Assembly: GCF_022865125.1 (NCBI RefSeq) | Contig: NZ_CP094828.1 | Span: forward strand, 4,953,219 to 5,017,218 | DNA length: 64,000 bases | Direction of reading: 5' to 3' | Origin: Acuticoccus sp. I52.16.1 | Lineage (GTDB): Bacteria > Pseudomonadota > Alphaproteobacteria > Rhizobiales > Amorphaceae | Shown here: positions 1 to 64,000 of the stretch, one piece after another | How the letters are laid out: each line of letters starts with the position of its first letter | How positions within the stretch are numbered: the first letter of the stretch is position 1 | Position numbers and translations under genes: made by a program | Notes under the pieces: model-generated | Told to the model about the DNA's origin: nothing | The model's database searches: none | The model's input: the letters and a program-made list of their open reading frames with translations, nothing else

Positions 1-410
1 TCCACGCCGCCAACGCCCAGGGCATCAACTTCTCGCTGGACGATTTCGGCACCGGCTACGCCTCGCTGATCCACATCTCCACGCTGCCGATCTCCGAGCT
101 GAAGGTCGACCGCCGCTTCGTCGACGGTATCGAGACCGACGGCGGCAAGCAGAAGGTGCTGCGCGGCATCATCGACGTGGCGCGCACCCTGTCGCTGCGG
201 CTGATCGTCGAGGGGGTGGAGACGGCCGAGCAGGTGAGCATGATCACGAAGATGGGCGGCCGCTTCCTGCAAGGGTTCTACTACTCCAAGGCCGTCCCCT
301 ACGACGAGCTGGTCGCGCTCCTCGCTAAAGAGAACCCGGACGACGACCGCGCGCCCGCCCGTTCCGGGAACGAGACGGCGGGCGGCGCGCGCTACGCCGC
401 GACCGGCTGA
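1..410 (+). CDS. EAL-domain protein, C-terminal part (5' truncated by window)
   Basis: The frame is open from base 3 to the TGA at 408-410, so only the last 135 or so residues are present. DDFGTGYASL and the later EGVETAEQ are the hallmark C-terminal EAL motifs. EAL domains hydrolyse cyclic di-GMP, and here the metal-binding DD pair and the loop-6 glutamate region are intact. The tail after QGFYYSKAVP is short and low-complexity (about 30 residues), as is common after an EAL domain. Whether a GGDEF or sensor domain precedes it cannot be seen. An inactive EAL receptor is possible because the EAL signature itself lies outside the window. Confidence 0.9.
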   Translation, partial: HAANAQGINFSLDDFGTGYASLIHISTLPISELKVDRRFVDGIETDGGKQKVLRGIIDVARTLSLRLIVEGVETAEQVSMITKMGGRFLQGFYYSKAVPYDELVALLAKENPDDDRAPARSGNETAGGARYAATG

Positions 411-480
411 GGCCCTCGCTCAACCTCCGACGCTTCGTCTATGGTGCGCCCGCCGGCACGGCAGCCGGATGGAGTGCACT

Positions 481-1092
481 ATGGACGAACGCGACCTCGA
501 CGCCCGCCACGCCGAGAAGATGCGCAAGAAGAAGGAGGCGCGGGACAAGATCCTCGCCACCAAGACGATCGAGAAGGGCCTCATCGTCGTCCACACCGGC
601 AAGGGGAAGGGCAAGTCGACCGCGGCCTTCGGCATGGTGATGCGCGCCGTGGGGCACGGCATGAAGGTCGGCGTCGTGCAGTTCATCAAGGGCCGGATCG
701 AGACGGGCGAAAAGCGCGTCCTCGACCGCTTTGCCGACCTCGTCACCGTGCGGCGCATGGGGGAGGGGTTCACCTGGGAGACGCAGGACCGCCAGCGCGA
801 CATCGCCGCCGCGACCGGCGCGTGGGAGATGGCCAAGGAGATGATCCGCTCGGGCGAGTACCGGATGGTGCTGCTGGACGAGCTGAACATCGTCCTGCGC
901 TACGACTACATCGACCTCGAGGACGTCGTCGCCTTCCTGCGCGACGAGAAGCCGGAGGACGTCCACGTCATCATCACCGGCCGAAACGCCAAGGACGAGC
1001 TGATCGAGATCGCCGACCTCGTCACCGAGATGACGCAGGTGAAGCACCCGTTCCGCTCGGGCGTGAAGCCGCAGGCGGGGATCGAGTTCTAG
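481..1092 (+). CDS. cobO: Cob(I)alamin (corrinoid) adenosyltransferase, CobO/BtuR type
   Basis: This enzyme transfers the adenosyl group of ATP to the cobalt of reduced corrinoids, a cytoplasmic step in adenosylcobalamin synthesis and salvage. The protein is 203 residues, the usual CobO length. It has a lysine-rich N-terminus, a P-loop GKGKGKST at about residues 40-47, and the core LLDELNIVLRYDY typical of the family. The ATG at 481 is preferred over one at 469 because a GGAG at 471-474 sits six bases upstream of it. Further genes of the same pathway (cobQ, cobD, cobC) follow within 4 kb. The family assignment is secure. Confidence 0.95.
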   Translation: MDERDLDARHAEKMRKKKEARDKILATKTIEKGLIVVHTGKGKGKSTAAFGMVMRAVGHGMKVGVVQFIKGRIETGEKRVLDRFADLVTVRRMGEGFTWETQDRQRDIAAATGAWEMAKEMIRSGEYRMVLLDELNIVLRYDYIDLEDVVAFLRDEKPEDVHVIITGRNAKDELIEIADLVTEMTQVKHPFRSGVKPQAGIEF

Positions 1093-1258
1093 CCGCGGGC
1101 CCGGGGGATGGCGGCCCGGTCGTCCGCCTTCCGCGCGCCGGGGTCGTCCGACGTCGCGGGCGGATCACGCAGCCATGACCCCGTGGGGCGTGGCGGCGTG
1201 GTGATCGCGAGGCGCGCGTGGGGTCAGGTGGCCCCGGCCGCGCCAGACGGGCGGTGCC

Positions 1259-1513
1259 TCAGGGGCACTGCACCGGCTCGTTGTACTGGTTGACGCACTT
1301 GGGCGTCGTCGCGGCGCCGACGAGCGCGCCACCGGCACCACCCACGACCGAGCTCGCGACCACGGCACCGGCGCCACCGCCCGCGATCGCCGCGATACCC
1401 GCACCCGTCGCCGCGCCCAGCGCACCGCCGACCAGCGCGCGATCGCCCGAGTTGTTCGCGTTGCAACCCGCGAGACCGGCGGCCAGCGCCACCGCGATAA
1501 GGATCTTTCTCAT
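1259..1513 (-). CDS. Small glycine-zipper lipoprotein
   Basis: An 84-residue protein that starts [17 protein letters not shown], a classical lipoprotein signal peptide with a lipobox cysteine at residue 17. The rest is a run of Gly/Ala repeats ([19 protein letters not shown] and similar) resembling the glycine-zipper membrane domains of outer-membrane lipoproteins. A short C-terminal tail holds two cysteines ([12 protein letters not shown]). It is inferred to be an envelope lipoprotein of unknown role. The same frame is open further upstream, but the signal peptide fixes the start at 1513. It is transcribed divergently from cobQ, with the two starts about 80 bases apart. Confidence 0.8.
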
Positions 1514-1591
1514 GCTATACTCCAAGTTGATCCGCCTGAATCCGAACGCCTTCCGGCCCTCTCGACTAGAGTGCCGGCGGATGAATGGGAA

Positions 1592-3079
1592 ATGAAGCAG
1601 AGCGGTCTGCGAAAACCCGCCACTGCCGCGATCATGGTGCAGGGGACGGGCTCGGATGTGGGCAAATCGCTCCTGGTGGCGGGCCTGTGCCGGCACTTTC
1701 ATCACCGCGGGTTGGTCGCTAAGCCATTCAAATCACAGAACATGTCGAACAACGCGGCGGCGACGCCCGACGGCGGCGAGATCGGCCGGGCGCAGATGTT
1801 GCAGGCGCGGGCCGCACGCATCGCTCCAACAGTTCATCTGAACCCTGTGCTCTTGAAGCCACAGTCGGAGACGGGGGCGCAGGTGGTGGTCCAGGGACGG
1901 TTGTGGCAGAGCGCCAGCGCCGGTGCCTATGCCGACCTCAAGCCCAGCCTTATGCCCGCGGTGCGTGACAGCTTCGCGCGGGTCTGCGACGGGGCGGACA
2001 TCGTCATCGTCGAGGGGGCGGGGAGCCCGGCGGAGATCAACCTGCGCGCCGACGATATCGCCAACATGGGCTTTGCGCGGGCGGAGCGGGTGCCGGTCGT
2101 GCTGGCGGCCGACATCGCCCGCGGCGGGGTGATCGCCAACCTCGTCGGCACCGCGGCGGTGCTGGACCCGGCGGACCGGGCGATGGTGGCGGGCTACATC
2201 GTCAACAAATTCCGGGGCGACGTGCGCCTGTTCGACGGCGGCCTCACCGCAATCACGGAGCGCACCGGCTGGCGCTCCTTCGGCGTCGTCCCCTGGTTCG
2301 CGGCGGCCGAGGCGCTCCCGGCCGAGGACACGCTCGGCCTGCCGACGAACGCGGTGCGGCCGGGCTTGCGCGTCGTCATGCCCCGCACCCCGCACATCTC
2401 CAACTTCGACGATTGCGATCCGCTGCGGCTGGAGCCGGGGGTCGCCTTCACCCTGGCACCGCTCAGCGCGCCGATGCCGGAGGCCGACCTCGTCGTCCTG
2501 CCGGGCTCGAAGTCGACCATCGCCGACGCCAAGGCGCTGAGGGCCGCGGGATGGCACATCGACCTTGCCGCGCACGCTCGGCGGGGCGGCATGATCATCG
2601 GCCTGTGCGGCGGCTACCAGCTCCTCGGACGCGTGATTCGGGACCCGGCGGGACACGAGGGACCGCCGGAGGAGACCCCCGGCCTCGGCCTTCTCGACGT
2701 GGAGACCGAGATCGCCGCGCCGAAGGTGACGCGCCAGAGCGAGGGCACCTGCGCGCTGGCCGGCCTGGAGGGTATCCCGGTGGCCGGCTACCAGATCCAC
2801 ATGGGCCGCACCACCGGCCCGGACCGCGCGCGGCCGCTGGTGCATGTGGAGGAGGGCGCGGACGGTGCGGTCACCCCGAGCGGGCGCGTCATGGGGTGCT
2901 ACCTGCACGGCCTCTTCGCCAGCGACGCCTTCCGCGCCGCCGTGCTGGGCCGATTCGGCGTCGCCGCCTCGCTCGCCTACGACGCGGACGTCGACCACAC
3001 CCTCGACGCGCTGGCCGAACACGTCGCCGCCGCACTCGATGTCGACGGGCTGCTCGCGCTCGCCCGGGGCCGGACCTAG
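1592..3079 (+). CDS. cobQ: Cobyric acid synthase
   Basis: CobQ amidates four carboxylates of adenosylcobyrinic acid a,c-diamide to give adenosylcobyric acid, using glutamine and ATP. The product is 495 residues from this ATG. The N-terminal dethiobiotin-synthetase-like ATPase domain begins with the P-loop GTGSDVGKS. The C-terminal class I glutamine amidotransferase domain has the nucleophile motif [10 protein letters not shown] and the histidine segments GYQIHMGRT and [12 protein letters not shown] at 1571 in the same frame is an alternative start; neither has a strong SD. The TAG stop at 3077-3079 overlaps the stop of the convergent cobD within one CTAG. Confidence 0.95.
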
Positions 3080-3990
3080 GCGAGGAGCGCGAGGACGACG
3101 TAGACGGCGCCGTGCAGCAGTCCCGCCGCCGAAGTCAACGCCAGGCCGCGGCGGATGTCCCGCCGGCGGGCGGGCCGGCCGCCGGGGTTGAGACGCACCC
3201 CCTCCACGACGCGTGCGCCGTAGCGGCGCGGGCCGCCGAGGGCGACGCCGAGCGCGACCGCCAGCGCCGCCTCCGGCCAGCCGGCGTTCGGGGAGAGGTG
3301 GGCGCGCGCTCCGGCGGCGACGGTGCGCCAGGCGCGGAAGGTGTGCGGGCGCGCCGCCGCGATCAGCACCGCCGCGAGACGGGCCGGGACGAGGTTGGCC
3401 GCGTCGTCCACCCGCGCCGCCGCCCAGCCGAATTTCTCGTAGCGCGGCGTGCGATGGCCGATCATCGAATCGGCCGTATTGATCGCCTTGTAGGCGACGA
3501 TCCCCGGCAGCCCGGCAAGGGCGAACCAGAAGACCGGCGCCACCACCCCGTCCGACCAGTTCTCGCCCAGCGTCTCCAGCGCGGCGCGGGCGACGGCCGC
3601 CTCGTCCAGGGCGGCGGTCTCACGGCCGACGATCTGCGCGACCGCGTGCCGGGCGGCGGCGAGGTCGGGCGCGGCGGCGACGGCGGCGACGTGCTGGTGC
3701 AGGCTGCGCTGGGCGATCAGGGTGGAGGCGATTGCGGCTTCGGCGAGGAGGCCGACGACACCGTCCGGCAGCAGCGCCGAGACGGCGGCGGCGCCGGCCG
3801 CGAAACTCCCGACCAGCGCGCCGAGGGCCACGACCCCGTCACGGCGTCGGCCGCGGTTGAGGCGCGCCTCGAGCCGGGTCAGCAGCGCCCCCATCCACGT
3901 GACCGGATGGCCGATGCGGCGCCACAGCCCGGCCGGATCGCCGATGGCCGCATCCAGCGCCAGTGCGAGCGGGACGGCGGCGAGGCTCAC
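3076..3990 (-). CDS. cobD: Adenosylcobinamide-phosphate synthase (CbiB/CobD)
   Basis: This integral membrane protein attaches the aminopropanol (or its phosphate) arm to cobyric acid. The 304-residue frame starts at a GTG ([19 protein letters not shown]) and carries the family signature around [18 protein letters not shown] and [14 protein letters not shown]. Several hydrophobic spans are visible. The start overlaps the stop of cobC by four bases (GTGA), which implies translational coupling. The C-terminus is tail-to-tail with cobQ. CobC makes the aminopropanol phosphate that this enzyme uses, so the pair is functionally matched. Confidence 0.93.
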
Positions 3991-4967
3991 GGCCGGGCGT
4001 CGGCGGTGATGGCGGCGAGGCTGGCGGCGAGGCGGGGGAGCGCGGCGCCCGGCAGGCCGAAGCGCAGCCACTCTGGCTCCGTCTCGAACCGGCGGGTCCA
4101 GATGCCGTGACGGGCGAGGGCGCGGTGCAGCCCGGCCGCGTCCGGCGTCGCGACGAGCCGGAAGAGGTCCGTCCCGCCGATCACCGCGAGCCCCGCGCCG
4201 GCGAGGACCGCGTCCAGCGCCGCACGCTCGTGCGCCAACCGGGCGCGCATCGCCGCGATCCAGGTCCGGTCGGCGAGGGCGGCCGCGCCGATCTCCAGCG
4301 CCGGCCCGCCGACGGCCCAGGGACCGAGCGCCTCGGCCAGCGGCTGCACCACCTCCGGCGCGCCGATCGCGAAGCCGAGGCGCACGCCCGCCAGGCCGAA
4401 GAACTTGCCGAAGCTCTTCAGCACCAGCGTCCCCGGCATCCCGGCGACGCTGGTCGCGGGTGCGACGTCGCCGAACGCTTCGTCGACGACGACGCCGACG
4501 CCGCCCCGAGGGGCCCGTCCCGCGGCCTGGGCGATCGCCTCGCGCGGCAGGACCGTCCCCGTCGGATTGTTGGGGTTCACCACGACCGCGAGGCCCGTCT
4601 GCGGCAAGCCGTCCGCTTCGGCCGTGGGGACGCGCCGGCGCCAGGCGGCGGCATGCTCGGCGTAGGTCGGCGCCAGGATCGTGACGCGCTCGGGCGCCAG
4701 GAGGTGCGGCAGCCACTGGATCAGCGCCTGCGTGCCGGGGGCGGCGACGATGGCGGCCTCCGCCGGGACGGCGTAGGCGGCGCGGGCGGCGGCCAGCAGC
4801 GCGTCGAGCGCGACACGCTGCGGCAGCCGCGCCAGTGATCCCGGCGATATCGTCGCCGGATAGGCGTGAGGGTTGATGCCGGTGGACAGGTCGAGCCAGT
4901 CATCGGCGGGCGTGCCGGCGAGGGCGGCGGCGTCCGCGAGGTCGCCGCCGTGGGGAACGCCGCTCAC
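3987..4967 (-). CDS. cobC: Threonine-phosphate decarboxylase, PLP-dependent
   Basis: CobC decarboxylates L-threonine O-3-phosphate to (R)-1-amino-2-propanol phosphate for the cobalamin nucleotide loop. The 326-residue protein is a fold-type I PLP enzyme: NPNNPTGT is the cofactor-contacting Asn motif, VVVDEAFGD holds the conserved Asp, and LKSFGKFFGLAG contains the Schiff-base lysine. The N-terminal LDLSTGINPHAYP matches cobalamin-type aminotransferases. The start is a GTG at 4965-4967; no convincing SD is visible. It overlaps the downstream cobD start. No B12 riboswitch was recognised upstream. Confidence 0.92.
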   Translation of the reverse strand: MSGVPHGGDLADAAALAGTPADDWLDLSTGINPHAYPATISPGSLARLPQRVALDALLAAARAAYAVPAEAAIVAAPGTQALIQWLPHLLAPERVTILAPTYAEHAAAWRRRVPTAEADGLPQTGLAVVVNPNNPTGTVLPREAIAQAAGRAPRGGVGVVVDEAFGDVAPATSVAGMPGTLVLKSFGKFFGLAGVRLGFAIGAPEVVQPLAEALGPWAVGGPALEIGAAALADRTWIAAMRARLAHERAALDAVLAGAGLAVIGGTDLFRLVATPDAAGLHRALARHGIWTRRFETEPEWLRFGLPGAALPRLAASLAAITADARP

Positions 4968-5184
4968 GGGGCCGGCCGCTCCGGCGATCGCGCACGCACG
5001 GCAAGGCCGCGCTGCGGTGCGAAGGGCGACGGAGGGGTCGGCGAGGGCGAGGACGGGCCGGAGCGTGCGTACATGGCGCGGATACTATGCCGCCGATGCC
5101 GCCCCTCCAAGCCGCGATCCCCCACGCGGCGCGACCGCACGAGGCCGGGCCGCAGCCGGGAGGGACGATCCGCCCGCGGACACG

Positions 5185-5214
5185 AAAAAGCCGGCCCATC
5201 GGGGATGGGCCGGC
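5185..5214 (-). terminator. Rho-independent terminator of glnBA
   Basis: An 11-bp perfect stem (5190-5200 with 5204-5214, three-base loop) is followed on the minus strand by five U residues. It lies about 50 bases past the glnA stop. Confidence 0.85.
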
Positions 5215-5263
5215 CGGTTGTCCGAGGCGTTTGGGGCGACCGGAGAGGACGCCCCGCGGCGAA

Positions 5264-6673
5264 TCAGACGGAGTAGTACATGTCGAACTCGACCGGGTGC
5301 GGGGTCATCTCGTAGCGCATGTTCTCTTCCATCTTCAGCTCGATGTAGGCATCGATCTGATCGTCGTCGAACACGCCGCCCGCCTTCAGGTAGTCGCGGT
5401 CGGCGTCGACCGAAGCGAGCGCCTCACGCAGCGAGCCGCAGACGGTCGGGATGCCGGCGAGTTCCTCGGGCGGCAGGTCGTAGAGGTCCTTGTCCATCGG
5501 GTCGCCCGGATGGATGCGGTTCTTGATGCCGTCGAGGCCGGCCATGCACATCGCCGCATAGGCGAGGTACGGGTTGGCGGCCGGATCCGGGAAGCGAACC
5601 TCCAGGCGCTTGCCCTTCGGCGAGGACGCGATGGGGATACGGCAGGAGGCCGAGCGGTTGCGCGCCGAGTAGGCCAGCAGCACCGGCGCCTCGTAACCCG
5701 GGACCAGACGCTTGTAGGAGTTGGTCGACGGGTTGGTGAAGGCGTTCAGCGACTTGGCGTGCTTCAGGATACCGCCGATGTAGAAGAGGCAGTTCTCGCT
5801 GAGGTCGGCGTAGAGGTTGCCGGCGAAGGTCGGCTGCCCGTCCTTCCAGATCGACTGATGGACGTGCATGCCGGTGCCGTTGTCGCCGAAGACGGGCTTC
5901 GGCATGAACGTCGCCGTCTTGCCGTATGCGTTCGCCACCTGGTGAACGACGTACTTGTAGATCTGCATGTTGTCCGCGACCTTGGTCAGGGTCTGGAACT
6001 TCAGACCAAGCTCGTGCTGGGCCGCGGCCACCTCATGGTGGTGCTTCTCGACGGCGACGCCCATCTCGGCCATGACCGAGAGCATCTCGGAGCGCATGTC
6101 CTGGCAGGAGTCGACCGGCGGGACGGGGAAGTAGCCGCCCTTGGTGCGCGGACGGTGGCCGAGGTTGCCGGTCTCGTACTCGGTGTCCATGTTGGACGGC
6201 AGCTCGGTGGAGTCGAGCTTGAAGCCGGTGTTGTACGGGTCGGCCGCGAAGCGGACGTCGTCGAACACGAAGAACTCGGCTTCCGGGCCCATGGTGATGG
6301 TGTCACCGAAGCCGCCGGACTTCACGTAGGCCTCGGCGCGCTTGGCCGTGGAACGCGGGTCGCGGTTGTAACCCTCGCCCGTGCCCGGCTCGAGGATGTC
6401 GCACACGACAGCCATCGTAGTCTGGGCGAAGAAGGGGTCGATGTAGGCCGTTTCCGGATCCGGCATGAGGATCATGTCGGACTCGTTGATCGCCTTCCAG
6501 CCGGCGATGGACGAACCATCGAACATGGTGCCGTCGGCAAACAGCTCTTCGTCGACGATGGACGTATCCATCGTGACGTGCTGCATCTTGCCTCGCGGAT
6601 CGGTGAAGCGCAGGTCGACGTACTTGACGTCCTTGTCCTTGATGTCCTTGAGGATTTCTTGCGCTGTGCTCAT
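5264..6673 (-). CDS. glnA: Glutamine synthetase type I (GSI-beta)
   Basis: GlnA condenses glutamate and ammonia with ATP to make glutamine and is the core enzyme of ammonia assimilation. The protein is 469 residues, the standard length of the adenylylated GSI-beta class. Visible motifs are FDGSSIAGW (50s), [10 protein letters not shown] (about 129-138), the ATP-site [17 protein letters not shown] (about 314-330) and the adenylylation site with Tyr398 in DLYDLPPEE. Tyr398 implies control by GlnE. It lies 33 bases downstream of glnB on the same strand, the classical alphaproteobacterial glnB-glnA operon, and is followed by a strong terminator. Confidence 0.98.
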
Positions 6674-6706
6674 TAGCAGTGGGCTCTCTCTCTTGCGCTT
6701 CTCAGG

Positions 6707-8704
<1,998 letters not shown>

Positions 8705-8740
8705 CCGCAGGCGGTCGCCGGCCTTAGAGGTGAGCCGCGC

Positions 8741-8825
8741 GCGGGTGTGGCGGAACTGGTAGACGCACCAGATTTAGGTTCTGGCGCCGCAAGGTGTGGG
8801 GGTTCGAGTCCCTCCACCCGCACCA
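8741..8825 (+). tRNA. tRNA-Leu (anticodon UAG)
   Basis: An 85-base type II tRNA. The acceptor stem is GCGGGTG (8741-8747) with CACCCGC (8815-8821), the discriminator is A, and CCA is encoded at 8823-8825. The anticodon stem CCAGA/TCTGG encloses the loop TTTAGGT with anticodon TAG at 8775-8777. A long variable arm (GGCGCCGCAAGGTGT region) and the T loop GGTTCGAGTCC are present. This tRNA reads CUA and possibly other CUN codons. Confidence 0.97.
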
Positions 8826-8845
8826 ATCCTGTGGATTGGTTTTTT
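8823..8845 (+). terminator. Terminator fused to the tRNA-Leu 3' end
   Basis: A 7-bp stem, CCAATCC (8823-8829) with GGATTGG (8833-8839), and a TGT loop are followed by six Ts (8840-8845). The 5' arm begins with the encoded CCA of the tRNA, so termination and tRNA 3' processing use the same bases. Confidence 0.85.
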
Positions 8846-8846
8846 C

Positions 8847-8908
8847 GTGCGCTACCGGCCTTCGGCCTGCATGAGCGCGGGTGCGTGCGCTACCGGCCTT
8901 CGGCCTGC
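8847..8908 (+). repeat. Two 24-bp direct copies, period 38 bp
   Basis: The 24-base unit beginning GTGCGCTACCGGCC occurs exactly at 8847-8870 and again at 8885-8908. Each copy contains a small GGCC-TTC-GGCC hairpin. It lies in the gap between tRNA-Leu and tig. No coding function is apparent; it may be a short REP-like element. Confidence 0.75.
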
Positions 8909-9226
8909 TGGGGCGCGGGGTCTGATGCCTGTGCGTGGCGCGCTCGTCAGCACGGCTTTATCTAACGGCCGCGTCTATCGGTCGGGGCTCGTGTACGTTT
9001 CGGCGATCGGCGGGGGGTGGATTGCCGTGGGTGCGCGCTCCATCGTAAAGGAGCGGCGGGAGGTGCTGGGCGGCCGGGTGGCCGCCGCGCTCGGCCCGCC
9101 GACGGGCGCCGCGCTGGATTTGCCGGGCTCGATGGCACCGAACGGCATTGACACCGGTGCTTCCCGGGGCGACATGGAGCGTCCTCCCCGACAACGTTTT
9201 TATTGGTGCTGCGGAAAGTGAACCCG
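8909..9226. other. Intergenic gap upstream of tig
   Basis: No gene is seen here. It contains a 7-bp hairpin (GGCGGCC, loop GGGT, GGCCGCC) near 9070-9087 and a TTGACA hexamer near 9148 that could be a -35 element for tig, without a convincing -10 box. Confidence 0.4.
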
Positions 9227-10660
9227 ATGGATGTGACGGAAACCCGTGCAGAGGGTCTGGCGCGGGAACTCAAAGTGACGGTTCCCGCAGCGACCCTCGA
9301 CGCTCGTCTGAATGCCTACCTCGACGATATGCGTCAGAAGGTTCGACTGAAGGGATTTCGCCCGGGCAAGGTGCCCATGGCGCACCTGAAGAAGATGTAC
9401 GGCCGCTCCGCGATGGCCGAGGTCATCAATGAAGTGATGACCGAATCGATCCGCGGCGCCGTCGAGCAGCGCGACGAGAAGCCCGCGCTGCAGCCGGACG
9501 TCGACGTCGACGAGACCGCGATGACCGACGTGATGGAGGGCAAGAGCGACCTGTCCTTCGCCGTGAAGTACGAGGTCCTGCCGGAGATCGAAGTCACCGG
9601 GCTCGACCAGATCACCGTCGAGAAGCCGACCTACGAGGTCCCGGCCGACGAGCTCGACGCCGAGCTGACCAAGCTTGCCGAGAACTACAAGGACTACGAC
9701 GCCGTCGAGCGAGCCGCCCAGGACGCCGACCGCCTGAAGATCGACTTCGTCGGCAAGATCGACGGCGAGCCCTTCGAGGGCGGATCGGCCGAAGGGATCG
9801 ACATCGTCATCGGTCAGGGCCGTTTCATCCCCGGCTTCGAAGAGCAGCTGAACGGCACCACGGCCGGGCAGGCGACCACCGTCACCGTGACCTTCCCGGA
9901 GGACTACGGCGCGACCCATCTCGCCGGCAAGGAAGCCGTCTTCGACGTGACGGTGCAGGAAGTCGCCGCGCCGAAGGAGACGACCCTCGACGACGCCTTC
10001 GCCGAGAAGCTCGGCATGGAGAACCTCGAGAAGCTGCGCGAGGCCATGAAGGGCCAGATGCAGTCCTCCTATGACCAGGCCAGCCGCGCCAAGGTCAAGC
10101 GCGCCCTGCTCGACGCGTTGGACGAGCGCTTCGCCTTCACGCTGCCGCAGAAGCTGGTCGACACCGAGTTCGACGCGATCTGGCGCCAGGTCGAGCAGGA
10201 GATGGCGCAGAAGGGCGAGACCTTCGACGCCGCGCTCGCCGAGGATGCCGACGGCTCGGAGGCCAAGACCCGCGCCGACTACCAGAAGATCGCCGAGCGC
10301 CGCGTGCGGCTGGGGCTTCTCCTGTCGGAGATCGGCTCGAAGGCCGAGGTGCAGGTGACCGACGAGGAGGTGCAGCAGGCGCTTCAGCAGCGCATGCAGC
10401 AGTTCCCCGGCCAGGAGCGTCAGGTGCTGGACTACTACCGCCAGAACCCGCAGGCCATCGCCAGCCTGCGCGCGCCGATCTTCGAGGACAAGGTCGTCGA
10501 CTACATCCTGGAGCTCGCCACCGTGAACACCGTCCCGGTGTCCAAGGAGGAGCTTCTGAAGGGTGAGGACGACGAGCACGATCACGATCATGCGCATGAT
10601 CACGACCATGATCATCACCACCATGATCATGACCACGATCACCACCACCACGATCATTAG
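9227..10660 (+). CDS. tig: Trigger factor with a His/Asp-rich C-terminal tail
   Basis: Trigger factor is the ribosome-bound chaperone and prolyl isomerase that meets nascent chains. The 477-residue protein has the ribosome-binding signature GFRPGKVPMAHLKKMYG near residues 40-60, the FKBP-type PPIase domain (about 160-250) and the helical C-terminal chaperone domain. After ELLKGEDDE the last 30 residues are almost only His and Asp (17 His, 9 Asp and a single Ala after the last Glu). This tail is not part of the standard family and resembles the metal-binding tail of SlyD. ATG 9227 is chosen because it gives the conserved MDVTETRAEGL start; TTG 9203 and GTG 9218 are in frame upstream. clpP follows after nine bases. 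Confidence 0.95.
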   Translation: MDVTETRAEGLARELKVTVPAATLDARLNAYLDDMRQKVRLKGFRPGKVPMAHLKKMYGRSAMAEVINEVMTESIRGAVEQRDEKPALQPDVDVDETAMTDVMEGKSDLSFAVKYEVLPEIEVTGLDQITVEKPTYEVPADELDAELTKLAENYKDYDAVERAAQDADRLKIDFVGKIDGEPFEGGSAEGIDIVIGQGRFIPGFEEQLNGTTAGQATTVTVTFPEDYGATHLAGKEAVFDVTVQEVAAPKETTLDDAFAEKLGMENLEKLREAMKGQMQSSYDQASRAKVKRALLDALDERFAFTLPQKLVDTEFDAIWRQVEQEMAQKGETFDAALAEDADGSEAKTRADYQKIAERRVRLGLLLSEIGSKAEVQVTDEEVQQALQQRMQQFPGQERQVLDYYRQNPQAIASLRAPIFEDKVVDYILELATVNTVPVSKEELLKGEDDEHDHDHAHDHDHDHHHHDHDHDHHHHDH

Positions 10661-10669
10661 GCCGCGCGC

Positions 10670-11293
10670 ATGAAAGACCCTGTAGACTTTTATATGTCGA
10701 CGCTCGTTCCGATGGTCGTCGAGCAGACGAACCGCGGCGAGCGTGCGTACGACATCTTCTCGCGCTTGTTGTCGGAGCGGATCATTTTCATCACCGGTCC
10801 CATCGAGGACACGGTGGCGACCTTGGTCTGCGCCCAGCTCCTCTATCTGGAGGCCGACAATCCGAACAAGGAGATCTCGCTCTACATCAACTCGCCGGGC
10901 GGCATCGTCACCTCGGGTCTGGCCATCTACGACACGATGCAGTTCGTGCGGCCGACGATCTCGACCCTGTGCATCGGCCAGTCGGCCTCGATGGGTGCGC
11001 TGCTGCTCGCCGCGGGCGAGAAGGACATGCGCTTCTCGCTGCCGAACGCGCGGATCATGGTGCATCAGCCCTCGGGCGGTTTCCGCGGCACGGCGGCCGA
11101 CATCCAGCTCCAGGCCAACGAAATCCTGGCTCTGAAGCGCCGGCTGAACGAGATCTACCGCAAGCACAGCGGCCAGGAACTCGACAAGATCGAGAAGACC
11201 CTGGAGCGCGATCACTACATGACCCCGGACCTCGCCAAGGAATTCGGGATTATCGACCGCGTGATCGAAAGCCGGGCTGCGCTCGACGTTTAA
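10670..11293 (+). CDS. clpP: ATP-dependent Clp protease proteolytic subunit
   Basis: ClpP forms the tetradecameric serine-protease barrel that works with ClpX or ClpA. The 207-residue protein carries the catalytic triad Ser107 (GQSASMGA), His132 (MVHQPSGG) and Asp181 (LERDHYM). It lies nine bases after tig and upstream of clpX, the conserved tig-clpP-clpX order. A terminator-like hairpin between clpP and clpX suggests clpX also has its own promoter. Confidence 0.98.
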
Positions 11294-11389
11294 AGCTGCT
11301 ACAACGTCTACGTGCAAGCCGTCTGCGGCGGTATCGTTTGCCGGCTAGCTGGTATGGCCGGGGACGGATCGTCGCGGATCGGGACGAAA

Positions 11390-11416
11390 ACCGCCCGCGA
11401 CAGGCGGTCGGTTTTT
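11390..11416 (+). terminator. Terminator after clpP
   Basis: A 6-bp stem, ACCGCC (11390-11395) with GGCGGT (11403-11408), is followed by CGG and five Ts (11412-11416). It lies about 100 bases after the clpP stop and 165 bases before clpX. Confidence 0.65.
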
Positions 11417-11580
11417 ATGTTTGGTAACGCATGGGACGGTTGACTATCCCGTGACGGGGGTTTGCATCGGGATCGAGGCCGCCCCAATATGGATGCGAGG
11501 CGATCGGCGCCAGCCGGCTCCCTCCATCGGTGGCGAATTCCCGAGATGTGCGGTCGATCGGGCGACGAAAGGGTGAGTTG

Positions 11581-12849
11581 ATGAGCAAAGCGACCAGCGG
11601 CGACGGGAAGAACACCCTCTATTGCTCGTTCTGCGGCAAGAGCCAGCATGAGGTGCGCAAGCTCATCGCCGGGCCGACCGTCTTCATCTGCGACGAGTGC
11701 GTCGAGCTGTGCATGGACATCATCCGGGAGGAGAACAAGTCCTCGCTGGTGAAGTCGCGCGACGGCATCCCGACCCCGCTCGAGATCCGCAAGGTGCTGG
11801 ACGACTACGTGATCGGCCAGCAGGCGGCCAAGAAGGTCCTCTCCGTCGCCGTCCACAACCACTACAAGCGCCTCTCCCACGCCTCCAAGCAGAACGACGT
11901 CGAGCTGGCGAAGTCGAACATACTGCTGATCGGCCCGACCGGTTGCGGCAAGACGCTGCTGGCGCAGACGCTCGCCCGCATCCTGGACGTTCCCTTCACC
12001 ATGGCCGACGCCACGACGCTGACCGAGGCCGGCTACGTCGGCGAAGACGTCGAGAACATCATCCTCAAGCTGCTTCAGTCGGCCGACTACAACGTCGAGC
12101 GGGCCCAGCGCGGCATCGTCTACATCGACGAGGTCGACAAGATCTCGCGCAAGTCCGACAACCCGTCCATCACCCGCGACGTGTCGGGCGAGGGCGTGCA
12201 GCAGGCCCTGCTGAAGATCATGGAGGGCACGGTGGCCTCCGTCCCGCCGCAGGGCGGGCGCAAGCATCCCCAGCAGGAGTTCCTGCAGGTGGACACCACC
12301 AACATCCTCTTCATCTGCGGCGGTGCCTTCGCCGGGCTCGACAAGATCATCTCCGACCGTGGCCGCGGCACGTCGATCGGCTTCAACGCCCAGGTGTTCG
12401 GCGCCGAAGACCGCAAGATCGGCGAGCTCTTCCGCGAGGTGGAGCCGGAGGACCTGCTGAAGTTCGGCCTCATCCCCGAGTTCGTCGGCCGCCTGCCGGT
12501 CCTGGCGACCCTCGAGGACCTCGACGAGCCGGCCCTGGTGCAGATCCTGTCCGAGCCGAAGAACGCGCTGGTCAAGCAGTATCAGCGCCTCTTCGAGATG
12601 GAGGGCGTCGAGCTGACCTTCCACGCCGACGCGTTGAAGGCGATCTCCCGCAAGGCGATCGAGCGCAAGACCGGCGCCCGCGGCCTTCGCTCGATCCTCG
12701 AGGCGATCCTGCTCGACACCATGTACGAGCTTCCAGGCCTCGACGGTGTGCGCGAAGTCGTCATCTCCGACGAGGTCATCGGCGGCACCGCCCGTCCGCT
12801 CTACATCTACGACGATCGCGCCTCGGAGCCCTCGCGCACGTCGGCCTGA
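11581..12849 (+). CDS. clpX: ATP-dependent Clp protease ATP-binding subunit ClpX
   Basis: ClpX is a hexameric AAA+ unfoldase that feeds substrates to ClpP. The 422-residue protein starts with the zinc-binding domain (Cys15, Cys18, Cys37, Cys40). The Walker A motif GPTGCGKT lies near 118-125 and the Walker B motif IDEVDK at 182-187. The IGF-type loop that docks on ClpP is visible as [12 protein letters not shown] 11581 gives the conserved [20 protein letters not shown] start; an in-frame ATG at 11530 would add 17 unconserved residues. It sits between clpP and lon. Confidence 0.98.
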
Positions 12850-13358
12850 TCGCGCGCCCCGCATCCTCAAGGGGCGTCGCAGGCCCTCCTCGGCTCCGAC
12901 ACCCGTGCGCTGGGGTGACGCTGGCACGCAACAACGTAAACGCGCCACCCGGTATTGTCTGCACCCTGTAGATGTGCTTTTCTCGCCTACCGGGGACGCC
13001 GCGTCGGAGGGGGTCGGGTGCAGCCGACCCACCTTCGCCGATGCGGCGCGAGTGGCAGGGGCGTTTCCGTCGCTTTTCGAGGCGGTTGGAGTCGCGCCCC
13101 GACGTGTGGGGTCCAGGGTACGGTCAACGCCCACCCGTCGCCGGTGGTGGGACGAGGCCAGCCTCGGTCAAGTCTTGAAGTCGGCTCATCAGAGGGCCAC
13201 CTCGTCGCCAGAGATGCGATGGTGCATCCCCAACGTCCATTGCCGCACCGCTCGACGATAGTCGTGGGCGGGGGCCGAGAAAGTCGGTTGTGTACGGTGG
13301 ACGGTGGCTCGACTCGTGCATGATGTGGCGAGCTCGGGCCAAGCTGAAAGGACAGTTC
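12850..13358. other. 509-bp clpX-lon intergenic region
   Basis: No gene with family features is seen on either strand. The sequence CTTGAAG at 13174-13180 resembles the -35 half of a heat-shock sigma-32 promoter, but no convincing -10 element follows at 17-18 bases. An AAAGGA SD for lon lies at 13347-13352. Everything else appears to be untranslated leader. Confidence 0.4.
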
Positions 13359-15800
13359 ATGGCAAAGTCGGACGACAATCGCGACACCGGGCCGAACGGG
13401 GCCTCGGGCACTTACCCGGTTCTGCCGCTGCGGGACATCGTGGTGTTCCCGCACATGGTCGTGCCGCTCTTCGTGGGTCGCGAGAAGTCCATCCGCGCGC
13501 TTGAGGAAGTCATGCGTGCGGACAATCAGATCCTGCTGGTGACCCAGCGCGAGGCGGGGGACGACGATCCCAAGCCCGAGCGCCTGTTCACGATCGGCAC
13601 GCTGGCGACCGTGCTGCAGCTCCTCAAGCTCCCGGACGGGACCGTGAAGGTCCTGGTCGAAGGCACTGCGCGCGCCGAGATCGAGACGTTCACCGACCGC
13701 GCCGACTTCTTCGAGGCCGAGGCCGCCGAGGTCGCAGAGCCCACCTACGACGAGACCGAGGCGCAGGCCCTGTCGCGCTCCGTGGTTTCGGAGTTCGAGA
13801 ACTACGTCAAGCTCAACAAGAAGATCTCGCCCGAGGTCATCTCCGCGGTCGGCCAGATCGAGGACCACGCTAAGCTCGCCGACACGGTCGCCTCGCACCT
13901 GGTCGTGAAGATCCCGGTCAAGCAGGAGATCCTGGGGACCGCGTCCGTCATCGAGCGCTTCGAGAAGGTGCTCGGGATCATGAACGGCGAGATCTCGGTC
14001 CTGCAGGTCGAGAAGCGGATCCGCAGCCGCGTCAAGCGCCAGATGGAGAAGACGCAGCGCGAGTACTATCTCAACGAGCAGATGCGCGCGATCCAGAAGG
14101 AGCTGGGTGACGGCGAGGACGGCAAGGACGAGCTGGCCGAGCTGGAAGAGCGCATCAAGGCCACCAAGCTCTCGAAGGAAGCACGGGAGAAGGCGGACGC
14201 CGAGCTGAAGAAGCTGCGGCAGATGTCGCCGATGTCGGCCGAGGCGACGGTGGTGCGCAACTACCTCGACTGGCTGCTGTCGATCCCCTGGAAGAAGCCC
14301 TCCAAGGTCAAGAACGACCTCGACAACGCGCAGCAGATCCTCGACGTCGACCACCATGGCCTGGAGAAGGTCAAGGAGCGGATCATCGAGTACCTGGCCG
14401 TGCAGGCACGCGCCAACAAGCTGAAGGGGCCGATTTTGTGCCTCGTCGGCCCGCCGGGCGTGGGCAAGACGTCGCTCGCCAAGTCCATCGCCAAGGCGAC
14501 CGGACGCGAGTTCGTGCGCATCTCGCTGGGCGGCGTGCGGGACGAGGCCGAGATCCGCGGACACCGCCGGACCTACATCGGCTCGCTGCCGGGCAAGATC
14601 ATCCAGTCGATGAAGAAGGCCAAGAAATCCAATCCGCTCTTCCTGCTCGACGAGATCGACAAGATGGGCATGGACTTCCGCGGCGATCCCTCGTCGGCCC
14701 TCCTCGAGGTGCTGGATCCGGAGCAGAACGCCAACTTCATGGACCACTATCTGGAGGTCGAGTACGACCTCTCGTCGGTGATGTTCGTGACGACGGCCAA
14801 CACGCTGAACATCCCCGGCCCCTTGATGGACCGGATGGAGGTGATACGCATCGCCGGCTACACCGAGGACGAGAAAGTGGAGATCGCGCGTCGCCACCTG
14901 ATCTCCAAGTCGGTGTCCGACCATGGCCTGAAGGCGGGTGAATTTGCCATCGACGACGAGGCGCTGCGCCACCTGATCCGCCGCTACACGCGCGAATCGG
15001 GCGTGCGCAACCTGGAGCGCGAGATCGCCACCCTGGCCCGTAAGGCGGTGAAGGAGATCCTCACCTCCAAGGGCGAGACGAAGTCGATCGAGGTCGACGT
15101 CGACAAGGTGGAGGCCTATCTCGGCCCGCCGCGGCACCGCTACGGCCAGGCCGAGCTGGAGGACCAGGTCGGCGTCGCGACGGGTCTCGCCTGGACCGAG
15201 GTCGGCGGCGAACTGCTCACGATCGAGGGTCTCATGATGCCCGGCAAGGGCAAGATGACCGTGACCGGCAACCTTCGTGACGTCATGAAGGAGTCGATCT
15301 CGGCCGCGGCCAGCTACGTGCGCAGCCGCGCGCTCGACGTCGGCGTCGCCCCGCCGATGTTCGACCGGCGCGACATCCACGTCCACGTGCCGGAGGGTGC
15401 GACGCCGAAGGACGGCCCGTCCGCCGGTATCGCCATGGCCACCGCGGTGGTCTCGGTGCTGACCGGCATCCCGATTCGTCGCAACGTGGCGATGACGGGG
15501 GAGATCACGCTGCGTGGCCGGGTGCTGCCGATCGGCGGTCTGAAGGAGAAGCTGCTGGCGGCTCTGCGCGGCGGTATCACCACCGTTCTGATCCCGGAAG
15601 AGAACGCCAAGGACCTGGCGGACATTCCGGACAACGTGAAGAACGCGCTGGAGATCGTGCCGGTGTCGCGGGTAGACGAGGTGCTGCAGCGTGCCCTGGT
15701 GCGAATGCCCGAGCCCATCGAGTGGACCGAGCCGGAGTACGCCGACGATCCCCGCAAGGGGACGGCGGAGGACGACGAGGCCACCTTTCGCGCCCACTGA
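13359..15800 (+). CDS. lon: ATP-dependent protease Lon
   Basis: Lon is a homohexameric AAA+ serine protease that degrades damaged and regulatory proteins. The 813-residue protein has the N-terminal LON substrate domain ([20 protein letters not shown], about 19-38) and a Walker A motif GPPGVGKT in the AAA+ module. The C-terminal protease domain has catalytic Ser688 (DGPSAGIA) and Lys731 ([10 protein letters not shown]). The distance of 43 residues between them matches the E. coli enzyme. ATG 13359 is preceded by AAAGGA with six-base spacing; longer in-frame starts lack this. A strong terminator follows. Confidence 0.98.
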
Positions 15801-15847
15801 GGCCGTCGCGAAGCGGGGCGGCTGAGCCCCACGGCTGATCGAAACGG

Positions 15848-15880
15848 AAAGAGGCGGGGGAAACCCCGCCTCTTTTGCGT
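15848..15880 (+). terminator. Strong terminator after lon
   Basis: A 12-bp perfect stem (15848-15859 with 15864-15875) and a GAAA loop are followed by a T-rich stretch. This indicates that lon and hupB are separate transcripts. Confidence 0.9.
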
Positions 15881-16318
15881 TTTTCGGCTCGATTCGGCCC
15901 GCGCGCTTGGCCTATGGCCGTGCGACGGACCGACGCGGATCCGCCCGCCACGGGGGCCGCGACGGGGCTGAAGGAACAGCGAAAGACAAACCGGGGAATG
16001 CCATGAATTCACCGGTGAAAGACCTTGAAAGTGCCGCAATGTTGTTTTGGATGCTGCCTGGCCGTTTCGGCGAATCGCCAGCGAATCTGCGCGGCTCGAT
16101 TCGGCCGCGCCCCGGTGCGGTCGCATTTCGAGTCGGGATTTCTTGAAAAATGTTGCGCTTGGAGGACCGGCTCGCGTCCTCGGGCATCACTTTTGGCATT
16201 TTCGTAAGGTTTGAAGCTCAAATTCCCAGGGAAACAGGGGCCTTTTCATCGGAATCGTCTAGTCGTATGGGGACGATGATGACAGGGTGACCCGGTCATC
16301 CGCAAAAGGAGAGACGGA
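15881..16318. other. lon-hupB intergenic region with a 15-bp direct repeat
   Basis: A stretch of about 440 bases without a supported gene. CGGCTCGATTCGGCC occurs twice, at 15885-15899 and 16092-16106. A small hairpin, GAGGAC/GTCCTC, lies at 16162-16181. The frame MNSPVKDLESAAMLFW (47 codons from 16003) is open but has no family features. The hupB leader is probably at the 3' end, with AAGGAG near 16304-16309. Confidence 0.45.
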
Positions 16319-16594
16319 ATGAAGAAAGCCGAACTCGCCGCCGAGGTGGCGGAGCAAGCCGGCATCGACGCCAAGGCCGCCGCCAAGGCCGTCGACGCCA
16401 CGTTCAACGCCATCATCGGTGCGATGAAATCTGGCGATGAAGTCCGCATCACCAACTTCGGTGTGTTCAGCGTGACGGACCGCCCCGAGTCGCAGGGTCG
16501 CAACCCTCAGACGAAGGAGCCCATCACGATCAAGGCGGCGAAGGTCCCGAAATTCAAGCCGGGCAAGCCGCTGAAGGACGCCCTCAACGCGTAA
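16319..16594 (+). CDS. hupB: DNA-binding protein HU
   Basis: HU is a small basic nucleoid protein that bends and wraps DNA. The 91-residue protein has the N-terminal helical dimer domain (KKAELAAEVAEQAGIDAKAA), the motif ITNFGVFSV and a beta-arm containing RNPQTKEPITI. It ends with the conserved PKFKPGKPLKDALN. IHF subunits differ in the arm and in length, so HU is favoured. A clear AAGGAG precedes the ATG, and the position after lon is conserved in alphaproteobacteria. Confidence 0.97.
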   Translation: MKKAELAAEVAEQAGIDAKAAAKAVDATFNAIIGAMKSGDEVRITNFGVFSVTDRPESQGRNPQTKEPITIKAAKVPKFKPGKPLKDALNA

Positions 16595-16620
16595 CGCTGC
16601 GACCTGAGAAGGTCGTGGCC

Positions 16621-16655
16621 GGACCGACCGGATCCTCGACGGGATCCGGCGGTCC
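16621..16655. terminator. Hairpin between convergent hupB and AI-2E gene
   Basis: CCGGATCC/GGATCCGG (8 bp) is extended by GGACCG/CGGTCC (6 bp) with one bulged A. There is no T-tract, so it could be a bidirectional intrinsic stop or only an RNA-stabilising hairpin. Confidence 0.4.
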
Positions 16656-16714
16656 AGCGCCGCGGGGGGCGCCCCGGTTGCGGCGCCACCTTTGCGGAGC
16701 GGTGATCTCCCGCC

Positions 16715-17875
16715 TCAAGGCAGGCGCGGGATCTCCATCTCCGGTTTCGCGTCTTCCTCTTCGGCGAGGTTCGTCGCACCCGACAGGAACGTGCCGAAGA
16801 GCTGCATCTCGGGGATATTGTCGCTCATCACCTTCACGATGATGAGGATGGGAACGGCCAGGATCACGCCCGCCACCCCCCAGATGAACCCCCACAAGGC
16901 GATCGACAACAAGATGGCGACCGGGTTCAACTCCAGCCGCTGTCCAAGGACGCTCGGCGTGATGAAATGGCCCTCGATGGTGGTGATCGCGAAGTAGGCG
17001 AGCCCCGGTGCGATGGCCCAGATCGGATCCTGATAGGTCAGGAGCCCGATGAGGACGCCCGACCCGGTGCCCACGAGCGAGCCCACGAACGGCAGATAGT
17101 TCAGCAGGAACGCCGCCAGCCCCCACAGTGCCGGACTCGGCATCCCCAGCAGGAACATCACGCAGGCGATCGACAGACCGAAGCCGGCGTTGATGACAGT
17201 GATCGTCAACAGGTATTTCGATACCGTGGTGACGATGTTGTTCACCACCATCAGAGAGCGCTTCTTGTCCGACAGCTTGGGCGAGGCGTGGACGATCTTC
17301 TCGTAGATCAGCCGGTTGGTGACCAGCAGGAAGTAGGTGAGGGCGATGGCGACCACGAGGGTCGAGGCGATGTTGCCGATGTTGGAGGCGGCGCGGTTGA
17401 GCAGCCCCGGCTGGCGCATCACCACCTCGCGCACCATCGGGTCCGACGTCGCCTTGGTGATCTCCTCGACCTCCTTGCTCGCCTCGGTGATCGTGGCGAC
17501 CGGTTCGCGCAGCTGTGCGAGCCGCGCCTTCAGCTCGCGGCCGATGGACGGCGCGTCGTTGATGTAGCTGGCGATCGGCTGGGCGAGCGTCAGGGCGGCG
17601 ATCGCGAGTGCCAACGTCACCGCCGAGACGAGGATGAAGGCAGACAGACCCGGCCAGATGCGCCGCTGTAGCCACAGGTTGATCGGCGTCAGCGTCAACG
17701 AGATGACGAAGGCCAGAACCACCGGCAGGATCAGGCTTTCGGCATAGTCGAAGGCGGCCAGGACGGCGAGAGTTGCAAGAATGACGAGCGGGGCCTTCAC
17801 GCCCGATCCCACATGGACCGGGATTTTGGCGATGAACTGATCCTCGGCGGCGGGGGTTTGGTCGTCTGCGGACAA
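16715..17875 (-). CDS. AI-2E family (PerM/TqsA-type) transporter
   Basis: A 386-residue inner-membrane protein with about eight transmembrane spans. The conserved central and C-terminal family motifs are visible: LLNYLPFVGSLVGTG, TTIEGHFITPSVLGQRLELNP and LWGFIWGVAGVILAVPIL. Family members include exporters of the AI-2 signal and Na+/H+ antiporter-like proteins, so the substrate cannot be predicted. A TTG start at 17875 is chosen because GGAAGGAG lies eight bases upstream. The frame is open far upstream but without such a signal. The gene is divergent from the YihY-family gene. Confidence 0.85.
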   Translation of the reverse strand: MSADDQTPAAEDQFIAKIPVHVGSGVKAPLVILATLAVLAAFDYAESLILPVVLAFVISLTLTPINLWLQRRIWPGLSAFILVSAVTLALAIAALTLAQPIASYINDAPSIGRELKARLAQLREPVATITEASKEVEEITKATSDPMVREVVMRQPGLLNRAASNIGNIASTLVVAIALTYFLLVTNRLIYEKIVHASPKLSDKKRSLMVVNNIVTTVSKYLLTITVINAGFGLSIACVMFLLGMPSPALWGLAAFLLNYLPFVGSLVGTGSGVLIGLLTYQDPIWAIAPGLAYFAITTIEGHFITPSVLGQRLELNPVAILLSIALWGFIWGVAGVILAVPILIIVKVMSDNIPEMQLFGTFLSGATNLAEEEDAKPEMEIPRLP

Positions 17876-17924
17876 GCGTGCGGCTCCTTCCGTACGGGCG
17901 CGGGGTCGGTTAGGTCTACGCGGC

Positions 17925-17965
17925 ACGCGTCGACCCTGAGCAACAACGCGTCGACCTGGAGCAAC
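17925..17965. repeat. Tandem 20-bp direct repeat in a divergent promoter region
   Basis: ACGCGTCGACC followed by CTGAGCAAC (17925-17944) recurs as ACGCGTCGACC followed by TGGAGCAAC (17946-17965). The copies are identical at 18 of 20 positions with a 21-bp period, about two helical turns. They lie between the AI-2E start (17875) and the YihY start (18008), so a regulator could bind both copies on one face of the DNA. Confidence 0.6.
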
Positions 17966-18007
17966 GTTCGTCTCAACCTGACGTGTTCGGCAAAAAAAGG
18001 ACCCGGC

Positions 18008-19036
18008 GTGGATGCTTCCTCGCGACTGACCTCTCTCAATCAGGAGCCCGGGCGGCGCAAATCCGTTCCGCCGAGTAAGCTGCCTTATCATGAGCGGCTG
18101 CGGGGGCGAGCGGCGCACAACCCGTTCCAGATCGGTTGGCGGGGCTGGTGCGACATCCTGGTGCGGGTGGTCGAGCGTGTCTCGATCGACAACCTGGGGC
18201 TCATCACCGCCGGGGTGACCTTCTACGTGTTCCTGGCGCTGATCCCGGCGATGATCGCGGTGGTCACCTTCTACGGCATCACCACCTCCTCGCTCACGCT
18301 GGAGACGCACGTCTCCTTCCTGCACGGCTACCTGCCCGACCAGGCGATCGAATGGATCGCGCACGAGATCGGCCGCGTGTCGAAGGCGCAGGAGAACGGG
18401 TTGACGCTGACCTTTCTGCTCAGCCTGGGCATCTCTCTCTGGTCGATGAACAACGCGGTGATCGCGCTCTTCGGTGCCATGAACATCGCCTACGGGGAGG
18501 TGGAGAAGCGCGGCACCATTACCCTCTACCTCAAGGCTTTCGGGGTGACGCTGGCGGCGCTCCTCGTCGGCATCTTGATGATCGGCGCGATCGTCGTGGT
18601 GCCGCTGGTGTTCGGCGGCGACGACGGCGGGCTCGACTATGGCGGCCGGCGGGTCACGGCGCCGGCGCTCTTCGTCATGGTGTCGATCGCCGCGGCGACG
18701 ATCTTCCGGCTGGGGCCGAGCCGGCGCGCGGCGCGCTGGCGGTGGATCTCGGTGGGAGCGGTGACGGTGTCGCTGGGCTGGCTCGCCGCGTCCACCTTGC
18801 TCTCGTGGTACCTGTCCAACATCGCCGACTATGCGGCGATGTACGGGTCTCTCGGAACCGTGATCGCGCTGATGTTCTGGTTCTACATCTCCATCTACAT
18901 CCTACTGCTGGGGGCGGAGCTGGCCGCGGAGGTGGAGCACCAGACGATGGTGGACACCACCGTCGGCCCGGACCAGCCGGTCGGTCGCCGGGGCGCCTAC
19001 GTGGCGGACACGGTCGGACGTGCCTCGCGGGTGTGA
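18008..19036 (+). CDS. YihY/BrkB family inner-membrane protein
   Basis: A 342-residue membrane protein with about six spans. The family motif SIDNLGLITAGVTFYVFLALIPAMIA is followed by YLPDQAIEWI, SMNNAVIALFGAMNIAY and the C-terminal GSLGTVIALMFWFYISIYILLLGAELAAE. The cellular role of this family is unclear; it was once wrongly taken for RNase BN. The GTG start at 18008 has AAAGGA six bases upstream, while the longer open frame from 17813 runs back through the divergent gene. The charged N-terminus (about 40 residues) is cytoplasmic. Confidence 0.88.
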   Translation: MDASSRLTSLNQEPGRRKSVPPSKLPYHERLRGRAAHNPFQIGWRGWCDILVRVVERVSIDNLGLITAGVTFYVFLALIPAMIAVVTFYGITTSSLTLETHVSFLHGYLPDQAIEWIAHEIGRVSKAQENGLTLTFLLSLGISLWSMNNAVIALFGAMNIAYGEVEKRGTITLYLKAFGVTLAALLVGILMIGAIVVVPLVFGGDDGGLDYGGRRVTAPALFVMVSIAAATIFRLGPSRRAARWRWISVGAVTVSLGWLAASTLLSWYLSNIADYAAMYGSLGTVIALMFWFYISIYILLLGAELAAEVEHQTMVDTTVGPDQPVGRRGAYVADTVGRASRV

Positions 19037-19214
19037 CCGTCGACGGTCAGCCGCCGCACAGCATTTTGCCGGAAAATGAGAGGGTTTCGGGGCGCGGAGA
19101 GCCGGTCTGCGGCCTGCGGCGGGCCGCCGTGACGACGCAGCATAGGATTCGATGCAACATTTACCGAGGTTGCCCGTTTTCTGACCACGACCATCAACGT
19201 CAGAGGAGCCAGTC

Positions 19215-19412
19215 ATGAATTGGGACCAGATCCAGGGTCAGTGGAAACAGCTCGCCGGTCGCGCCCAGACCGAGTGGGGCGAACTCACCAACGACGATGT
19301 CGACCAGGTGGCCGGCGATCGGCTGCGGCTGGAAGGGAAAATTCAGGAACGCTACGGCAAAAACAAGGAAGAAGCGCGCGAGGCAGTCGACGCGTGGATC
19401 GCCCGGCTCTAG
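19215..19412 (+). CDS. CsbD family stress protein
   Basis: A 65-residue hydrophilic protein, MNWDQIQGQWKQLAGRAQ..., with the full CsbD signature: NWDQIxGxWKQ at the start, then a WGELTNDD turn and a GKIQERYGKNKEEA helix. CsbD-type proteins accumulate under general stress in many bacteria, but their biochemical role is unknown. An AGGAG precedes the ATG. It sits at the left edge of the general stress response locus, so control by EcfG is plausible, yet I could not find an exact EcfG promoter in its 178-base upstream gap. Confidence 0.9.
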   Translation: MNWDQIQGQWKQLAGRAQTEWGELTNDDVDQVAGDRLRLEGKIQERYGKNKEEAREAVDAWIARL

Positions 19413-19520
19413 ATGGGATTATAACCAGATTAAGACTTTCGCGGGCTCCGGCCCGCGGATGCCGGCTCTAGGGAATCCGGGTGAGGCGCCGCCACGCCCG
19501 GATGAATGGGATCATGGTGC

Positions 19521-21350
19521 ATGAACGGGTCGGCTGACGCCGCCACTACCATTGCAATCGCCCAGCTCGGCACCATCGCCGCGCTGACGATCTTTGCAAT
19601 CGTAGGCCGCGGACCGACCGCGCGCCTGATCTCGGCGTTCGCCGCGTGCGTGCTCTTCCTGTCGAGCGATCTGGTGTGGCATCTGGTCGGCTGGGGCGAG
19701 ACCGTTCCCGTCGCGCTGCCGGCGACGATGGGGGTCACGGACTTCGCGGCGGTGGCGAGCGGCACGCAATTCGCCGTGGCGCTGGCGACCGCTGCGGCCG
19801 CCGGCGGCGGGCTCGTCCTGGCGCTGGTCTATGCCGGGCGCCGCTTCGCCGGCTTCCGGGCCGAGCGACGCGCCGAGAAGAACCCCGGCCAGACGCCGCA
19901 TGCCGCCGAGGCTCGCAACAAACGCCTCATGGGCATCCTCCAGCGCGAGCACGAGAAGCTGCGTTCCGTGCGCGAGATGCACCGCTATCTCGAGCTGGCC
20001 ACGCGCAACTCGCAGATCACCGTCCTCTTCCAGGACCTCGATCTGCGCTACCAATGGGTCATCAACCCGCGCCCATTCCTCATCCCGGAAGACATCGTCG
20101 GCAAGTCCGACGAGGAGATCCTGCCCGAGCAGGTGCGCGCGCTCGTCGTCGGCCATAAGACGCGCGCGCTGCAGACCGGCACCACGCAGACATTCGAGAT
20201 CGAGATTCCCGGCAACGACGAGCGGGCCTGGTTCCGCATGGACGTCGTGCCGATCTCCAACGAAGACAACCGCCTGACCGGCCTCGTGTGCACCGCGATC
20301 GACATCTCCCGCTCCAAACGGCTGGACATGATGCGCACGGACCTGTCGCGCCGTCTGGCGGAGACGCTGCAACGCTTCAACCTGGCGCTGCGGTCCGAGA
20401 AGATCATGGTGTTCAGCCAGGACACGGAGCTGCGCTACACCTGGGCCAACTCCGACGAGACGCAGATCGGCTCGATCATCGGCCGGACCGACGACGAGGT
20501 GATCCCGGAGCCCGATCGCGGGCAGATCATGGGCCTGAAGCGCCGGGTGATCGAGACCAAGCGGCCGCTGTCCGGCGAAATCGGCATCGGCGAGGCAGGG
20601 GAGCGGCGCTGGTACGACCTCCACATCGAGCCGAACCTGAAGCCGGACGGAACGGTGCTGGGCATCACCTGCGCCTCGATCGACATCACCCACCGCAAGC
20701 GCAACGAGGAGCAGATGCGCCTCGTGATGCGCGAGCTGACGCACCGCACCAAGAACCTCCTCACCGTGGTGATCGCCATCGCGCGGCAGACGTCGACCCA
20801 GTCGGCCACGGTGGAGGCGTTCGTGCCGGCGCTGATCGCACGGCTGCGGGCGCTGTCGGCGGCGCAGGACCTCATCGTCGCGGATGAGTGGGCCGGCGTC
20901 GACATCGGCGATCTCGTGCGCGTCCTGGTGGCGCAGTTCATCCCGCCGCAATCCTCGCGCGTGGCGATCGGCGGACCGCCGGTGATCCTGTCGCCGGAAG
21001 CGTCGCAGAACCTCGGTTTGGCGATCCATGAGCTTGCCGCCAATGCGGTGCAATATGGTGCGTTCGCCAATGCCAACGGCACGCTGGACGTCGCATGGTC
21101 GGTCGAGACCGTCGACGAGACGGAGGTGCTCTCGTTCACCTGGACGGAGACCGGCGGTCCGGCCGTCAGCGAGCCGACACGGCGCGGCTTCGGCATGACG
21201 GTCATCGAGCGCAACCTGGCCCGCGCCCTGCGGGCCGACGTCGACCTCGCCTTCACGCCCGACGGCCTCATCGCCAAGATGACGCTGCCGCTGGAGGGGA
21301 TCGTCCCCTTCGCCAGCCCCGACCGCGCGCTCCTCGCGCAGGCGTCCTGA
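19521..21350 (+). CDS. Membrane-anchored PAS-PAS HWE-family histidine kinase
   Basis: A sensor kinase of about 609 residues. Three hydrophobic segments lie in the first 110 residues. Two PAS domains follow: the first contains QITVLFQDLDLRYQWV and the second IMVFSQDTELRYTWA. The C-terminal HWE kinase module has phosphoacceptor His408 in RELTHRTKNLLTVV, the N-box HELAANAVQYGAFAN and the TWTETGGPAV element. HWE/HisKA_2 kinases are the usual phosphodonors of PhyR in this class, and the gene lies 2 kb from the ecfG locus. The two PAS domains begin with very similar sequence, suggesting internal duplication. ATG 19506 is an alternative start. Confidence 0.9.
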   Translation: MNGSADAATTIAIAQLGTIAALTIFAIVGRGPTARLISAFAACVLFLSSDLVWHLVGWGETVPVALPATMGVTDFAAVASGTQFAVALATAAAAGGGLVLALVYAGRRFAGFRAERRAEKNPGQTPHAAEARNKRLMGILQREHEKLRSVREMHRYLELATRNSQITVLFQDLDLRYQWVINPRPFLIPEDIVGKSDEEILPEQVRALVVGHKTRALQTGTTQTFEIEIPGNDERAWFRMDVVPISNEDNRLTGLVCTAIDISRSKRLDMMRTDLSRRLAETLQRFNLALRSEKIMVFSQDTELRYTWANSDETQIGSIIGRTDDEVIPEPDRGQIMGLKRRVIETKRPLSGEIGIGEAGERRWYDLHIEPNLKPDGTVLGITCASIDITHRKRNEEQMRLVMRELTHRTKNLLTVVIAIARQTSTQSATVEAFVPALIARLRALSAAQDLIVADEWAGVDIGDLVRVLVAQFIPPQSSRVAIGGPPVILSPEASQNLGLAIHELAANAVQYGAFANANGTLDVAWSVETVDETEVLSFTWTETGGPAVSEPTRRGFGMTVIERNLARALRADVDLAFTPDGLIAKMTLPLEGIVPFASPDRALLAQAS

Positions 21351-21500
21351 CGCGGCCGCCCATTAGCCTGAAGGCAACGCCGGCGACGGACGCGGACCGC
21401 CGTGCGCGCGGGGGCGAAAACTCCAAACCGGCATTTGATTTATCGCCGATTTAGGCGACGGGTTTGTCGGGGCAAAGTGGTCGCGCGGGGCCAACAATGT

Positions 21501-21525
21501 GGAACGGGGCGGGCTCTGTTGGATT
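21501..21525 (+). promoter_or_regulatory. Possible EcfG promoter before the PPOX-fold stress gene
   Basis: GGAAC at 21501-21505 is a perfect -35. Sixteen bases later the sequence is GATT rather than CGTT, so the -10 is imperfect. It lies about 75 bases upstream of the gene at 21600. Confidence 0.3.
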
Positions 21526-21599
21526 GGTGTTGACACAGAGCGCGCGGTGCCGCCCCGGCTGGGGCGTGCGACGCTCCCGCTCGAATGTTGGAGCACCTC

Positions 21600-22082
21600 A
21601 TGTCAAAGGATGATGTTGAACACGTCTGGCGCGAAATCGGCCGTATCGAGACCTGCATGATGGCGACCCATGACGGCTCGGCCCTGCGGGCGCGGCCGAT
21701 GGTCGGTTCCGCCGATCGTGCCTCGGGGACCATCTGGTTCGTCACCAACCGGTCCGACAAGAAGGACGACGAGCTGCGGCGCGATCCGCGGGTGTGCCTC
21801 TCCTACGCCGATCCGTCGACGAACACGTTCGTCTCGGTCTCCGGCGAAGCGACGCTGTCGACCGACCGGCGCACGATCGAGGACCATTGGAACCCCGCGT
21901 TCGACGCGTGGTTCGAAGGGGGCTCGGCCGATCCGGAGGCGTTGCTGATCGCGGTGCGGCCGCACACGGCAGAGTTCTGGGACAACGCGAGCGAGGAATT
22001 GATGGCCGCGCTCGACCTTCTCACCGCCACGGCCAAGCCGCCGGAGCCGGCCCTGGGCGACCACTGCAAGGTGAAGATGTAG
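21600..22082 (+). CDS. Pyridoxamine 5'-phosphate oxidase-fold general stress protein
   Basis: A 160-residue protein of the general stress protein 26 type: VWREIGRIETCMMATHDGSALRARPM, then IWFVTNRSDKKDDELRRDPRVCLSY and FVSVSGEATLSTDRRTIEDHW. The split-barrel fold usually binds FMN or F420. Family members are stress-induced flavoproteins with poorly known substrates. The ATG at 21600 follows GGAG by about six bases. It lies convergent with ecfG inside the stress locus, and an imperfect EcfG promoter lies upstream. A true pyridoxamine oxidase (PdxH) is unlikely given the short length. Confidence 0.85.
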   Translation: MSKDDVEHVWREIGRIETCMMATHDGSALRARPMVGSADRASGTIWFVTNRSDKKDDELRRDPRVCLSYADPSTNTFVSVSGEATLSTDRRTIEDHWNPAFDAWFEGGSADPEALLIAVRPHTAEFWDNASEELMAALDLLTATAKPPEPALGDHCKVKM

Positions 22083-22295
22083 CCCGGTACGAAATCGCGG
22101 CCGGTCGAGCGAGGCGAGGGGCCTCGTCCACCGACCGCGCGACCGTTGCCATACCGAAGCTGCGATGCCGTAGCTGGGACGCCCGACCTGAATTGCCGTA
22201 GCAGGGACTGGGAGAGCCGGGGTTCGCCCGGCATCGTCGTGCGCGTTCCCGCCATGCGCGGCCCGGCAGGGTGCCGGCCCGGGCGCGCGGCGGGT

Positions 22296-22832
22296 TTAGA
22301 ACTTGCGCGCGTCGACGACCGAGCGGCTGTAGTGGTCGGGCCCATAGTCGGCCCCGGACTGCAGCGCCAGAAGCTCGGCGAGACGGGTGCGGGCACGGTT
22401 CACACGGCTCTTCACCGTGCCGACGGCGCAGCCGCAGATCTCGGCCGCCTCGTCGTAGGAGAAGCCGGAGGCACCCACCAGGATCAACGCTTCGCGCTGG
22501 TCCGCGGCCAGTTTCCCCAGCGCCTCACGGAAGTCCACCATGTCGAGATGGCCGATCTGCTCGGGATGGGTCGACAGGTTGGCGGCCATCTTGCCGTCCG
22601 CGTCTTCCACCTCGCGCCGCTTCTTGCGGAAGTCGGAATAGTAGACGTTGCGCAAGATGGTGAAGAGCCAGGCGCGCATGTTGGTGCCGGCCTCGAACAT
22701 GTCGATCGAGGCCCAGGCCTTCATCAACGCTTCCTGCACCAGATCGTCGGCCCGCTCGGCGTTGCCGCAGAGGCTGACCGCAAAGGCGCGGAGGTTGGGG
22801 ATCTGACGAATGAGCTCTTCCTTGACGCTCAT
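22296..22832 (-). CDS. ecfG: EcfG-type extracytoplasmic-function sigma factor
   Basis: The 178-residue product has sigma region 2 (NLRAFAVSLCGNAERADDLVQEALMKAW, then NMRAWLFTILRN) and region 4 (EALILVGASGFSYDEAAEICGCAVGTVKSRVNRAR). It lacks regions 1 and 3, as expected of an ECF sigma factor. The ECF15/EcfG group is inferred from its partners: nepR overlaps its start by four bases (ATGA) and phyR is divergent. EcfG directs RNA polymerase to GGAAC-N16/17-CGTT promoters of the general stress response and is held inactive by NepR. The expected target sites occur in this same locus. Confidence 0.95.
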   Translation of the reverse strand: MSVKEELIRQIPNLRAFAVSLCGNAERADDLVQEALMKAWASIDMFEAGTNMRAWLFTILRNVYYSDFRKKRREVEDADGKMAANLSTHPEQIGHLDMVDFREALGKLAADQREALILVGASGFSYDEAAEICGCAVGTVKSRVNRARTRLAELLALQSGADYGPDHYSRSVVDARKF

Positions 22833-23059
22833 TGCGGCTTCGAACCCTCGCCGTTGCCGGCGGTGGCGGCCTTGTGCTCACCGTCGTCGACGCCGGAGGG
22901 GCTGTCCCCGCCGACCTCGTCGAGCTTCAGCAACAGCTCGACCAGCTTGTCGGGGATGGGCTCGACCAACACGGAATCGTACAAACTTCGCAACTGTTTT
23001 CCAATCAGCGACTGCATGGCTTCGTCCTGGGGGGTGCCCGGCCTATCGTCTTCAGTCAT
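22829..23059 (-). CDS. nepR: Anti-sigma factor NepR
   Basis: A 76-residue protein with the NepR core IGKQLRSLYDSVLVEPIPDKLVELLLKLDE, a helix-loop-helix that binds either EcfG or phosphorylated PhyR. The C-terminal Gly/Asp-rich tail and the N-terminus are low complexity, as usual in the family. The four-base overlap with ecfG gives coupled synthesis of the sigma factor and its inhibitor. Transcription probably begins at the bidirectional EcfG promoter about 130 bases upstream, so the anti-sigma factor is under positive control of its own target. Confidence 0.93.
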   Translation of the reverse strand: MTEDDRPGTPQDEAMQSLIGKQLRSLYDSVLVEPIPDKLVELLLKLDEVGGDSPSGVDDGEHKAATAGNGEGSKPQ

Positions 23060-23143
23060 TGCACACCGTCGGGCATTCCTTCACAATTCATCATCCATCC
23101 TTGGGTTCCATACCGCGTCGCTGTCTCCTGGCTAGTGCGCGCT

Positions 23144-23168
23144 GGAACATTCGATTGCGACGGACGTT
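23144..23168 (+). promoter_or_regulatory. EcfG-dependent promoter P1 toward phyR
   Basis: GGAAC (23144-23148), a 16-base spacer, then CGTT (23165-23168): an exact match to the alphaproteobacterial general stress promoter. The direction is toward phyR, whose ATG is about 155 bases downstream. Confidence 0.85.
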
Positions 23169-23185
23169 AGAACGACTACCTTGTC

Positions 23186-23212
23186 GGAACGGTTTGGCCC
23201 GTCGTTCGTTCC
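23186..23212. promoter_or_regulatory. Palindromic bidirectional EcfG promoter for phyR and nepR-ecfG
   Basis: On the plus strand GGAAC (23186-23190), 16 bases, CGTT (23207-23210). On the minus strand GGAAC (23212-23208), 16 bases, CGTT (23191-23188). Each strand is an exact EcfG promoter, and the -35 of one overlaps the -10 of the other. It lies between the divergent nepR and phyR starts, so a single 27-bp element can drive both arms of the circuit. Confidence 0.85.
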
Positions 23213-23321
23213 ATAGGTTCTGGGTCGCAAATCGCCTCCGGCGCCATGGTGCGTGATTGGGTCGTGCACGCAAGGCGTTCGGACGACGCGGGCCAGGGTT
23301 CGAACTCGTCAAGGAATGGTC

Positions 23322-24137
23322 ATGTCGCTTGCCAAGAAAATCGCGCCGCATATCCCTTATATGCGGCGCTTCGCTCGTTCGCTCACGGGCAGCCAACCCA
23401 GTGGGGACGCCTATGTCCAGGCCGCCCTCGAGGCACTCGTCGAAGATCCTTCCATGTTCGATGAGACCATCCCGGCGCGGGTGGCGCTCTATCGCATCCT
23501 GATCTCGATCTGGGATTCGATCGACCTCAACCACGAGACCACCGCCCGCACCGCCGTCTTCGAGAAGCGCCTCGACGCGATGGTCCCACGCGCGCGGCAG
23601 GCCTTCCTGTTGACCACGGTGGAGGGCTTCTCGCTGCAGGAAGCCGCCGCGATCCTCGATACCGACATGAACGGCGTGCGCATCCTGATCGACGAGGCGG
23701 GCCAGTCCATCGCCGAGCAGGTGGCCACGAGCGTCCTCATCATCGAAGACGAGCCGATGATCGCGATGGACCTCGAGGCGCTGGTCGAGGGGCTGGGCCA
23801 CGAGGTCGCCGGCATCGCCCGCACCCATACCGAAGCGGTGGAGGCCGTGCGCGCCCGCCGTCCCGGCCTGGTCCTGGCCGACATCCAGCTCGCCGACGGC
23901 TCCTCCGGCCTCGACGCGGTGAACGAGATCCTCGAGTCGATGACGGTGCCGGTGATCTTCATCACCGCCTACCCGGAGCGGCTTCTGACGGGCGAGCGGC
24001 CGGAGCCGGCCTTCCTCATCACCAAGCCGTTCGAGACCGACACGGTGAAGGCGGTGGTTAGCCAGGCGCTCTTCTTCCAGTCCGGCGAGAGCGAGGCGGA
24101 AGAGGACAGCGCCGGCGTTCAGCCCTCCGCGGTCTGA
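23322..24137 (+). CDS. phyR: General stress response anti-anti-sigma factor PhyR
   Basis: A 271-residue response regulator with reversed architecture. An N-terminal sigma-like domain (about 1-125, including RFARSLTGSQPSGDAYVQAAL and EGFSLQEAAAILD) precedes a receiver domain (about 137-260). The receiver has the acidic pocket E142/D143, phosphoacceptor Asp187 in VLADIQLADGS and the conserved Lys in LITKPFE. On phosphorylation the sigma-like domain is released to bind NepR, freeing EcfG. ATG 23322 is chosen over 23316 because AAGGA at 23311-23315 then has proper spacing. Two EcfG promoters lie upstream, so phyR is autoregulated. Confidence 0.96.
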   Translation: MSLAKKIAPHIPYMRRFARSLTGSQPSGDAYVQAALEALVEDPSMFDETIPARVALYRILISIWDSIDLNHETTARTAVFEKRLDAMVPRARQAFLLTTVEGFSLQEAAAILDTDMNGVRILIDEAGQSIAEQVATSVLIIEDEPMIAMDLEALVEGLGHEVAGIARTHTEAVEAVRARRPGLVLADIQLADGSSGLDAVNEILESMTVPVIFITAYPERLLTGERPEPAFLITKPFETDTVKAVVSQALFFQSGESEAEEDSAGVQPSAV

Positions 24138-24200
24138 TCTCGCGGCCCCGCCGTACGGGGCCGGCGACGTGTTCGACGACCTTTGGAGGCGCCCGCGCCT

Positions 24201-25562
24201 CTAAAGGCGCTCGGTCCAGGCGACATAGGCGTCGATGTCGAACTTCCGCTTCAGGCCGCTCGCGGTCATCGTGCGGACCTTGCCGAAGACGTCCCGCTCG
24301 GGCCAACCACGGTCGTGCAGGCCGAACAGCCAGCCGATGTTGGCGTACGAGTTGGCGTCCCGACCATCCAGGAAATATTTGTTGTTGAGGGCGAGCGCCG
24401 TCTCGTAGGCGGTGCGCGGCGTGTTCGTCATCGCGATCAGCCGTTTGCCCCAGTACATCCGCATGTGGTTGTGCAGGTAGCCGGTGAGCCGCATCTCGCG
24501 CATCGCAGCGTTCCAATATGGATCGTGCGTCTTGCCGGCCTCGAGGTCCTTGCGCGTGTAGGTGTGCTCGCGCGGATCGCCTTTGTGCGCCTCGAGGGTC
24601 TCCCGCGCCCAGGCCGGCATCGCGGCGAAGGAATCGTAGTTCCGTTCGTGATGCACGAAATTGACGGCGAGCTCACGCCGGACGAGCATTTCCTCCACGT
24701 AGGAGGCGCGGCTGTCGTCCTTGGCCTCGGCGTCGTTCACGGCGTGGTAGATTTCCAGCGGCGAGATTTGACCGAAGTGCAGATAGGGGCTCATCACGGA
24801 AACGTGACGTTGCACCATGTCGGCGCGGCCGTCGTCATAGTTGGGAAGATCGTCCTTCAAGAACGATGCGAGGCGCGATCGGGCGGCCTTCGAGCCGCCT
24901 TCGATGTCGCCCACGGGGGCGACCGAGGCGTCGCAACCGAGGGCTTGCGCGAACGCGGCGGGATCGTCCAGCGCCTGATCCGCCTTCGATCCGAGGCCCG
25001 CCGCCTTGCACTTTAATGCCATGGCTTGTGGACGGTCGAGAAAAGCGGGGAGGGCGCGGTGGACACGCGGCCGGAAGGTACGCGCGGCAGTTTCCTGCCG
25101 GTTCGACGCCTCCTCCACGGGAACGATGACGTCGCCCTCCACCATCTCGACGAGGCAGCGGGCCTCGTCGGCGAGTTGCGCCCGCCAGGCCACCAGATGC
25201 CGCAGATATCCTCGGTCCGTGACGACGACGGCGGCCTCGCAGCTCACCTGGACGGCGATCTCCGCTGGCTTGCCGAGGCGCAGCGAGAAGGCTGCGCCGC
25301 GCCGTTCGACGGCCGCCATCGTTTCCTTCAGCCCCTGGAGCATGAAGGTATAGTGCCGCAGGTTGGCGTCCGGATAATCGGGGTCGACGACGAACAGGAC
25401 CAGCAGCGGCAACTTGCAGGTGTTGGCCCAGTATGCTGCGCGTTCCAGCGCCGGATTGCCGTCCGCCCGCTGACTATGCTGCATCCAGTACAGGATAAAT
25501 TTCGTGTCGCTCCGGGGCGAACGGCTGTTCAGCGCGCGCGTACGGCGGGCGTGCTGATCCAT
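24201..25562 (-). CDS. Class II deoxyribodipyrimidine (CPD) photolyase
   Basis: A 453-residue FAD enzyme that uses blue light to split cyclobutane pyrimidine dimers. The N-terminus FILYWMQHSQRADGNPALE is the signature of class II photolyases, distinct from the class I phrB type. The C-terminal half has REMRLTGYLHNHMRMYWGKRL and the Asn-rich FAD/DNA segment NKYFLDGRDANSYANIGW. It lies at the edge of the stress locus, tail-to-tail with phyR. No EcfG promoter was seen on its own strand. Class II enzymes are patchily distributed in bacteria. Confidence 0.93.
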   Translation of the reverse strand: MDQHARRTRALNSRSPRSDTKFILYWMQHSQRADGNPALERAAYWANTCKLPLLVLFVVDPDYPDANLRHYTFMLQGLKETMAAVERRGAAFSLRLGKPAEIAVQVSCEAAVVVTDRGYLRHLVAWRAQLADEARCLVEMVEGDVIVPVEEASNRQETAARTFRPRVHRALPAFLDRPQAMALKCKAAGLGSKADQALDDPAAFAQALGCDASVAPVGDIEGGSKAARSRLASFLKDDLPNYDDGRADMVQRHVSVMSPYLHFGQISPLEIYHAVNDAEAKDDSRASYVEEMLVRRELAVNFVHHERNYDSFAAMPAWARETLEAHKGDPREHTYTRKDLEAGKTHDPYWNAAMREMRLTGYLHNHMRMYWGKRLIAMTNTPRTAYETALALNNKYFLDGRDANSYANIGWLFGLHDRGWPERDVFGKVRTMTASGLKRKFDIDAYVAWTERL

Positions 25563-25628
25563 GGCGAGCCTTGCCTGACGCTTGCGTCGCGAATCATTCG
25601 GGGGTATATGGAGAACATCACCCCGATG

Positions 25629-25653
25629 GGAACCGAATTTGTCGTTTAACGTT
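25629..25653 (+). promoter_or_regulatory. EcfG-dependent promoter of the exported protein gene
   Basis: GGAAC (25629-25633), 16 bases, CGTT (25650-25653): an exact match. It reads toward the gene at 25832, giving a predicted leader of about 170 bases. It overlaps the phrB-type gene's upstream region in the opposite direction. Confidence 0.75.
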
Positions 25654-25831
25654 GGTGTGGTGTCGGTGGGAAGTTAAATTTTCCACAAAAAGTGAACGAG
25701 AATGTTTGCAGTTCGGTCTTGTGGCAGTGGTGCAACATAACCAACTGTGGACAACCAGGCGCTGCATAGCGCCATACGCAATAAGCCGCTTGGAGCGGCA
25801 AGGGCAAACCGGCCCTGGAAGGAGAGCTCGG

Positions 25832-26347
25832 ATGTCAGTGCTCGGTCGTACCGCTATCGTCGCGTTGGTCTTCACTGGTTCCGTTGCAGCGGCAGCCTAC
25901 GCAGCCAATCATGAAGACTTCTATAACGGGGTCACGTCGACCGTCGGCAAACTCAGCCGCAACGTCGAAATGGCGAGCGGGATGATGTCCGGTGACGCGC
26001 ATCTCGCCAACCCGTCCGAAACCCGTGACGGCAAGCGCAACCAGGAGCGGATCGAGTCCTCCTCCGTGGTGACGCACGTGGAAGTCGTCGGCGGTGGCCC
26101 GCGCCAGCGCATCGTCCTTCTCGACCCCAACGGCGAGGAAGTGTTCACCCACGATCCGGAGGCGAACACCACCATCATCGCCAAGGACGTCGTGATCCCG
26201 TCGATCACCGTGCGCGACAGCAAGGACGACATCGCCGAGCTGCGCGTCGTGACGGCCGCCCCGGCGATCCAAGCCCCGGCCGAGCTGCGCCAGGCGCTGG
26301 CCGAGAACGCGGCGCGCCCGGATCTCTTCTACCGCGACGATCTCTGA
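25832..26347 (+). CDS. Exported protein of unknown function, predicted EcfG target
   Basis: A 171-residue protein beginning MSVLGRTAIVALVFTGSVAAAAYA, a Sec signal peptide with likely cleavage after AYA. The mature part is hydrophilic: SSVVTHVEVVGGGPRQRIVLLDPNGEEVFTH and a beta-rich VVIPSITVRDSKDDIAELRVV. I recognise no family. A GGAAGGAG precedes the ATG. An exact EcfG promoter lies about 180 bases upstream and a terminator follows 45 bases after the stop, so it is a monocistronic unit, probably a periplasmic stress protein. Confidence 0.75.
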   Translation: MSVLGRTAIVALVFTGSVAAAAYAANHEDFYNGVTSTVGKLSRNVEMASGMMSGDAHLANPSETRDGKRNQERIESSSVVTHVEVVGGGPRQRIVLLDPNGEEVFTHDPEANTTIIAKDVVIPSITVRDSKDDIAELRVVTAAPAIQAPAELRQALAENAARPDLFYRDDL

Positions 26348-26390
26348 CCCGGCGCGCCACGAGGCGCCCGGCGACCCGTCGCATCGGACC

Positions 26391-26422
26391 AGACCGCCAC
26401 GCCCCCCGCGCGGCGGTCTTTT
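26391..26422 (+). terminator. Terminator after the exported protein gene
   Basis: The stem AGACCGCC (26391-26398) pairs with GGCGGTCT (26412-26419), followed by three more Ts. Confidence 0.75.
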
Positions 26423-26690
26423 CGCGTCGGCCCCACCGCCGTCATCCGTCCGGTTCGGCGCCCCGCTTCGCACCTGCGGCGCAGCGGTCGCCGCAACCGG
26501 CCCATACGCCGTGGACCGACTAGACCTCCAAGGCCTCGGCAAGCCCGGTCCGGCGGCACCTCGTCACCGGACACACCCCGATCCGTCCCCCCCCCCCCCG
26601 AACGCCACTGACCCTTCGCCGGGCCGACCGCTCCGCGCGCTGCCGCCTTCTTGCGCGCCCCGTGACGTCCGGATCCACGGCCAATGCGCG
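26423..26690. other. Gap with a 13-base C homopolymer
   Basis: No supported gene between the terminator and the racemase stop. A run of 13 Cs lies at 26587-26599, the longest homopolymer noticed in the window. Open frames crossing it are shadows without family features. Confidence 0.5.
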
Positions 26691-27356
26691 CTATGGCGCC
26701 AGCGCGACGGCGCCGAGGGCCATCGCGACGGCCGACTGAGTGGGATCGATCACCGGGATTCCGAGCCGCTCCTCCAGCCGCGCGCGGTGCGCCGCCATCC
26801 CGGCACAGCCCATGACGATGGTATTGGCCCCATCCGTATCGCGCAGCGCGGTGCCGACCTCCGTCATGCGCTCCAACGTCGAGGCGCCCGAGGCCGTCTC
26901 CGCCACGCTGAGCCCCAGCGCCCGCTCGCCGGCGAGGCGGTCCATCAACCCCATCTGCCGCAGGTACCGGAGGTGGCGGGGGATCGAGCGGTCCTTGATC
27001 GCCAGCACCCCGAACCGCTCGCCGCGCGACAGAGCCGTCAGCACCCCGCATTCGGCGATGCCGAACACCGGCCGGGCGGTCGCCTCGCGGCAAACATGGA
27101 GGCCGGGGTCGGAATAGCAGGCGATGACGAAGGCGTCCGTGTCGTTCGTCTCACGCATCAGCCGCGCCAGGGGGAGGGTGACGGCCTCCACATCCGCCTG
27201 CGTTTCCACGCCGAACGGGCCCTCGGCCAGCGTCATGCATGCGATCTGCGGCCCCTCGGCGAAGCGCAGCGGCTCCAGCGCCGCGTCGATCCCGCGCGTC
27301 ACCTCGTCGTTGGAGTTGGGGTTCACCACGAGAATGCGTTGTCTGGCCCCGGCCAC
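26691..27356 (-). CDS. Asp/Glu/hydantoin racemase family protein
   Basis: A 221-residue cofactor-independent racemase-type protein. The N-terminal ILVVNPNSNDEVTRGI, the catalytic-cysteine region VIACYSDPGLHVCREA and the second cysteine motif TIVMGCAGMA are those of the Asp/Glu/hydantoin racemase superfamily. The GTG at 27356 is chosen because GGAGG lies seven bases upstream. The divergent neighbour is a hydantoinase-type enzyme, so hydantoin racemase (supplying the enantiomer the hydantoinase accepts) is the best guess. Maleate isomerase-like activity is an alternative. Confidence 0.85.
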   Translation of the reverse strand: MAGARQRILVVNPNSNDEVTRGIDAALEPLRFAEGPQIACMTLAEGPFGVETQADVEAVTLPLARLMRETNDTDAFVIACYSDPGLHVCREATARPVFGIAECGVLTALSRGERFGVLAIKDRSIPRHLRYLRQMGLMDRLAGERALGLSVAETASGASTLERMTEVGTALRDTDGANTIVMGCAGMAAHRARLEERLGIPVIDPTQSAVAMALGAVALAP

Positions 27357-27472
27357 CTGATATCCTCCGTCCACGCCGCGGCACGCAGCCTGCAGCACCC
27401 GTTGCGGGCACACCCCGCCCGCTTCCCATCGACGCTTTAGAGCGCCTGCAAGCCAGAGTCCTGTCAGCTTTC

Positions 27473-28936
27473 ATGCCAACATTCGATCTCATCGTTCGCG
27501 GCGGCTCCGTCGCCACCGCCGTCGACGTCATGCGCGCGGACATCGCCATCGCCGACGGCAAGGTGGCCGCCATCGGCCACGACCTCGGCGACGCACGCGC
27601 CGTGGTGGACGCCGGCGGCCGCCTCGTCACGCCCGGCGGGGTCGACAGCCACTGTCATATCGAGCAGCTCTCGGCGATGGGGGTCACCAACGCCGACACG
27701 TTCGAGACCGCGACGGCCTCCGCCGCGCTCGGCGGCACCACGACGGTCATCCCGTTCGCGTGCCAGCACAAGGGCGACGATCTGTCCGCGATCGTGCGCG
27801 ACTACCACGCGCTCGCCGGTCGCGGCGCCATCGTCGACTATGCCCTTCACCTCATCGTCACCGACCCGACGCCCGCGACGCTGACCGAGCAGCTCCCCGC
27901 GCTGGTGAAGGCCGGCCACGGCTCCATCAAGATCTTCATGACTTACGACGCCATGAAGGTGGACGACGAACAGGTGCTCGACATCCTGCTCGTCGCCCGT
28001 CAGCTCGGCGCCATGGTGTGCGCCCATGCCGAAAATCACGGCATGATCAAGTGGATGGTGCAGCGCCTGCTCGATCGCGGCTATACCGCGCCGAAATACC
28101 ACGCCGTCAGTCATCCGCGCGGGTCCGAGGCGGAGGCGTTCAACCGCCTCATCGCCATGTCCGAGCTGATCGACCAGCCGATCATGATCTTCCACGTGTC
28201 GACCGCCGAAGGCGCCGCGACGATCCACGCCGCCCGCGGCCGTGGGGTGAAGGTCTTCGCCGAGACGTGTCCGCAGTACCTCTTTCTCACCGCCGAGGAC
28301 CTCGACAAGCCGGGGATGGAGGGGGCGAAATGGTGCTGCAGTCCACCGCCGCGCGCCGCGTCCGACATCGAGGCACTTTGGCAGGCGCTGGCCCGCGGCG
28401 ACCTGCAGACGGTCACCTCCGACCACGCCCCGTTCTCCTATGACGAGAAGGGCAAGTTCGCGAACGGCCCCAACCCGACCTTCAAGCAGATCCCCAACGG
28501 GATGCCCGGCCTGCAGGCGCGCATGCCGCTGATGTTCGACGCGATCGTCTCGCAAGGCCGCATGGACGTCACGGATTTCGTGCGCATCACCGCCACGGCC
28601 CCGGCGCAGCTCTACAACCTCGCCGACCGCAAGGGCTCCATCGCCATCAGCAAGGACGCCGACCTCGTCGTCTGGGATACCGAGCGCGAGGTCACGCTGA
28701 CCGACGATCTGATGGCGGACGCCACCGGCTACACCCCCTATGTCGGCCGCACGGTGAAGGGCTGGCCGGAGACGGTGGTGCGGCGCGGCGAGGTGATCGT
28801 CGCGGACGGGGCGCTGACGGGCCGGGCCGGCAGCGGCGAATTCCTGCCTCGCGGCGGCGGGAAGGCGGCCGAGCCGACCGGCAGGACCGCCGCCGAGTTC
28901 GACCCGGCCCGCAACTTCGGCGCGGTCCTCCTGTAG
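27473..28936 (+). CDS. hydA: Dihydropyrimidinase / D-hydantoinase
   Basis: A 487-residue amidohydrolase-superfamily enzyme that opens dihydropyrimidine or 5-substituted hydantoin rings. Metal ligands are visible: D58-x-H60-x-H62 (DSHCHIEQ), carboxylated Lys153 (SIKIFMTYD), His185 (CAHAEN), His241 (FHVST) and Asp317 (TSDHAPF). The sequence after the second His is IEQ rather than the common xxxP. The frame is open upstream to 27239, but ATG 27473 gives the family start MPTFDLIVRGG. The C-terminal tail after EFLPR is Gly/Ala-rich. The gene is divergent from the racemase and convergent with the enolase-superfamily gene. Confidence 0.92.
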   Translation: MPTFDLIVRGGSVATAVDVMRADIAIADGKVAAIGHDLGDARAVVDAGGRLVTPGGVDSHCHIEQLSAMGVTNADTFETATASAALGGTTTVIPFACQHKGDDLSAIVRDYHALAGRGAIVDYALHLIVTDPTPATLTEQLPALVKAGHGSIKIFMTYDAMKVDDEQVLDILLVARQLGAMVCAHAENHGMIKWMVQRLLDRGYTAPKYHAVSHPRGSEAEAFNRLIAMSELIDQPIMIFHVSTAEGAATIHAARGRGVKVFAETCPQYLFLTAEDLDKPGMEGAKWCCSPPPRAASDIEALWQALARGDLQTVTSDHAPFSYDEKGKFANGPNPTFKQIPNGMPGLQARMPLMFDAIVSQGRMDVTDFVRITATAPAQLYNLADRKGSIAISKDADLVVWDTEREVTLTDDLMADATGYTPYVGRTVKGWPETVVRRGEVIVADGALTGRAGSGEFLPRGGGKAAEPTGRTAAEFDPARNFGAVLL

Positions 28937-28965
28937 GCGCGGCGGCCGGGCACCGCCGGGGCCGG

Positions 28966-30063
28966 CTACCGGGCGAGCGGTTCCAGCTTGCGCCAGTCGA
29001 AGCGCACGCCGCAGCCCGGCTCGTCGGGCGCGACGGCGCGGCCGTCCTCCAACACCAGCGGGCGGTGGGTGTAGCGGTCGATGTGAAAGCTGTGCACCTC
29101 CAGCCAGCCGGCGTTCGCCTGCGCCGGCACGAGGCTGACGTTGAGTTCCTGCATGCCGTGGCTGCAGACCGGGACGCCCGCGGCCGCCGCCATGCGGGCG
29201 ACGCGCAGGAAGCCGGTGACGCCGCCGCAGTTGCCGGAATCGGGCTGCAGGAAGGCGAGGCGCGAGTGCTCCAGCGCCAGGCGGAACTCCTGCAGGGTGT
29301 GGAGATTCTCGCCCGCCGCCAGCGGCACCGTCGTGCGCTGAGCGAGGACGCCGTGGCCGGCGAAATCGTCCGGCGCCAGCGGCTCCTCCAGCCACACGAG
29401 GTCGAAGGGTTCGAACGCCTTCGCCGCCGCGCTCGCGCGGTCGAGGTCGTAGCCGTAGTTGGCGTCGACCATCAGCCGGGTGGCACCGCCGATCCGCTCG
29501 CGCACCGCGGTGAGCCGGGCGACGTCCTCGGCGACATCGGGCTTGCCGACCTTGATCTTGACCGCGGTGAACCCGCGATCGAGGTGGTCGCCGACGCTCT
29601 CGACCAGTTTGGGGAGGGGGAAATTGAGGTCGACGCCGCCCCGGTAGGTGAGGGGCTTGCGCCCCGCGCCGCCGGCCATCTGCCACAGCGGCTGGCCGGT
29701 CGCCCTACCGCGGATGTCCCACAGCGCGATGTCGATGGCGGAGATGGCGAACGAGGCGAGCCCGCCGCGGCCGACATAATGCAGCCCCGCCTGCATCATG
29801 TCCCACAGGCCGTCGATGTCGTCGGCGTCGTGGCCGGCGACCATCGGGGCGAGGTCATGGTCGATCAGCGCCTTGATGGCGTGTCCCCCGGCACCGATCG
29901 TGTAGGTATAGCCGGTCCCCTCCAGCCCGTCCTCGCGGACCACGGTGACGGTGATCAGCTCGAAATCGACCTGGACACCGTGCTTGGCGTCCTGCAGCGG
30001 CTCGTCGAGCGGGATACGGAAGACGCGCGCCGTCATGGCGCGGATGGAGGTGGGCGCGGACAT
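28966..30063 (-). CDS. Mandelate racemase / muconate lactonizing enzyme family
   Basis: A 365-residue enolase-superfamily enzyme. The catalytic Lys pair K169-x-K171 (VKIKVGK), metal ligands D200 (MVDANYG), E226 (WLEEPL) and E252 (GENL), and a His301/Asp274 dyad (CSHGM, QPDSGN) are all present, so it should be active. This arrangement belongs to the mandelate racemase-like subgroup (acid sugar dehydratases, racemases). The substrate is not predictable. ATG 30063 is preceded by AGGTGA. It is the last gene of the co-directional catabolic run. Confidence 0.9.
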   Translation of the reverse strand: MSAPTSIRAMTARVFRIPLDEPLQDAKHGVQVDFELITVTVVREDGLEGTGYTYTIGAGGHAIKALIDHDLAPMVAGHDADDIDGLWDMMQAGLHYVGRGGLASFAISAIDIALWDIRGRATGQPLWQMAGGAGRKPLTYRGGVDLNFPLPKLVESVGDHLDRGFTAVKIKVGKPDVAEDVARLTAVRERIGGATRLMVDANYGYDLDRASAAAKAFEPFDLVWLEEPLAPDDFAGHGVLAQRTTVPLAAGENLHTLQEFRLALEHSRLAFLQPDSGNCGGVTGFLRVARMAAAAGVPVCSHGMQELNVSLVPAQANAGWLEVHSFHIDRYTHRPLVLEDGRAVAPDEPGCGVRFDWRKLEPLAR

Positions 30064-30115
30064 CGGGGTCACCTGGACGAGGGAAGGGGGCGCGGGCCGC
30101 CGGGGCCCGCGCGGT

Positions 30116-30643
30116 TCAGCGGATGAACTGGTCGACGTAGTCTTCGCCGAGGCCGACTTCCGTGTAGTGCTTGCGGCACATCTCGATCTTGGTGAAGACG
30201 TCCTCGTAACCCATCGTGTTGCCGAAGGGGTCGACGTAGAGCATCACGCCGTTGACCTGGAAGTAGGTGATCATCTCCTCGACGTCGTCGGGCACGACCA
30301 GGGTGTGGGTCTCGCCCGGCGGCTCGAAGACGTAGCCGCCCTCGCGCGCCACCCAGTCGTGCTCGAGGTAGTACCAGCTCCCCTTGAGCACCCAGCCGTG
30401 CACCGGCTGCGGGTGGCGGTGGCGCGACAGGACGCCGGATTTGCGCACCCGCAGGAGGTTCATCCAGTAGCCCTGCGAGCGGTTGAGGCACAGCGGGCGG
30501 AACGAGACGTTCTCGGCCTGCGGCACCCAGATGCGCTCGTCCTCGGCCGCCGCGTCGGGGATGACGATCTCGGTCTGCGCGTCCTTGGGGAACGGCAGCT
30601 GATAGGGAACGCGCTTGTCTTTCTCTTCGGTCTGAACGGGCAT
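30116..30643 (-). CDS. Cupin-domain dioxygenase-like protein (2,4'-dihydroxyacetophenone dioxygenase family)
   Basis: A 175-residue cupin. Metal-binding motif 1 is HRHPQPVHGWVLKGSWYYLEHD and motif 2 is YVFEPPGETHTLV, giving a 3-His/1-Glu-type site. The arrangement resembles 2,4'-dihydroxyacetophenone dioxygenases, non-haem iron enzymes that cleave a C-C bond next to a ketone. The similarity is at family level, so the true substrate may differ. Ten bases separate it from the upstream SDR gene, indicating one transcript. Confidence 0.8.
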   Translation of the reverse strand: MPVQTEEKDKRVPYQLPFPKDAQTEIVIPDAAAEDERIWVPQAENVSFRPLCLNRSQGYWMNLLRVRKSGVLSRHRHPQPVHGWVLKGSWYYLEHDWVAREGGYVFEPPGETHTLVVPDDVEEMITYFQVNGVMLYVDPFGNTMGYEDVFTKIEMCRKHYTEVGLGEDYVDQFIR

Positions 30644-30653
30644 CGCCGCCTCC

Positions 30654-31358
30654 TCACATCGCAGAATAACCGCCGTCGACAGGATAGACGCATCCCGTCA
30701 CGAACGAAGCCTCGCCGGACAGGAGCCAGGCGGCGAGCGCGCCGACTTCGGCGGGCTTGCCCCAGCGACCCATCGGCGTTCGGCCGACGATGGGGTCGTT
30801 GCGGACGGGATCGGCCCGCAGCGCCGTCGTCATCTCGGTCTCGATCCAGCCGGGCGCGACGGCGTTGACGCGCACGCCGTCCGCCGCCCAGCGCCCGGCG
30901 AGCGCCTTGGTGAGCTGCGCCACGCCGCCCTTGGAGGCGGAGTAGGCCGGCACCAACGGCCCGCCGAAATAGCTCAGCATCGAGGCCGTGTTGACGATCG
31001 CCCCGCCCGATCTGGCCAGCAGCGGATGGGCCGCGACGCAGGTTCGCATGGTGCCGGTCAGGTTGATGTCGATGACGGTCTCGAACGTGTCGATCTCGTA
31101 TTCCTTGCCGCGCGCCAGGATGCCGGCGCAGTTCACCAGCCCGTCCACCCGGTCGAGGCCGGCGAAGAAGCCGTTGACGGCGGCGGTGTCGCGCACGTCG
31201 AGGATGGCGGTGGCGGCCTCCGGCTCGGCGGCGGCGTAGGCGTCGACCTCCTCGCGGCTGACGCCGGTGGCGGTGATCGCCCAGCCTTTCGCCTTGAGGG
31301 CGGCGGCGATGCCGGCGCCGATGCCGCGGGTTCCACCGATAATGACGGCGCTCTTCAT
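30654..31358 (-). CDS. Short-chain dehydrogenase/reductase
   Basis: A 234-residue classical SDR. The Rossmann motif is GGTRGIGAG (8-16), the NNAG-equivalent is VNCAG (75-79), and the catalytic set is Ser126, Tyr139 and Lys143 (YSASK). The C-terminal GCVYPVDGGYSAM is typical of this family. It is an NAD(P)-dependent oxidoreductase acting on a secondary alcohol or ketone. It lies in the catabolic run between the cupin and a TRAP substrate-binding protein. Confidence 0.92.
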   Translation of the reverse strand: MKSAVIIGGTRGIGAGIAAALKAKGWAITATGVSREEVDAYAAAEPEAATAILDVRDTAAVNGFFAGLDRVDGLVNCAGILARGKEYEIDTFETVIDINLTGTMRTCVAAHPLLARSGGAIVNTASMLSYFGGPLVPAYSASKGGVAQLTKALAGRWAADGVRVNAVAPGWIETEMTTALRADPVRNDPIVGRTPMGRWGKPAEVGALAAWLLSGEASFVTGCVYPVDGGYSAM

Positions 31359-31412
31359 GTCTCGTGCCTTCTCACTCTGGGCCGGCCCGGCGTCACCGGG
31401 CCGGCGAGGTCG

Positions 31413-32420
31413 TCACTGGGCGCGGTAGGCTTCGACCGCGGCCTCGAGCTGGGCGGGCCACTCCTCGCCGATCTCGCCGACGACCCACTCGCGCACCGCC
31501 GGCTGCGCCGCCTCGCGGAACATCTGCTTCTGCTCCGGGCTCACCGGCACCACCTCCATGCCGAGATCGGACAGGATCTTGGTGGCGTTGGCGTCCTGCG
31601 CCGCGGTCATGCCGCGGTGGATCGTCTTGGCGATCTCGACACACTGGTTGACCGCCTTCTTCTCCGCGTCGGTCAGGCCCTCGTAGAAGGCGTCGTTCAT
31701 CAGGTAGGCGTGCCAGGAGAAGACGTGCCCGTCGAGGGAGACGTACTTCTGGTGCTGGTAGAGGGAGGCGTCGACGATGTTGGTCACGCCGTTCTCCTGC
31801 CCGTCAACCACGCCCTGGCTGAGGGCGCCCGGAAGCTCCGGCCAGGCGACCGGCGTCGCCGAGGCGCCGAGGCTCTCGACGAGCTTGACCCACACCGGCG
31901 CGGTCATGACGCGCATCTTCAGCCCCTCCATGTCGGACGGCTGGGCGACGGGGCGCACGTTGTTGGTGAAGTTGCGCACGCCGTTGTCGGCGACGCCGAA
32001 CATGCGGATGCCGGTCTGGGCGAGCATGTCCTCCGCGAGCGCGTCGCCGAACTCACCGTCCATCACCGCCCACGCCATCGCCTGATCGTCGAAGGTGTAG
32101 GGGATCGCGAGCACCGCGAAGGGCTTGTACATCGCCGAGATCGGCCCGTCGTGGACGACGGCCATCTGCACGGTGCCGAGTTCCAGACCTTCCATGATCT
32201 CCGGCCCGCCGCCGAGCTGCGAGGCGGGGAAGATCTGCACGTCGATCGAGCCGGAGGTCTTGCCTTCGACGCAGCTTTCGAAGGCAAGGGCGGCGGCGTG
32301 CTTCGGGGCGCTGAGGTCGGCCGACTGGAAGTGCGCGTACTTCAGGTCCTTGGCCGAGGCGGCGCCGGCGGTGAGCGCGAGAGCGGCTGTCGCGGCCAGC
32401 AGCTTGGATGCGGTTTTCAT
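31413..32420 (-). CDS. TRAP transporter substrate-binding protein, DctP family (system 1)
   Basis: A 335-residue periplasmic protein. The signal peptide MKTASKLLAATAALALTAG ends near AASA, and the mature part starts KDLKYAHFQSADLSAPKH. The DctP fold is shown by IFPASQLGGGPEIMEGLELGTVQMAVV and LKMRVMTAPVWVKLVESLGASATPVAWPEL, which contains the conserved Arg that binds the ligand carboxylate. GGAGG lies five bases before the ATG. The order here is Q-M-P on the minus strand, so it follows its membrane components. Confidence 0.92.
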   Translation of the reverse strand: MKTASKLLAATAALALTAGAASAKDLKYAHFQSADLSAPKHAAALAFESCVEGKTSGSIDVQIFPASQLGGGPEIMEGLELGTVQMAVVHDGPISAMYKPFAVLAIPYTFDDQAMAWAVMDGEFGDALAEDMLAQTGIRMFGVADNGVRNFTNNVRPVAQPSDMEGLKMRVMTAPVWVKLVESLGASATPVAWPELPGALSQGVVDGQENGVTNIVDASLYQHQKYVSLDGHVFSWHAYLMNDAFYEGLTDAEKKAVNQCVEIAKTIHRGMTAAQDANATKILSDLGMEVVPVSPEQKQMFREAAQPAVREWVVGEIGEEWPAQLEAAVEAYRAQ

Positions 32421-32452
32421 AAGTCCTCCCATACGTTTGTTTTGGCGCATCG

Positions 32453-33739
32453 TTATTTTGCGAACCCGAAGATGTGCGGCACGAACGTGCTCACTCCGGG
32501 AACGAGAATCACGAGGAGCAGGACGACGATCTCCGCCAGCAGCAGCGGCAGGATCGCCTTGAACAGCCCCTCGAGGCGCAACCGCCCGACGGTTGCGATG
32601 ACGAAGAGCACCGGCCCGACGGGCGGCGTGATCATACCGATCGTCAGATTGAGCACCAGCATCATGCCGAATTGCAGCGGGTCGATCCCGGCCGAGAAGG
32701 CGATCGGGCCGAGGATCGGCGTCAGGATGATGAGGGCGGGCAGCGTGTCGATGAAGAAGCCGCAGACGAGGGCGAAGGCGGCGAGGATGAAGAGGATGCC
32801 GAGCTTGTCCTCGGTGATCCCGGTGATGGCGCCGGCGAGCCCTTGCGGGATCTGCAGGTAGGTCAGCAGCCAGGCGAAGATGGAGGCCATGGCGACGATC
32901 AGGAACACCGAGGAGGTGGTGATCGCGGCGGCCGCGAACGCCTCGTAGAGCCGGCGCAGGGTGAAGCGGCGCAGCAGGAGGCCGAGTGCGAGCGCGTAGG
33001 CGGAGGCGACCGCGCCCGCCTCCGTGGGCGTGAAGATCCCGCCCAGGATGCCGCCGAGGATGATGATCGGCATCACAAGCGCCGGCATTGCCGCGAGGGT
33101 GGCGCCGCGCAGCTCGGCGAACGTCGCCCGGTGCTCGCGCCCGCGGTAGCCGTGCCGGACCGAGACGATGTGGTTGGCCGTGGCGAGCGCCGCTCCAAGG
33201 AGGAGACCGGGCACGATGCCGGCCAGGAAGAGCCCCGCGACCGTCACCTGCGGGGTCGAGATGGCGAAGATGACGGCGAGAATCGACGGCGGGATGATCG
33301 GCCCGATGGTCGCCGTCGCGGCCGACAGCGCGCCGGCGTAGTTCTTCTCGTATCCCGCCGCGCGCATCATCCGCATGACGATGGCCGAGGGGCCGGCCGC
33401 GTCCGCCAGCGCCGAGCCGGAGATCCCGGCGAACAGCATCGAGACGAGGACGTTGACGTGGCCGAGGCCGCCGCGCACGTGGCCGACGAGCGCGTTGGCG
33501 AAGCGCAGCAGTGCGTTGGTGAGCCCGCACGCCGTCATCAGCTCGGACGCCAGGATGAAGAACGGCACCGCCATCAGCGGGAAGCTGTCGATCCCGTTGA
33601 ACATGCGCTGGGCGGCGACGATGGGGTTCAACGTGCCGTCCACCAGGATGGCGGTGATACCGGCGATGCCCATGGTGAAGGCGACCGGAACGCCCAGAAG
33701 CAGCGTGCCGAAGAAGAGGATGACGAGCGTCTGCGCCAT
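32453..33739 (-). CDS. TRAP transporter large permease, DctM family (system 1)
   Basis: A 428-residue membrane protein with about twelve spans. Family motifs include GIDSFPLMAVPFFILASELM, FAGISGSALADAAG, GPIIPPSILAVIFA and LNLTIGMITPPVGPVLFV. It forms the sodium-driven translocation channel for the ligand delivered by DctP. The start ATG overlaps the stop of the upstream small permease by one base (TGATG), so the two are coupled. Confidence 0.93.
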   Translation of the reverse strand: MAQTLVILFFGTLLLGVPVAFTMGIAGITAILVDGTLNPIVAAQRMFNGIDSFPLMAVPFFILASELMTACGLTNALLRFANALVGHVRGGLGHVNVLVSMLFAGISGSALADAAGPSAIVMRMMRAAGYEKNYAGALSAATATIGPIIPPSILAVIFAISTPQVTVAGLFLAGIVPGLLLGAALATANHIVSVRHGYRGREHRATFAELRGATLAAMPALVMPIIILGGILGGIFTPTEAGAVASAYALALGLLLRRFTLRRLYEAFAAAAITTSSVFLIVAMASIFAWLLTYLQIPQGLAGAITGITEDKLGILFILAAFALVCGFFIDTLPALIILTPILGPIAFSAGIDPLQFGMMLVLNLTIGMITPPVGPVLFVIATVGRLRLEGLFKAILPLLLAEIVVLLLVILVPGVSTFVPHIFGFAK

Positions 33740-34242
33740 CAGACCGGCCCGTCCGCTTCGGGGATGCCGGCGAGCTCGAACGTCTGGTCGACGAAGCGGC
33801 GGGCGAAGAAGGCGAGCTGCACCAGGAAGAGCGCACAACCCACGGGCACCGCCAGGTACGGGATCCCGCGCGAGATCCCGGTCGACATCGTCTCCTTGTT
33901 CCAGCCGAACAGGACGAATTCGATGCCGAGCCACACCATCACGCCCATGAAGACGAACATGACGAGGACGATGGCCCAGCGCACCACGCGCCCCAGCGGA
34001 GCCGGCAGCAGGTCGGGGAGGGCGGTGATCGCGACGAGCCGGCCTTCGCGCAGGGCGAGGCCCGCGCCGGAGAAGGCGGCGAGGATCATGATGTGGCGTG
34101 CCGCCTCCTCGCCCCACGCGAACGAGAAGCCGAAGCCGTAGCGGCCGACCACATTGATGAACACGATGGCGAAGACGATCGCCAACAAGGCCGCGACCAA
34201 CACCCGGTTGATCGCGACGATCCACGCTTCCGCCCTTGCCAC
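33739..34242 (-). CDS. TRAP transporter small permease, DctQ family (system 1)
   Basis: A 167-residue protein with four membrane spans and the DctQ features INVVGRYGFGFSFAWGEEAARHIMILAAFSGA and the paired hydrophobic C-terminal helices. The GTG at 34242 (VARAEAWIVAINRVL) is preferred because AGGGAA lies five to six bases upstream, and the resulting length equals that of the second DctQ of this cluster. An ATG at 34293 would add an odd Asn-rich N-terminus without an SD. It is coupled to dctM. Confidence 0.88.
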   Translation of the reverse strand: MARAEAWIVAINRVLVAALLAIVFAIVFINVVGRYGFGFSFAWGEEAARHIMILAAFSGAGLALREGRLVAITALPDLLPAPLGRVVRWAIVLVMFVFMGVMVWLGIEFVLFGWNKETMSTGISRGIPYLAVPVGCALFLVQLAFFARRFVDQTFELAGIPEADGPV

Positions 34243-34334
34243 GCCGTTCCCTAGTTTATTGTTATTTGTATTATTGTGTACCGACGCTGACATCCGGCCC
34301 CGCCGCCGTCAACGCTCCGCGACGACGCAGCCCC
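34243..34334 (-). promoter_or_regulatory. AT-rich gap inside the catabolic run, possible internal promoter
   Basis: This 92-base gap holds an AT-rich stretch (about 34252-34280) that stands out from the surrounding high GC. It lies just upstream of the first TRAP system on the minus strand, so a separate promoter for dctQMP, SDR, cupin and the enolase-family gene is possible. No consensus boxes were identified. Confidence 0.3.
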
Positions 34335-35222
34335 TCAGAGGCGGTAGAGACGCACCGCATTGTCGTGCAGCACCGCCTTGCGGTCGGCGTCGCCGAGCGG
34401 GGCCACCGCATCGCGGGCGGACCGCACCAGCGCGCCGTAATCCGTCCACAGCTTCTCGATCGGGAAGTTGGAGCCCCACACGCAACGCTCCGCCCCGAAG
34501 ATCGCGATCGTCTCGCGCGTGACGGTGGCGATATGGGCCGGATCGTTGCGGTGGATGAAGGTGCCGAGGCCGGAGAGCTTGGTCGCGACGTTGGGGAAGG
34601 CGGCGAGGCGCGCCATGCCGCGGCGCCAGCGCTCCACCGCCTCCGGCGCGTCGTCCTCCAGCATGCCGGCGTGCTCCAGCACGAAGGTGAGGTTCGGGAA
34701 CGCGTCCACCAGATCCGCGGCGTCCTCCATCTGCGGCGCGAACACCTGCAACTCGAAGAGCCAACCGTGGTCTTTCAGGCGGGCGAGATTGTCGCGGAAT
34801 TTGGGGCTCGCCATCTCGTTGGGGCCGGGGGCGAAGCGGTATTGCGGGTTCTCGTGCCAGTGGAGCTGCTGGCGCACGCCGCGCATCAGCGGGAACTCGG
34901 CCTGCGCGGCGAGCACATCGGCCGCATCGTCGGCGAAGAGGTTGCAGAAGCCGACGATGGCGTGCGGCCAGCCGGTGCGCTCCGCCGCCTCGGTGACGAA
35001 TGCCACCTCTTCGACCGCGCGCTCCGGCGCCCAGTTGGTCTGCACGTAGACCGAGCCGGCGACCCCCGTCCCCTCGACGTCGCCGAGAAACTCCTCGATC
35101 GGGTAGTCGCGCTTGATCGGGTCGTAGGGGCCGAAGATGCGCGGTACGGTGGGGCCCTGGAGCCAGGGCTGGTCGGCTTGGCGCCAGATGTGGTGATGCG
35201 CGTCGATGATGGGGTCGAGCAT
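34335..35222 (-). CDS. Amidohydrolase family protein (COG3618-type lactonase/decarboxylase fold)
   Basis: A 295-residue TIM-barrel hydrolase. The N-terminal metal motif is IIDAHHHIWR, later conserved segments are GVRQQLHWHENPQYR and LEHAGM, and the C-terminal one is CVWGSNFPIEKLW. This matches the amidohydrolase 2 group that includes 2-pyrone-4,6-dicarboxylate hydrolase and sugar-lactone lactonases. A lactone- or ring-opening step after the dehydrogenase is a reasonable inference. It is ten bases from the upstream dctM gene. Confidence 0.88.
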   Translation of the reverse strand: MLDPIIDAHHHIWRQADQPWLQGPTVPRIFGPYDPIKRDYPIEEFLGDVEGTGVAGSVYVQTNWAPERAVEEVAFVTEAAERTGWPHAIVGFCNLFADDAADVLAAQAEFPLMRGVRQQLHWHENPQYRFAPGPNEMASPKFRDNLARLKDHGWLFELQVFAPQMEDAADLVDAFPNLTFVLEHAGMLEDDAPEAVERWRRGMARLAAFPNVATKLSGLGTFIHRNDPAHIATVTRETIAIFGAERCVWGSNFPIEKLWTDYGALVRSARDAVAPLGDADRKAVLHDNAVRLYRL

Positions 35223-35231
35223 GGCAGAGCC

Positions 35232-36497
35232 TCAGAGCAGGATCACGGAGAGGGCCGGCACCAGGATGAGGAGCACCAGGACCGCCGCCATCGCCAGCAT
35301 GAACGGGATCACGCCGACGACGACGTCGCGCATCGTGGTGCCGGAAATGCCGGCGATGACGAAGAGGTTGAGCCCGATGGGCGGGGTGATCGCCGCGATC
35401 TCGATGTTGAGGACGAGGACGATGGCGAAGTGGATCGGGTCGATGCCGAGGGCGTGCACCGAGGGGAGCAGCATCGGCGTCACCACCGTGAGCAGCGTGA
35501 ACCCGTCGAGGAAGCAGCCGAGCACCAGGAGCACCGCGGAGGTGACGAACAGGAAGCCGAGCGGGGAGAGGTGGAAGGCGTCGATCCCGGTGACGATGGC
35601 GGCGGGGATGCCGGCGAGCGTCGCCAGCATGCCGATGAAGAGCGCGCCGGAGAGGATGAAGAGGATCGCCCCGGTCGAGCGCGCGCTCTCGACGAAGATG
35701 CGCGGCAGGTCCTCGAGGCCGATGGTGCGGTAGACCACGAGCGCCACGAAGAGACCGTAGACGACCGAGATCGCCGCCGCTTCGGTGGGCGTGAAGAACC
35801 CGGCATAGATGCCGCCCAGCACGATCGCAGGCATCAGCAGCGCCGGCGCCGCCATGCGGAAGGTGCGCCACAGGACGCACAGCGAGAAGGGCTCGGTCGC
35901 CCGGCCGTAGCCGCGCTTGAGCGCGATGGTGAAGGCGACGATGCCGATGGCGGTCGCCGCGATCAGCCCCGGCACCACGCCGGCGATGAAGAGATCCTTG
36001 ACCGACTGCTGCGCCATCTCGCCGTAGATCACGAACGTGACGCTGGGCGGGATGAGGATGCCGAGCGTGCCGCCCGCGCCGATGAGGCCGGCGGTGTAGC
36101 GCTTGGGGTAGCCGAGGCCCTCCATGGTCGGGATCATCACCCGCCCCAGCGCCGCGGCGGAGGCGACGGACGAGCCCGTCATCGCGCCGAAGATCGCCGT
36201 CGCGCCCGTGGCGCCGATGGAGGCGCCGCCCGGCACCTTGCCGACGATCGCCTGCATGAAGTCAAACAGGTATTTCGCGAATCCCGAGCGCAGCATGATG
36301 TTGCCGGCCAGGATGAAAAAGGGGATCGCGAGGAGGACGAAGCTGTCGAGCCCGGTGTAGATCGACTGGGCGATCTGCGTCGGCGAGGTGACGCCGGTGG
36401 TGAGGACGACGATGAGCCCCGTCAGCCACAGCGAGAAGCCGACCGGCACGCCCAGCAGCAGAAAGGCGAAGATCAGCCCCAGCAGGAGAAACGCCAT
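35232..36497 (-). CDS. TRAP transporter large permease, DctM family (system 2)
   Basis: A 421-residue membrane protein of the DctM family, with TGLDSFVLLAIPFFILAGNIM, FGAMTGSSVASAAALG, GTLGILIPPSVTFVIYG and IAAITPPIGLNLFVIAG. About twelve spans are visible. It differs clearly from the DctM of system 1, so the two are separate transporters rather than a recent duplication. It lies four bases from its small permease gene. Confidence 0.93.
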   Translation of the reverse strand: MAFLLLGLIFAFLLLGVPVGFSLWLTGLIVVLTTGVTSPTQIAQSIYTGLDSFVLLAIPFFILAGNIMLRSGFAKYLFDFMQAIVGKVPGGASIGATGATAIFGAMTGSSVASAAALGRVMIPTMEGLGYPKRYTAGLIGAGGTLGILIPPSVTFVIYGEMAQQSVKDLFIAGVVPGLIAATAIGIVAFTIALKRGYGRATEPFSLCVLWRTFRMAAPALLMPAIVLGGIYAGFFTPTEAAAISVVYGLFVALVVYRTIGLEDLPRIFVESARSTGAILFILSGALFIGMLATLAGIPAAIVTGIDAFHLSPLGFLFVTSAVLLVLGCFLDGFTLLTVVTPMLLPSVHALGIDPIHFAIVLVLNIEIAAITPPIGLNLFVIAGISGTTMRDVVVGVIPFMLAMAAVLVLLILVPALSVILL

Positions 36498-36500
36498 CGC

Positions 36501-37004
36501 TCAGCCTTCCGCCACATGGACGGGCGCAGCCGGGCGCACACCCAGGAGCCGCAAGGCGAGGCGCAGGCTGATCATCCCGAACGCCACCGGCACGACGAGC
36601 TGCGCCACCCACACGTCGAACGGCAGGTTGGAGTGGGCGAAGGAGATGCCGAACATGCGCGTCTCCTCCACGTAGCCGATGCCGTACCACGTCGCCGCCA
36701 GCGCGAAGACGAGGCACAGCGCGTCGGCGACCCGCTCCAGCGCCGCGCGGGCGCGCGGGCCGAGGGCGCTGGGCACGATCTCGACGCTGACGTGGGCCCC
36801 GTCGCGCGTCAGGCCGATGGTGGCGACATAGACGAGCGCGATCAGCAACACGCGCGACAGCTCGTCCGTCCAAAGGTGCGAGCCGCCGAAGAACCCGCGT
36901 AAGGCGAGCTCCCAGGTGACGATGAAGAGCACCGCGAAGAGGATCAGCCCGGCGAGGGCGTCCTCCACAAAGCGCAGCACCCTGTCGGCGGCTCGCAGCA
37001 GCAT
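36501..37004 (-). CDS. TRAP transporter small permease, DctQ family (system 2)
   Basis: A 167-residue four-span protein, with ALAGLILFAVLFIVTWELALRGFFGGSHLWTDELSRVLLI followed by RDGAHVSVEIVPSALGP. The ATG at 37004 overlaps the stop of the upstream dctP gene by one base (TGATG). The same frame is open upstream, but that part is a shadow of dctP. Confidence 0.9.
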   Translation of the reverse strand: MLLRAADRVLRFVEDALAGLILFAVLFIVTWELALRGFFGGSHLWTDELSRVLLIALVYVATIGLTRDGAHVSVEIVPSALGPRARAALERVADALCLVFALAATWYGIGYVEETRMFGISFAHSNLPFDVWVAQLVVPVAFGMISLRLALRLLGVRPAAPVHVAEG

Positions 37005-37987
37005 CACTGCTGGTAGCTCTTCAGCGCGTCGATCAGCTCCTCGCCGATCTGGCCGGCGAACTGGTCCCACACCGGCTGCGCGGCCTTCGACCACGCCTCG
37101 ATCTCCTCCGGCGTCTGGACGTGGACGTCCACGCCCAGGCCGCGCAGGTCCTCGAGCGCCTGGTTGGCGGCCTCTTCGGCGGCGACGCGGTTCTTCTCGG
37201 CGACCTCGACGGCGGCGGTCTGGATGATCTCCTGCAGCTCGGGATCGAGGCTCGCCCACCACTTGGCGTTCACCATCCAGGGGTAGAACGCGATGTAGTA
37301 GGGCGCGTAGTTCACGTTGCGGATGTCTTCCTGCCAGTCATAGATCGTGTAGCTGTCGGTCGGCACGTTCAGCGCGTCGATCAGACCTTGCTGGATGGCG
37401 GGCGAGATCTCGACGAAGTTGATCGAGACCGGCGTCGCCCCGAAGAGCTTCAGCATCTCCAGGTTGACCTTGCCCAGGCCGCGGAACTTCAGCCCGGCGA
37501 AGTCCTCCGGCTTGCGCAGCGGCGTCGCGCGGGTGCCGGGGACGAGATAGTCGAACGGCAGCACCGCGATCAGCTTGGCGCCCTTCGCCTCCGCCTCGGC
37601 GTAGGCCTTGGTGAAGAAGCCGTCGTCGATCGCGTTGTAGAAGGATTCGCGCGTCGGGAACGCGTAGGGCAGCTCGGAAACGGCGGACTTGGGCGCCAGA
37701 GCCGACCAGTAGGCCGAGATGAGGGTCGTCATCTCCGCGTCGCCGCGCAGCACCGCCTGGAGAAGGTCGAGGCCCTTGTAGAGGCTGCCGCTCGGATAGA
37801 GCGTCACCTCGATGCGCCCGTCCGAGCGCTCCTCGACGAGCTTCTTGAACTCCTGGTTGGCGCGGCCGGGGGTGATGTCGAGCGCATATTCGACGGGGAA
37901 GCGGATGGTCACGTCGGCGGCGGTCGCGGCGCCGGCGAGGCAGCACATGGCGGCCGCGACCGACGCGCGGGCGAGCGTCTTCAGCAT
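37004..37987 (-). CDS. TRAP transporter substrate-binding protein, DctP family (system 2)
   Basis: A 327-residue periplasmic protein. The signal peptide MLKTLARASVAAAMCCLAGA ends at TAA and the mature part begins ADVTIRFPVEYALD. Family segments are RIEVTLYPSGSLYKGLDLLQAVLRGDAEMTTL and GLKFRGLGKVNLEMLKLFGATPVSI with the ligand-binding Arg. AAGGAG lies before the ATG. It is the first gene of the run and lies divergent from the GntR regulator, so it marks the main operon promoter. Confidence 0.92.
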   Translation of the reverse strand: MLKTLARASVAAAMCCLAGAATAADVTIRFPVEYALDITPGRANQEFKKLVEERSDGRIEVTLYPSGSLYKGLDLLQAVLRGDAEMTTLISAYWSALAPKSAVSELPYAFPTRESFYNAIDDGFFTKAYAEAEAKGAKLIAVLPFDYLVPGTRATPLRKPEDFAGLKFRGLGKVNLEMLKLFGATPVSINFVEISPAIQQGLIDALNVPTDSYTIYDWQEDIRNVNYAPYYIAFYPWMVNAKWWASLDPELQEIIQTAAVEVAEKNRVAAEEAANQALEDLRGLGVDVHVQTPEEIEAWSKAAQPVWDQFAGQIGEELIDALKSYQQ

Positions 37988-38186
37988 GCGGGTCTCCTTG
38001 GGGATTGGGTGGGGGCGTCGACCGGGCGGGCGGCGGCGTGCCGATTCGGGCGCGCTGGGCACGAGCCCCGCTCACCGCGCCTCGGCCGCGATCCGGCGGA
38101 TCGCGCCATGTCCCTGATATTGAACCGACCCATGCGGGTCCTCCCGATGATGCCTCTGGCGGGCATTGACAGCGAGAGTGGACCCG

Positions 38187-38217
38187 ATTTTCGTATATCG
38201 TCAAGAGTTTCGAAAAT
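38187..38217. promoter_or_regulatory. Inverted repeat between gntR and the TRAP operon, likely operator
   Basis: ATTTTCG (38187-38193) and CGAAAAT (38211-38217) form 7-bp inverted arms 17 bases apart. The element is AT-rich in a GC-rich setting, contains CGTATATCG, and lies 25 bases upstream of the regulator start. Confidence 0.5.
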
Positions 38218-38242
38218 TTAGGATCATGCATTGCCGCCACCC

Positions 38243-38902
38243 ATGAGCCGGAGCGAACACGCCTTTCAGACGCTGCGCGAGGCGATCCTCGGCGGCCGGT
38301 TCGAGCCGGGCGCCCCGTTGAAGTACAGCGAGTTGCAGGAGCTGTGCGGCGTCAGCGTCTCGCCGGTGCGCGAGGCGATGACGCGGCTGGTGGCGGCGGG
38401 CCTGGTGGAAGGGGAGCACAATCGCGGCTACCGCGCGGCCTCGCTCAGCCTCGCCGAGCTCGACGACCTGGTGCGCACCCGCGTCGAGATCGAGAGCTTG
38501 GCGCTGACACGGGCGATCGCGTTCGGGGACGCGCATTGGGAGGCGGCGGCGGTCTCCGGCCTCCACGTGATCGAGGTGCTGCCGCGGCGCCAGGCGGACG
38601 ACCCGAGCCTCCACAACGAGGAGTGGGAAGTGCATCACATCGCCTTCCACCGCGCGCTGATCGCGGCGTGTACGTCGCCGCTCCTCCTCCAGTTCAGCCA
38701 CATGCTGTCGGACCGGGCGGACCGCTATCGCCGCTTCTCGCTCACCCTGGAGGCGCCCGACCGCGACGTCGCCGCCGAGCACCGCGCCATCCTCGACGCA
38801 ACGCTGGCGCGCGACGGCGCGAAGGCCTGCCGCCTGCTGGCCGAGCACTATCGGAACACCGCCCGCTACGTGCGCGAGGCGCTGGCGGCGAACGAGGCCT
38901 GA
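38243..38902 (+). CDS. GntR family transcriptional regulator, FCD (FadR) subfamily
   Basis: A 219-residue regulator. The N-terminal winged helix (about 1-70: LKYSELQELCGVSVSPVREAMTRLVAAGLV, then NRGYRAA) precedes a helical FCD ligand-binding domain with the likely metal ligands in HHIAFHRALI and AEHRAILDATLARD. It is divergent from the TRAP/catabolic run and probably represses it in response to a pathway acid. ATG 38243 gives MSRSEHAFQTLREAIL; a TTG at 38231 is in frame. Confidence 0.92.
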   Translation: MSRSEHAFQTLREAILGGRFEPGAPLKYSELQELCGVSVSPVREAMTRLVAAGLVEGEHNRGYRAASLSLAELDDLVRTRVEIESLALTRAIAFGDAHWEAAAVSGLHVIEVLPRRQADDPSLHNEEWEVHHIAFHRALIAACTSPLLLQFSHMLSDRADRYRRFSLTLEAPDRDVAAEHRAILDATLARDGAKACRLLAEHYRNTARYVREALAANEA

Positions 38903-38906
38903 GGCG

Positions 38907-39464
38907 TCAGGGCGCGGCGTTCCGCTCGATCCAGGCGGCGAAGGCGGCCATGATCTTGGTCAGGAACTCGCCGGTGGCCTCCGTCGCGACGTTGCCGGCA
39001 TCGTCGAACAGCTTGCCCAGGCCGCCGATATAGGCCTCCGGCTGCTGCATCGTCGGCACGTTGAGGAAGACGAGCGACTGGCGCAGGTGGTGGTTGGCGC
39101 CGAAGCCGCCGACGGCGCCCGGCGAGCCGGTGACGATCGCCCCCGGCTTGCCGTTCCACACGCTCGCCCCCATCGGCCGCGAGCCGACGTCGAGGGCGTT
39201 CTTCAGCGCCGCCGGCACCGAGCGATTGTACTCGGGCGTGACGAAGAGCAGCGCATCGGCGCTCGCGATCTGTCGGCGGAAGGCGGTCCACGCGGCGGGC
39301 GGGCCGGCGTCCTCCAGGTCGGGATCGTAGAGCGGCATGTCGCCCAGCTCGACGACCTGGAAGGTCAGCTCCGGCGCGGCGCGGGCCATCAGCGCCTCGG
39401 CGAGCTTGCGGTTGAGCGATGCCTTGCGCAGGCTTCCGATCAGGACGGCGACGGTGCGGGCCAT
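38907..39464 (-). CDS. NADPH-dependent FMN reductase
   Basis: A 185-residue flavodoxin-fold protein. ARTVAVLIGSLRKASLNRKLA is the phosphate-binding start, and LLFVTPEYNRSVPAALKNALD with the later SPGAVGGFGANHHLRQ are the family signature of NAD(P)H:FMN/quinone reductases. The ATG at 39464 has GGAGA upstream. It lies convergent with gntR, with five bases between the stops. A role in quinone or flavin reduction is likely; a direct link to the catabolic cluster is uncertain. Confidence 0.9.
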   Translation of the reverse strand: MARTVAVLIGSLRKASLNRKLAEALMARAAPELTFQVVELGDMPLYDPDLEDAGPPAAWTAFRRQIASADALLFVTPEYNRSVPAALKNALDVGSRPMGASVWNGKPGAIVTGSPGAVGGFGANHHLRQSLVFLNVPTMQQPEAYIGGLGKLFDDAGNVATEATGEFLTKIMAAFAAWIERNAAP

Positions 39465-39546
39465 GGGCTTCTCCAGCAGGTTGCGGCGCCTGATCGGGCG
39501 CCAACTCGGCGCCATTGTCGAGAGGGGGCGGCGCGAATCAGCCGCG

Positions 39547-39735
39547 CTACGCGTCGGGGACGTCGAGGTCGACGTCGAGGTCGATCTCGCGCGCGGAGGC
39601 GACGAGCTCCACCCCGCACGTCCGGATCATGCGTTCCTGGCGGTTGGCGACGTTGACGGTGCTGCCGAGCGCGGTGAGCGTGCGCGTACCGCCATAGCCC
39701 ATCATGCCGACGATCGCCGGGCACGGGCGCGGCTC
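39547..39735 (-). pseudogene. Remnant of a class III adenylate/guanylate cyclase, C-terminal end
   Basis: The minus strand reads PAIVGMMGYGGTRTLTALGS then TVNVANRQERMIRTCGVEL, ending at a TAG (39549-39547). GYGGTRTLTALG-TVNxAxR is the last conserved block of class III nucleotide cyclase domains. The transition-state Asn and Arg are kept in VNVANR, but the usual Asp before TVN is Ser. Nothing homologous precedes PAIVG: the upstream sequence runs into the hupE promoter, so the catalytic aspartates, most of the domain and any start are missing. The fragment ends in a DLDV repeat. A decaying, truncated gene is the best reading. Confidence 0.65.
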
Positions 39736-39797
39736 TTTATCCCTCGGGCGGTTGGGCGCTAGTGTCCGTGGACCGACATCTTGCTCCGGAGCTGCCC

Positions 39798-40406
39798 ATG
39801 ACCTTCCGCTTGCCGCGTGCGCCCGGCGCGACGCTGATCCTGGCGACGACCGCGCTCGCCCTCGCCGTGGCGCCCGCCGCCGCCCATGAAGCGACGGGGA
39901 CGGTGGGCGGCCTCGCGTCCGGCTTCATGCATCCCATCCTGGGCTGGGACCACGTGGCGGCGATGGTCGCGGTTGGTCTCCTCGGCGCGGTTCTGGGGGC
40001 GCCGGCGATCTACCTCCTGCCGATCGTCTTCCCGCTGGTGATGGCGGGCGGCGGCGCGCTGGGGGTCATGGGGGTGCCGCTGCCGGGCGTGGAGGTCGGC
40101 ATTGCGGCCTCGGCGCTGGTGCTGGGTCTGATGGTGGCGGCGGGGCGGCCGATCCCGCTGTGGGTGGCGGCCGTGGTCGTCGCCGTCTTCGCGGTCTTCC
40201 ACGGCCATGCGCACGGCACGGAGCTGCCGGTGGCGGCGGACGCGATGGCCTATGGCGTCGGCTTCGTGATCGGCACCGGGTTGTTGCACCTCGTCGGCAT
40301 CGTGGTGGGCCTGGCGTGGAAGTGGAACGTCGGCCAGATGCTGGTCCGGGCGGCGGGCGGCATGATCGCCGTCGCCGGCCTCGCCTTTCTCACCGGCGCC
40401 GCCTGA
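39798..40406 (+). CDS. HupE/UreJ family nickel/cobalt transporter
   Basis: A 202-residue membrane protein. A signal-like first helix ends at APAAAHEATG, followed by the signature GFMHPILGWDHVAAMVAVGLLGA. More spans follow, one containing VFHGHAHGTELP. Conserved His and Asp residues in these motifs bind Ni2+ or Co2+. Which metal is carried cannot be told. No hydrogenase or urease gene is in the window, while cobalt is needed by the cobalamin genes at 0.5-5 kb. ATG 39798 has GGAG six bases upstream. Confidence 0.88.
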   Translation: MTFRLPRAPGATLILATTALALAVAPAAAHEATGTVGGLASGFMHPILGWDHVAAMVAVGLLGAVLGAPAIYLLPIVFPLVMAGGGALGVMGVPLPGVEVGIAASALVLGLMVAAGRPIPLWVAAVVVAVFAVFHGHAHGTELPVAADAMAYGVGFVIGTGLLHLVGIVVGLAWKWNVGQMLVRAAGGMIAVAGLAFLTGAA

Positions 40407-40490
40407 GCGACGGGGTCGGGCGGCCGCACGCGCCGCCCGACCGGCCCGCCGTACCGACGACGCCCGCGCCGTGCCCGGCCGGACGCGGGA

Positions 40491-42542
40491 TCAGATATCC
40501 AGCGTGTCGGCGGAGGCGAAGGCGGCGTGCTCCTGGATGAAGGCAAAGCGCGCCTCGGGCTTGTTGCCCATCAGCCGATCGACGGTGGAGCGGGTCTCCT
40601 CGCCCTCGGAGGCGATCTCGACACGCAGGAGGGTGCGGCTCGACGGGTCCATCGTCGTCTCCTTGAGCTGCGCCGGCATCATCTCGCCGAGGCCTTTGAA
40701 GCGGCCGATCTCCATCTTCTGGTTCGGCTTGAACTCCGTCTTGAGGAGCCGCTCGCGGTGCGCGTCGTCGCGGGCGTAGAGGGTCTTGGCCCCTTGCGTC
40801 AGCTTATAGAGCGGCGGCACGGCGAGGTAGAGGTGGCCCGAATCGATCAGGCCCCGCATCTCGCGGTAGAAGAAGGTGATCAGCAGCGAGGCGATGTGCG
40901 CGCCGTCCACGTCCGCGTCGGTCATGACGATGACGCGCTCGTAGCGCAGCTTGTCCACCGTGAATTCCTTGCCGGTGCCGCAGCCGAGCGCCAGCACGAG
41001 GTCGGCGAGCTGCTGGTTGGCCATCACCTTGTCGCGCCCGGCGTTGGCGACGTTGAGGATCTTGCCCCGCAGCGGCAGGACGGCCTGCGTGGCGCGCTGG
41101 CGCGCCTGCTTGGCCGAGCCGCCGGCCGAATCGCCCTCGACGATGAAGATCTCGGTGCCCGCGGCCTTCTGCTGCGTACAGTCGGCGAGCTTGCCGGGCA
41201 GGCGCGTGCGGCGGGTGGCGGACCGACGCGCGACGTCCTTCTCGGCGCGTCGGCGCAGGCGCTCGTCCGCCTTCTCGACGACAGCGTCCATCACGAAGCC
41301 GGCACGCTGCGGGTCCTTGGCGAGCCACTCCTCGAACGCCTCGCGCAGGGCGTTCTCGACCTGGCGCGTCGCTTCGGTGGTGGAGAGCTTGTCCTTGGTC
41401 TGGCCGACGAACTCCGGCTCGCGCACGAAGACCGACAGCATGGCCGCGATCGAGGCCATCACGTCGTCGCCGGTGACGGAGGGGATCTTCTTGTTGCCGA
41501 CGCGTTCGCCGTGTGACTTCAACCCCTTCAACAGCGCGGACTTGAGGCCGTTCTCGTGGGTGCCGCCCTCGGGGGTCGGGATGGTGTTGCAGTAGGAGCG
41601 GGAGAACTCGTCGACCGAGACGAAGCCGATCGCCCACTCCACCGAGCCCTTGCGTCCGGCCTGCCCGGCCGAGCCCGAGAACAGCTCGTCGAGCACCTTG
41701 GGGCGGCCCTTCAGCTCGTCCGCCAGATAGTCGGCGAGGCCGCCGGGGAAGTGGAACTTGGCTTCGGCCGGCGGAGCGTTGGTGCCGGTGAGGAGCTCCG
41801 GGTCGCAGTGCCAGCGCAGCTCGACGTTGGCGAAGAGGTAGGCCTTGGCCCGCGTCATCGCGAAAAGCCGCGCGGGCGAGAACTTCAGGTCCTTGAAGAT
41901 CTGCGGGTCCGGGTGGAACGAGGTCGCCGTGCCGCGCCGGTTGGGCGCCGCGCCGACTTCCTGCAACGGTCCGTCCGAGACCCCGCGCGAGAACGACTGG
42001 CGGTAGAGCTTCTTGCCGCGCGCGACCTCGACGACGAGCCGGTCCGACAGCGCGTTGACGACGGACACGCCGACACCATGCAGGCCGCCCGACGCCTCGT
42101 AGGCCTTGGAGTCGAACTTGCCGCCCGCATGCAGCGTGGTCATGATGACCTCGAGCGCGGACTTGTCCGGGAAGCGGGGATGCGGCTCGACCGGGATGCC
42201 GCGGCCGTTGTCGGTGACGGTCAGCATGTCCTTGCCGACGCGCACCTCGATCCAGGTGGCGTGCCCGGCGACGGCCTCGTCCATCGAATTGTCGAGCACT
42301 TCGGCGAAGAGGTGGTGGAGGGCGCGTTCGTCCGTGCCGCCGATGTACATGCCGGGGCGACGGCGGACCGGCTCCAGCCCTTCCAGGACCTCGATGTCGG
42401 CGGCGGAGTAGCCGGCATCCTCGGCGGCCAGCGTCGCCGCCTTGCCGGCCTTGGCCTTCGGCTTGTGGGGCGTCTCGTCGGCCGGCGGGCTCTGGCGCTC
42501 GGGCTTGGCGTCGCCGCCGCCGCCGAAAAGATCGTGGTCCAT
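40491..42542 (-). CDS. parE: DNA topoisomerase IV subunit B
   Basis: ParE is the ATPase subunit of the decatenating type II topoisomerase. The 683-residue protein has the GHKL ATPase motifs (EVLDNSMDEA, VTDNGRGIPV, ASGGLHGVGVSVVNAL), then the transducer, then the Toprim domain with EGDSAGGSAKQARQR and MTDADVDGAHI. The length (no large insertion) and the sequence around GRDKVMANQQLADL favour ParE over GyrB. ATG 42542 begins MDHDLFGGGG. An unusual Pro/Lys-rich linker of about 35 residues precedes the ATPase domain. Confidence 0.95.
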   Translation of the reverse strand: MDHDLFGGGGDAKPERQSPPADETPHKPKAKAGKAATLAAEDAGYSAADIEVLEGLEPVRRRPGMYIGGTDERALHHLFAEVLDNSMDEAVAGHATWIEVRVGKDMLTVTDNGRGIPVEPHPRFPDKSALEVIMTTLHAGGKFDSKAYEASGGLHGVGVSVVNALSDRLVVEVARGKKLYRQSFSRGVSDGPLQEVGAAPNRRGTATSFHPDPQIFKDLKFSPARLFAMTRAKAYLFANVELRWHCDPELLTGTNAPPAEAKFHFPGGLADYLADELKGRPKVLDELFSGSAGQAGRKGSVEWAIGFVSVDEFSRSYCNTIPTPEGGTHENGLKSALLKGLKSHGERVGNKKIPSVTGDDVMASIAAMLSVFVREPEFVGQTKDKLSTTEATRQVENALREAFEEWLAKDPQRAGFVMDAVVEKADERLRRRAEKDVARRSATRRTRLPGKLADCTQQKAAGTEIFIVEGDSAGGSAKQARQRATQAVLPLRGKILNVANAGRDKVMANQQLADLVLALGCGTGKEFTVDKLRYERVIVMTDADVDGAHIASLLITFFYREMRGLIDSGHLYLAVPPLYKLTQGAKTLYARDDAHRERLLKTEFKPNQKMEIGRFKGLGEMMPAQLKETTMDPSSRTLLRVEIASEGEETRSTVDRLMGNKPEARFAFIQEHAAFASADTLDI

Positions 42543-42710
42543 CCTCTCCCCCTTGTCGCCCGAACGGTATCGCAGCCGATCGCACGTTGCGATGGCAGTG
42601 GGCCGGTTCACCCCAGAAACCTGGGTGGTTTGCGCCGTCGTCGGCGCAGGGCCGTCGCGCCGCCGCGCCCCGGCGGCCGGCCAGGGCCCGGGTCGGTACG
42701 CCCGCCGCGT

Positions 42711-43391
42711 TCAGTCCTTCGCGGCGGCGGCCTTCTCGCGGCGGGAGACCTGATCGTAGGTGGTGCCGAGGATGCGGTCCCAGAAGGTCCAGAAGAGGCC
42801 GAAGTTGGCGTTCTCGCCACGGTAGTGGTGCAGCATGTGGTGGCGCTTCACCACGGCGAGAAAACCGCTGTTCATCGGCATGTGATGGGTGCCGAAGTGG
42901 ATCAGCTCCTGGGCGATATAATTCATCGACCCGGCGACGACGGAGGCCAGCCACGCCGCCTTCAGCGGCTCGGGGAGGACGAAGACCACGGCCGCGAGCA
43001 GCGAGGAGAGGATCACCACCGGCGCCTGGACGGCGTTGATGGCGGCCTTGTAGTCCGACGGCTCGCGGTGATGGCGCATGTGGTGGCGCCCGACGTCGGC
43101 CGTGATGAAACGGATGACCTTGTTGTCCGGCTCCCAGTGATACAGGAAGCGGTGCATCAGATATTCGACCAGGCTGTAGACGAAGATGCCGTAGAGCGCG
43201 CCGAGCGCCAGCTCCACCGGCCCGTCCGCATACCACACGGCGCACGCGCCGATGACGAGCCAGAACGGCACCCACAACCGGACCAGCTTGCGCGTCGTCT
43301 TGTAGCGTAGAAGGTCGAGCAGGGTCTTGGTCCGTGGCGCCGTGGGCCGACGCACGCCACGATCATCGGTTACCACCGGAGCATCGGTCAT
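42711..43391 (-). CDS. Fatty acid hydroxylase / sterol desaturase superfamily protein (copy A)
   Basis: A 226-residue membrane protein with the di-iron histidine clusters HRFLYH, HHMRHH and HHMLHHY separated by hydrophobic helices. These clusters define non-haem di-iron hydroxylases/desaturases of lipids. ATG 43391 is preferred over 43397 because AAGGA then has six-base spacing. A paralogue with the same spacing of motifs lies at 44190-44810, on the same strand. Confidence 0.88.
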   Translation of the reverse strand: MTDAPVVTDDRGVRRPTAPRTKTLLDLLRYKTTRKLVRLWVPFWLVIGACAVWYADGPVELALGALYGIFVYSLVEYLMHRFLYHWEPDNKVIRFITADVGRHHMRHHREPSDYKAAINAVQAPVVILSSLLAAVVFVLPEPLKAAWLASVVAGSMNYIAQELIHFGTHHMPMNSGFLAVVKRHHMLHHYRGENANFGLFWTFWDRILGTTYDQVSRREKAAAAKD

Positions 43392-43649
43392 GGGCATTCC
43401 TTACGCATGGGCACTGGCGATAGAGATAGGCACAGGCGATATATAGGGGGTCCGGGCGGCCGGAGTATCGCGGACATGGCGCCCCGATTGCAATGGGTTC
43501 GCGGCAATTCGTGTCCGCCCCCGCGGGGAGCGGGGCTGGAGCGTGGACGGCGGGCTCGCGCGCGCCGCGGCGAGCTTGCCAGGAGCGCGCGCCGGGAGTT
43601 GGCTGGTGAGACCCCGCCGCTCCCCTGCGCGCCGCCCCGAGAACCGACC

Positions 43650-44186
43650 ATGCCGGACGAACGCCTGCACCGCACCGCCCCCGACTTCTCCCTCCCGGCG
43701 ACCGACGGGGCCACCGTTTCGCTGAACGACGTGCGCGGCGAGAAGGGGACCGTCGTCGCCTTCATCTGCAACCACTGCCCATACGTCGTGTCGGCGGCGC
43801 GGCGCATGGTGGCGGACGCGCAGACGCTGGCCGGCCACGGCGTCGGCTTCGTGGCGATCTGCGCCAACGACGCGGTGCGCTACCCGGCCGATTCGTTCGA
43901 GCGGATGAAGGTCTTCGCCCAGACGCACGACTTCACCTTCCCCTACCTCCACGACGAGGCGCAGGCCGTGGCACGCGCCTACGGGGCGACGGTCACGCCG
44001 GATTTCTTCGGCCTGAACGCCGACGGGATCATCAAGTATCGCGGCCGGATGGACGCCGGCCAGACCAGCGCCCCGCCCGCCAGTGCGCCGCGCGAGCTGG
44101 TCGAGGCGATGGTGACCATCGCCGCGACCGGCGAGGGGCCCGGCGGGCAGAAGCCCCCGATCGGCTGCTCGATCAAGTGGAAGTAG
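43650..44186 (+). CDS. Thioredoxin-like AhpC/TSA family protein
   Basis: A 178-residue protein with APDFSLPATDGATVSLNDVRGEKGTVVAFICNHCPYV, a redoxin fold with Cys40-Asn-His-Cys43 as a CxxC redox pair. The later GATVTPDFFGLNADGIIKYRGRMD carries the conserved cis-Pro. It is typical of cytosolic peroxiredoxin-like or thioredoxin-like proteins of unknown substrate. It lies between two convergent/divergent lipid hydroxylase paralogues. Confidence 0.88.
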   Translation: MPDERLHRTAPDFSLPATDGATVSLNDVRGEKGTVVAFICNHCPYVVSAARRMVADAQTLAGHGVGFVAICANDAVRYPADSFERMKVFAQTHDFTFPYLHDEAQAVARAYGATVTPDFFGLNADGIIKYRGRMDAGQTSAPPASAPRELVEAMVTIAATGEGPGGQKPPIGCSIKWK

Positions 44187-44189
44187 CGC

Positions 44190-44810
44190 TCAGCGGGCCG
44201 GGCGCACCGGGCCCTTGTACTCGGTGCCGAAGAGCTTGTCCCACAGCGGCAGCACGGTCGCGAAGTTGGCGGTCTCGTCGCGGTAGTGGTGCAGCATGTG
44301 GTGGCGCTTGTAGTAGCCGAGCACCGGCCCGTTCATCGGCAAATGATGCACGGCGAAGTGGATGAGATCGTTGGAGACGTAGGCCGCCCCGGTGCCGCAC
44401 AGGAAGGCGAAGGACACCGCGTAGGGGATCGGCAGGAAGAGGGCGATCACTGCCGAGACCACCGTGACCACGAAGGCTGGCTTCTGCTGGTTCACCGCGC
44501 CCTTGGGATGGGCCGGCTCCTTGTGATGATCGAGGTGCATGCGGCTGAGGTCGAAGGTCAGCCGGCGCACCCACGCCTCGTAGGGGCCGTTGTGGAAATG
44601 CCAGCGGTGCAGCGCATAGTCGAGGAAGGAATAATAGAGCGCGCCGACGAGGACGCTGATCAGCGGGGTCCAGACCGAGGCGGCGCTGAACACGGCGATG
44701 CCGAGAAACAGCAGCAGCGTCGGGGTCCAGACCTTGATGATCTTGCGGATGAGCCGGTTGTCCAGCGCATCGCGCAGGGACATCGTGCGGGGGCTTTCAG
44801 CGAGCGCCAT
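44190..44810 (-). CDS. Fatty acid hydroxylase / sterol desaturase superfamily protein (copy B)
   Basis: A 206-residue paralogue of the product at 42711-43391: HRWHFH, RMHLDHHKEP and YYKRHHMLHHYRDETANF match the corresponding histidine boxes of copy A, and the C-terminal LWDKLFGTEYKGP matches FWDRILGTTYDQV. Four membrane helices are visible. The two probably arose by duplication and then diverged. The likely role is hydroxylation or desaturation of a membrane lipid, with the substrate unknown. It lies three bases from the convergent thioredoxin-like gene. Confidence 0.88.
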   Translation of the reverse strand: MALAESPRTMSLRDALDNRLIRKIIKVWTPTLLLFLGIAVFSAASVWTPLISVLVGALYYSFLDYALHRWHFHNGPYEAWVRRLTFDLSRMHLDHHKEPAHPKGAVNQQKPAFVVTVVSAVIALFLPIPYAVSFAFLCGTGAAYVSNDLIHFAVHHLPMNGPVLGYYKRHHMLHHYRDETANFATVLPLWDKLFGTEYKGPVRPAR

Positions 44811-44986
44811 GCCTCTGGCCTTGAGCGAATGTCGATGAATAGCGGCAGGTTAAGCACGGGAGGGCGCAAAGTCCACCTCGACCTATTCTAAGGTCTCTTG
44901 CCAGACGCGGCGCGGCGTCCTAGCGGATGGGGCTTGTGGATACCGCCGGAGACAGCCGGCCACCAACAACTGCGGAGAACGCAACA

Positions 44987-46711
44987 ATGACCGCGCGCAC
45001 CATCATCAAGGACCGGTTGCCCTCTCGATACGTGACCGAGGGTCCCTCGCGCGCGCCTAACCGCTCCTACCTCTATGCGATGGGCCTCTCCAAGGAGGAG
45101 ATCCACCAGCCGTTCGTCGGCGTCGCATCCTGCTGGAACGAGGCCGCGCCCTGCAACATCTCGCTGATGCGCCAGGCGCAGTCGGTGAAAAAAGGCGTCG
45201 CCGCCGCCAGAGGCACGCCGCGCGAATTCTGCACCATCACCGTGACCGACGGCATCGCCATGGGCCACGAAGGCATGAAGTCCTCGCTCGCCTCGCGCGA
45301 AGTGATCGCCGATTCGGTCGAGCTGACGATGCGTGGCCACTGCTACGACGCGCTCGTCGGCCTCGCCGGCTGCGACAAGTCGCTGCCGGGGATGATGATG
45401 TCGATGGTGCGGCTCAACGTGCCGTCGATCTTCATCTACGGCGGGACGATCCTGCCGGGCAATTTCCGCGGCCAGCAGGTCACCGTGCAGGACCTCTTCG
45501 AGGCGGTCGGCAAGCACTCGGTCGGCGACATGTCGGACGAGGACCTCGACGAGCTGGAGCAGGTCGCCTGTCCGTCCGCCGGTGCCTGCGGCGCGCAGTT
45601 CACCGCCAACACCATGGCGACCGTGTCGGAGGCGATCGGCCTCGCGCTGCCGTACTCGGCCGGCGCGCCCGCCCCGTACGAGATCCGCGACAAGTTCTGC
45701 TACGCCGCCGGCGAGGCGGTGATGGAGCTGATCGCCAAGAACATCCGCCCGCGCGACATCGTCACCCGCAAGGCGCTCGAGAATGCGGCCGTCGTCGTCG
45801 CGGCGTCCGGCGGGTCGACCAACGCGGCGCTACACCTGCCGGCGATCGCGCACGAGTGCGGCATCGAATTCGACCTGCACGACGTCGCCGAGGTCTTCCG
45901 TCGCACGCCCTACATCGCCGACCTGAAGCCGGGCGGTAAGTACGTCGCCAAGGACATGTTCGAGGCCGGCGGCATCCCGCTCCTGATGAAGACGCTCCTG
46001 GAGCACGGCTACCTGCACGGCGACTGCATCACCGTCACCGGCCGCACCATCGCCGAGAACATGGAAAAGGTGCGCTGGAACCCGGACCAGGACGTGGTCT
46101 ACCCCGCCAACAAGCCGATCACGCGGACCGGCGGCGTCGTCGGCCTCAAGGGCAACCTCGCTCCCGAGGGCGCGATCGTGAAGGTGGCGGGCCTGAAGAA
46201 CCAGAAGTTCACCGGTCCGGCCCGCTGCTTCGACGGCGAGGAGGCCTGCTTCGAGGCCGTCTCCAAGCGCACCTACGAGGAAGGCGACGTGCTGGTGATC
46301 CGCTACGAGGGCCCCAAGGGCGGCCCCGGCATGCGCGAGATGCTGGCCACCACCGCCGCGCTCTACGGTCAGGGCATGGGCGACAAGGTGGCCCTCATCA
46401 CCGACGGGCGCTTCTCCGGCGCGACGCGCGGCTTCTGCATCGGCCACGTCGGTCCCGAGGCGGCGGTCGGCGGTCCGATCGGCCTGATCAACGACGGTGA
46501 CATGATCACCATCGACGCCGTCGCCGGCACGATGACCGTGGACCTGTCGGACGAGGAACTGGCCAAGCGCCGCGAGGCATGGCAGCCGCGGGAGAACGAC
46601 TTCAAGTCGGGCGTCCTGTGGAAGTACCAGCAGACGGTCGGCCCCGCCGAGAAGGGCGCCGTGACGCACCCCGGCGGCCAGGCCGAAGTGCGTTCCTACG
46701 CCGACGTCTGA
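44987..46711 (+). CDS. ilvD: Dihydroxy-acid dehydratase
   Basis: IlvD dehydrates 2,3-dihydroxy-isovalerate and -methylvalerate to the 2-oxo acids in valine and isoleucine synthesis. The 574-residue protein contains the Fe-S cysteine motifs (ASCWNEAAPCN, LAGCDKSLPG, CPSAGACG) and the C-terminal ITDGRFSGATRGFCIGHVGPEA. The family also includes sugar-acid dehydratases, but the cysteine pattern and length fit IlvD. ATG 44987 has GGAG nine bases upstream; an earlier in-frame start at 44927 is unsupported. Confidence 0.95.
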   Translation: MTARTIIKDRLPSRYVTEGPSRAPNRSYLYAMGLSKEEIHQPFVGVASCWNEAAPCNISLMRQAQSVKKGVAAARGTPREFCTITVTDGIAMGHEGMKSSLASREVIADSVELTMRGHCYDALVGLAGCDKSLPGMMMSMVRLNVPSIFIYGGTILPGNFRGQQVTVQDLFEAVGKHSVGDMSDEDLDELEQVACPSAGACGAQFTANTMATVSEAIGLALPYSAGAPAPYEIRDKFCYAAGEAVMELIAKNIRPRDIVTRKALENAAVVVAASGGSTNAALHLPAIAHECGIEFDLHDVAEVFRRTPYIADLKPGGKYVAKDMFEAGGIPLLMKTLLEHGYLHGDCITVTGRTIAENMEKVRWNPDQDVVYPANKPITRTGGVVGLKGNLAPEGAIVKVAGLKNQKFTGPARCFDGEEACFEAVSKRTYEEGDVLVIRYEGPKGGPGMREMLATTAALYGQGMGDKVALITDGRFSGATRGFCIGHVGPEAAVGGPIGLINDGDMITIDAVAGTMTVDLSDEELAKRREAWQPRENDFKSGVLWKYQQTVGPAEKGAVTHPGGQAEVRSYADV

Positions 46712-46731
46712 GCGGCACTCCAGTGCCGATC

Positions 46732-46758
46732 GGCCCCGCGTCGTGTCGTCGCGGGGCC
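46732..46758 (+). terminator. Hairpin after ilvD, possible terminator
   Basis: A 9-bp perfect stem (GGCCCCGCG/CGCGGGGCC) with a nine-base loop starts 20 bases past the stop. No T-tract follows, so termination is uncertain. Confidence 0.4.
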
Positions 46759-46878
46759 TGGCCCGGCACGGCGCGCGGCGGCTCGTCGCGGCCCGTGCCC
46801 GGCGCGGCGCACATGGCGATGGGTTGAGAAAGGGCGCGGCTCCGATAGGATCCCCTTATCCGACAAAGGAGCCCACCT

Positions 46879-47109
46879 ATGCGACCCATCGTACTGGCAG
46901 CGGCGTTTGGACTTCTCGCTTTGCCGGCCGCCGCCCAATCCACCACCGACCAGGCGGCGCAACCCGCCGCGACCGCGGCCCCCGCAACCACCACGGCCGC
47001 GACCGAGCCGGGCACCGCGACGCCCACCCCGCGCGCCAACATGACCCGTACGCGGGCCGAGAAGAGCGGCTCCGGCTGCTCCTACTCGATGGCCGCGCCC
47101 GTCTCCTGA
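46879..47109 (+). CDS. Small exported Ala/Thr/Pro-rich protein
   Basis: A 76-residue protein with signal peptide MRPIVLAAAFGLLALPAAAQ (cleavage after AAA or AAQ) and a mature part made mostly of Ala, Thr, Pro and Gln. It ends with SGSGCSYSMAAPVS, which contains a single cysteine. AAAGGAG precedes the ATG. No known family is recognised; it is probably a small periplasmic or envelope protein. Confidence 0.6.
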   Translation: MRPIVLAAAFGLLALPAAAQSTTDQAAQPAATAAPATTTAATEPGTATPTPRANMTRTRAEKSGSGCSYSMAAPVS

Positions 47110-47145
47110 TCCCGACAGGGCGACGGAACGACAACTGGAGCGAAT

Positions 47146-47835
47146 GTGCCGACCGCGCTGATCTTTGACGTTTTCGGCACCGTGGCCGACTGGCGCGGAT
47201 CCATCGCGCGGGGCCTCGCCCCGTGGATCGCGCAGGTCGACGACCGCCTCGCGTTCGCCGACGCATGGCGCGCGCGCTACCAACCGTCGATGGAGATGGT
47301 GCGAAGCGGGCAGCGCCCGTTCGTCCCCCTCGACACGCTGCACCGGGAAAACCTCGACGCCGTGATCGAGGCGACGGGGGCGACGATCCCCGAGGCCGAC
47401 CGCGACCGGGTGAACCTCCTGTGGCACCGGCTCGACGGCTGGCCCGACAGCGCGGCCGGCCTCGCGCGCCTGGGCGAGCGCTTCATCCTCGCCCCGCACT
47501 CGAACGGCAACGTGCGGCTGATGCTGGACATGGCCCGCCACAACGGCTGGCGCTGGGACGCGATCCTGGGCGCGGAGACGACCGGCTACTACAAGCCGCG
47601 CCCGGAGAGCTACCGCGGTGCCGCCGCGATCCTGATGCTGCCGCCCGGCGACGTGATGATGGTCGCCGCCCACAACAGCGACCTCGCCGCCGCGCGCGCC
47701 TGCGGCCTCGCCACCGCCTTCATCCCGCGCCCCACCGAGCACGGCCCCGGCCAGACCATCGACCTCGAGCCGAGCGAGGACTGGGACGTGGTCGCCGAGG
47801 ACCTCTCCGATCTCGCCGCGAAGCTCGGCGCATGA
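47146..47835 (+). CDS. Haloacid dehalogenase type II family hydrolase
   Basis: A 229-residue HAD-superfamily enzyme. Nucleophile Asp8 lies in FDVFGTVADW, motif II is SNGN (APHSNGNVRLM), motif III Lys is in TGYYKPRPESY, and the acidic residue follows in VAAHNSDLAAA. The FGT and HNSDL forms are characteristic of L-2-haloacid dehalogenases, although many relatives act on other substrates. The GTG start has GGAG five bases upstream. Its stop overlaps the next start (ATGA), so it is coupled to the SelW-type gene. Confidence 0.9.
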   Translation: MPTALIFDVFGTVADWRGSIARGLAPWIAQVDDRLAFADAWRARYQPSMEMVRSGQRPFVPLDTLHRENLDAVIEATGATIPEADRDRVNLLWHRLDGWPDSAAGLARLGERFILAPHSNGNVRLMLDMARHNGWRWDAILGAETTGYYKPRPESYRGAAAILMLPPGDVMMVAAHNSDLAAARACGLATAFIPRPTEHGPGQTIDLEPSEDWDVVAEDLSDLAAKLGA

Positions 47836-48113
47836 GCGGGGCCGGGCCGCGGGTCGTCATCACCTACTGCACGCAGTGCAACTGGCTGCTGCGGTCGGGC
47901 TGGATGGCGCAGGAGCTCCTGTCGACCTTCGGCACCGACCTCGACGCCGTGTCGCTGGTGCCGGGCACCGGCGGCGTGTTCGAGATCACCGTCGACGGCA
48001 CGGTGATCTGGGAGCGCAAGCGCGACGGCGGCTTCCCGGACGTCAAGTCGTTGAAGCAGCGCGTGCGCGATCTGGCCTTCGCCGACCGCGACCTCGGCCA
48101 TCTCGACCGCTGA
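47832..48113 (+). CDS. SelT/SelW/SelH family (Rdx) thioredoxin-like protein
   Basis: A 93-residue protein: VVITYCTQCNWLLRSGWMAQELLSTF with a CxxC pair at Cys13/Cys16, then VSLVPGTGGVFEITVDGTVIWERKRDGGFPDVKSLKQRVRD. The selenocysteine of animal homologues is replaced by Cys. A redox role is inferred from the fold. It is translationally coupled to the upstream dehalogenase-type gene. Confidence 0.92.
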   Translation: MSGAGPRVVITYCTQCNWLLRSGWMAQELLSTFGTDLDAVSLVPGTGGVFEITVDGTVIWERKRDGGFPDVKSLKQRVRDLAFADRDLGHLDR

Positions 48114-48117
48114 CCGT

Positions 48118-49059
48118 TCATCCCAATCGCTCCAATACCACCTCGGGGTCAGCGAGATTGTAGAAGCGCCCCTCGGGTAAATGAATATCTTCGAAGTCGA
48201 GGAATATCTCTTTCTGATTTAGCGACTTTGTTTTTGCGATAGTTTTGAATATCTCGATCTGAGGTGTCCTGGGGCAGAATATCGTAATTTCTGCATTGAC
48301 TTCTTTTATCAATGCGATGTTGTGAAAGGCCGATCCGATGAGTCCGGCGATGTGCGATGCGGACTCTAGAAGCTCGAGCTGGTCGGCTATCGAGTGCTGT
48401 TCGGGGCGATAAATCAGCCAGCCCCGCTTTCGCAGAACCTTCTCGGTTTCGATCAAGCTGGAGAATGTATTCGTCTTGGTCGGCAGCGCGCTTCGAGAAA
48501 GCCACACCTTCGGCCCACGCCGGCGCCGCCACCGTGCCGGCGCTTGGTACTGCCCTAAGAAGTCCGCATACTGTTCATGAAACTTGTGCCGAATAATGCA
48601 GCCTGGCTCTGGGACATGGAGAGTATCGACGCGAGTAGGTCCCCGCGCCTTTATGAATTTATTGTCGATGCGGAGCACATCGAGGATGCCCTTCTGGTAA
48701 GGGAGGAGCGCTGGTAGCCTACTCCAGATCACGGGTAGGTCCGGCCTCTGCTTTGCATACCAGAGATGGGCGCAGGCCTCTAATATATAGTGCCCGAAAT
48801 GAGACGTCGTGTAGCCGCCGAAAATATACTTCCCGTCAATTCGCCTTATTGATGCATTACCTAGTTCTATAGGAGGCGGTTTCACCAAGCGTTGATTGGA
48901 GCGAATGAGAGCCGCGTCCAGTATATCTTCATTGTCTCTTGTGACTGCCCCTCCGGTTTGCTGTCCCAATTTCCCCCTGAGTGGCGGTTGATTTTTGCCG
49001 CCTGGGCGTTGGAACGGGAAAGCGATCGCATCAGGATAGGTGCTGATGGATAAACTCAT
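48118..49059 (-). CDS. Glycosyltransferase family 61-type protein (low GC, probably acquired)
   Basis: A 313-residue cytoplasmic protein with GGYTTSHFGHYILEACAHLWYA in the middle and VWLSRSALPTKTNTFSSLIETEKVLRKRG followed by LIYRPEQHSIADQLELLESASHIAGLIGSAFHNIALI. The SR-S...L..A..I.G..GSAFHN pattern is that of family 61/DUF563 glycosyltransferases, which act in capsule, LPS or protein glycan synthesis. Codon use is AT-richer than all neighbours, with codons such as ATA and TTA that are rare elsewhere. AGGAAG precedes the ATG. No other polysaccharide gene is adjacent, so it looks like an isolated transferred gene. Confidence 0.8.
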   Translation of the reverse strand: MSLSISTYPDAIAFPFQRPGGKNQPPLRGKLGQQTGGAVTRDNEDILDAALIRSNQRLVKPPPIELGNASIRRIDGKYIFGGYTTSHFGHYILEACAHLWYAKQRPDLPVIWSRLPALLPYQKGILDVLRIDNKFIKARGPTRVDTLHVPEPGCIIRHKFHEQYADFLGQYQAPARWRRRRGPKVWLSRSALPTKTNTFSSLIETEKVLRKRGWLIYRPEQHSIADQLELLESASHIAGLIGSAFHNIALIKEVNAEITIFCPRTPQIEIFKTIAKTKSLNQKEIFLDFEDIHLPEGRFYNLADPEVVLERLG

Positions 49060-49172
49060 TCCAGCGCTTCCTGTTGCTAGCAAAGCGCGCCTGTAGAGCG
49101 CGCAGCTCTCGAGCCGGCCGCAGCGCCGACCGGCTCGGCAGGCCGGCGCTGCGGCCGGCACGAAACGGGCGA

Positions 49173-49526
49173 TCAGACGTTCAGGATCTGATCGAACCCG
49201 CCGTAGATCATGCGCTTGCCGTCGAACGGCATCGGCGCACGGTCGGGGGCCATGCGCGGGTCCTGCATGACCGACTGCCAGCCGGTGTCGCGCGTCGCCT
49301 TGTCGGGCCAGGTGACCCAGGCGAACACGACCGCCTCGTCCTCCTTCCGCTTCACCGCGAGCGGGAAGGACGTCACCTCGCCGTCCGGCACGTCGTTCTG
49401 CCAGCACTCGACGACCTGGAGGGCGCCGTATTCCTTGAAGACCGCGGCCGCCTCCCGGGCGTGCTCGAGGTAGGCTTCGCGGTTGGCCGTCGGCACCGCG
49501 GCGACAAATCCATCGACGAACGTCAT
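49173..49526 (-). CDS. DUF1428 family protein
   Basis: A 117-residue protein: FVDGFVAAVPTANREAYLEHAREAAAVFKEYGALQVVECWQNDVPDGEVTSF and the C-terminal MPFDGKRMIYGGFDQIL match DUF1428, a dimeric alpha-beta barrel family of unknown function. It lies 12 bases after a VOC-family gene and shares its strand, opposite an HxlR regulator. Confidence 0.9.
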   Translation of the reverse strand: MTFVDGFVAAVPTANREAYLEHAREAAAVFKEYGALQVVECWQNDVPDGEVTSFPLAVKRKEDEAVVFAWVTWPDKATRDTGWQSVMQDPRMAPDRAPMPFDGKRMIYGGFDQILNV

Positions 49527-49538
49527 ATCCGTTATCCC

Positions 49539-49970
49539 TTACGCGACCGCCGGCTCGCCCGACGCCGCCGCTTTGAAGCCTGCCGGATCCATCCACATCA
49601 CTTCCCAGATGTGACCGTCCGGATCCTCGAACGACCGGCCGTACATGAAGCCGAACTCCTGGGTCGGCGTCGGGTCGGGCGCGCCGCCGGCACCGGCCGC
49701 CCGGGTCACCATCGCGTCCACCGCGGCGCGACTGTCGCAGGAGAGGCACAGAAGCGTCTCCACCGTGTCGCGGCCGGCGATGGGGCGGGTCGTGAATTCT
49801 GAAAACTTTTCGTGTGTCAGCAGCATGACGTGGATCGCGTCGCTGAACGTCATGCCGATCGCCGTTCCCTCCTCGCAGAACATGTTCCGCGTGGCGCCGA
49901 TCGCCTCGTAGAAGGCGATGGCGCGGTTGAGGTCGGTCACGGGCAGGTTGATGAAGATCATTTGTATCAT
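49539..49970 (-). CDS. VOC (glyoxalase/bleomycin resistance) superfamily protein
   Basis: A 143-residue protein: MIFINLPVTDLNRAIAFYEAIGATRNM, then AIHVMLLTHEKFSEFT and FGRSFEDPDGHIWEVMWMDP-type C-terminus, the paired beta-alpha-beta-beta-beta modules of the VOC fold. The terminal E-W-E-V metal region is kept. The function is undefined. ATG 49970 has GGAGG upstream. It forms an operon with the DUF1428 gene and is divergent from the HxlR regulator, a common arrangement. Confidence 0.9.
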   Translation of the reverse strand: MIQMIFINLPVTDLNRAIAFYEAIGATRNMFCEEGTAIGMTFSDAIHVMLLTHEKFSEFTTRPIAGRDTVETLLCLSCDSRAAVDAMVTRAAGAGGAPDPTPTQEFGFMYGRSFEDPDGHIWEVMWMDPAGFKAAASGEPAVA

Positions 49971-50026
49971 TGCCCACCTCCCTTGGGATTTGGCGAACAT
50001 CGCAGAGTGAGTTATCTTTTGCAACT

Positions 50027-50770
50027 ATGGAGTCAGAAAAAATAACTGAACGAGAGTCCGAGACCACCGACCCGATCGGCTGGAGCTACAACGACGCGTG
50101 CGGCGCGGCGCACGCGCTCGACCTGGTGGGCGAGCGGTGGACGCTGCTGGCGATGCGCGAACTGATGATGGGGCCGAAGCGTTTCACCGACCTTCGCGCC
50201 AGCCTGCCGGGGATCAGCGCCAACGTGTTGACGCAGCGGCTGACCAAGTTGGAGGCGGTGGGCGTGGTGGAGCGGGTGACGCTGCCGCCGCCGGCGGGCC
50301 GGGCCTATCAGTTGACGCCCTGGGGCTACGAAGCGCGGCCGATCTTCATGGTGCTGGGTCGCTGGGGTGCGCGCTCGCCGCGCCACGACCCGACGCTGCC
50401 GCTCACCGCCAACTCGATCCTGATGTCGTTCGAGACGATGCTGGACGCGGAGCGCGCCGCCGGGGTCGCGCTCGCGATCGGCCTGACGATCGGAGGCGAG
50501 AGCTTCCGCGTCGCGGTGGCGCAGGGGGCCTTGCGCGTGGAGCGGGACGGTCCGGGGCCGGTCGCGGCCGGGATCGTCACCCCGGCCGCGCCGCCGCTCG
50601 CGGGTTGGGTCTACGGCGGGGTGCCGCTGGAGACGCTGGAGGCGGACGGCGTGATGCGGGTGACGGGCGATCGTGGCGTGTTGGCCACGTTCCGCACGCT
50701 CTTCGTCCTGCCGGCTAAAGCGGGGCTTGAGGACTGCGCGAACGGGGGTTGCGACAGGCGCGAATCATGA
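50027..50770 (+). CDS. HxlR family transcriptional regulator
   Basis: A 247-residue regulator. The N-terminal HxlR winged helix (ALDLVGERWTLLAMRELMMGPKRFTDLRASLPGISANVLTQRLTKLEAVGVVERVTLPP) is followed by an extra C-terminal domain of about 120 residues (SILMSFETMLDAERAAGVALAIGLTIGG...) like the sterol-carrier-type domains found in long HxlR proteins. It is divergent from the VOC/DUF1428 pair with a 56-base gap that contains AGTT-N8-AACT, a possible operator. Its stop overlaps the ATG of a short frame (50767). Confidence 0.88.
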   Translation: MESEKITERESETTDPIGWSYNDACGAAHALDLVGERWTLLAMRELMMGPKRFTDLRASLPGISANVLTQRLTKLEAVGVVERVTLPPPAGRAYQLTPWGYEARPIFMVLGRWGARSPRHDPTLPLTANSILMSFETMLDAERAAGVALAIGLTIGGESFRVAVAQGALRVERDGPGPVAAGIVTPAAPPLAGWVYGGVPLETLEADGVMRVTGDRGVLATFRTLFVLPAKAGLEDCANGGCDRRES

Positions 50771-50928
50771 CAACATCGCCCTCGTGTACAACACAGCGAA
50801 AGGAGGTGATCCATGTCGAGTGGGATTCTGAAGCGGGCGGCAACGTCTGGATCGAATCGGTGGACGACGGAGCAGCCTTCTTCGTTCCGCTGACCGATCG
50901 GGCTGCGCCGGACGTATTCGTCCGCTGA
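50767..50928 (+). CDS. Putative small acidic protein, 53 codons
   Basis: The frame starts at an ATG that overlaps the HxlR stop (ATGA). After a poor N-terminus it reads VIHVEWDSEAGGNVWIESV then DDGAAFFVPLTDRAAPDVFVR, which looks like a real folded segment with high-GC third positions. An internal GTG at 50806 abuts a GAAAGGAG. A second ATG at 50813 in another frame is perfectly placed for the same SD but encodes only 26 residues. A strong terminator follows 10 bases after the stop. Expression of one of these frames is likely, though which is unclear. No family is recognised. Confidence 0.4.
   Translation: MTTSPSCTTQRKEVIHVEWDSEAGGNVWIESVDDGAAFFVPLTDRAAPDVFVR
50798..50813 (+). promoter_or_regulatory. 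Exceptional ribosome-binding site complementary to the 16S rRNA tail
   Basis: GAAAGGAGGTGATCCA is complementary over 16 bases to the 3' end of alphaproteobacterial 16S rRNA (GGATCACCTCCTTTC plus one base). It overlaps the ATG at 50813. Such full-length complementarity is far beyond a normal SD. Confidence 0.75.
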
Positions 50929-50937
50929 AGCTCACGG

Positions 50938-50964
50938 GGGGTCGCGAAAGCGACCCCTTTTTTT
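50938..50964 (+). terminator. Strong terminator after the small ORF
   Basis: An 8-bp stem (GGGGTCGC/GCGACCCC) with a GAAA tetraloop is followed by seven Ts. Confidence 0.92.
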
Positions 50965-51107
50965 GTTCCTGCCTCGCGACACACGGGTCCAGATCTTGGC
51001 CGATCCGATCACCGTCCTGGACGTGACGATCGCGGACTGAGCCGCGTCGAACCGTCACCCCGCCCGGCGCGCCGCGGTAAGGGTGGGATCGCCGGGCGGG
51101 GCGGGTG

Positions 51108-51908
51108 TCACACGTCCAGCGTCACCATCACCGGCACGTGGTCGGAGGGCTTCGACCAGCCGCGGGTGTGCTTTTCCACCGTCACGCCCTCAAGCCGGTC
51201 GGCGGCGAAGGGGGAGAGCATGATGTGGTCGATGCGGATCCCGTTGTTCTTCTGCCAGGCGCCGGCCTGATAGTCCCAGAAGGTGTAGATGCCGTCCGAC
51301 CGGTCGACCGCGCGCTGCGCGTCCAGGTAGCCGAGGTTGACGAGAGCGCGGTGCCTGGATCGGCTCTCGGGCTGGAACAGCGCATCCTCGACCCAGCGGT
51401 CCGGATGGCGGGCGTCGTGGGGCTCGGGGATGACGTTGTAGTCGCCGGCCAGCACGATCGGCTCGTCGTTGGCGAGGAGCGCTTCGGCGTGGGTCAGCAT
51501 CCGGTCCATCCAGCCGAGTTTGTAGCCGAACTTGCCGCTCGGCTCGGGGCTGCGCTCGACCGGGTTGCCGTTGGGCAGGTAGAGGCTGACCACCCGGACC
51601 GCGCCGGTGTCGGTCGAGACGGTCGCCTCGATCCAGCGGGAGTGCTCGTCGGCCTCGTCGCCGGGGAGGCGGCGGGTGACGTCCTCCAGCGGGCGCTTGG
51701 AGAGGAGCGCCACGCCGTTGAACCCCTTCTGCCCGTGCGTCGCGACGTTGTAGCCCAGCCGCTCGATCGCTTCGCCGGGGAACGTCTCGTCCTGACTCTT
51801 GATCTCCTGCAGGCACACGACGTCCGGCGCGCACTCCTCCAGCCAGCGCGTCAGACTGTCGATCCGGGCCTTGACGCCGTTGATGTTCCAGGTCGCGACG
51901 GTCAGCAT
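51108..51908 (-). CDS. xthA: Exodeoxyribonuclease III
   Basis: XthA is an AP endonuclease and 3'-5' exonuclease for base-excision repair. The 266-residue protein has TWNINGVKAR, LQEIKSQDETFP (metal Glu), LYLPNGNP, GDYNVIPEPHD, DHIMLSP and the C-terminal catalytic SDHVPVMV. All are in the expected order for the ExoIII family. It is four bases from the stop-proximal end of the erpA gene and on the same strand. Confidence 0.95.
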   Translation of the reverse strand: MLTVATWNINGVKARIDSLTRWLEECAPDVVCLQEIKSQDETFPGEAIERLGYNVATHGQKGFNGVALLSKRPLEDVTRRLPGDEADEHSRWIEATVSTDTGAVRVVSLYLPNGNPVERSPEPSGKFGYKLGWMDRMLTHAEALLANDEPIVLAGDYNVIPEPHDARHPDRWVEDALFQPESRSRHRALVNLGYLDAQRAVDRSDGIYTFWDYQAGAWQKNNGIRIDHIMLSPFAADRLEGVTVEKHTRGWSKPSDHVPVMVTLDV

Positions 51909-51912
51909 CGGG

Positions 51913-52245
51913 TCAGAACAGCGAGAACGAGGTGCCGCACCCGCAGGACGATTCGGCGTTGGGGTTCTTGATCTGGAAGGACTGACCCATGAGGTCGTCC
52001 ACGAAGTCGAGCTGGGCGCCGGCGAGGAAGGGCAGGGACACGGGGTCGACGACGACGGTCGCGGCGTCGCCCTCGATGACGAGGTCCTCGCCCTCGGGCC
52101 CCTCCACCAGATCGTATCTGTACTGGAAGCCCGAGCAGCCGCCCCCCTCGACCGAGACGCGCAGCGCCTTGGCCGGCTCGGTCGAAAGGATCTTGGCGAC
52201 GCGCGTCAGGGCGCGGGGCGTGACGGAAAAGGAAGCGTCGGTCAT
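51913..52245 (-). CDS. erpA: Iron-sulfur cluster insertion protein ErpA (A-type carrier)
   Basis: A 110-residue A-type Fe-S carrier with the three ligand cysteines Cys37 (GGGCSGF), Cys101 and Cys103 (SSCGCGTSF) and an intervening FVDDLMGQSFQIKNPNA. ATG 52245 is chosen because GGAGG then lies six bases upstream; the ATG at 52251 would abut the SD. It is divergent from dgt, as in many alphaproteobacteria. A paralogous IscA/SufA role cannot be excluded, but the synteny favours ErpA. Confidence 0.9.
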   Translation of the reverse strand: MTDASFSVTPRALTRVAKILSTEPAKALRVSVEGGGCSGFQYRYDLVEGPEGEDLVIEGDAATVVVDPVSLPFLAGAQLDFVDDLMGQSFQIKNPNAESSCGCGTSFSLF

Positions 52246-52423
52246 GCGCATCCTCCAAATGCTATGAACCTCCTCAATATAGTGTCGATGGCGCCGGCGA
52301 AACATGGTCGGCGCGAAATGCCCGGATGGGTGGTCTCGCCGGGCGTGTTAAGGGGGCGGAAGCGGGAAAGGTGCACCGTCCTCGCCGTGATTCGGTGACG
52401 ACGGACTTCTCCAAGGAGGCAAC

Positions 52424-53605
52424 ATGCAGAACGTGCGACCCTCGCCGCGCCTGCTGGCGCCCTATGCGACGCAGCCGACGGCGAGCCGCGGCCGGCGCAT
52501 CGCCGAGCCTTCGTCCGCCACCCGCACCGCCTTCCAGCGCGACCGCGACCGGATCGTCCACTCGTCCGCCTTCCGCAGGCTGACGCACAAGACGCAGGTC
52601 TTCATCTCCACCGACGGCGACCACTTCCGCACCCGGCTGACGCACTCGCTGGAGGTGGCGCAGATCGCTTCGTCCATCGCCCGCGTCCTGTCGCTGGACG
52701 AGGATCTGACCGAGGCTCTGGCGCTGTCGCACGATTTCGGCCACACCCCCTTCGGCCACGAGGGGGAGGACGTGCTCGACCGCCTGATGGCCGCCCACGG
52801 CGGGTTCGATCACAACGTCCAGGCCTATCGCATCGTCACCAGCCTGGAGCGCCGCTACGCGCACTATGACGGGCTGAACCTGACCTACGAGACGCTGGAA
52901 GGGCTGGTGAAGCACAACGGCCCGCCCGAGCCGGACGCGCTCCTCTTCCTGACCGACCCGCAGTGCGCCGACCTCGATCTGACCTCCCAGGCCGGCCTGG
53001 AGGCGCAGACCGCGGCGATCTCCGACGACATCGCCTACAACGCCCACGACATCGACGACGGACTGCGCTCCGGCCTCCTCAGCTTCGAGGCGCTGACCGA
53101 GGTGCCGCTGATCGCCGCCATCCTCGAAGAGGTGGACGCGGAGGCGCCGGGGATCGAGCCGATGCGCCGCACGCACGAGATCGTGCGCCGCCTGCTGACC
53201 CGGATGATCGAGGACGTGATCGGCGAGACGGTGCGGCGGATCGCGCGGGCGGGGATCGCCTCGGCGGCGGACGTGGCGGCGCAGGCGGGGCCGATGGTGG
53301 CCTTTTCCGAGACGATGGCGGCGTCGGAAAAAGCGCTGAAACGGCTGCTGTTCGCCAACCTCTACCGCCATCCGGACGTGCTGGAGGTCCGCCAGAAGGC
53401 GGCGCGGGTGGTGGAGGAACTGTTCGAGGCCTATGCCGGCGACGCGGCGCTGCTTCCCGCGTCCTGGCGCGATCCGGCCGATGGCGAGGCTCGCCGACTG
53501 CGCCGCACGTGCGACTATATCGCCGGCATGACGGACCGCTTCGCGCTGATCGAGCATCGCCGGCTGATCGGCGGTACGCCGGACCTCGCGACCCCGGTCC
53601 ACTGA
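52424..53605 (+). CDS. dgt: Deoxyguanosinetriphosphate triphosphohydrolase-like protein
   Basis: A 393-residue HD-domain dNTPase. The HD metal site is formed by RLTHSLEVAQI and SHDFGHTPFGHEGED, with the third ligand in SDDIAYNAHDIDDG. The N-terminal RTAFQRDRDRIVHSSAFRRLTHKTQVF is the family signature. The alphaproteobacterial enzymes of this group act on several dNTPs, so strict dGTPase activity is not assured. It heads the block dgt-argS-SPOR-nagZ-scpAB. Confidence 0.93.
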   Translation: MQNVRPSPRLLAPYATQPTASRGRRIAEPSSATRTAFQRDRDRIVHSSAFRRLTHKTQVFISTDGDHFRTRLTHSLEVAQIASSIARVLSLDEDLTEALALSHDFGHTPFGHEGEDVLDRLMAAHGGFDHNVQAYRIVTSLERRYAHYDGLNLTYETLEGLVKHNGPPEPDALLFLTDPQCADLDLTSQAGLEAQTAAISDDIAYNAHDIDDGLRSGLLSFEALTEVPLIAAILEEVDAEAPGIEPMRRTHEIVRRLLTRMIEDVIGETVRRIARAGIASAADVAAQAGPMVAFSETMAASEKALKRLLFANLYRHPDVLEVRQKAARVVEELFEAYAGDAALLPASWRDPADGEARRLRRTCDYIAGMTDRFALIEHRRLIGGTPDLATPVH

Positions 53606-53729
53606 CCCCGACCGGGGGGGCCACGCCCGGCCAAGCCCCCCGTCCGGCCACAAGCTGCAATCGAGGATGCGGAGGTAGTCCTGCCGCCGGGTCTGCCGCA
53701 GAGTGCGGGGCCATCTGGAGGGTCACACG

Positions 53730-53966
53730 ATGTTCAAGTCGTTGTTCAAGTCCTTCGCCGGGCACAAGGATGCGCACGAGCTTCCGCAGCCGGCCAAGGC
53801 CAAGGCGGTCGGGATCGAGGACTTGCTCGCCGGCGAGGGGCAGGGCGACCGGATCCCGCTCGGCGCGATCCACGCCCAGTTCGACACGATGGGCCAGAAC
53901 CGGGCCAGCAAGAACCAGCGCACGTCGACGGTGGTGAAGGTCATGCGCGTCCCCAACCAGGGCTGA
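53730..53966 (+). CDS. Small hypothetical protein
   Basis: A 78-residue basic protein: MFKSLFKSFAGHKDAHELPQPAKAKAVGIEDLLAGEGQGDRIPLGAIHAQFDTMGQNRASKNQRTSTVVKV with no recognised domain (shown here in part only to indicate character: short amphipathic start, basic C-terminus). GGAGGGT precedes the ATG by six bases. It sits between dgt and argS, where no conserved gene is expected. Confidence 0.6.
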   Translation: MFKSLFKSFAGHKDAHELPQPAKAKAVGIEDLLAGEGQGDRIPLGAIHAQFDTMGQNRASKNQRTSTVVKVMRVPNQG

Positions 53967-54202
53967 CGCAAGCGGGAGAGGCGGGACACGACGCGCAGGC
54001 GCCGATGGCAGGCGCCGGCGACGCCCGCGGTCGGGCGGCCCGGCCGTGCGCATTGCCTGCGCCGAGGGGTTGCGTTCGGGCCGCGTTGCGGCGAGTTGAG
54101 GGCGCGAAAGCGCGCCGCGGACGTCTCCGTGGCTACGATGAGCCTCGCACCGCCGGAACGAAGGCGCTATGAGGCCCGCGAACAACCTCACGTCGGACCG
54201 TC

Positions 54203-55930
54203 ATGCACCTCTTTGAAGAGCTCAAATCTCGCGTCATCGCCATCGTGGAGGCGGAAGGCTTGCGCGAAGGGCTCGACCGGATCGCCATCGAGACCCCGCG
54301 CGACCCTTCGCACGGCGACCTTTCCACCAACGCCGCGATGGTGCTGGCCAAGGCGGCCAAGCGCAATCCGCGCCAGCTGGGCGAGCTGATCGCCGAGAAG
54401 CTGGGCGCCGACCCGCTGGTGGCTGAGACGAGCGTCGCGGGGCCGGGTTTCGTCAACATCCGCATCTCCGACCAGGCGGCCTCGGCGGTCATCCTCTCCG
54501 CGCTCGACGGCGAGCGGTTCACCGGGCTCGCCCGCACGCCCGCCCCGCAGCGGGTCAACGTGGAGTACGTCTCGGCCAATCCGACCGGGCCGCTCCATGT
54601 CGGCCACGCGCGCGGCGCGGTGGTGGGCGACGCGCTCGCCTCGATCCTGGCTCTGCGCGGGCACGAGGTGACGCGCGAGTACTACATCAACGACGCCGGG
54701 GCGCAGGTCGACGTTCTCGCCCGCTCGGCGTACCTGCGCTACCGCGAAGCGCTGGGCGAGACGGTGGAGATCCCGGCCGGCCTCTATCCGGGCGACTATC
54801 TGGTCCCGGTCGGGGAGGCGCTGGCGGCCGCCCACGGCGACCGGCTGGCCACGATGGACGAGGCCGAGTGGCTGCCGATCGTGCGCGAGGCGGCGATCGC
54901 GGCGATGATGGCGACCGTGCGCGAGGATCTCGCCGTGCTCGACATTCGGCACGATCTGTTCTTCTCCGAGCGCAGCCTGCAGACGCCGGACGACATCGTC
55001 GCCGAGACGGTGGCGAAGCTGGAGCGGGACGGGCTCATCTACGAGGGCGTGCTGCCGCGGCCGAAGGGCGCGGCGGAAGACTGGGAGGACCGCGAGCAGA
55101 CGCTGTTCCGCTCCACCCGATATGGCGACGACGTGGACCGGGCGCTCAAGAAGTCGGACGGCAGCTACACCTATTTCGCCTCCGACATCGCCTACCACGC
55201 CGACAAGATCGACCGCGGCTACGACCGCCTGATCGACGTCCTGGGCGCCGACCATGGCGGCTATGTGCGGCGGATGACGGCGGCGGTGGCCGCGCTCAGC
55301 CACGGCCGCGTGACGCTCGACTGCCTCTTGTGCCAGCTGGTGAAGCTCTACCGGGCGGGCGAGCCGGTGAAGATGTCCAAGCGGTCGGGCGATTTCGTGA
55401 CGTTGCGCGACGTGGTCGACGAAGTCGGCGCGGATGCGGTGCGGTTCATGATGCTGTATCGCAAATCGGACGCGCCGCTCGACTTCGACTTTGTCAAAGT
55501 CACAGAACAGAGTCGCGATAATCCTGTCTTTTACGTGCAATACGCACACGCGCGGTGCGCCTCGGCCAAGCGCCAGGCCGTTGAAGCGTTTGACGAATCG
55601 GTCGTGGAGGATTTGTCCGGCGTAGACCTTTCTGCCCTGAACGATTCGGGTGAGCGCACAATTGCGATACTATTGGCGCAGTGGCCGCAGCTATTGGCGA
55701 CGGCAGCGGACGCTGCCGAGCCGCATCGCGTGGCATTCTACCTCAATGACCTAGCCTCGGCCTTGCATGCGCAGTGGAACAGGGGCAAGGATATGCCGAC
55801 GCTACGGTTCGTTAACACGGAGTCGAGAGAGTTGACCCGGGCAAGGCTCGCCCTGGTCGAAGCGGTTCGCTCTGCACTTGCACAGGGCCTTGCCGCACTC
55901 GGTGTGAGCGCGCCGGTCGAAATGCGGTAG
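54203..55930 (+). CDS. argS: Arginyl-tRNA synthetase
   Basis: ArgRS charges tRNA-Arg with arginine. The 575-residue protein has the N-terminal tRNA D-loop recognition domain, the class I motif HVGHARG (after ANPTGPL), the KMSKRSG motif and the C-terminal anticodon-binding domain. The last third (about 55480-55860) uses AT-richer codons than the rest. It lies in the dgt-argS-SPOR-nagZ block. The function is certain. Confidence 0.97.
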
Positions 55931-55993
55931 CCGTCCCGTCAGGGGACCCTGCGGATCCCCACTGGCGGTGATGGTAAGTTGAGTGGCGGCGAG

Positions 55994-58684
55994 ATGAACG
56001 GTCCGACGCGATCTTCGGCCTTCGAGCGACACGGCCCCGTCGGGGCCGGGAACGACCGATCCGCCGACATCTATGACGAACTCGACCAGTTCGTCGATTC
56101 CGAGCCCGCCGTGTGGGGGCCGGCGCAACGACCGACGTCCGGCTCCATCCCGTCCAGCCCCGCTGCGCAGGACAGCGTCTCGCGCCGCGAGATGGACCCT
56201 CGGCGAGACCCTGATCCGCGCATCGAATCGGAGCTGCGCGGCGACCAATACTCCTACGGCGATCCCGACCCCTACGACGCCCGCGAGGATCCCTTCCGCG
56301 ACGACGACCCACGCTTCGACGACCAACGCTTCCACAACTCACAAGGCGACGAGGCCGAACGGCCTGCGCTCGGGGGCCGCGGTGAGCCGCGTTTCTCACG
56401 TCCGCACGGCGGGATGGACGCCGATCCGGCGCCCGTCTTCAGCTCCGAAGGGGCGGACCGGCGCAGCAAGTTCACGCAGCGCCTGAACGAGGAACTGGCG
56501 CGCCCCAGCACCAAACCCGCCGACGCACCGCGTGCCGCCGACGCAGCGCGTCCGGAGGACGCCCCGCGCCAGGGCGGCATCTTCCGTGCGCCCGACCCGG
56601 CCCAGCCGCGCGGCGAGGGCAGGGCGCGTGACCCCCTGCGTCCGCAGGCACCCGAGGACCGCCGCCCGCCTTCCGCCGACCAACGCCCCGCCGATCAGCG
56701 TTTCGCCGATCAGCATTCCGGCGAAGCCAAGCCGGCGCCGCCGAGCCGCGGCCTGCAGCGCACGCCGCGCGGTATGGAGCCGGCACCCGGCGTACCGGTG
56801 GCGACCGGTCTCGGGATGCCGCCCGCCGCCGGTCCGGTGCCGGACTGGAAGCGCGACCGCTCTCAGCCGGCCGATGCGCCCGAGCCTCCCGCCGACGCGC
56901 TCGACTGGGAGCTGGGCAATGCCATCGGCAAGATCATCGCCGGAGGCCGAGCGGCGCAGGCGAGCGCCCAGTCCGCCGCGCCGGCCGCGCTGCCGCCGGC
57001 CACCGTGCCGCCCGCGCCGGAAGTGGCGCACACGCCGCCGGCCGAGGCGCGCCTCCCCGTTCCGGCGCCCACCCGCGAGGAGCCGCCGGCCGCCTCCATC
57101 CCCGACGACGACGAGGCACCGCAGATCCAAACCTTCAGCGACGACGAGGACGACGGCGCCCTCGAGACGAGCGTCTCCAACGCGCCGCCGCCGCGCAGCC
57201 GCGCCACCCCGGTCGCGACCGACATCCCGCTCGCCGCCGCCCGCACCGCCTCCGGCTCGCGCGACAGCGGGCTCCAGCCGCCGGTCGTGACGGTGAAATC
57301 GCCGGTCGACCTCAGCGGCAAGCGCGTGAAGCCGATCCCCTCGTTCCGCTACCAGCGGCGCGAGGAGCCGGCCGAGCCGTTCCCCGCCGCGCCCCCGGAC
57401 CTCGACGATCCGCTCGCCTCCGTCTTCCTGTCCGACGCGCGCGACGCGTTCGACGCGACACGCCCCGGCGCCTACGCCGATTATGGCGAGGACGACGCCT
57501 TCGAGGAGTTCGAGACCGAGGAGTACGAATTCGAGGACGAAGAGGCCGACGAAGACGACCTGCCGCCCTCGCTGCGACGGGCATCGCGGCCGACGCACGC
57601 CGGGCGGCGTCGCCGTGTGGGCCGTCGCGTCGCCCTCGCCGCGGTCTGCCTGGGCGGCGTCGCGGCGGCCGGGGTGCTGGGCCTCAACCTCTTCGCCGGC
57701 TCGGACGGGACGGCGGGCGCACCGCCGATCATCCGTGCCGACGCCCGCGACGTGAAGACCCGGCCCGAGGACGAGGGGCCGACCGCGCGGCCCGAGATCG
57801 ACGAGCGTGCCGCCCTGGGCGACAACGACCGCCTGGTCGTGCCGGACCCGGTGCGCATCAGCCCGCAGCAGGCCCCGCCCGCGCCCGACTACGAGACCGA
57901 GGCCCGCAGCGTGCGCACCGTCACCGTGCGCCCGGACGGTACCATCATGCCGACCCGTAGCGCCGCCGCGTCGACCAGCCGGCCCAGCGAGGCGGCGCCG
58001 TCGTCCTACGATGTCGCCGCCGCCGACCCCGACGTGCAGAGCGACGCGCCCGAATACGGCGCCCCCGAGTACGCCGCGCCGGGCACGGCCGCGACGAACG
58101 GTGCCGCGACCGGCCGGCCCGGCACGGGCGATGCCGCACCCAGCGAGACCGCCGGCAGCAGCGCGCCGGGTTATGTCGGTACCACCCCGACGGCTGGCGA
58201 GCCGGTGACCGAGATCACCGAGGACGACAGCTTCGAGGAGGTCGACACACAGGACCTCGCCGCGCTGGGGACGGACGCTGGCAGCGGAGCGAGCGCGCCC
58301 GCCGGCACGGTGCCGGTTCCCCGGCCGACGCCGCCGCACACCGCACGCAGCACTCCCGCCCCGACCCAGACCCAGACCCAGACCACCCCGCCGACGGCCG
58401 TCGCCTCCAATTCGCCCGCCGCGGCGCCCGCGCCGTCGATGCCGTGGGGCGTGCAGCTCGCCTCGCGGCGGGAGCGGGCTTCGGCGGTCGCCTCGTTCCA
58501 GGCGCTGCAACAGCGGTATCCCTCGCTGCTCGGCAACGCGACGCCGCTCATCGTCGCCGCCAACGTCGGCGACCGGGGGACCTTCTACCGCCTGCGGGTG
58601 GGGGCATCGTCCTTCGGCGAGGCCAACCAGCTGTGCGAGCGGCTGAAACGGGCCGGCGCGGACTGCTTCGTGGGGCGCAATTGA
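55994..58684 (+). CDS. SPOR-domain, largely disordered single-pass membrane protein
   Basis: An 896-residue protein. Residues 1 to about 535 are charged, Pro/Asp-rich and low complexity (repeated DDPRFDDQRF, PADQRFADQ). One membrane helix (RRVALAAVCLGGVAAAGVLGLNLFAG) lies near residue 540. A Pro/Thr/Ala-rich periplasmic linker with TQTQTQT follows, and the last 80 residues (MPWGVQLASRRERASAVASFQALQQRYP to the end) form a SPOR domain that binds denuded peptidoglycan. Proteins of this type in alphaproteobacteria act at the division septum, upstream of nagZ. A TTG at 55979 is an alternative start. Confidence 0.85.
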   Translation: MNGPTRSSAFERHGPVGAGNDRSADIYDELDQFVDSEPAVWGPAQRPTSGSIPSSPAAQDSVSRREMDPRRDPDPRIESELRGDQYSYGDPDPYDAREDPFRDDDPRFDDQRFHNSQGDEAERPALGGRGEPRFSRPHGGMDADPAPVFSSEGADRRSKFTQRLNEELARPSTKPADAPRAADAARPEDAPRQGGIFRAPDPAQPRGEGRARDPLRPQAPEDRRPPSADQRPADQRFADQHSGEAKPAPPSRGLQRTPRGMEPAPGVPVATGLGMPPAAGPVPDWKRDRSQPADAPEPPADALDWELGNAIGKIIAGGRAAQASAQSAAPAALPPATVPPAPEVAHTPPAEARLPVPAPTREEPPAASIPDDDEAPQIQTFSDDEDDGALETSVSNAPPPRSRATPVATDIPLAAARTASGSRDSGLQPPVVTVKSPVDLSGKRVKPIPSFRYQRREEPAEPFPAAPPDLDDPLASVFLSDARDAFDATRPGAYADYGEDDAFEEFETEEYEFEDEEADEDDLPPSLRRASRPTHAGRRRRVGRRVALAAVCLGGVAAAGVLGLNLFAGSDGTAGAPPIIRADARDVKTRPEDEGPTARPEIDERAALGDNDRLVVPDPVRISPQQAPPAPDYETEARSVRTVTVRPDGTIMPTRSAAASTSRPSEAAPSSYDVAAADPDVQSDAPEYGAPEYAAPGTAATNGAATGRPGTGDAAPSETAGSSAPGYVGTTPTAGEPVTEITEDDSFEEVDTQDLAALGTDAGSGASAPAGTVPVPRPTPPHTARSTPAPTQTQTQTTPPTAVASNSPAAAPAPSMPWGVQLASRRERASAVASFQALQQRYPSLLGNATPLIVAANVGDRGTFYRLRVGASSFGEANQLCERLKRAGADCFVGRN

Positions 58685-58688
58685 GCCG

Positions 58689-59702
58689 ATGACGTCACCC
58701 CTGATCGTCGGCCTCGCCGGCACGCGCCTCGGCGCCGCGGAGGCGGACTACCTGGCCGCGGCCGAACCGCTCGGCATCATCCTCTTCAAGCGCAACATCG
58801 CCGGGGCCGACGAGATCGCCCGCCTGGTGGAGGACGCCACCGCCGCCTCCGGAGCGCGGCTCGTGCTGATCGACCAGGAAGGCGGGCGCGTGCAGCGGAT
58901 CGGCCCGCCGCTCGCCGGGCGCTACCCGCCGGCACGGGCCATCGGTGACCTCTATGTGCGCGATCCGGCCGCCGGCGCCCGCGCCGCATGGCTCGCCGGC
59001 CATCTCATCGCCGCCGACCTCGCACCGCTGGGCATCAACACGCCCTGCCTGCCGGTGGCCGACGTCCCCGTGCCGGGCGCGCACGACGTCATCGGCGACC
59101 GCGCCTATGCCGAGGATGCGGCGCGCGTCGCCCACCTCGCCGGCGAAGCGGCCGCCGGGGTTCTCGCTGCCGGCGCGCTCCCGGTGGTCAAGCATGTCCC
59201 GGGCCACGGCCGCGCCGCGGTGGACAGCCACGTCAGCCTCCCCACCGTCGACGCCCCGCGCGCGGCCCTGGAGGCGGACTTCGCCCCTTTCCGCGCGCTC
59301 GCCGGGCTCCCCGTCGGGATGACCGCGCACGTCGTCTACGAGGCGTTGGACGCGGCGCGGCCGGCGACTCTCTCGCCGGTCGTCGTCGACGTCATCCGCC
59401 GCGACATCGGCTTTGCCGGCCTCTTGATGACGGACGACATATCGATGGGCGCGCTGACGGGAGACATCGGCGCCAACGCCGCCGCGTCGCTCGCCGCCGG
59501 ATGCGACTGCGTGCTGCACTGCAATGGCGACTTGGACGAGATGCGCGCCGTCGCCGCGGCACTGCCGCCGATCGCCCCGGACGCGGCCCGCCGCCTCGCC
59601 GCGGCGCACGCTTGCCTTGGCCCCGGCCGCGGTGACCTCGCGGCCCTGCGCGAGGAGTTTCAGGCGCTGATGGGAGCCCGCGCCGGGACCGAGGCGGGAT
59701 GA
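58689..59702 (+). CDS. nagZ: Beta-N-acetylhexosaminidase (NagZ, GH3)
   Basis: NagZ removes N-acetylglucosamine from anhydro-muropeptides in cytosolic cell-wall recycling. The 337-residue GH3 protein has FKRNIAGADEI, LIDQEGGRVQRI, the acid/base loop KHVPGHGRAAVDSHVSLP and the nucleophile Asp in LMTDDISMGAL. Its stop overlaps the scpA start (ATGA). Its ATG follows the SPOR gene stop by a few bases, so these are cotranscribed. Confidence 0.95.
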   Translation: MTSPLIVGLAGTRLGAAEADYLAAAEPLGIILFKRNIAGADEIARLVEDATAASGARLVLIDQEGGRVQRIGPPLAGRYPPARAIGDLYVRDPAAGARAAWLAGHLIAADLAPLGINTPCLPVADVPVPGAHDVIGDRAYAEDAARVAHLAGEAAAGVLAAGALPVVKHVPGHGRAAVDSHVSLPTVDAPRAALEADFAPFRALAGLPVGMTAHVVYEALDAARPATLSPVVVDVIRRDIGFAGLLMTDDISMGALTGDIGANAAASLAAGCDCVLHCNGDLDEMRAVAAALPPIAPDAARRLAAAHACLGPGRGDLAALREEFQALMGARAGTEAG

Positions 59703-60478
59703 GCGGGGATCCTTTCGAGGATCCGGTGCCGCTCCACAAGAAGCCGGAGCAGCTCGACCTCTTCCATGTCGACATCGACGGCTACGAGGGGCCGCTCGAC
59801 ATGCTGCTCGACCTCGCCCGGCGCAACCAGGTCGACCTGACGCGGCTGAAGATCCTGCCGCTCGCCGAGCAATATCTGGCTTTCATCCAGCGCGCCAAGG
59901 ACCTGCGGATCGAGCTGGCGGCCGACTATCTCGTGATGGCCGCGTGGCTCACCTACCTCAAGAGCCGCCTGATCGCGCCGGACCCGGACGACGACGGCGC
60001 CGACGGGGAGGAACTCGCCGAGGACCTCGCCTTCCGCCTGCGCCGGCTCGACGCGATGCGTGAGGCGGCCGACCGGCTCTTCGCCCGCCCACGTCTCGGG
60101 CGCGACCTCTTTGCGCGCGGCATGCCGGAGGCGCCGGTCGTCACCACCGAGCGCGTCTTCAAGGGGGCGCTGTACGATCTGCTTGCGGCCTACGGCGCGG
60201 TGCGGCAGGACGAGATCGTGCGCACCATGACGATGGAGAAGCGCCCCGTGTTCTCGCTGGTGGACGCACGCCGGATCGTCGAGCGGATGGTCGGCCACAA
60301 TGCCGAGTGGTTGCCTCTCAGCGCGCTGGTGGCGGCGATGCCGGGGCACGAGAGCCGCCGGGCGCTGATCGCGTCGACATTCGGCGCGGCGCTGGAGATG
60401 GCGCGCGAGGGACGCATCTCGGTGCGCCAGAGCGAACCGTTCGCGCCGCTATATGTGAGAGGGAACCCCGATGGCTGA
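59699..60478 (+). CDS. scpA: Segregation and condensation protein A
   Basis: ScpA is the kleisin subunit that links SMC heads in the chromosome-condensing complex with ScpB. The 259-residue protein has DGYEGPLDMLLDLARRNQVDLTRLKILPLAEQYLAFIQ and the C-terminal winged-helix region (PVFSLVDARRIVERM, then HESRRALIASTFGAALEMAREG). The gene overlaps nagZ by four and scpB by eight bases, indicating a tightly coupled operon. Confidence 0.93.
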   Translation: MSGDPFEDPVPLHKKPEQLDLFHVDIDGYEGPLDMLLDLARRNQVDLTRLKILPLAEQYLAFIQRAKDLRIELAADYLVMAAWLTYLKSRLIAPDPDDDGADGEELAEDLAFRLRRLDAMREAADRLFARPRLGRDLFARGMPEAPVVTTERVFKGALYDLLAAYGAVRQDEIVRTMTMEKRPVFSLVDARRIVERMVGHNAEWLPLSALVAAMPGHESRRALIASTFGAALEMAREGRISVRQSEPFAPLYVRGNPDG

Positions 60479-61265
60479 ACCAGTCCGCCTTTTCGCCGGC
60501 GCTGGCCAGTCCGAGACGATCCGGGCTCTGGAAGCGATCCTGTTCGCCGCCGCGACGCCGTTGTCCGAGGCCGCGCTCCTGGAGCGCCTGCCGGAGGAGG
60601 CCGACATCCGCCCCGCGCTGCGCCAGTTGCAGACGGTCTACGCCAACCGGGGCGTCAACCTCGTCGAGGTGGCGGACGGATGGGCCTTTCGCACCGCGCC
60701 GGACCTGTCGCACCTGCTCGCCGCCGAGCGCACCACCGAGCGCCGGCTGTCGCGCGCGGCGATGGAGACGCTGGCGATCATCGCCTATCACCAGCCAGTC
60801 ACGCGCGCCGAGATCGAGGAGGTGCGCGGGGTCGCCGTCGCCAAGGGCACGCTCGATATTCTGCTGGAATCGGGCTGGGTGCGCCTGCGCGGACGCCGCC
60901 GCGTTCCCGGCCGGCCGGCGACCTTCGGCACCACGCCCGCCTTCCTCGACGCGTTCTCGCTCGCCGCCGTCACCGACCTGCCGGGCCTCGACGACCTGAA
61001 AGGCGCCGGCCTTCTCGAGGGAACGCCGCCGGCCGGCTTCAGCGTCCCCGTCCCGCGTGACGACGACACGCTCGAGGAGACCGAGGACCCCCTGGAGGAT
61101 GATGCCGACGATCCGTTCGCCCAGGAGCCGTTCGCCCAGGAGCCGTTCGCCCGGGAGACGTTTGCCCAGGAGCCGTTCGACGATACGGGCGGGGCCGGCT
61201 CGGCCGACGCGCCGGCGGATGCGACAACGACCGGGGACGCACCGAAGACGCCGCACGATGCCTGA
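60471..61265 (+). CDS. scpB: Segregation and condensation protein B with a C-terminal repeat tail
   Basis: ScpB dimers bind ScpA and stimulate the SMC complex. The 264-residue protein has the two winged-helix segments (ALEAILFAAATPLSEAALLERLP; AAMETLAIIAYHQPVTRAEIEEVRGVAVAKGTLDILLESGWV). After about residue 200 an acidic tail contains FAQEP repeated four times (the third is FARET). Most ScpB proteins end before this tail. Overlaps with scpA (8 bp) and the next gene (8 bp) suggest one operon. Confidence 0.93.
   Translation: MAEPVRLFAGAGQSETIRALEAILFAAATPLSEAALLERLPEEADIRPALRQLQTVYANRGVNLVEVADGWAFRTAPDLSHLLAAERTTERRLSRAAMETLAIIAYHQPVTRAEIEEVRGVAVAKGTLDILLESGWVRLRGRRRVPGRPATFGTTPAFLDAFSLAAVTDLPGLDDLKGAGLLEGTPPAGFSVPVPRDDDTLEETEDPLEDDADDPFAQEPFAQEPFARETFAQEPFDDTGGAGSADAPADATTTGDAPKTPHDA
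61113..61181 (+). repeat. 15-bp tandem repeat in scpB coding for FAQEP units
   Basis: Four units of CCGTTCGCCCAGGAG-type sequence (61113-61172) and a partial fifth. Units 1 and 2 are identical and the others differ by one to three bases. Confidence 0.85.
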
Positions 61266-62346
61266 CGTCGGCGCCGCCATCGCCGTCGATCCCGCGAATA
61301 CGCCCGCGAGCCACCCGCTCAGCCTCGACTCCATCGAATTCGCGATCGCCGGGCGGACGATCCTGCGGGACGTATCGCTCCAGGTCCGCCCGCGCGAGAT
61401 CGTATGCCTGCTCGGCCAGTCCGGCTGTGGCAAGACGACGCTGCTTCGGGTGGCGGCCGGGATCGAGCGACAGATGCGCGGGCGCGTGACGGTGGACGGC
61501 CGCGTGGTGGCGGACGATGGCGTCTACCACCCGCCCGAAGCGCGGCGGCTGGGGTTCGTCTTCCAGGACCTGGCCCTCTTTCCGCACATGCGCGTCGCCG
61601 ACAACGTGGCTTATGGGCTGGGCGGGATGCGCCGTGCGGAGGCACTGCGACGCGCCGGCGGGGCGCTGGAGCAGGTCGGCCTCGCGGGCTACGACCGGGC
61701 CTATCCGCACCAGCTCTCCGGCGGCCAGCAGCAGCGCGTGGCGCTGGCGCGGGCGCTCCTGCCGGCACCCAAGGTGGTGCTGTTCGACGAGCCGTTCTCC
61801 GGGCTCGACCGCGGCCTGCGCGATACGGTGCGCGAGGACGTCCTCGCGGTGCTGCGCCAGCGCGAGGCGACCGCGGTCATCGTGACGCACGACCCGGAGG
61901 AGGCGCTGGCGATGGCCGACCGTATCGCCTTGATGCGCGCCGGCAGGATCGTGCAGATCGGCTCGCCGGAGGAGGTCTGGCGCTGGCCGATCGACCTCGA
62001 GGCGGCGCGTGTCTTCTCCACCGTCAACGCCTTCCACGCCCGCGTCGCCGGCGGCCTCGCCGAGACGCCCGTCGGCCGCGTTCCCGTGGGCCAGCGGGCC
62101 GATGGCGAGGCGCTGACCATCGCCTTCCGCCCCGAGGCGATCCGGGTGTTCCCGACCGACCGCGAGGCGGGGGTGGAGGTCGCGGTCGAGCGGCGGCGCT
62201 TCTTCGGAACGCACGTCGAGCTGACGGCGCGGGTGGGCGGCGTCGCCCTGGCGCTCCAGTCCGATCCCTACCAGGTACCGCACGCCGACACGGTGCGCCT
62301 GGTGCCGGATCTGCGGCAAGCCATTGTGCTTGAAGGTCATCAATGA
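61258..62346 (+). CDS. ABC transporter ATP-binding protein (Fe3+/spermidine-type, TOBE-containing)
   Basis: A 362-residue ATPase. Walker A is GQSGCGKTT (53-61), the Q-loop is FQDLALFPHMRVADNVAYGL, the signature is LSGGQQQRVALARALL, Walker B is VVLFDEPFSGLD and the H-loop is VIVTHDPEEAL. A C-terminal TOBE region (about 245-362) groups it with FbpC/PotA-type importers. No permease or binding protein lies in the window. The start overlaps scpB by eight bases, so it is cotranscribed with the condensin genes, which is unusual. Confidence 0.9.
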   Translation: MPDVGAAIAVDPANTPASHPLSLDSIEFAIAGRTILRDVSLQVRPREIVCLLGQSGCGKTTLLRVAAGIERQMRGRVTVDGRVVADDGVYHPPEARRLGFVFQDLALFPHMRVADNVAYGLGGMRRAEALRRAGGALEQVGLAGYDRAYPHQLSGGQQQRVALARALLPAPKVVLFDEPFSGLDRGLRDTVREDVLAVLRQREATAVIVTHDPEEALAMADRIALMRAGRIVQIGSPEEVWRWPIDLEAARVFSTVNAFHARVAGGLAETPVGRVPVGQRADGEALTIAFRPEAIRVFPTDREAGVEVAVERRRFFGTHVELTARVGGVALALQSDPYQVPHADTVRLVPDLRQAIVLEGHQ

Positions 62347-62528
62347 ATGGTGGCAAGGTCCTTCACGGCGCGCTATAGGTGCCGTTCGGCGAAGTCGCCG
62401 GTGCGCGGATCGTTGGCCATCGAGGGGTGGTGACCTGCCGCGGTGCGCCGATGGCCGACAAGCCCTACGTTTTGGTGACGGTGCGTCAGTCCGCGACCGC
62501 GGCGCGGCGAACACAAGGGAAATGACCC

Positions 62529-62741
62529 ATGGGTATCAGTGTTTGGCAGGTTCTCATCATCGGCATCGTGCTCATCCTGCTGTTTGGGCGCGGCAAGATT
62601 TCCGACCTGATGGGCGATGTTGCCAAGGGGATCAAGAGCTTCAAGAAGGGCATGGCCGAGGATGAGGACGATGCTCGCACCATCGATCATTCCCCGTCGT
62701 CGACCGTGAATGCCAAAGAGCAAGAGCGGCACAACGCCTGA
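62529..62741 (+). CDS. tatA: Sec-independent protein translocase TatA
   Basis: A 70-residue single-span protein. The N-terminal helix [19 protein letters not shown] and the amphipathic helix [17 protein letters not shown] with the conserved FKKGM are typical of TatA. Several TatA copies form the Tat pore for folded proteins. It is the first gene of tatABC, 15 bases from tatB. Confidence 0.95.
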
Positions 62742-62755
62742 GCATCAGTTGAACC

Positions 62756-63247
62756 GTGTTTGATGTTGCCTGGACTGAGATCCTCGTTGTCGCGGTGATC
62801 GCGATCATCGTCGTGGGTCCGAAGGAACTGCCGGCGATGTTGCGGGCATTCGGCAAGACCTTCGGCCAGGTCCGTCGAACCGCCCGCGAATTCCAATCCA
62901 CCTTCAACGACGCGCTGCGTGAAGCCGAGCGTCAGGCCAATCTGGACGAGGTCCGCAAGGACATCGACAGCGTGCGCTCGATGGACCCCACCAAGTCGCT
63001 GCGCAAAGGTCTCGACGAGACCAAGCGCCAGCTCTCGGGGAAGATCGACGATGCCGCACCGCCCAAGCCCGACGTCGTGCCGTTGAAGACCGAATCGGGG
63101 GCCGCCGCATCCGGCGAGGCCACCGCGCCGCCGCCGGCCGTCCCCCCGGCGGCCGAGGCCGAGACGCCGGCCGCCGGCGACAGTGTGTCCGAGGGTGCGG
63201 GCGAGGGCGAGACCCGCCGCGCCGCCGCAGCAGGGAGCGAGCGTTGA
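62756..63247 (+). CDS. tatB: Sec-independent protein translocase TatB
   Basis: A 163-residue protein. FDVAWTEILVVAVIAIIVVGPKELPAMLRAFGKTFGQVRRTAREFQS is the TatB N-terminal helix with the conserved Glu and GPKELP. A long charged helix and an Ala/Pro-rich C-terminal tail follow. TatB with TatC recognises twin-arginine signal peptides. The start is a GTG. The stop overlaps the tatC start (TTGA). Confidence 0.93.
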   Translation: MFDVAWTEILVVAVIAIIVVGPKELPAMLRAFGKTFGQVRRTAREFQSTFNDALREAERQANLDEVRKDIDSVRSMDPTKSLRKGLDETKRQLSGKIDDAAPPKPDVVPLKTESGAAASGEATAPPPAVPPAAEAETPAAGDSVSEGAGEGETRRAAAAGSER

Positions 63248-64000
63248 GCCACGATGACATCGAGGCGTCGAAGGCTCCTCTGATCGACCACCTGATCGAG
63301 CTGCGCTCGCGGCTTATCAAATCGGTGATCGCCATCGGCATCGCCTTCGTCGTCTGCTTCTACTTCGCGAACGACATCTTCAACATCCTCGTGTGGCCGT
63401 TCGAGCGGGCGGCCGGGGCCGAGCGCCAGATCCGTCTGATCTACACCGCGCCGCAGGAGTACTTCTTCACCCAGCTTCAGCTCGCCCTCTTCGGCGCGCT
63501 GTTCCTGGCGTTCCCGGTGGTCGCCTCGCAGATCTACATGTTCGTCGCGCCCGGCCTCTACCACAACGAGCGCGGCGCCTTCCGGCCCTTCCTGGTCGCG
63601 ACGCCGATCCTGTTCGCGGCGGGGGCGGCGCTGGTCTACTTCGTCATCATGCCGCTGGCGATGAGCTTCTTCCTGTCGATGGAGCAGCCCGGTGGCGGGG
63701 CGGGCACCGCCTCGATCGAGATGCTGCCGCAGACCTCGCGCTATCTCGGGCTCATCATGCTCCTGATCTTCGCGTTCGGCATCGTCTTCCAGACGCCGGT
63801 GATCCTGACGCTGCTGGGCCGGGCCGGGCTCGTCTCCGCTCACGACCTGCGCAAGAAGCGCAAGTACGCCATCGTCGTGGTGTTCATCCTCGCCGCGGTG
63901 CTGACGCCGCCGGACCCGGTCAGCCAGATCGGCCTCGCGGTGCCGGGGCTGCTGCTCTACGAGATCTCGATCCTGTGCGTGCGGCGGATCGAGAAGAACC
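63244..64000 (+). CDS. tatC: Sec-independent protein translocase TatC (3' truncated by window)
   Basis: The TTG at 63244 begins SHDDIEASKAPLIDHLIELRSRLIKSVIAIG. The frame then continues open to the window end (252 codons). The family segments PLIDHLIELRSR, YTAPQEYFFTQLQLALFGALFLAFPVVASQIYMFVAPGLYHNERGAF and SRYLGLIMLLIFAFGIVFQTPV are present. Six membrane helices are expected and five or six are visible. Only the last few residues are missing. No in-frame ATG is close, so the TTG start overlapping the tatB stop is accepted. Confidence 0.95.
   Translation, partial: MSHDDIEASKAPLIDHLIELRSRLIKSVIAIGIAFVVCFYFANDIFNILVWPFERAAGAERQIRLIYTAPQEYFFTQLQLALFGALFLAFPVVASQIYMFVAPGLYHNERGAFRPFLVATPILFAAGAALVYFVIMPLAMSFFLSMEQPGGGAGTASIEMLPQTSRYLGLIMLLIFAFGIVFQTPVILTLLGRAGLVSAHDLRKKRKYAIVVVFILAAVLTPPDPVSQIGLAVPGLLLYEISILCVRRIEKN

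Follow-up and report, generated by a model that had tools for sequence, protein, structure and literature searches.

The DNA analysed here is a stretch of 64,000 nucleotides (the window) from an Acuticoccus-like genome. It contains phyR on the plus strand and nepR-ecfG on the minus strand, which are divergently oriented and separated by an intergenic spacer of 262 bp. Pfam finds PhyR, NepR and the ECF sigma factor on the two sides of the element under study, and the phyR product has the domains PhyR_sigma2, PhyR_sigma-like and Response_reg. PhyR is 91% identical to that of Acuticoccus yangtzensis, the closest named genome found. The features of the locus are:

22296..22832, minus strand: ecfG, ECF sigma factor, overlapping the end of nepR (Pfam Sigma70_r2, Sigma70_r4_2)
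22829..23059, minus strand: nepR, anti-sigma factor (Pfam PF18557)
23144..23168, plus strand: another exact EcfG site, directed towards phyR and 42 bp upstream of the element (motif match, two closest relatives)
23186..23212, no strand: candidate superimposed bidirectional EcfG promoter, GGAACG-N15-CGTTCC (window sequence and 8/8 genus genomes)
23186..23190, plus strand: -35 GGAAC facing phyR, with GG kept in 8/8 genus genomes
23207..23210, plus strand: -10 CGTT facing phyR, overlapping the opposing -35; TGTT in 2/8 genus genomes
23208..23212, minus strand: -35 GGAAC facing nepR-ecfG (motif match and genus alignment)
23188..23191, minus strand: -10 CGTT facing nepR-ecfG; minus promoter at 9/9 positions in 8/8 genus genomes
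23322..24137, plus strand: phyR, anti-anti-sigma response regulator (Pfam PF22029, PF22233, PF00072)

The element at 23186-23212 has the sequence GGAACGGTTTGGCCCGTCGTTCGTTCC and was described in the first-pass annotation as a 27-bp palindrome with an exact EcfG promoter on either strand, lying between phyR and nepR-ecfG. The position and both promoters were confirmed. Each strand reads GGAAC-N16-CGTT by motif match on the window sequence, with 3 bp shared between each -35 and the -10 of the other strand. The palindromy is confined to the 6 bp at either end, while the 15-bp core is not symmetric. The documented EcfG/SigT motif is GGAAC-N16-CGTT or GAAC-N16,17-C/GGTT in the available text of PMC3892343, PMC4287350 and PMC4814048. 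On both strands a -35 GGAAC and a -10 CGTT thus stand exactly within the 16-17 bp expected of an EcfG-type promoter, and they lie ahead of known EcfG targets, phyR and nepR. The ATG of phyR is 112 bp past the phyR-facing -10, and the nepR start is 129 bp past the -10 on its side, both of them plausible distances. Since SigT motifs are located at about -34 to -35 from the transcription start (PMC4287350, in its available part), the predicted starts are at about 23220 on the plus and 23178 on the minus strand. Between 22950 and 23400 no sigma70-type promoter was found with the E. coli consensus, a search that would not necessarily reveal an alphaproteobacterial housekeeping promoter. A hairpin at 23343-23369 in the 5' end of the phyR coding sequence was dropped because it is not kept in most relatives.

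The frequency of the motif was then compared with a control, the pattern read backwards. On both strands of the whole genome, exact GGAAC-N16/17-CGTT sites occurred 40 times and the control 41 times, so that the EcfG motif is not enriched genome-wide. In the 262-bp spacer three exact sites were found, where 0.002 were expected (Poisson P ~1e-9). The genome has one further copy of the palindrome GGAACG-N15-CGTTCC, ~650 kb away, and three places in all when N16 is allowed as well as N15. Other palindromes in the genome are at C1:4326536 and at C1:5059246, the latter between two frames resembling by eye a metallo-hydrolase and MazG. In the eight genus genomes, palindromes with N15 or N16 were counted 12 times against 13 for the control (forward counts, with 8 of the 13 from one genome), and the palindrome likewise is not enriched genome-wide over the reversed control. 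Six of these 12 sit at phyR, each in a different genome, and the remaining six have six unrelated cores.

An exact EcfG site automatically matches 6/9 positions of a reverse site, because GGAAC and CGTT share AAC/GTT; just three more bases, a G after GGAAC and CC after CGTT, therefore complete the superposition. By base composition this is expected for ~2.5% of exact sites. The three bases were present at 12/17 exact sites of the eight Acuticoccus loci and at 4/98 exact sites of 86 divergent loci outside the genus, all four in L129 and L180. At these 98 sites, which come from loci up to L212 with Acuticoccus alone set aside, GGAAC was followed by C in 49, T in 29, G in 12 and A in 8 cases, and CC followed CGTT in 5. 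A narrower background, without the 17 loci that have or nearly have the superposition (8 of them Acuticoccus), gave G at 3/85 and CC at 0/85 and is too favourable because such loci were set aside. With ~2.5% per site and 4/98 elsewhere, a single superposition is merely mildly surprising, and what had been called striking in one instance gains its decisive evidence from conservation in the genus. This conservation and the background count (12/17 vs 4/98) rule out a chance symmetry in Acuticoccus.

All eight genus genomes contain phyR, and in each the element was found in the spacer ahead of the main phyR. The loss in close relatives that the first-pass annotation had set against its own proposal was thus not seen. 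All 18 box positions were matched in six genomes and 17 in two; the phyR-facing -10 is TGTT in L084 (whose locus is identical to L006) and in L086. The distance between the boxes is N16 in five genomes and N17 in three (L083, L086, L087), changing for both strands together. GGAACG and GTTCC are invariant in the eight-genome alignment; compared pairwise over its full length, the spacer is 64-72% identical among the three most closely related genomes and 33-45% identical in all other pairs. Bases that only one strand requires could be followed separately: the left GG, required by the plus promoter alone, and the G at position 6 and the right CC, required by the minus promoter alone, are kept in 8/8 genomes, and the right C of CGTT, required by the plus promoter alone, is kept in 6/8. 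In the two TGTT genomes the changed base puts an A for G in the opposing -35 at the expense of the plus -10; the arms seem to be traded off against each other at this shared base pair. One genus genome has a second phyR (L088), which groups with a Rhodobacterales family in the tree and has no pair of sites with 8/9 matches on both strands. With a completeness of 89% and a contamination of 3% for this genome, the second copy may stem from transfer or from contamination.

The arrangement was compared with other phyR loci in an order-level survey, in which P0001 matched 162/249 genomes and 100 further stretches were added. A PhyR start was present in 173 loci. A regular expression for nepR recognised a divergent copy in 103 of them, and 94 were classed after removal of duplicates; the 70 loci left out may include some whose divergent nepR escaped the expression. 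The 94 loci are mostly from the same order, but some belong to Sphingomonadales or other groups, and close relatives each count as a locus of their own. At a threshold of at least 8/9 per strand, two separate promoters back to back (at any distance) were the commonest arrangement with 59 loci, followed by 16 superimposed, 16 with the minus site only, 2 with the plus site only and 1 with none. The 16 superimposed loci were the 8 of Acuticoccus and 8 others, among which just L129 and L180 had 18/18 matches; these two are ambiguous because each has another minus-strand site that could form a separate pair. Superposition with 16-17/18 matches elsewhere (Rhodoblastus L025, L030 and L036; L134, L194, L212 and L223) is near chance and was not counted. 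The S. meliloti pSymB locus is back to back. In a class-level sampling, phyR was found in 35/193 and 40/212 genomes. Among 29 class-level loci, 17 were without a divergent nepR by regular expression; the other 12 comprised five back to back, four nested and three with the minus site only. Before the deeper sampling of families f63 and f78 described below, inward overlapping pairs amounted to 16/110 divergent loci, 8 of them Acuticoccus.

In a FastTree tree the Acuticoccus group (local support 99) stands beside L089, L090, L092 and L093, all with separate divergent promoters; two of these genomes are from the same family but not the genus, and two from a neighbouring family. From this position the superposition is probably derived in Acuticoccus, which seems to have fused two promoters that were formerly back to back. 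At least five changes between back-to-back and overlapping states were counted on the tree, which has several long branches flagged and was built without L113-L212 (phyR start only), duplicates and proteins of <200 aa; the R. litoralis plasmid row was relabelled 'other' by hand, its annotated spacer being without a site. As a side observation, the gap from -35 to -35 in 64 loci with back-to-back sites was 5-10 bp in 39, 28-32 bp in 14, 19 bp in 2, 39 bp in 1 and 25 bp in one, and the others were >46 bp. The phasing of the gaps at a period of 10.5 (mean resultant 0.44, 20 distinct gaps, relatives not thinned) is suggestive of a preference that reflects helical phasing.

The superposition is less isolated than the first-pass annotation thought, since overlapping pairs in another phase were found in a Rhodobacterales family, f63. 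Here a nested palindrome, GGAACCAAACG-N-CGTTTGGTTCC, forms overlapping divergent EcfG sites. In f63, phyR passed E 1e-40 in 19/41 genomes. The overlapping pair was present in 18/21 loci with an offset of 6-8 bp and at least 16/18 matches, ten of them with 18/18; it was absent from L278, L288 and L290 among the 21 loci, and also from the second copy L259. The regions upstream of phyR concerned are those of L272-L290, L228, L229 and L295-L300. The family was assigned to Rhodobacterales because PhyR of L284 is 62-75% identical to the named Gemmobacter, Dinoroseobacter and Roseobacter plasmid copies and because the promoter of D. shibae is identical to that of L280. Five of six named Rhodobacterales records had the nested pair, R. 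litoralis being without it, and in family f78 an offset of 6 was found in 5/6 loci. Dinoroseobacter shibae pDSHI02, Roseobacter ponti p1 and Gemmobacter aquarius thus resemble Acuticoccus in having overlapping divergent EcfG sites between phyR and nepR-ecfG. They differ in phase: the offset is 6-8 bp instead of 2, and the opposing -10 lies just inside the -35, whereas in Acuticoccus it lies on it.

A third exact site of the spacer, at 23144-23168 on the plus strand, had been overlooked before. It was found in the window and in the two closest relatives but in none of the remaining five genus genomes; in the three species the boxes are kept, the inner spacer has diverged and the offset is 42 bp in each. 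Its predicted start at about 23178 coincides with the predicted nepR start on the opposite strand. A fourth exact EcfG site in the window, at 25629-25653 on the plus strand, precedes a small exported-looking frame and adjoins a photolyase-like gene (both named by eye). Exact sites are found at the matching place in L003 (+2318) and L004 (+2330), and none exact at that place in L005 or L006.

From the conserved strand-specific bases, the co-variation of both spacers and the sister lineages with separate sites at this place, the element is likely to be one bidirectional EcfG promoter, a single polymerase site at which the EcfG holoenzyme binds in either orientation. It is conceivable, although rather improbable, that one strand alone works as an EcfG promoter, most likely that of nepR-ecfG, with the match on the opposite strand arising as a by-product because GGAAC and CGTT are nearly symmetric. 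The automatic 6/9 match is in line with this, as are the full symmetry at 2/86 other loci (L129, L180), the additional plus site in the window and two relatives, and the TGTT of 2/8 genomes, in which the minus strand stays at 9/9. A by-product would hardly keep the left GG, which only the plus strand needs, invariant in 8/8 genomes within an otherwise mostly diverged spacer, nor the C of the plus -10 in 6/8; moreover, 5/8 genomes have no other plus site of at least 8/9 between the nepR motif and phyR. Far less probable is a role of the palindrome as the operator of a dimeric transcription factor instead of a promoter pair. Inverted 6-bp arms with a variable core that are conserved throughout the genus would suit such an operator, but the half-sites are not at a fixed distance. 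Five genomes have 15 bp between the arms and three have 16 bp, a variation that is awkward for a rigid dimer and expected for EcfG promoters. Each arm also reads as promoter boxes, set at the distance that a promoter would have; in other loci this place holds EcfG sites, and two genomes break the symmetry of the arms (CGTT to TGTT) yet keep one promoter intact.

The upstream site gives rise to a further explanation, in which phyR is transcribed mainly from 23144-23168, the palindrome serves mainly nepR-ecfG, and the shared site has little weight in the window species. The exact plus-strand match, the boxes kept in three species over a diverged spacer and the constant 42-bp offset speak for this. 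Against it, the five genus genomes that lack the upstream site all keep the palindrome, and a polymerase bound at 23144-23168 would also cover part of the palindrome. We regard this explanation as unlikely, and it can coexist with a bidirectional reading in the rest of the genus. With a second exact site upstream, phyR need not depend solely on the shared site, and the proposal that both arms share one site is upheld by the conservation on both strands and is qualified for these three species. Taken together, the element is real and conserved, and very probably a promoter pair for one sigma factor.

As a bidirectional promoter, the element would direct a rightward EcfG polymerase into phyR and a leftward one into nepR-ecfG, and both directions would be transcribed in vivo by EcfG. 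The transcription units of phyR and nepR-ecfG are usually both EcfG-dependent (PMC4814048, PMC8103513, available parts), and for rsiA1 as well as for rsiB1, S. meliloti has a start mapped downstream of a promoter that depends on RpoE2 (PMC3616915, likewise). Since both polymerases need the same 27 bp, binding is exclusive by geometry, and a polymerase bound in one orientation would block the other. Stress frees EcfG from NepR (PMC8103513), which makes competition between the directions plausible under this condition. Under strong induction, the shared site may cap the total feedback from the locus, and the output of PhyR relative to NepR-EcfG would be tied to the intrinsic strength ratio of the orientations with no independent saturation. 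The regulatory effect would thus be a coupling and capping of the two arms. In R. sphaeroides under membrane stress, the mRNA of the sigma factor EcfG is increased and that of phyR is not, according to the available part of PMC5830050, which is compatible with an unequal use of two directions.

The S. meliloti rsiB1 / rsiA1-rpoE2 type has the same genes, sigma factor family and boxes in divergent autoregulated units; it commonly has two separate sites, whereas Acuticoccus has one superimposed site. The prokaryotic bidirectional promoters of Warman et al. (NAR 2026, PMC12825309, available part) are likewise pseudo-symmetric, with two mutually excluding polymerase orientations. The Acuticoccus sequence is pseudo-symmetric for both orientations as judged by its letters, but a shared -10 with starts beside or within it was not found. 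The E. coli type has a shared -10 and starts commonly 10, 18 or 23 bp apart, whereas here the -35 and -10 overlap reciprocally, the predicted starts are separated by ~42 bp and one arm encodes the sigma factor, which belongs to the ECF type. The element may therefore work like these promoters but stands outside their class. For E. coli, the same text states polymerase exclusion, reports competition at five tested promoters solely at high activity and little at weak ones, and finds lower noise where transcription is constrained. The mutually exclusive firing that had been proposed is therefore to be expected at best per binding event, as the two polymerase sites coincide and a polymerase bound in one orientation should keep out the other. 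Both orientations may be individually weak, since a G after GGAAC is uncommon elsewhere (12/98).

Geometrically, the element is a variation both on bidirectional promoters and on divergent EcfG promoters as they are already known. A partial literature search, covering titles, the opening of abstracts and selected passages, found no description of superimposed or nested EcfG promoters, which is weak evidence of novelty; none appears in the available parts of PMC4814048, PMC7083833, PMC6599016, PMC4287350, PMC5830050, PMC3616915, PMC3892343 and PMC8103513. It is possible, and we put it forward tentatively, that the shared polymerase site is a selected control device of the stress response that arose separately, by superposition in Acuticoccus and by nesting in Rhodobacterales and a further family. 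The synthesis of PhyR would then compete with that of NepR-EcfG, which would fix their ratio and limit self-amplification at high induction.

In alphaproteobacteria, the general stress response works as a partner switch, in which three proteins are made from two divergent self-activating units. If a single polymerase site serves both units, the activator would be in direct competition with the sigma/anti-sigma pair at the DNA. If true, this would be an extra layer of feedback that is missing from descriptions with two independent promoters. The natural variants in related species, back to back, superimposed and nested, are a ready-made comparative series, which bears on how promoter overlap relates to the ratio of PhyR to NepR-EcfG and to the noise of the response.
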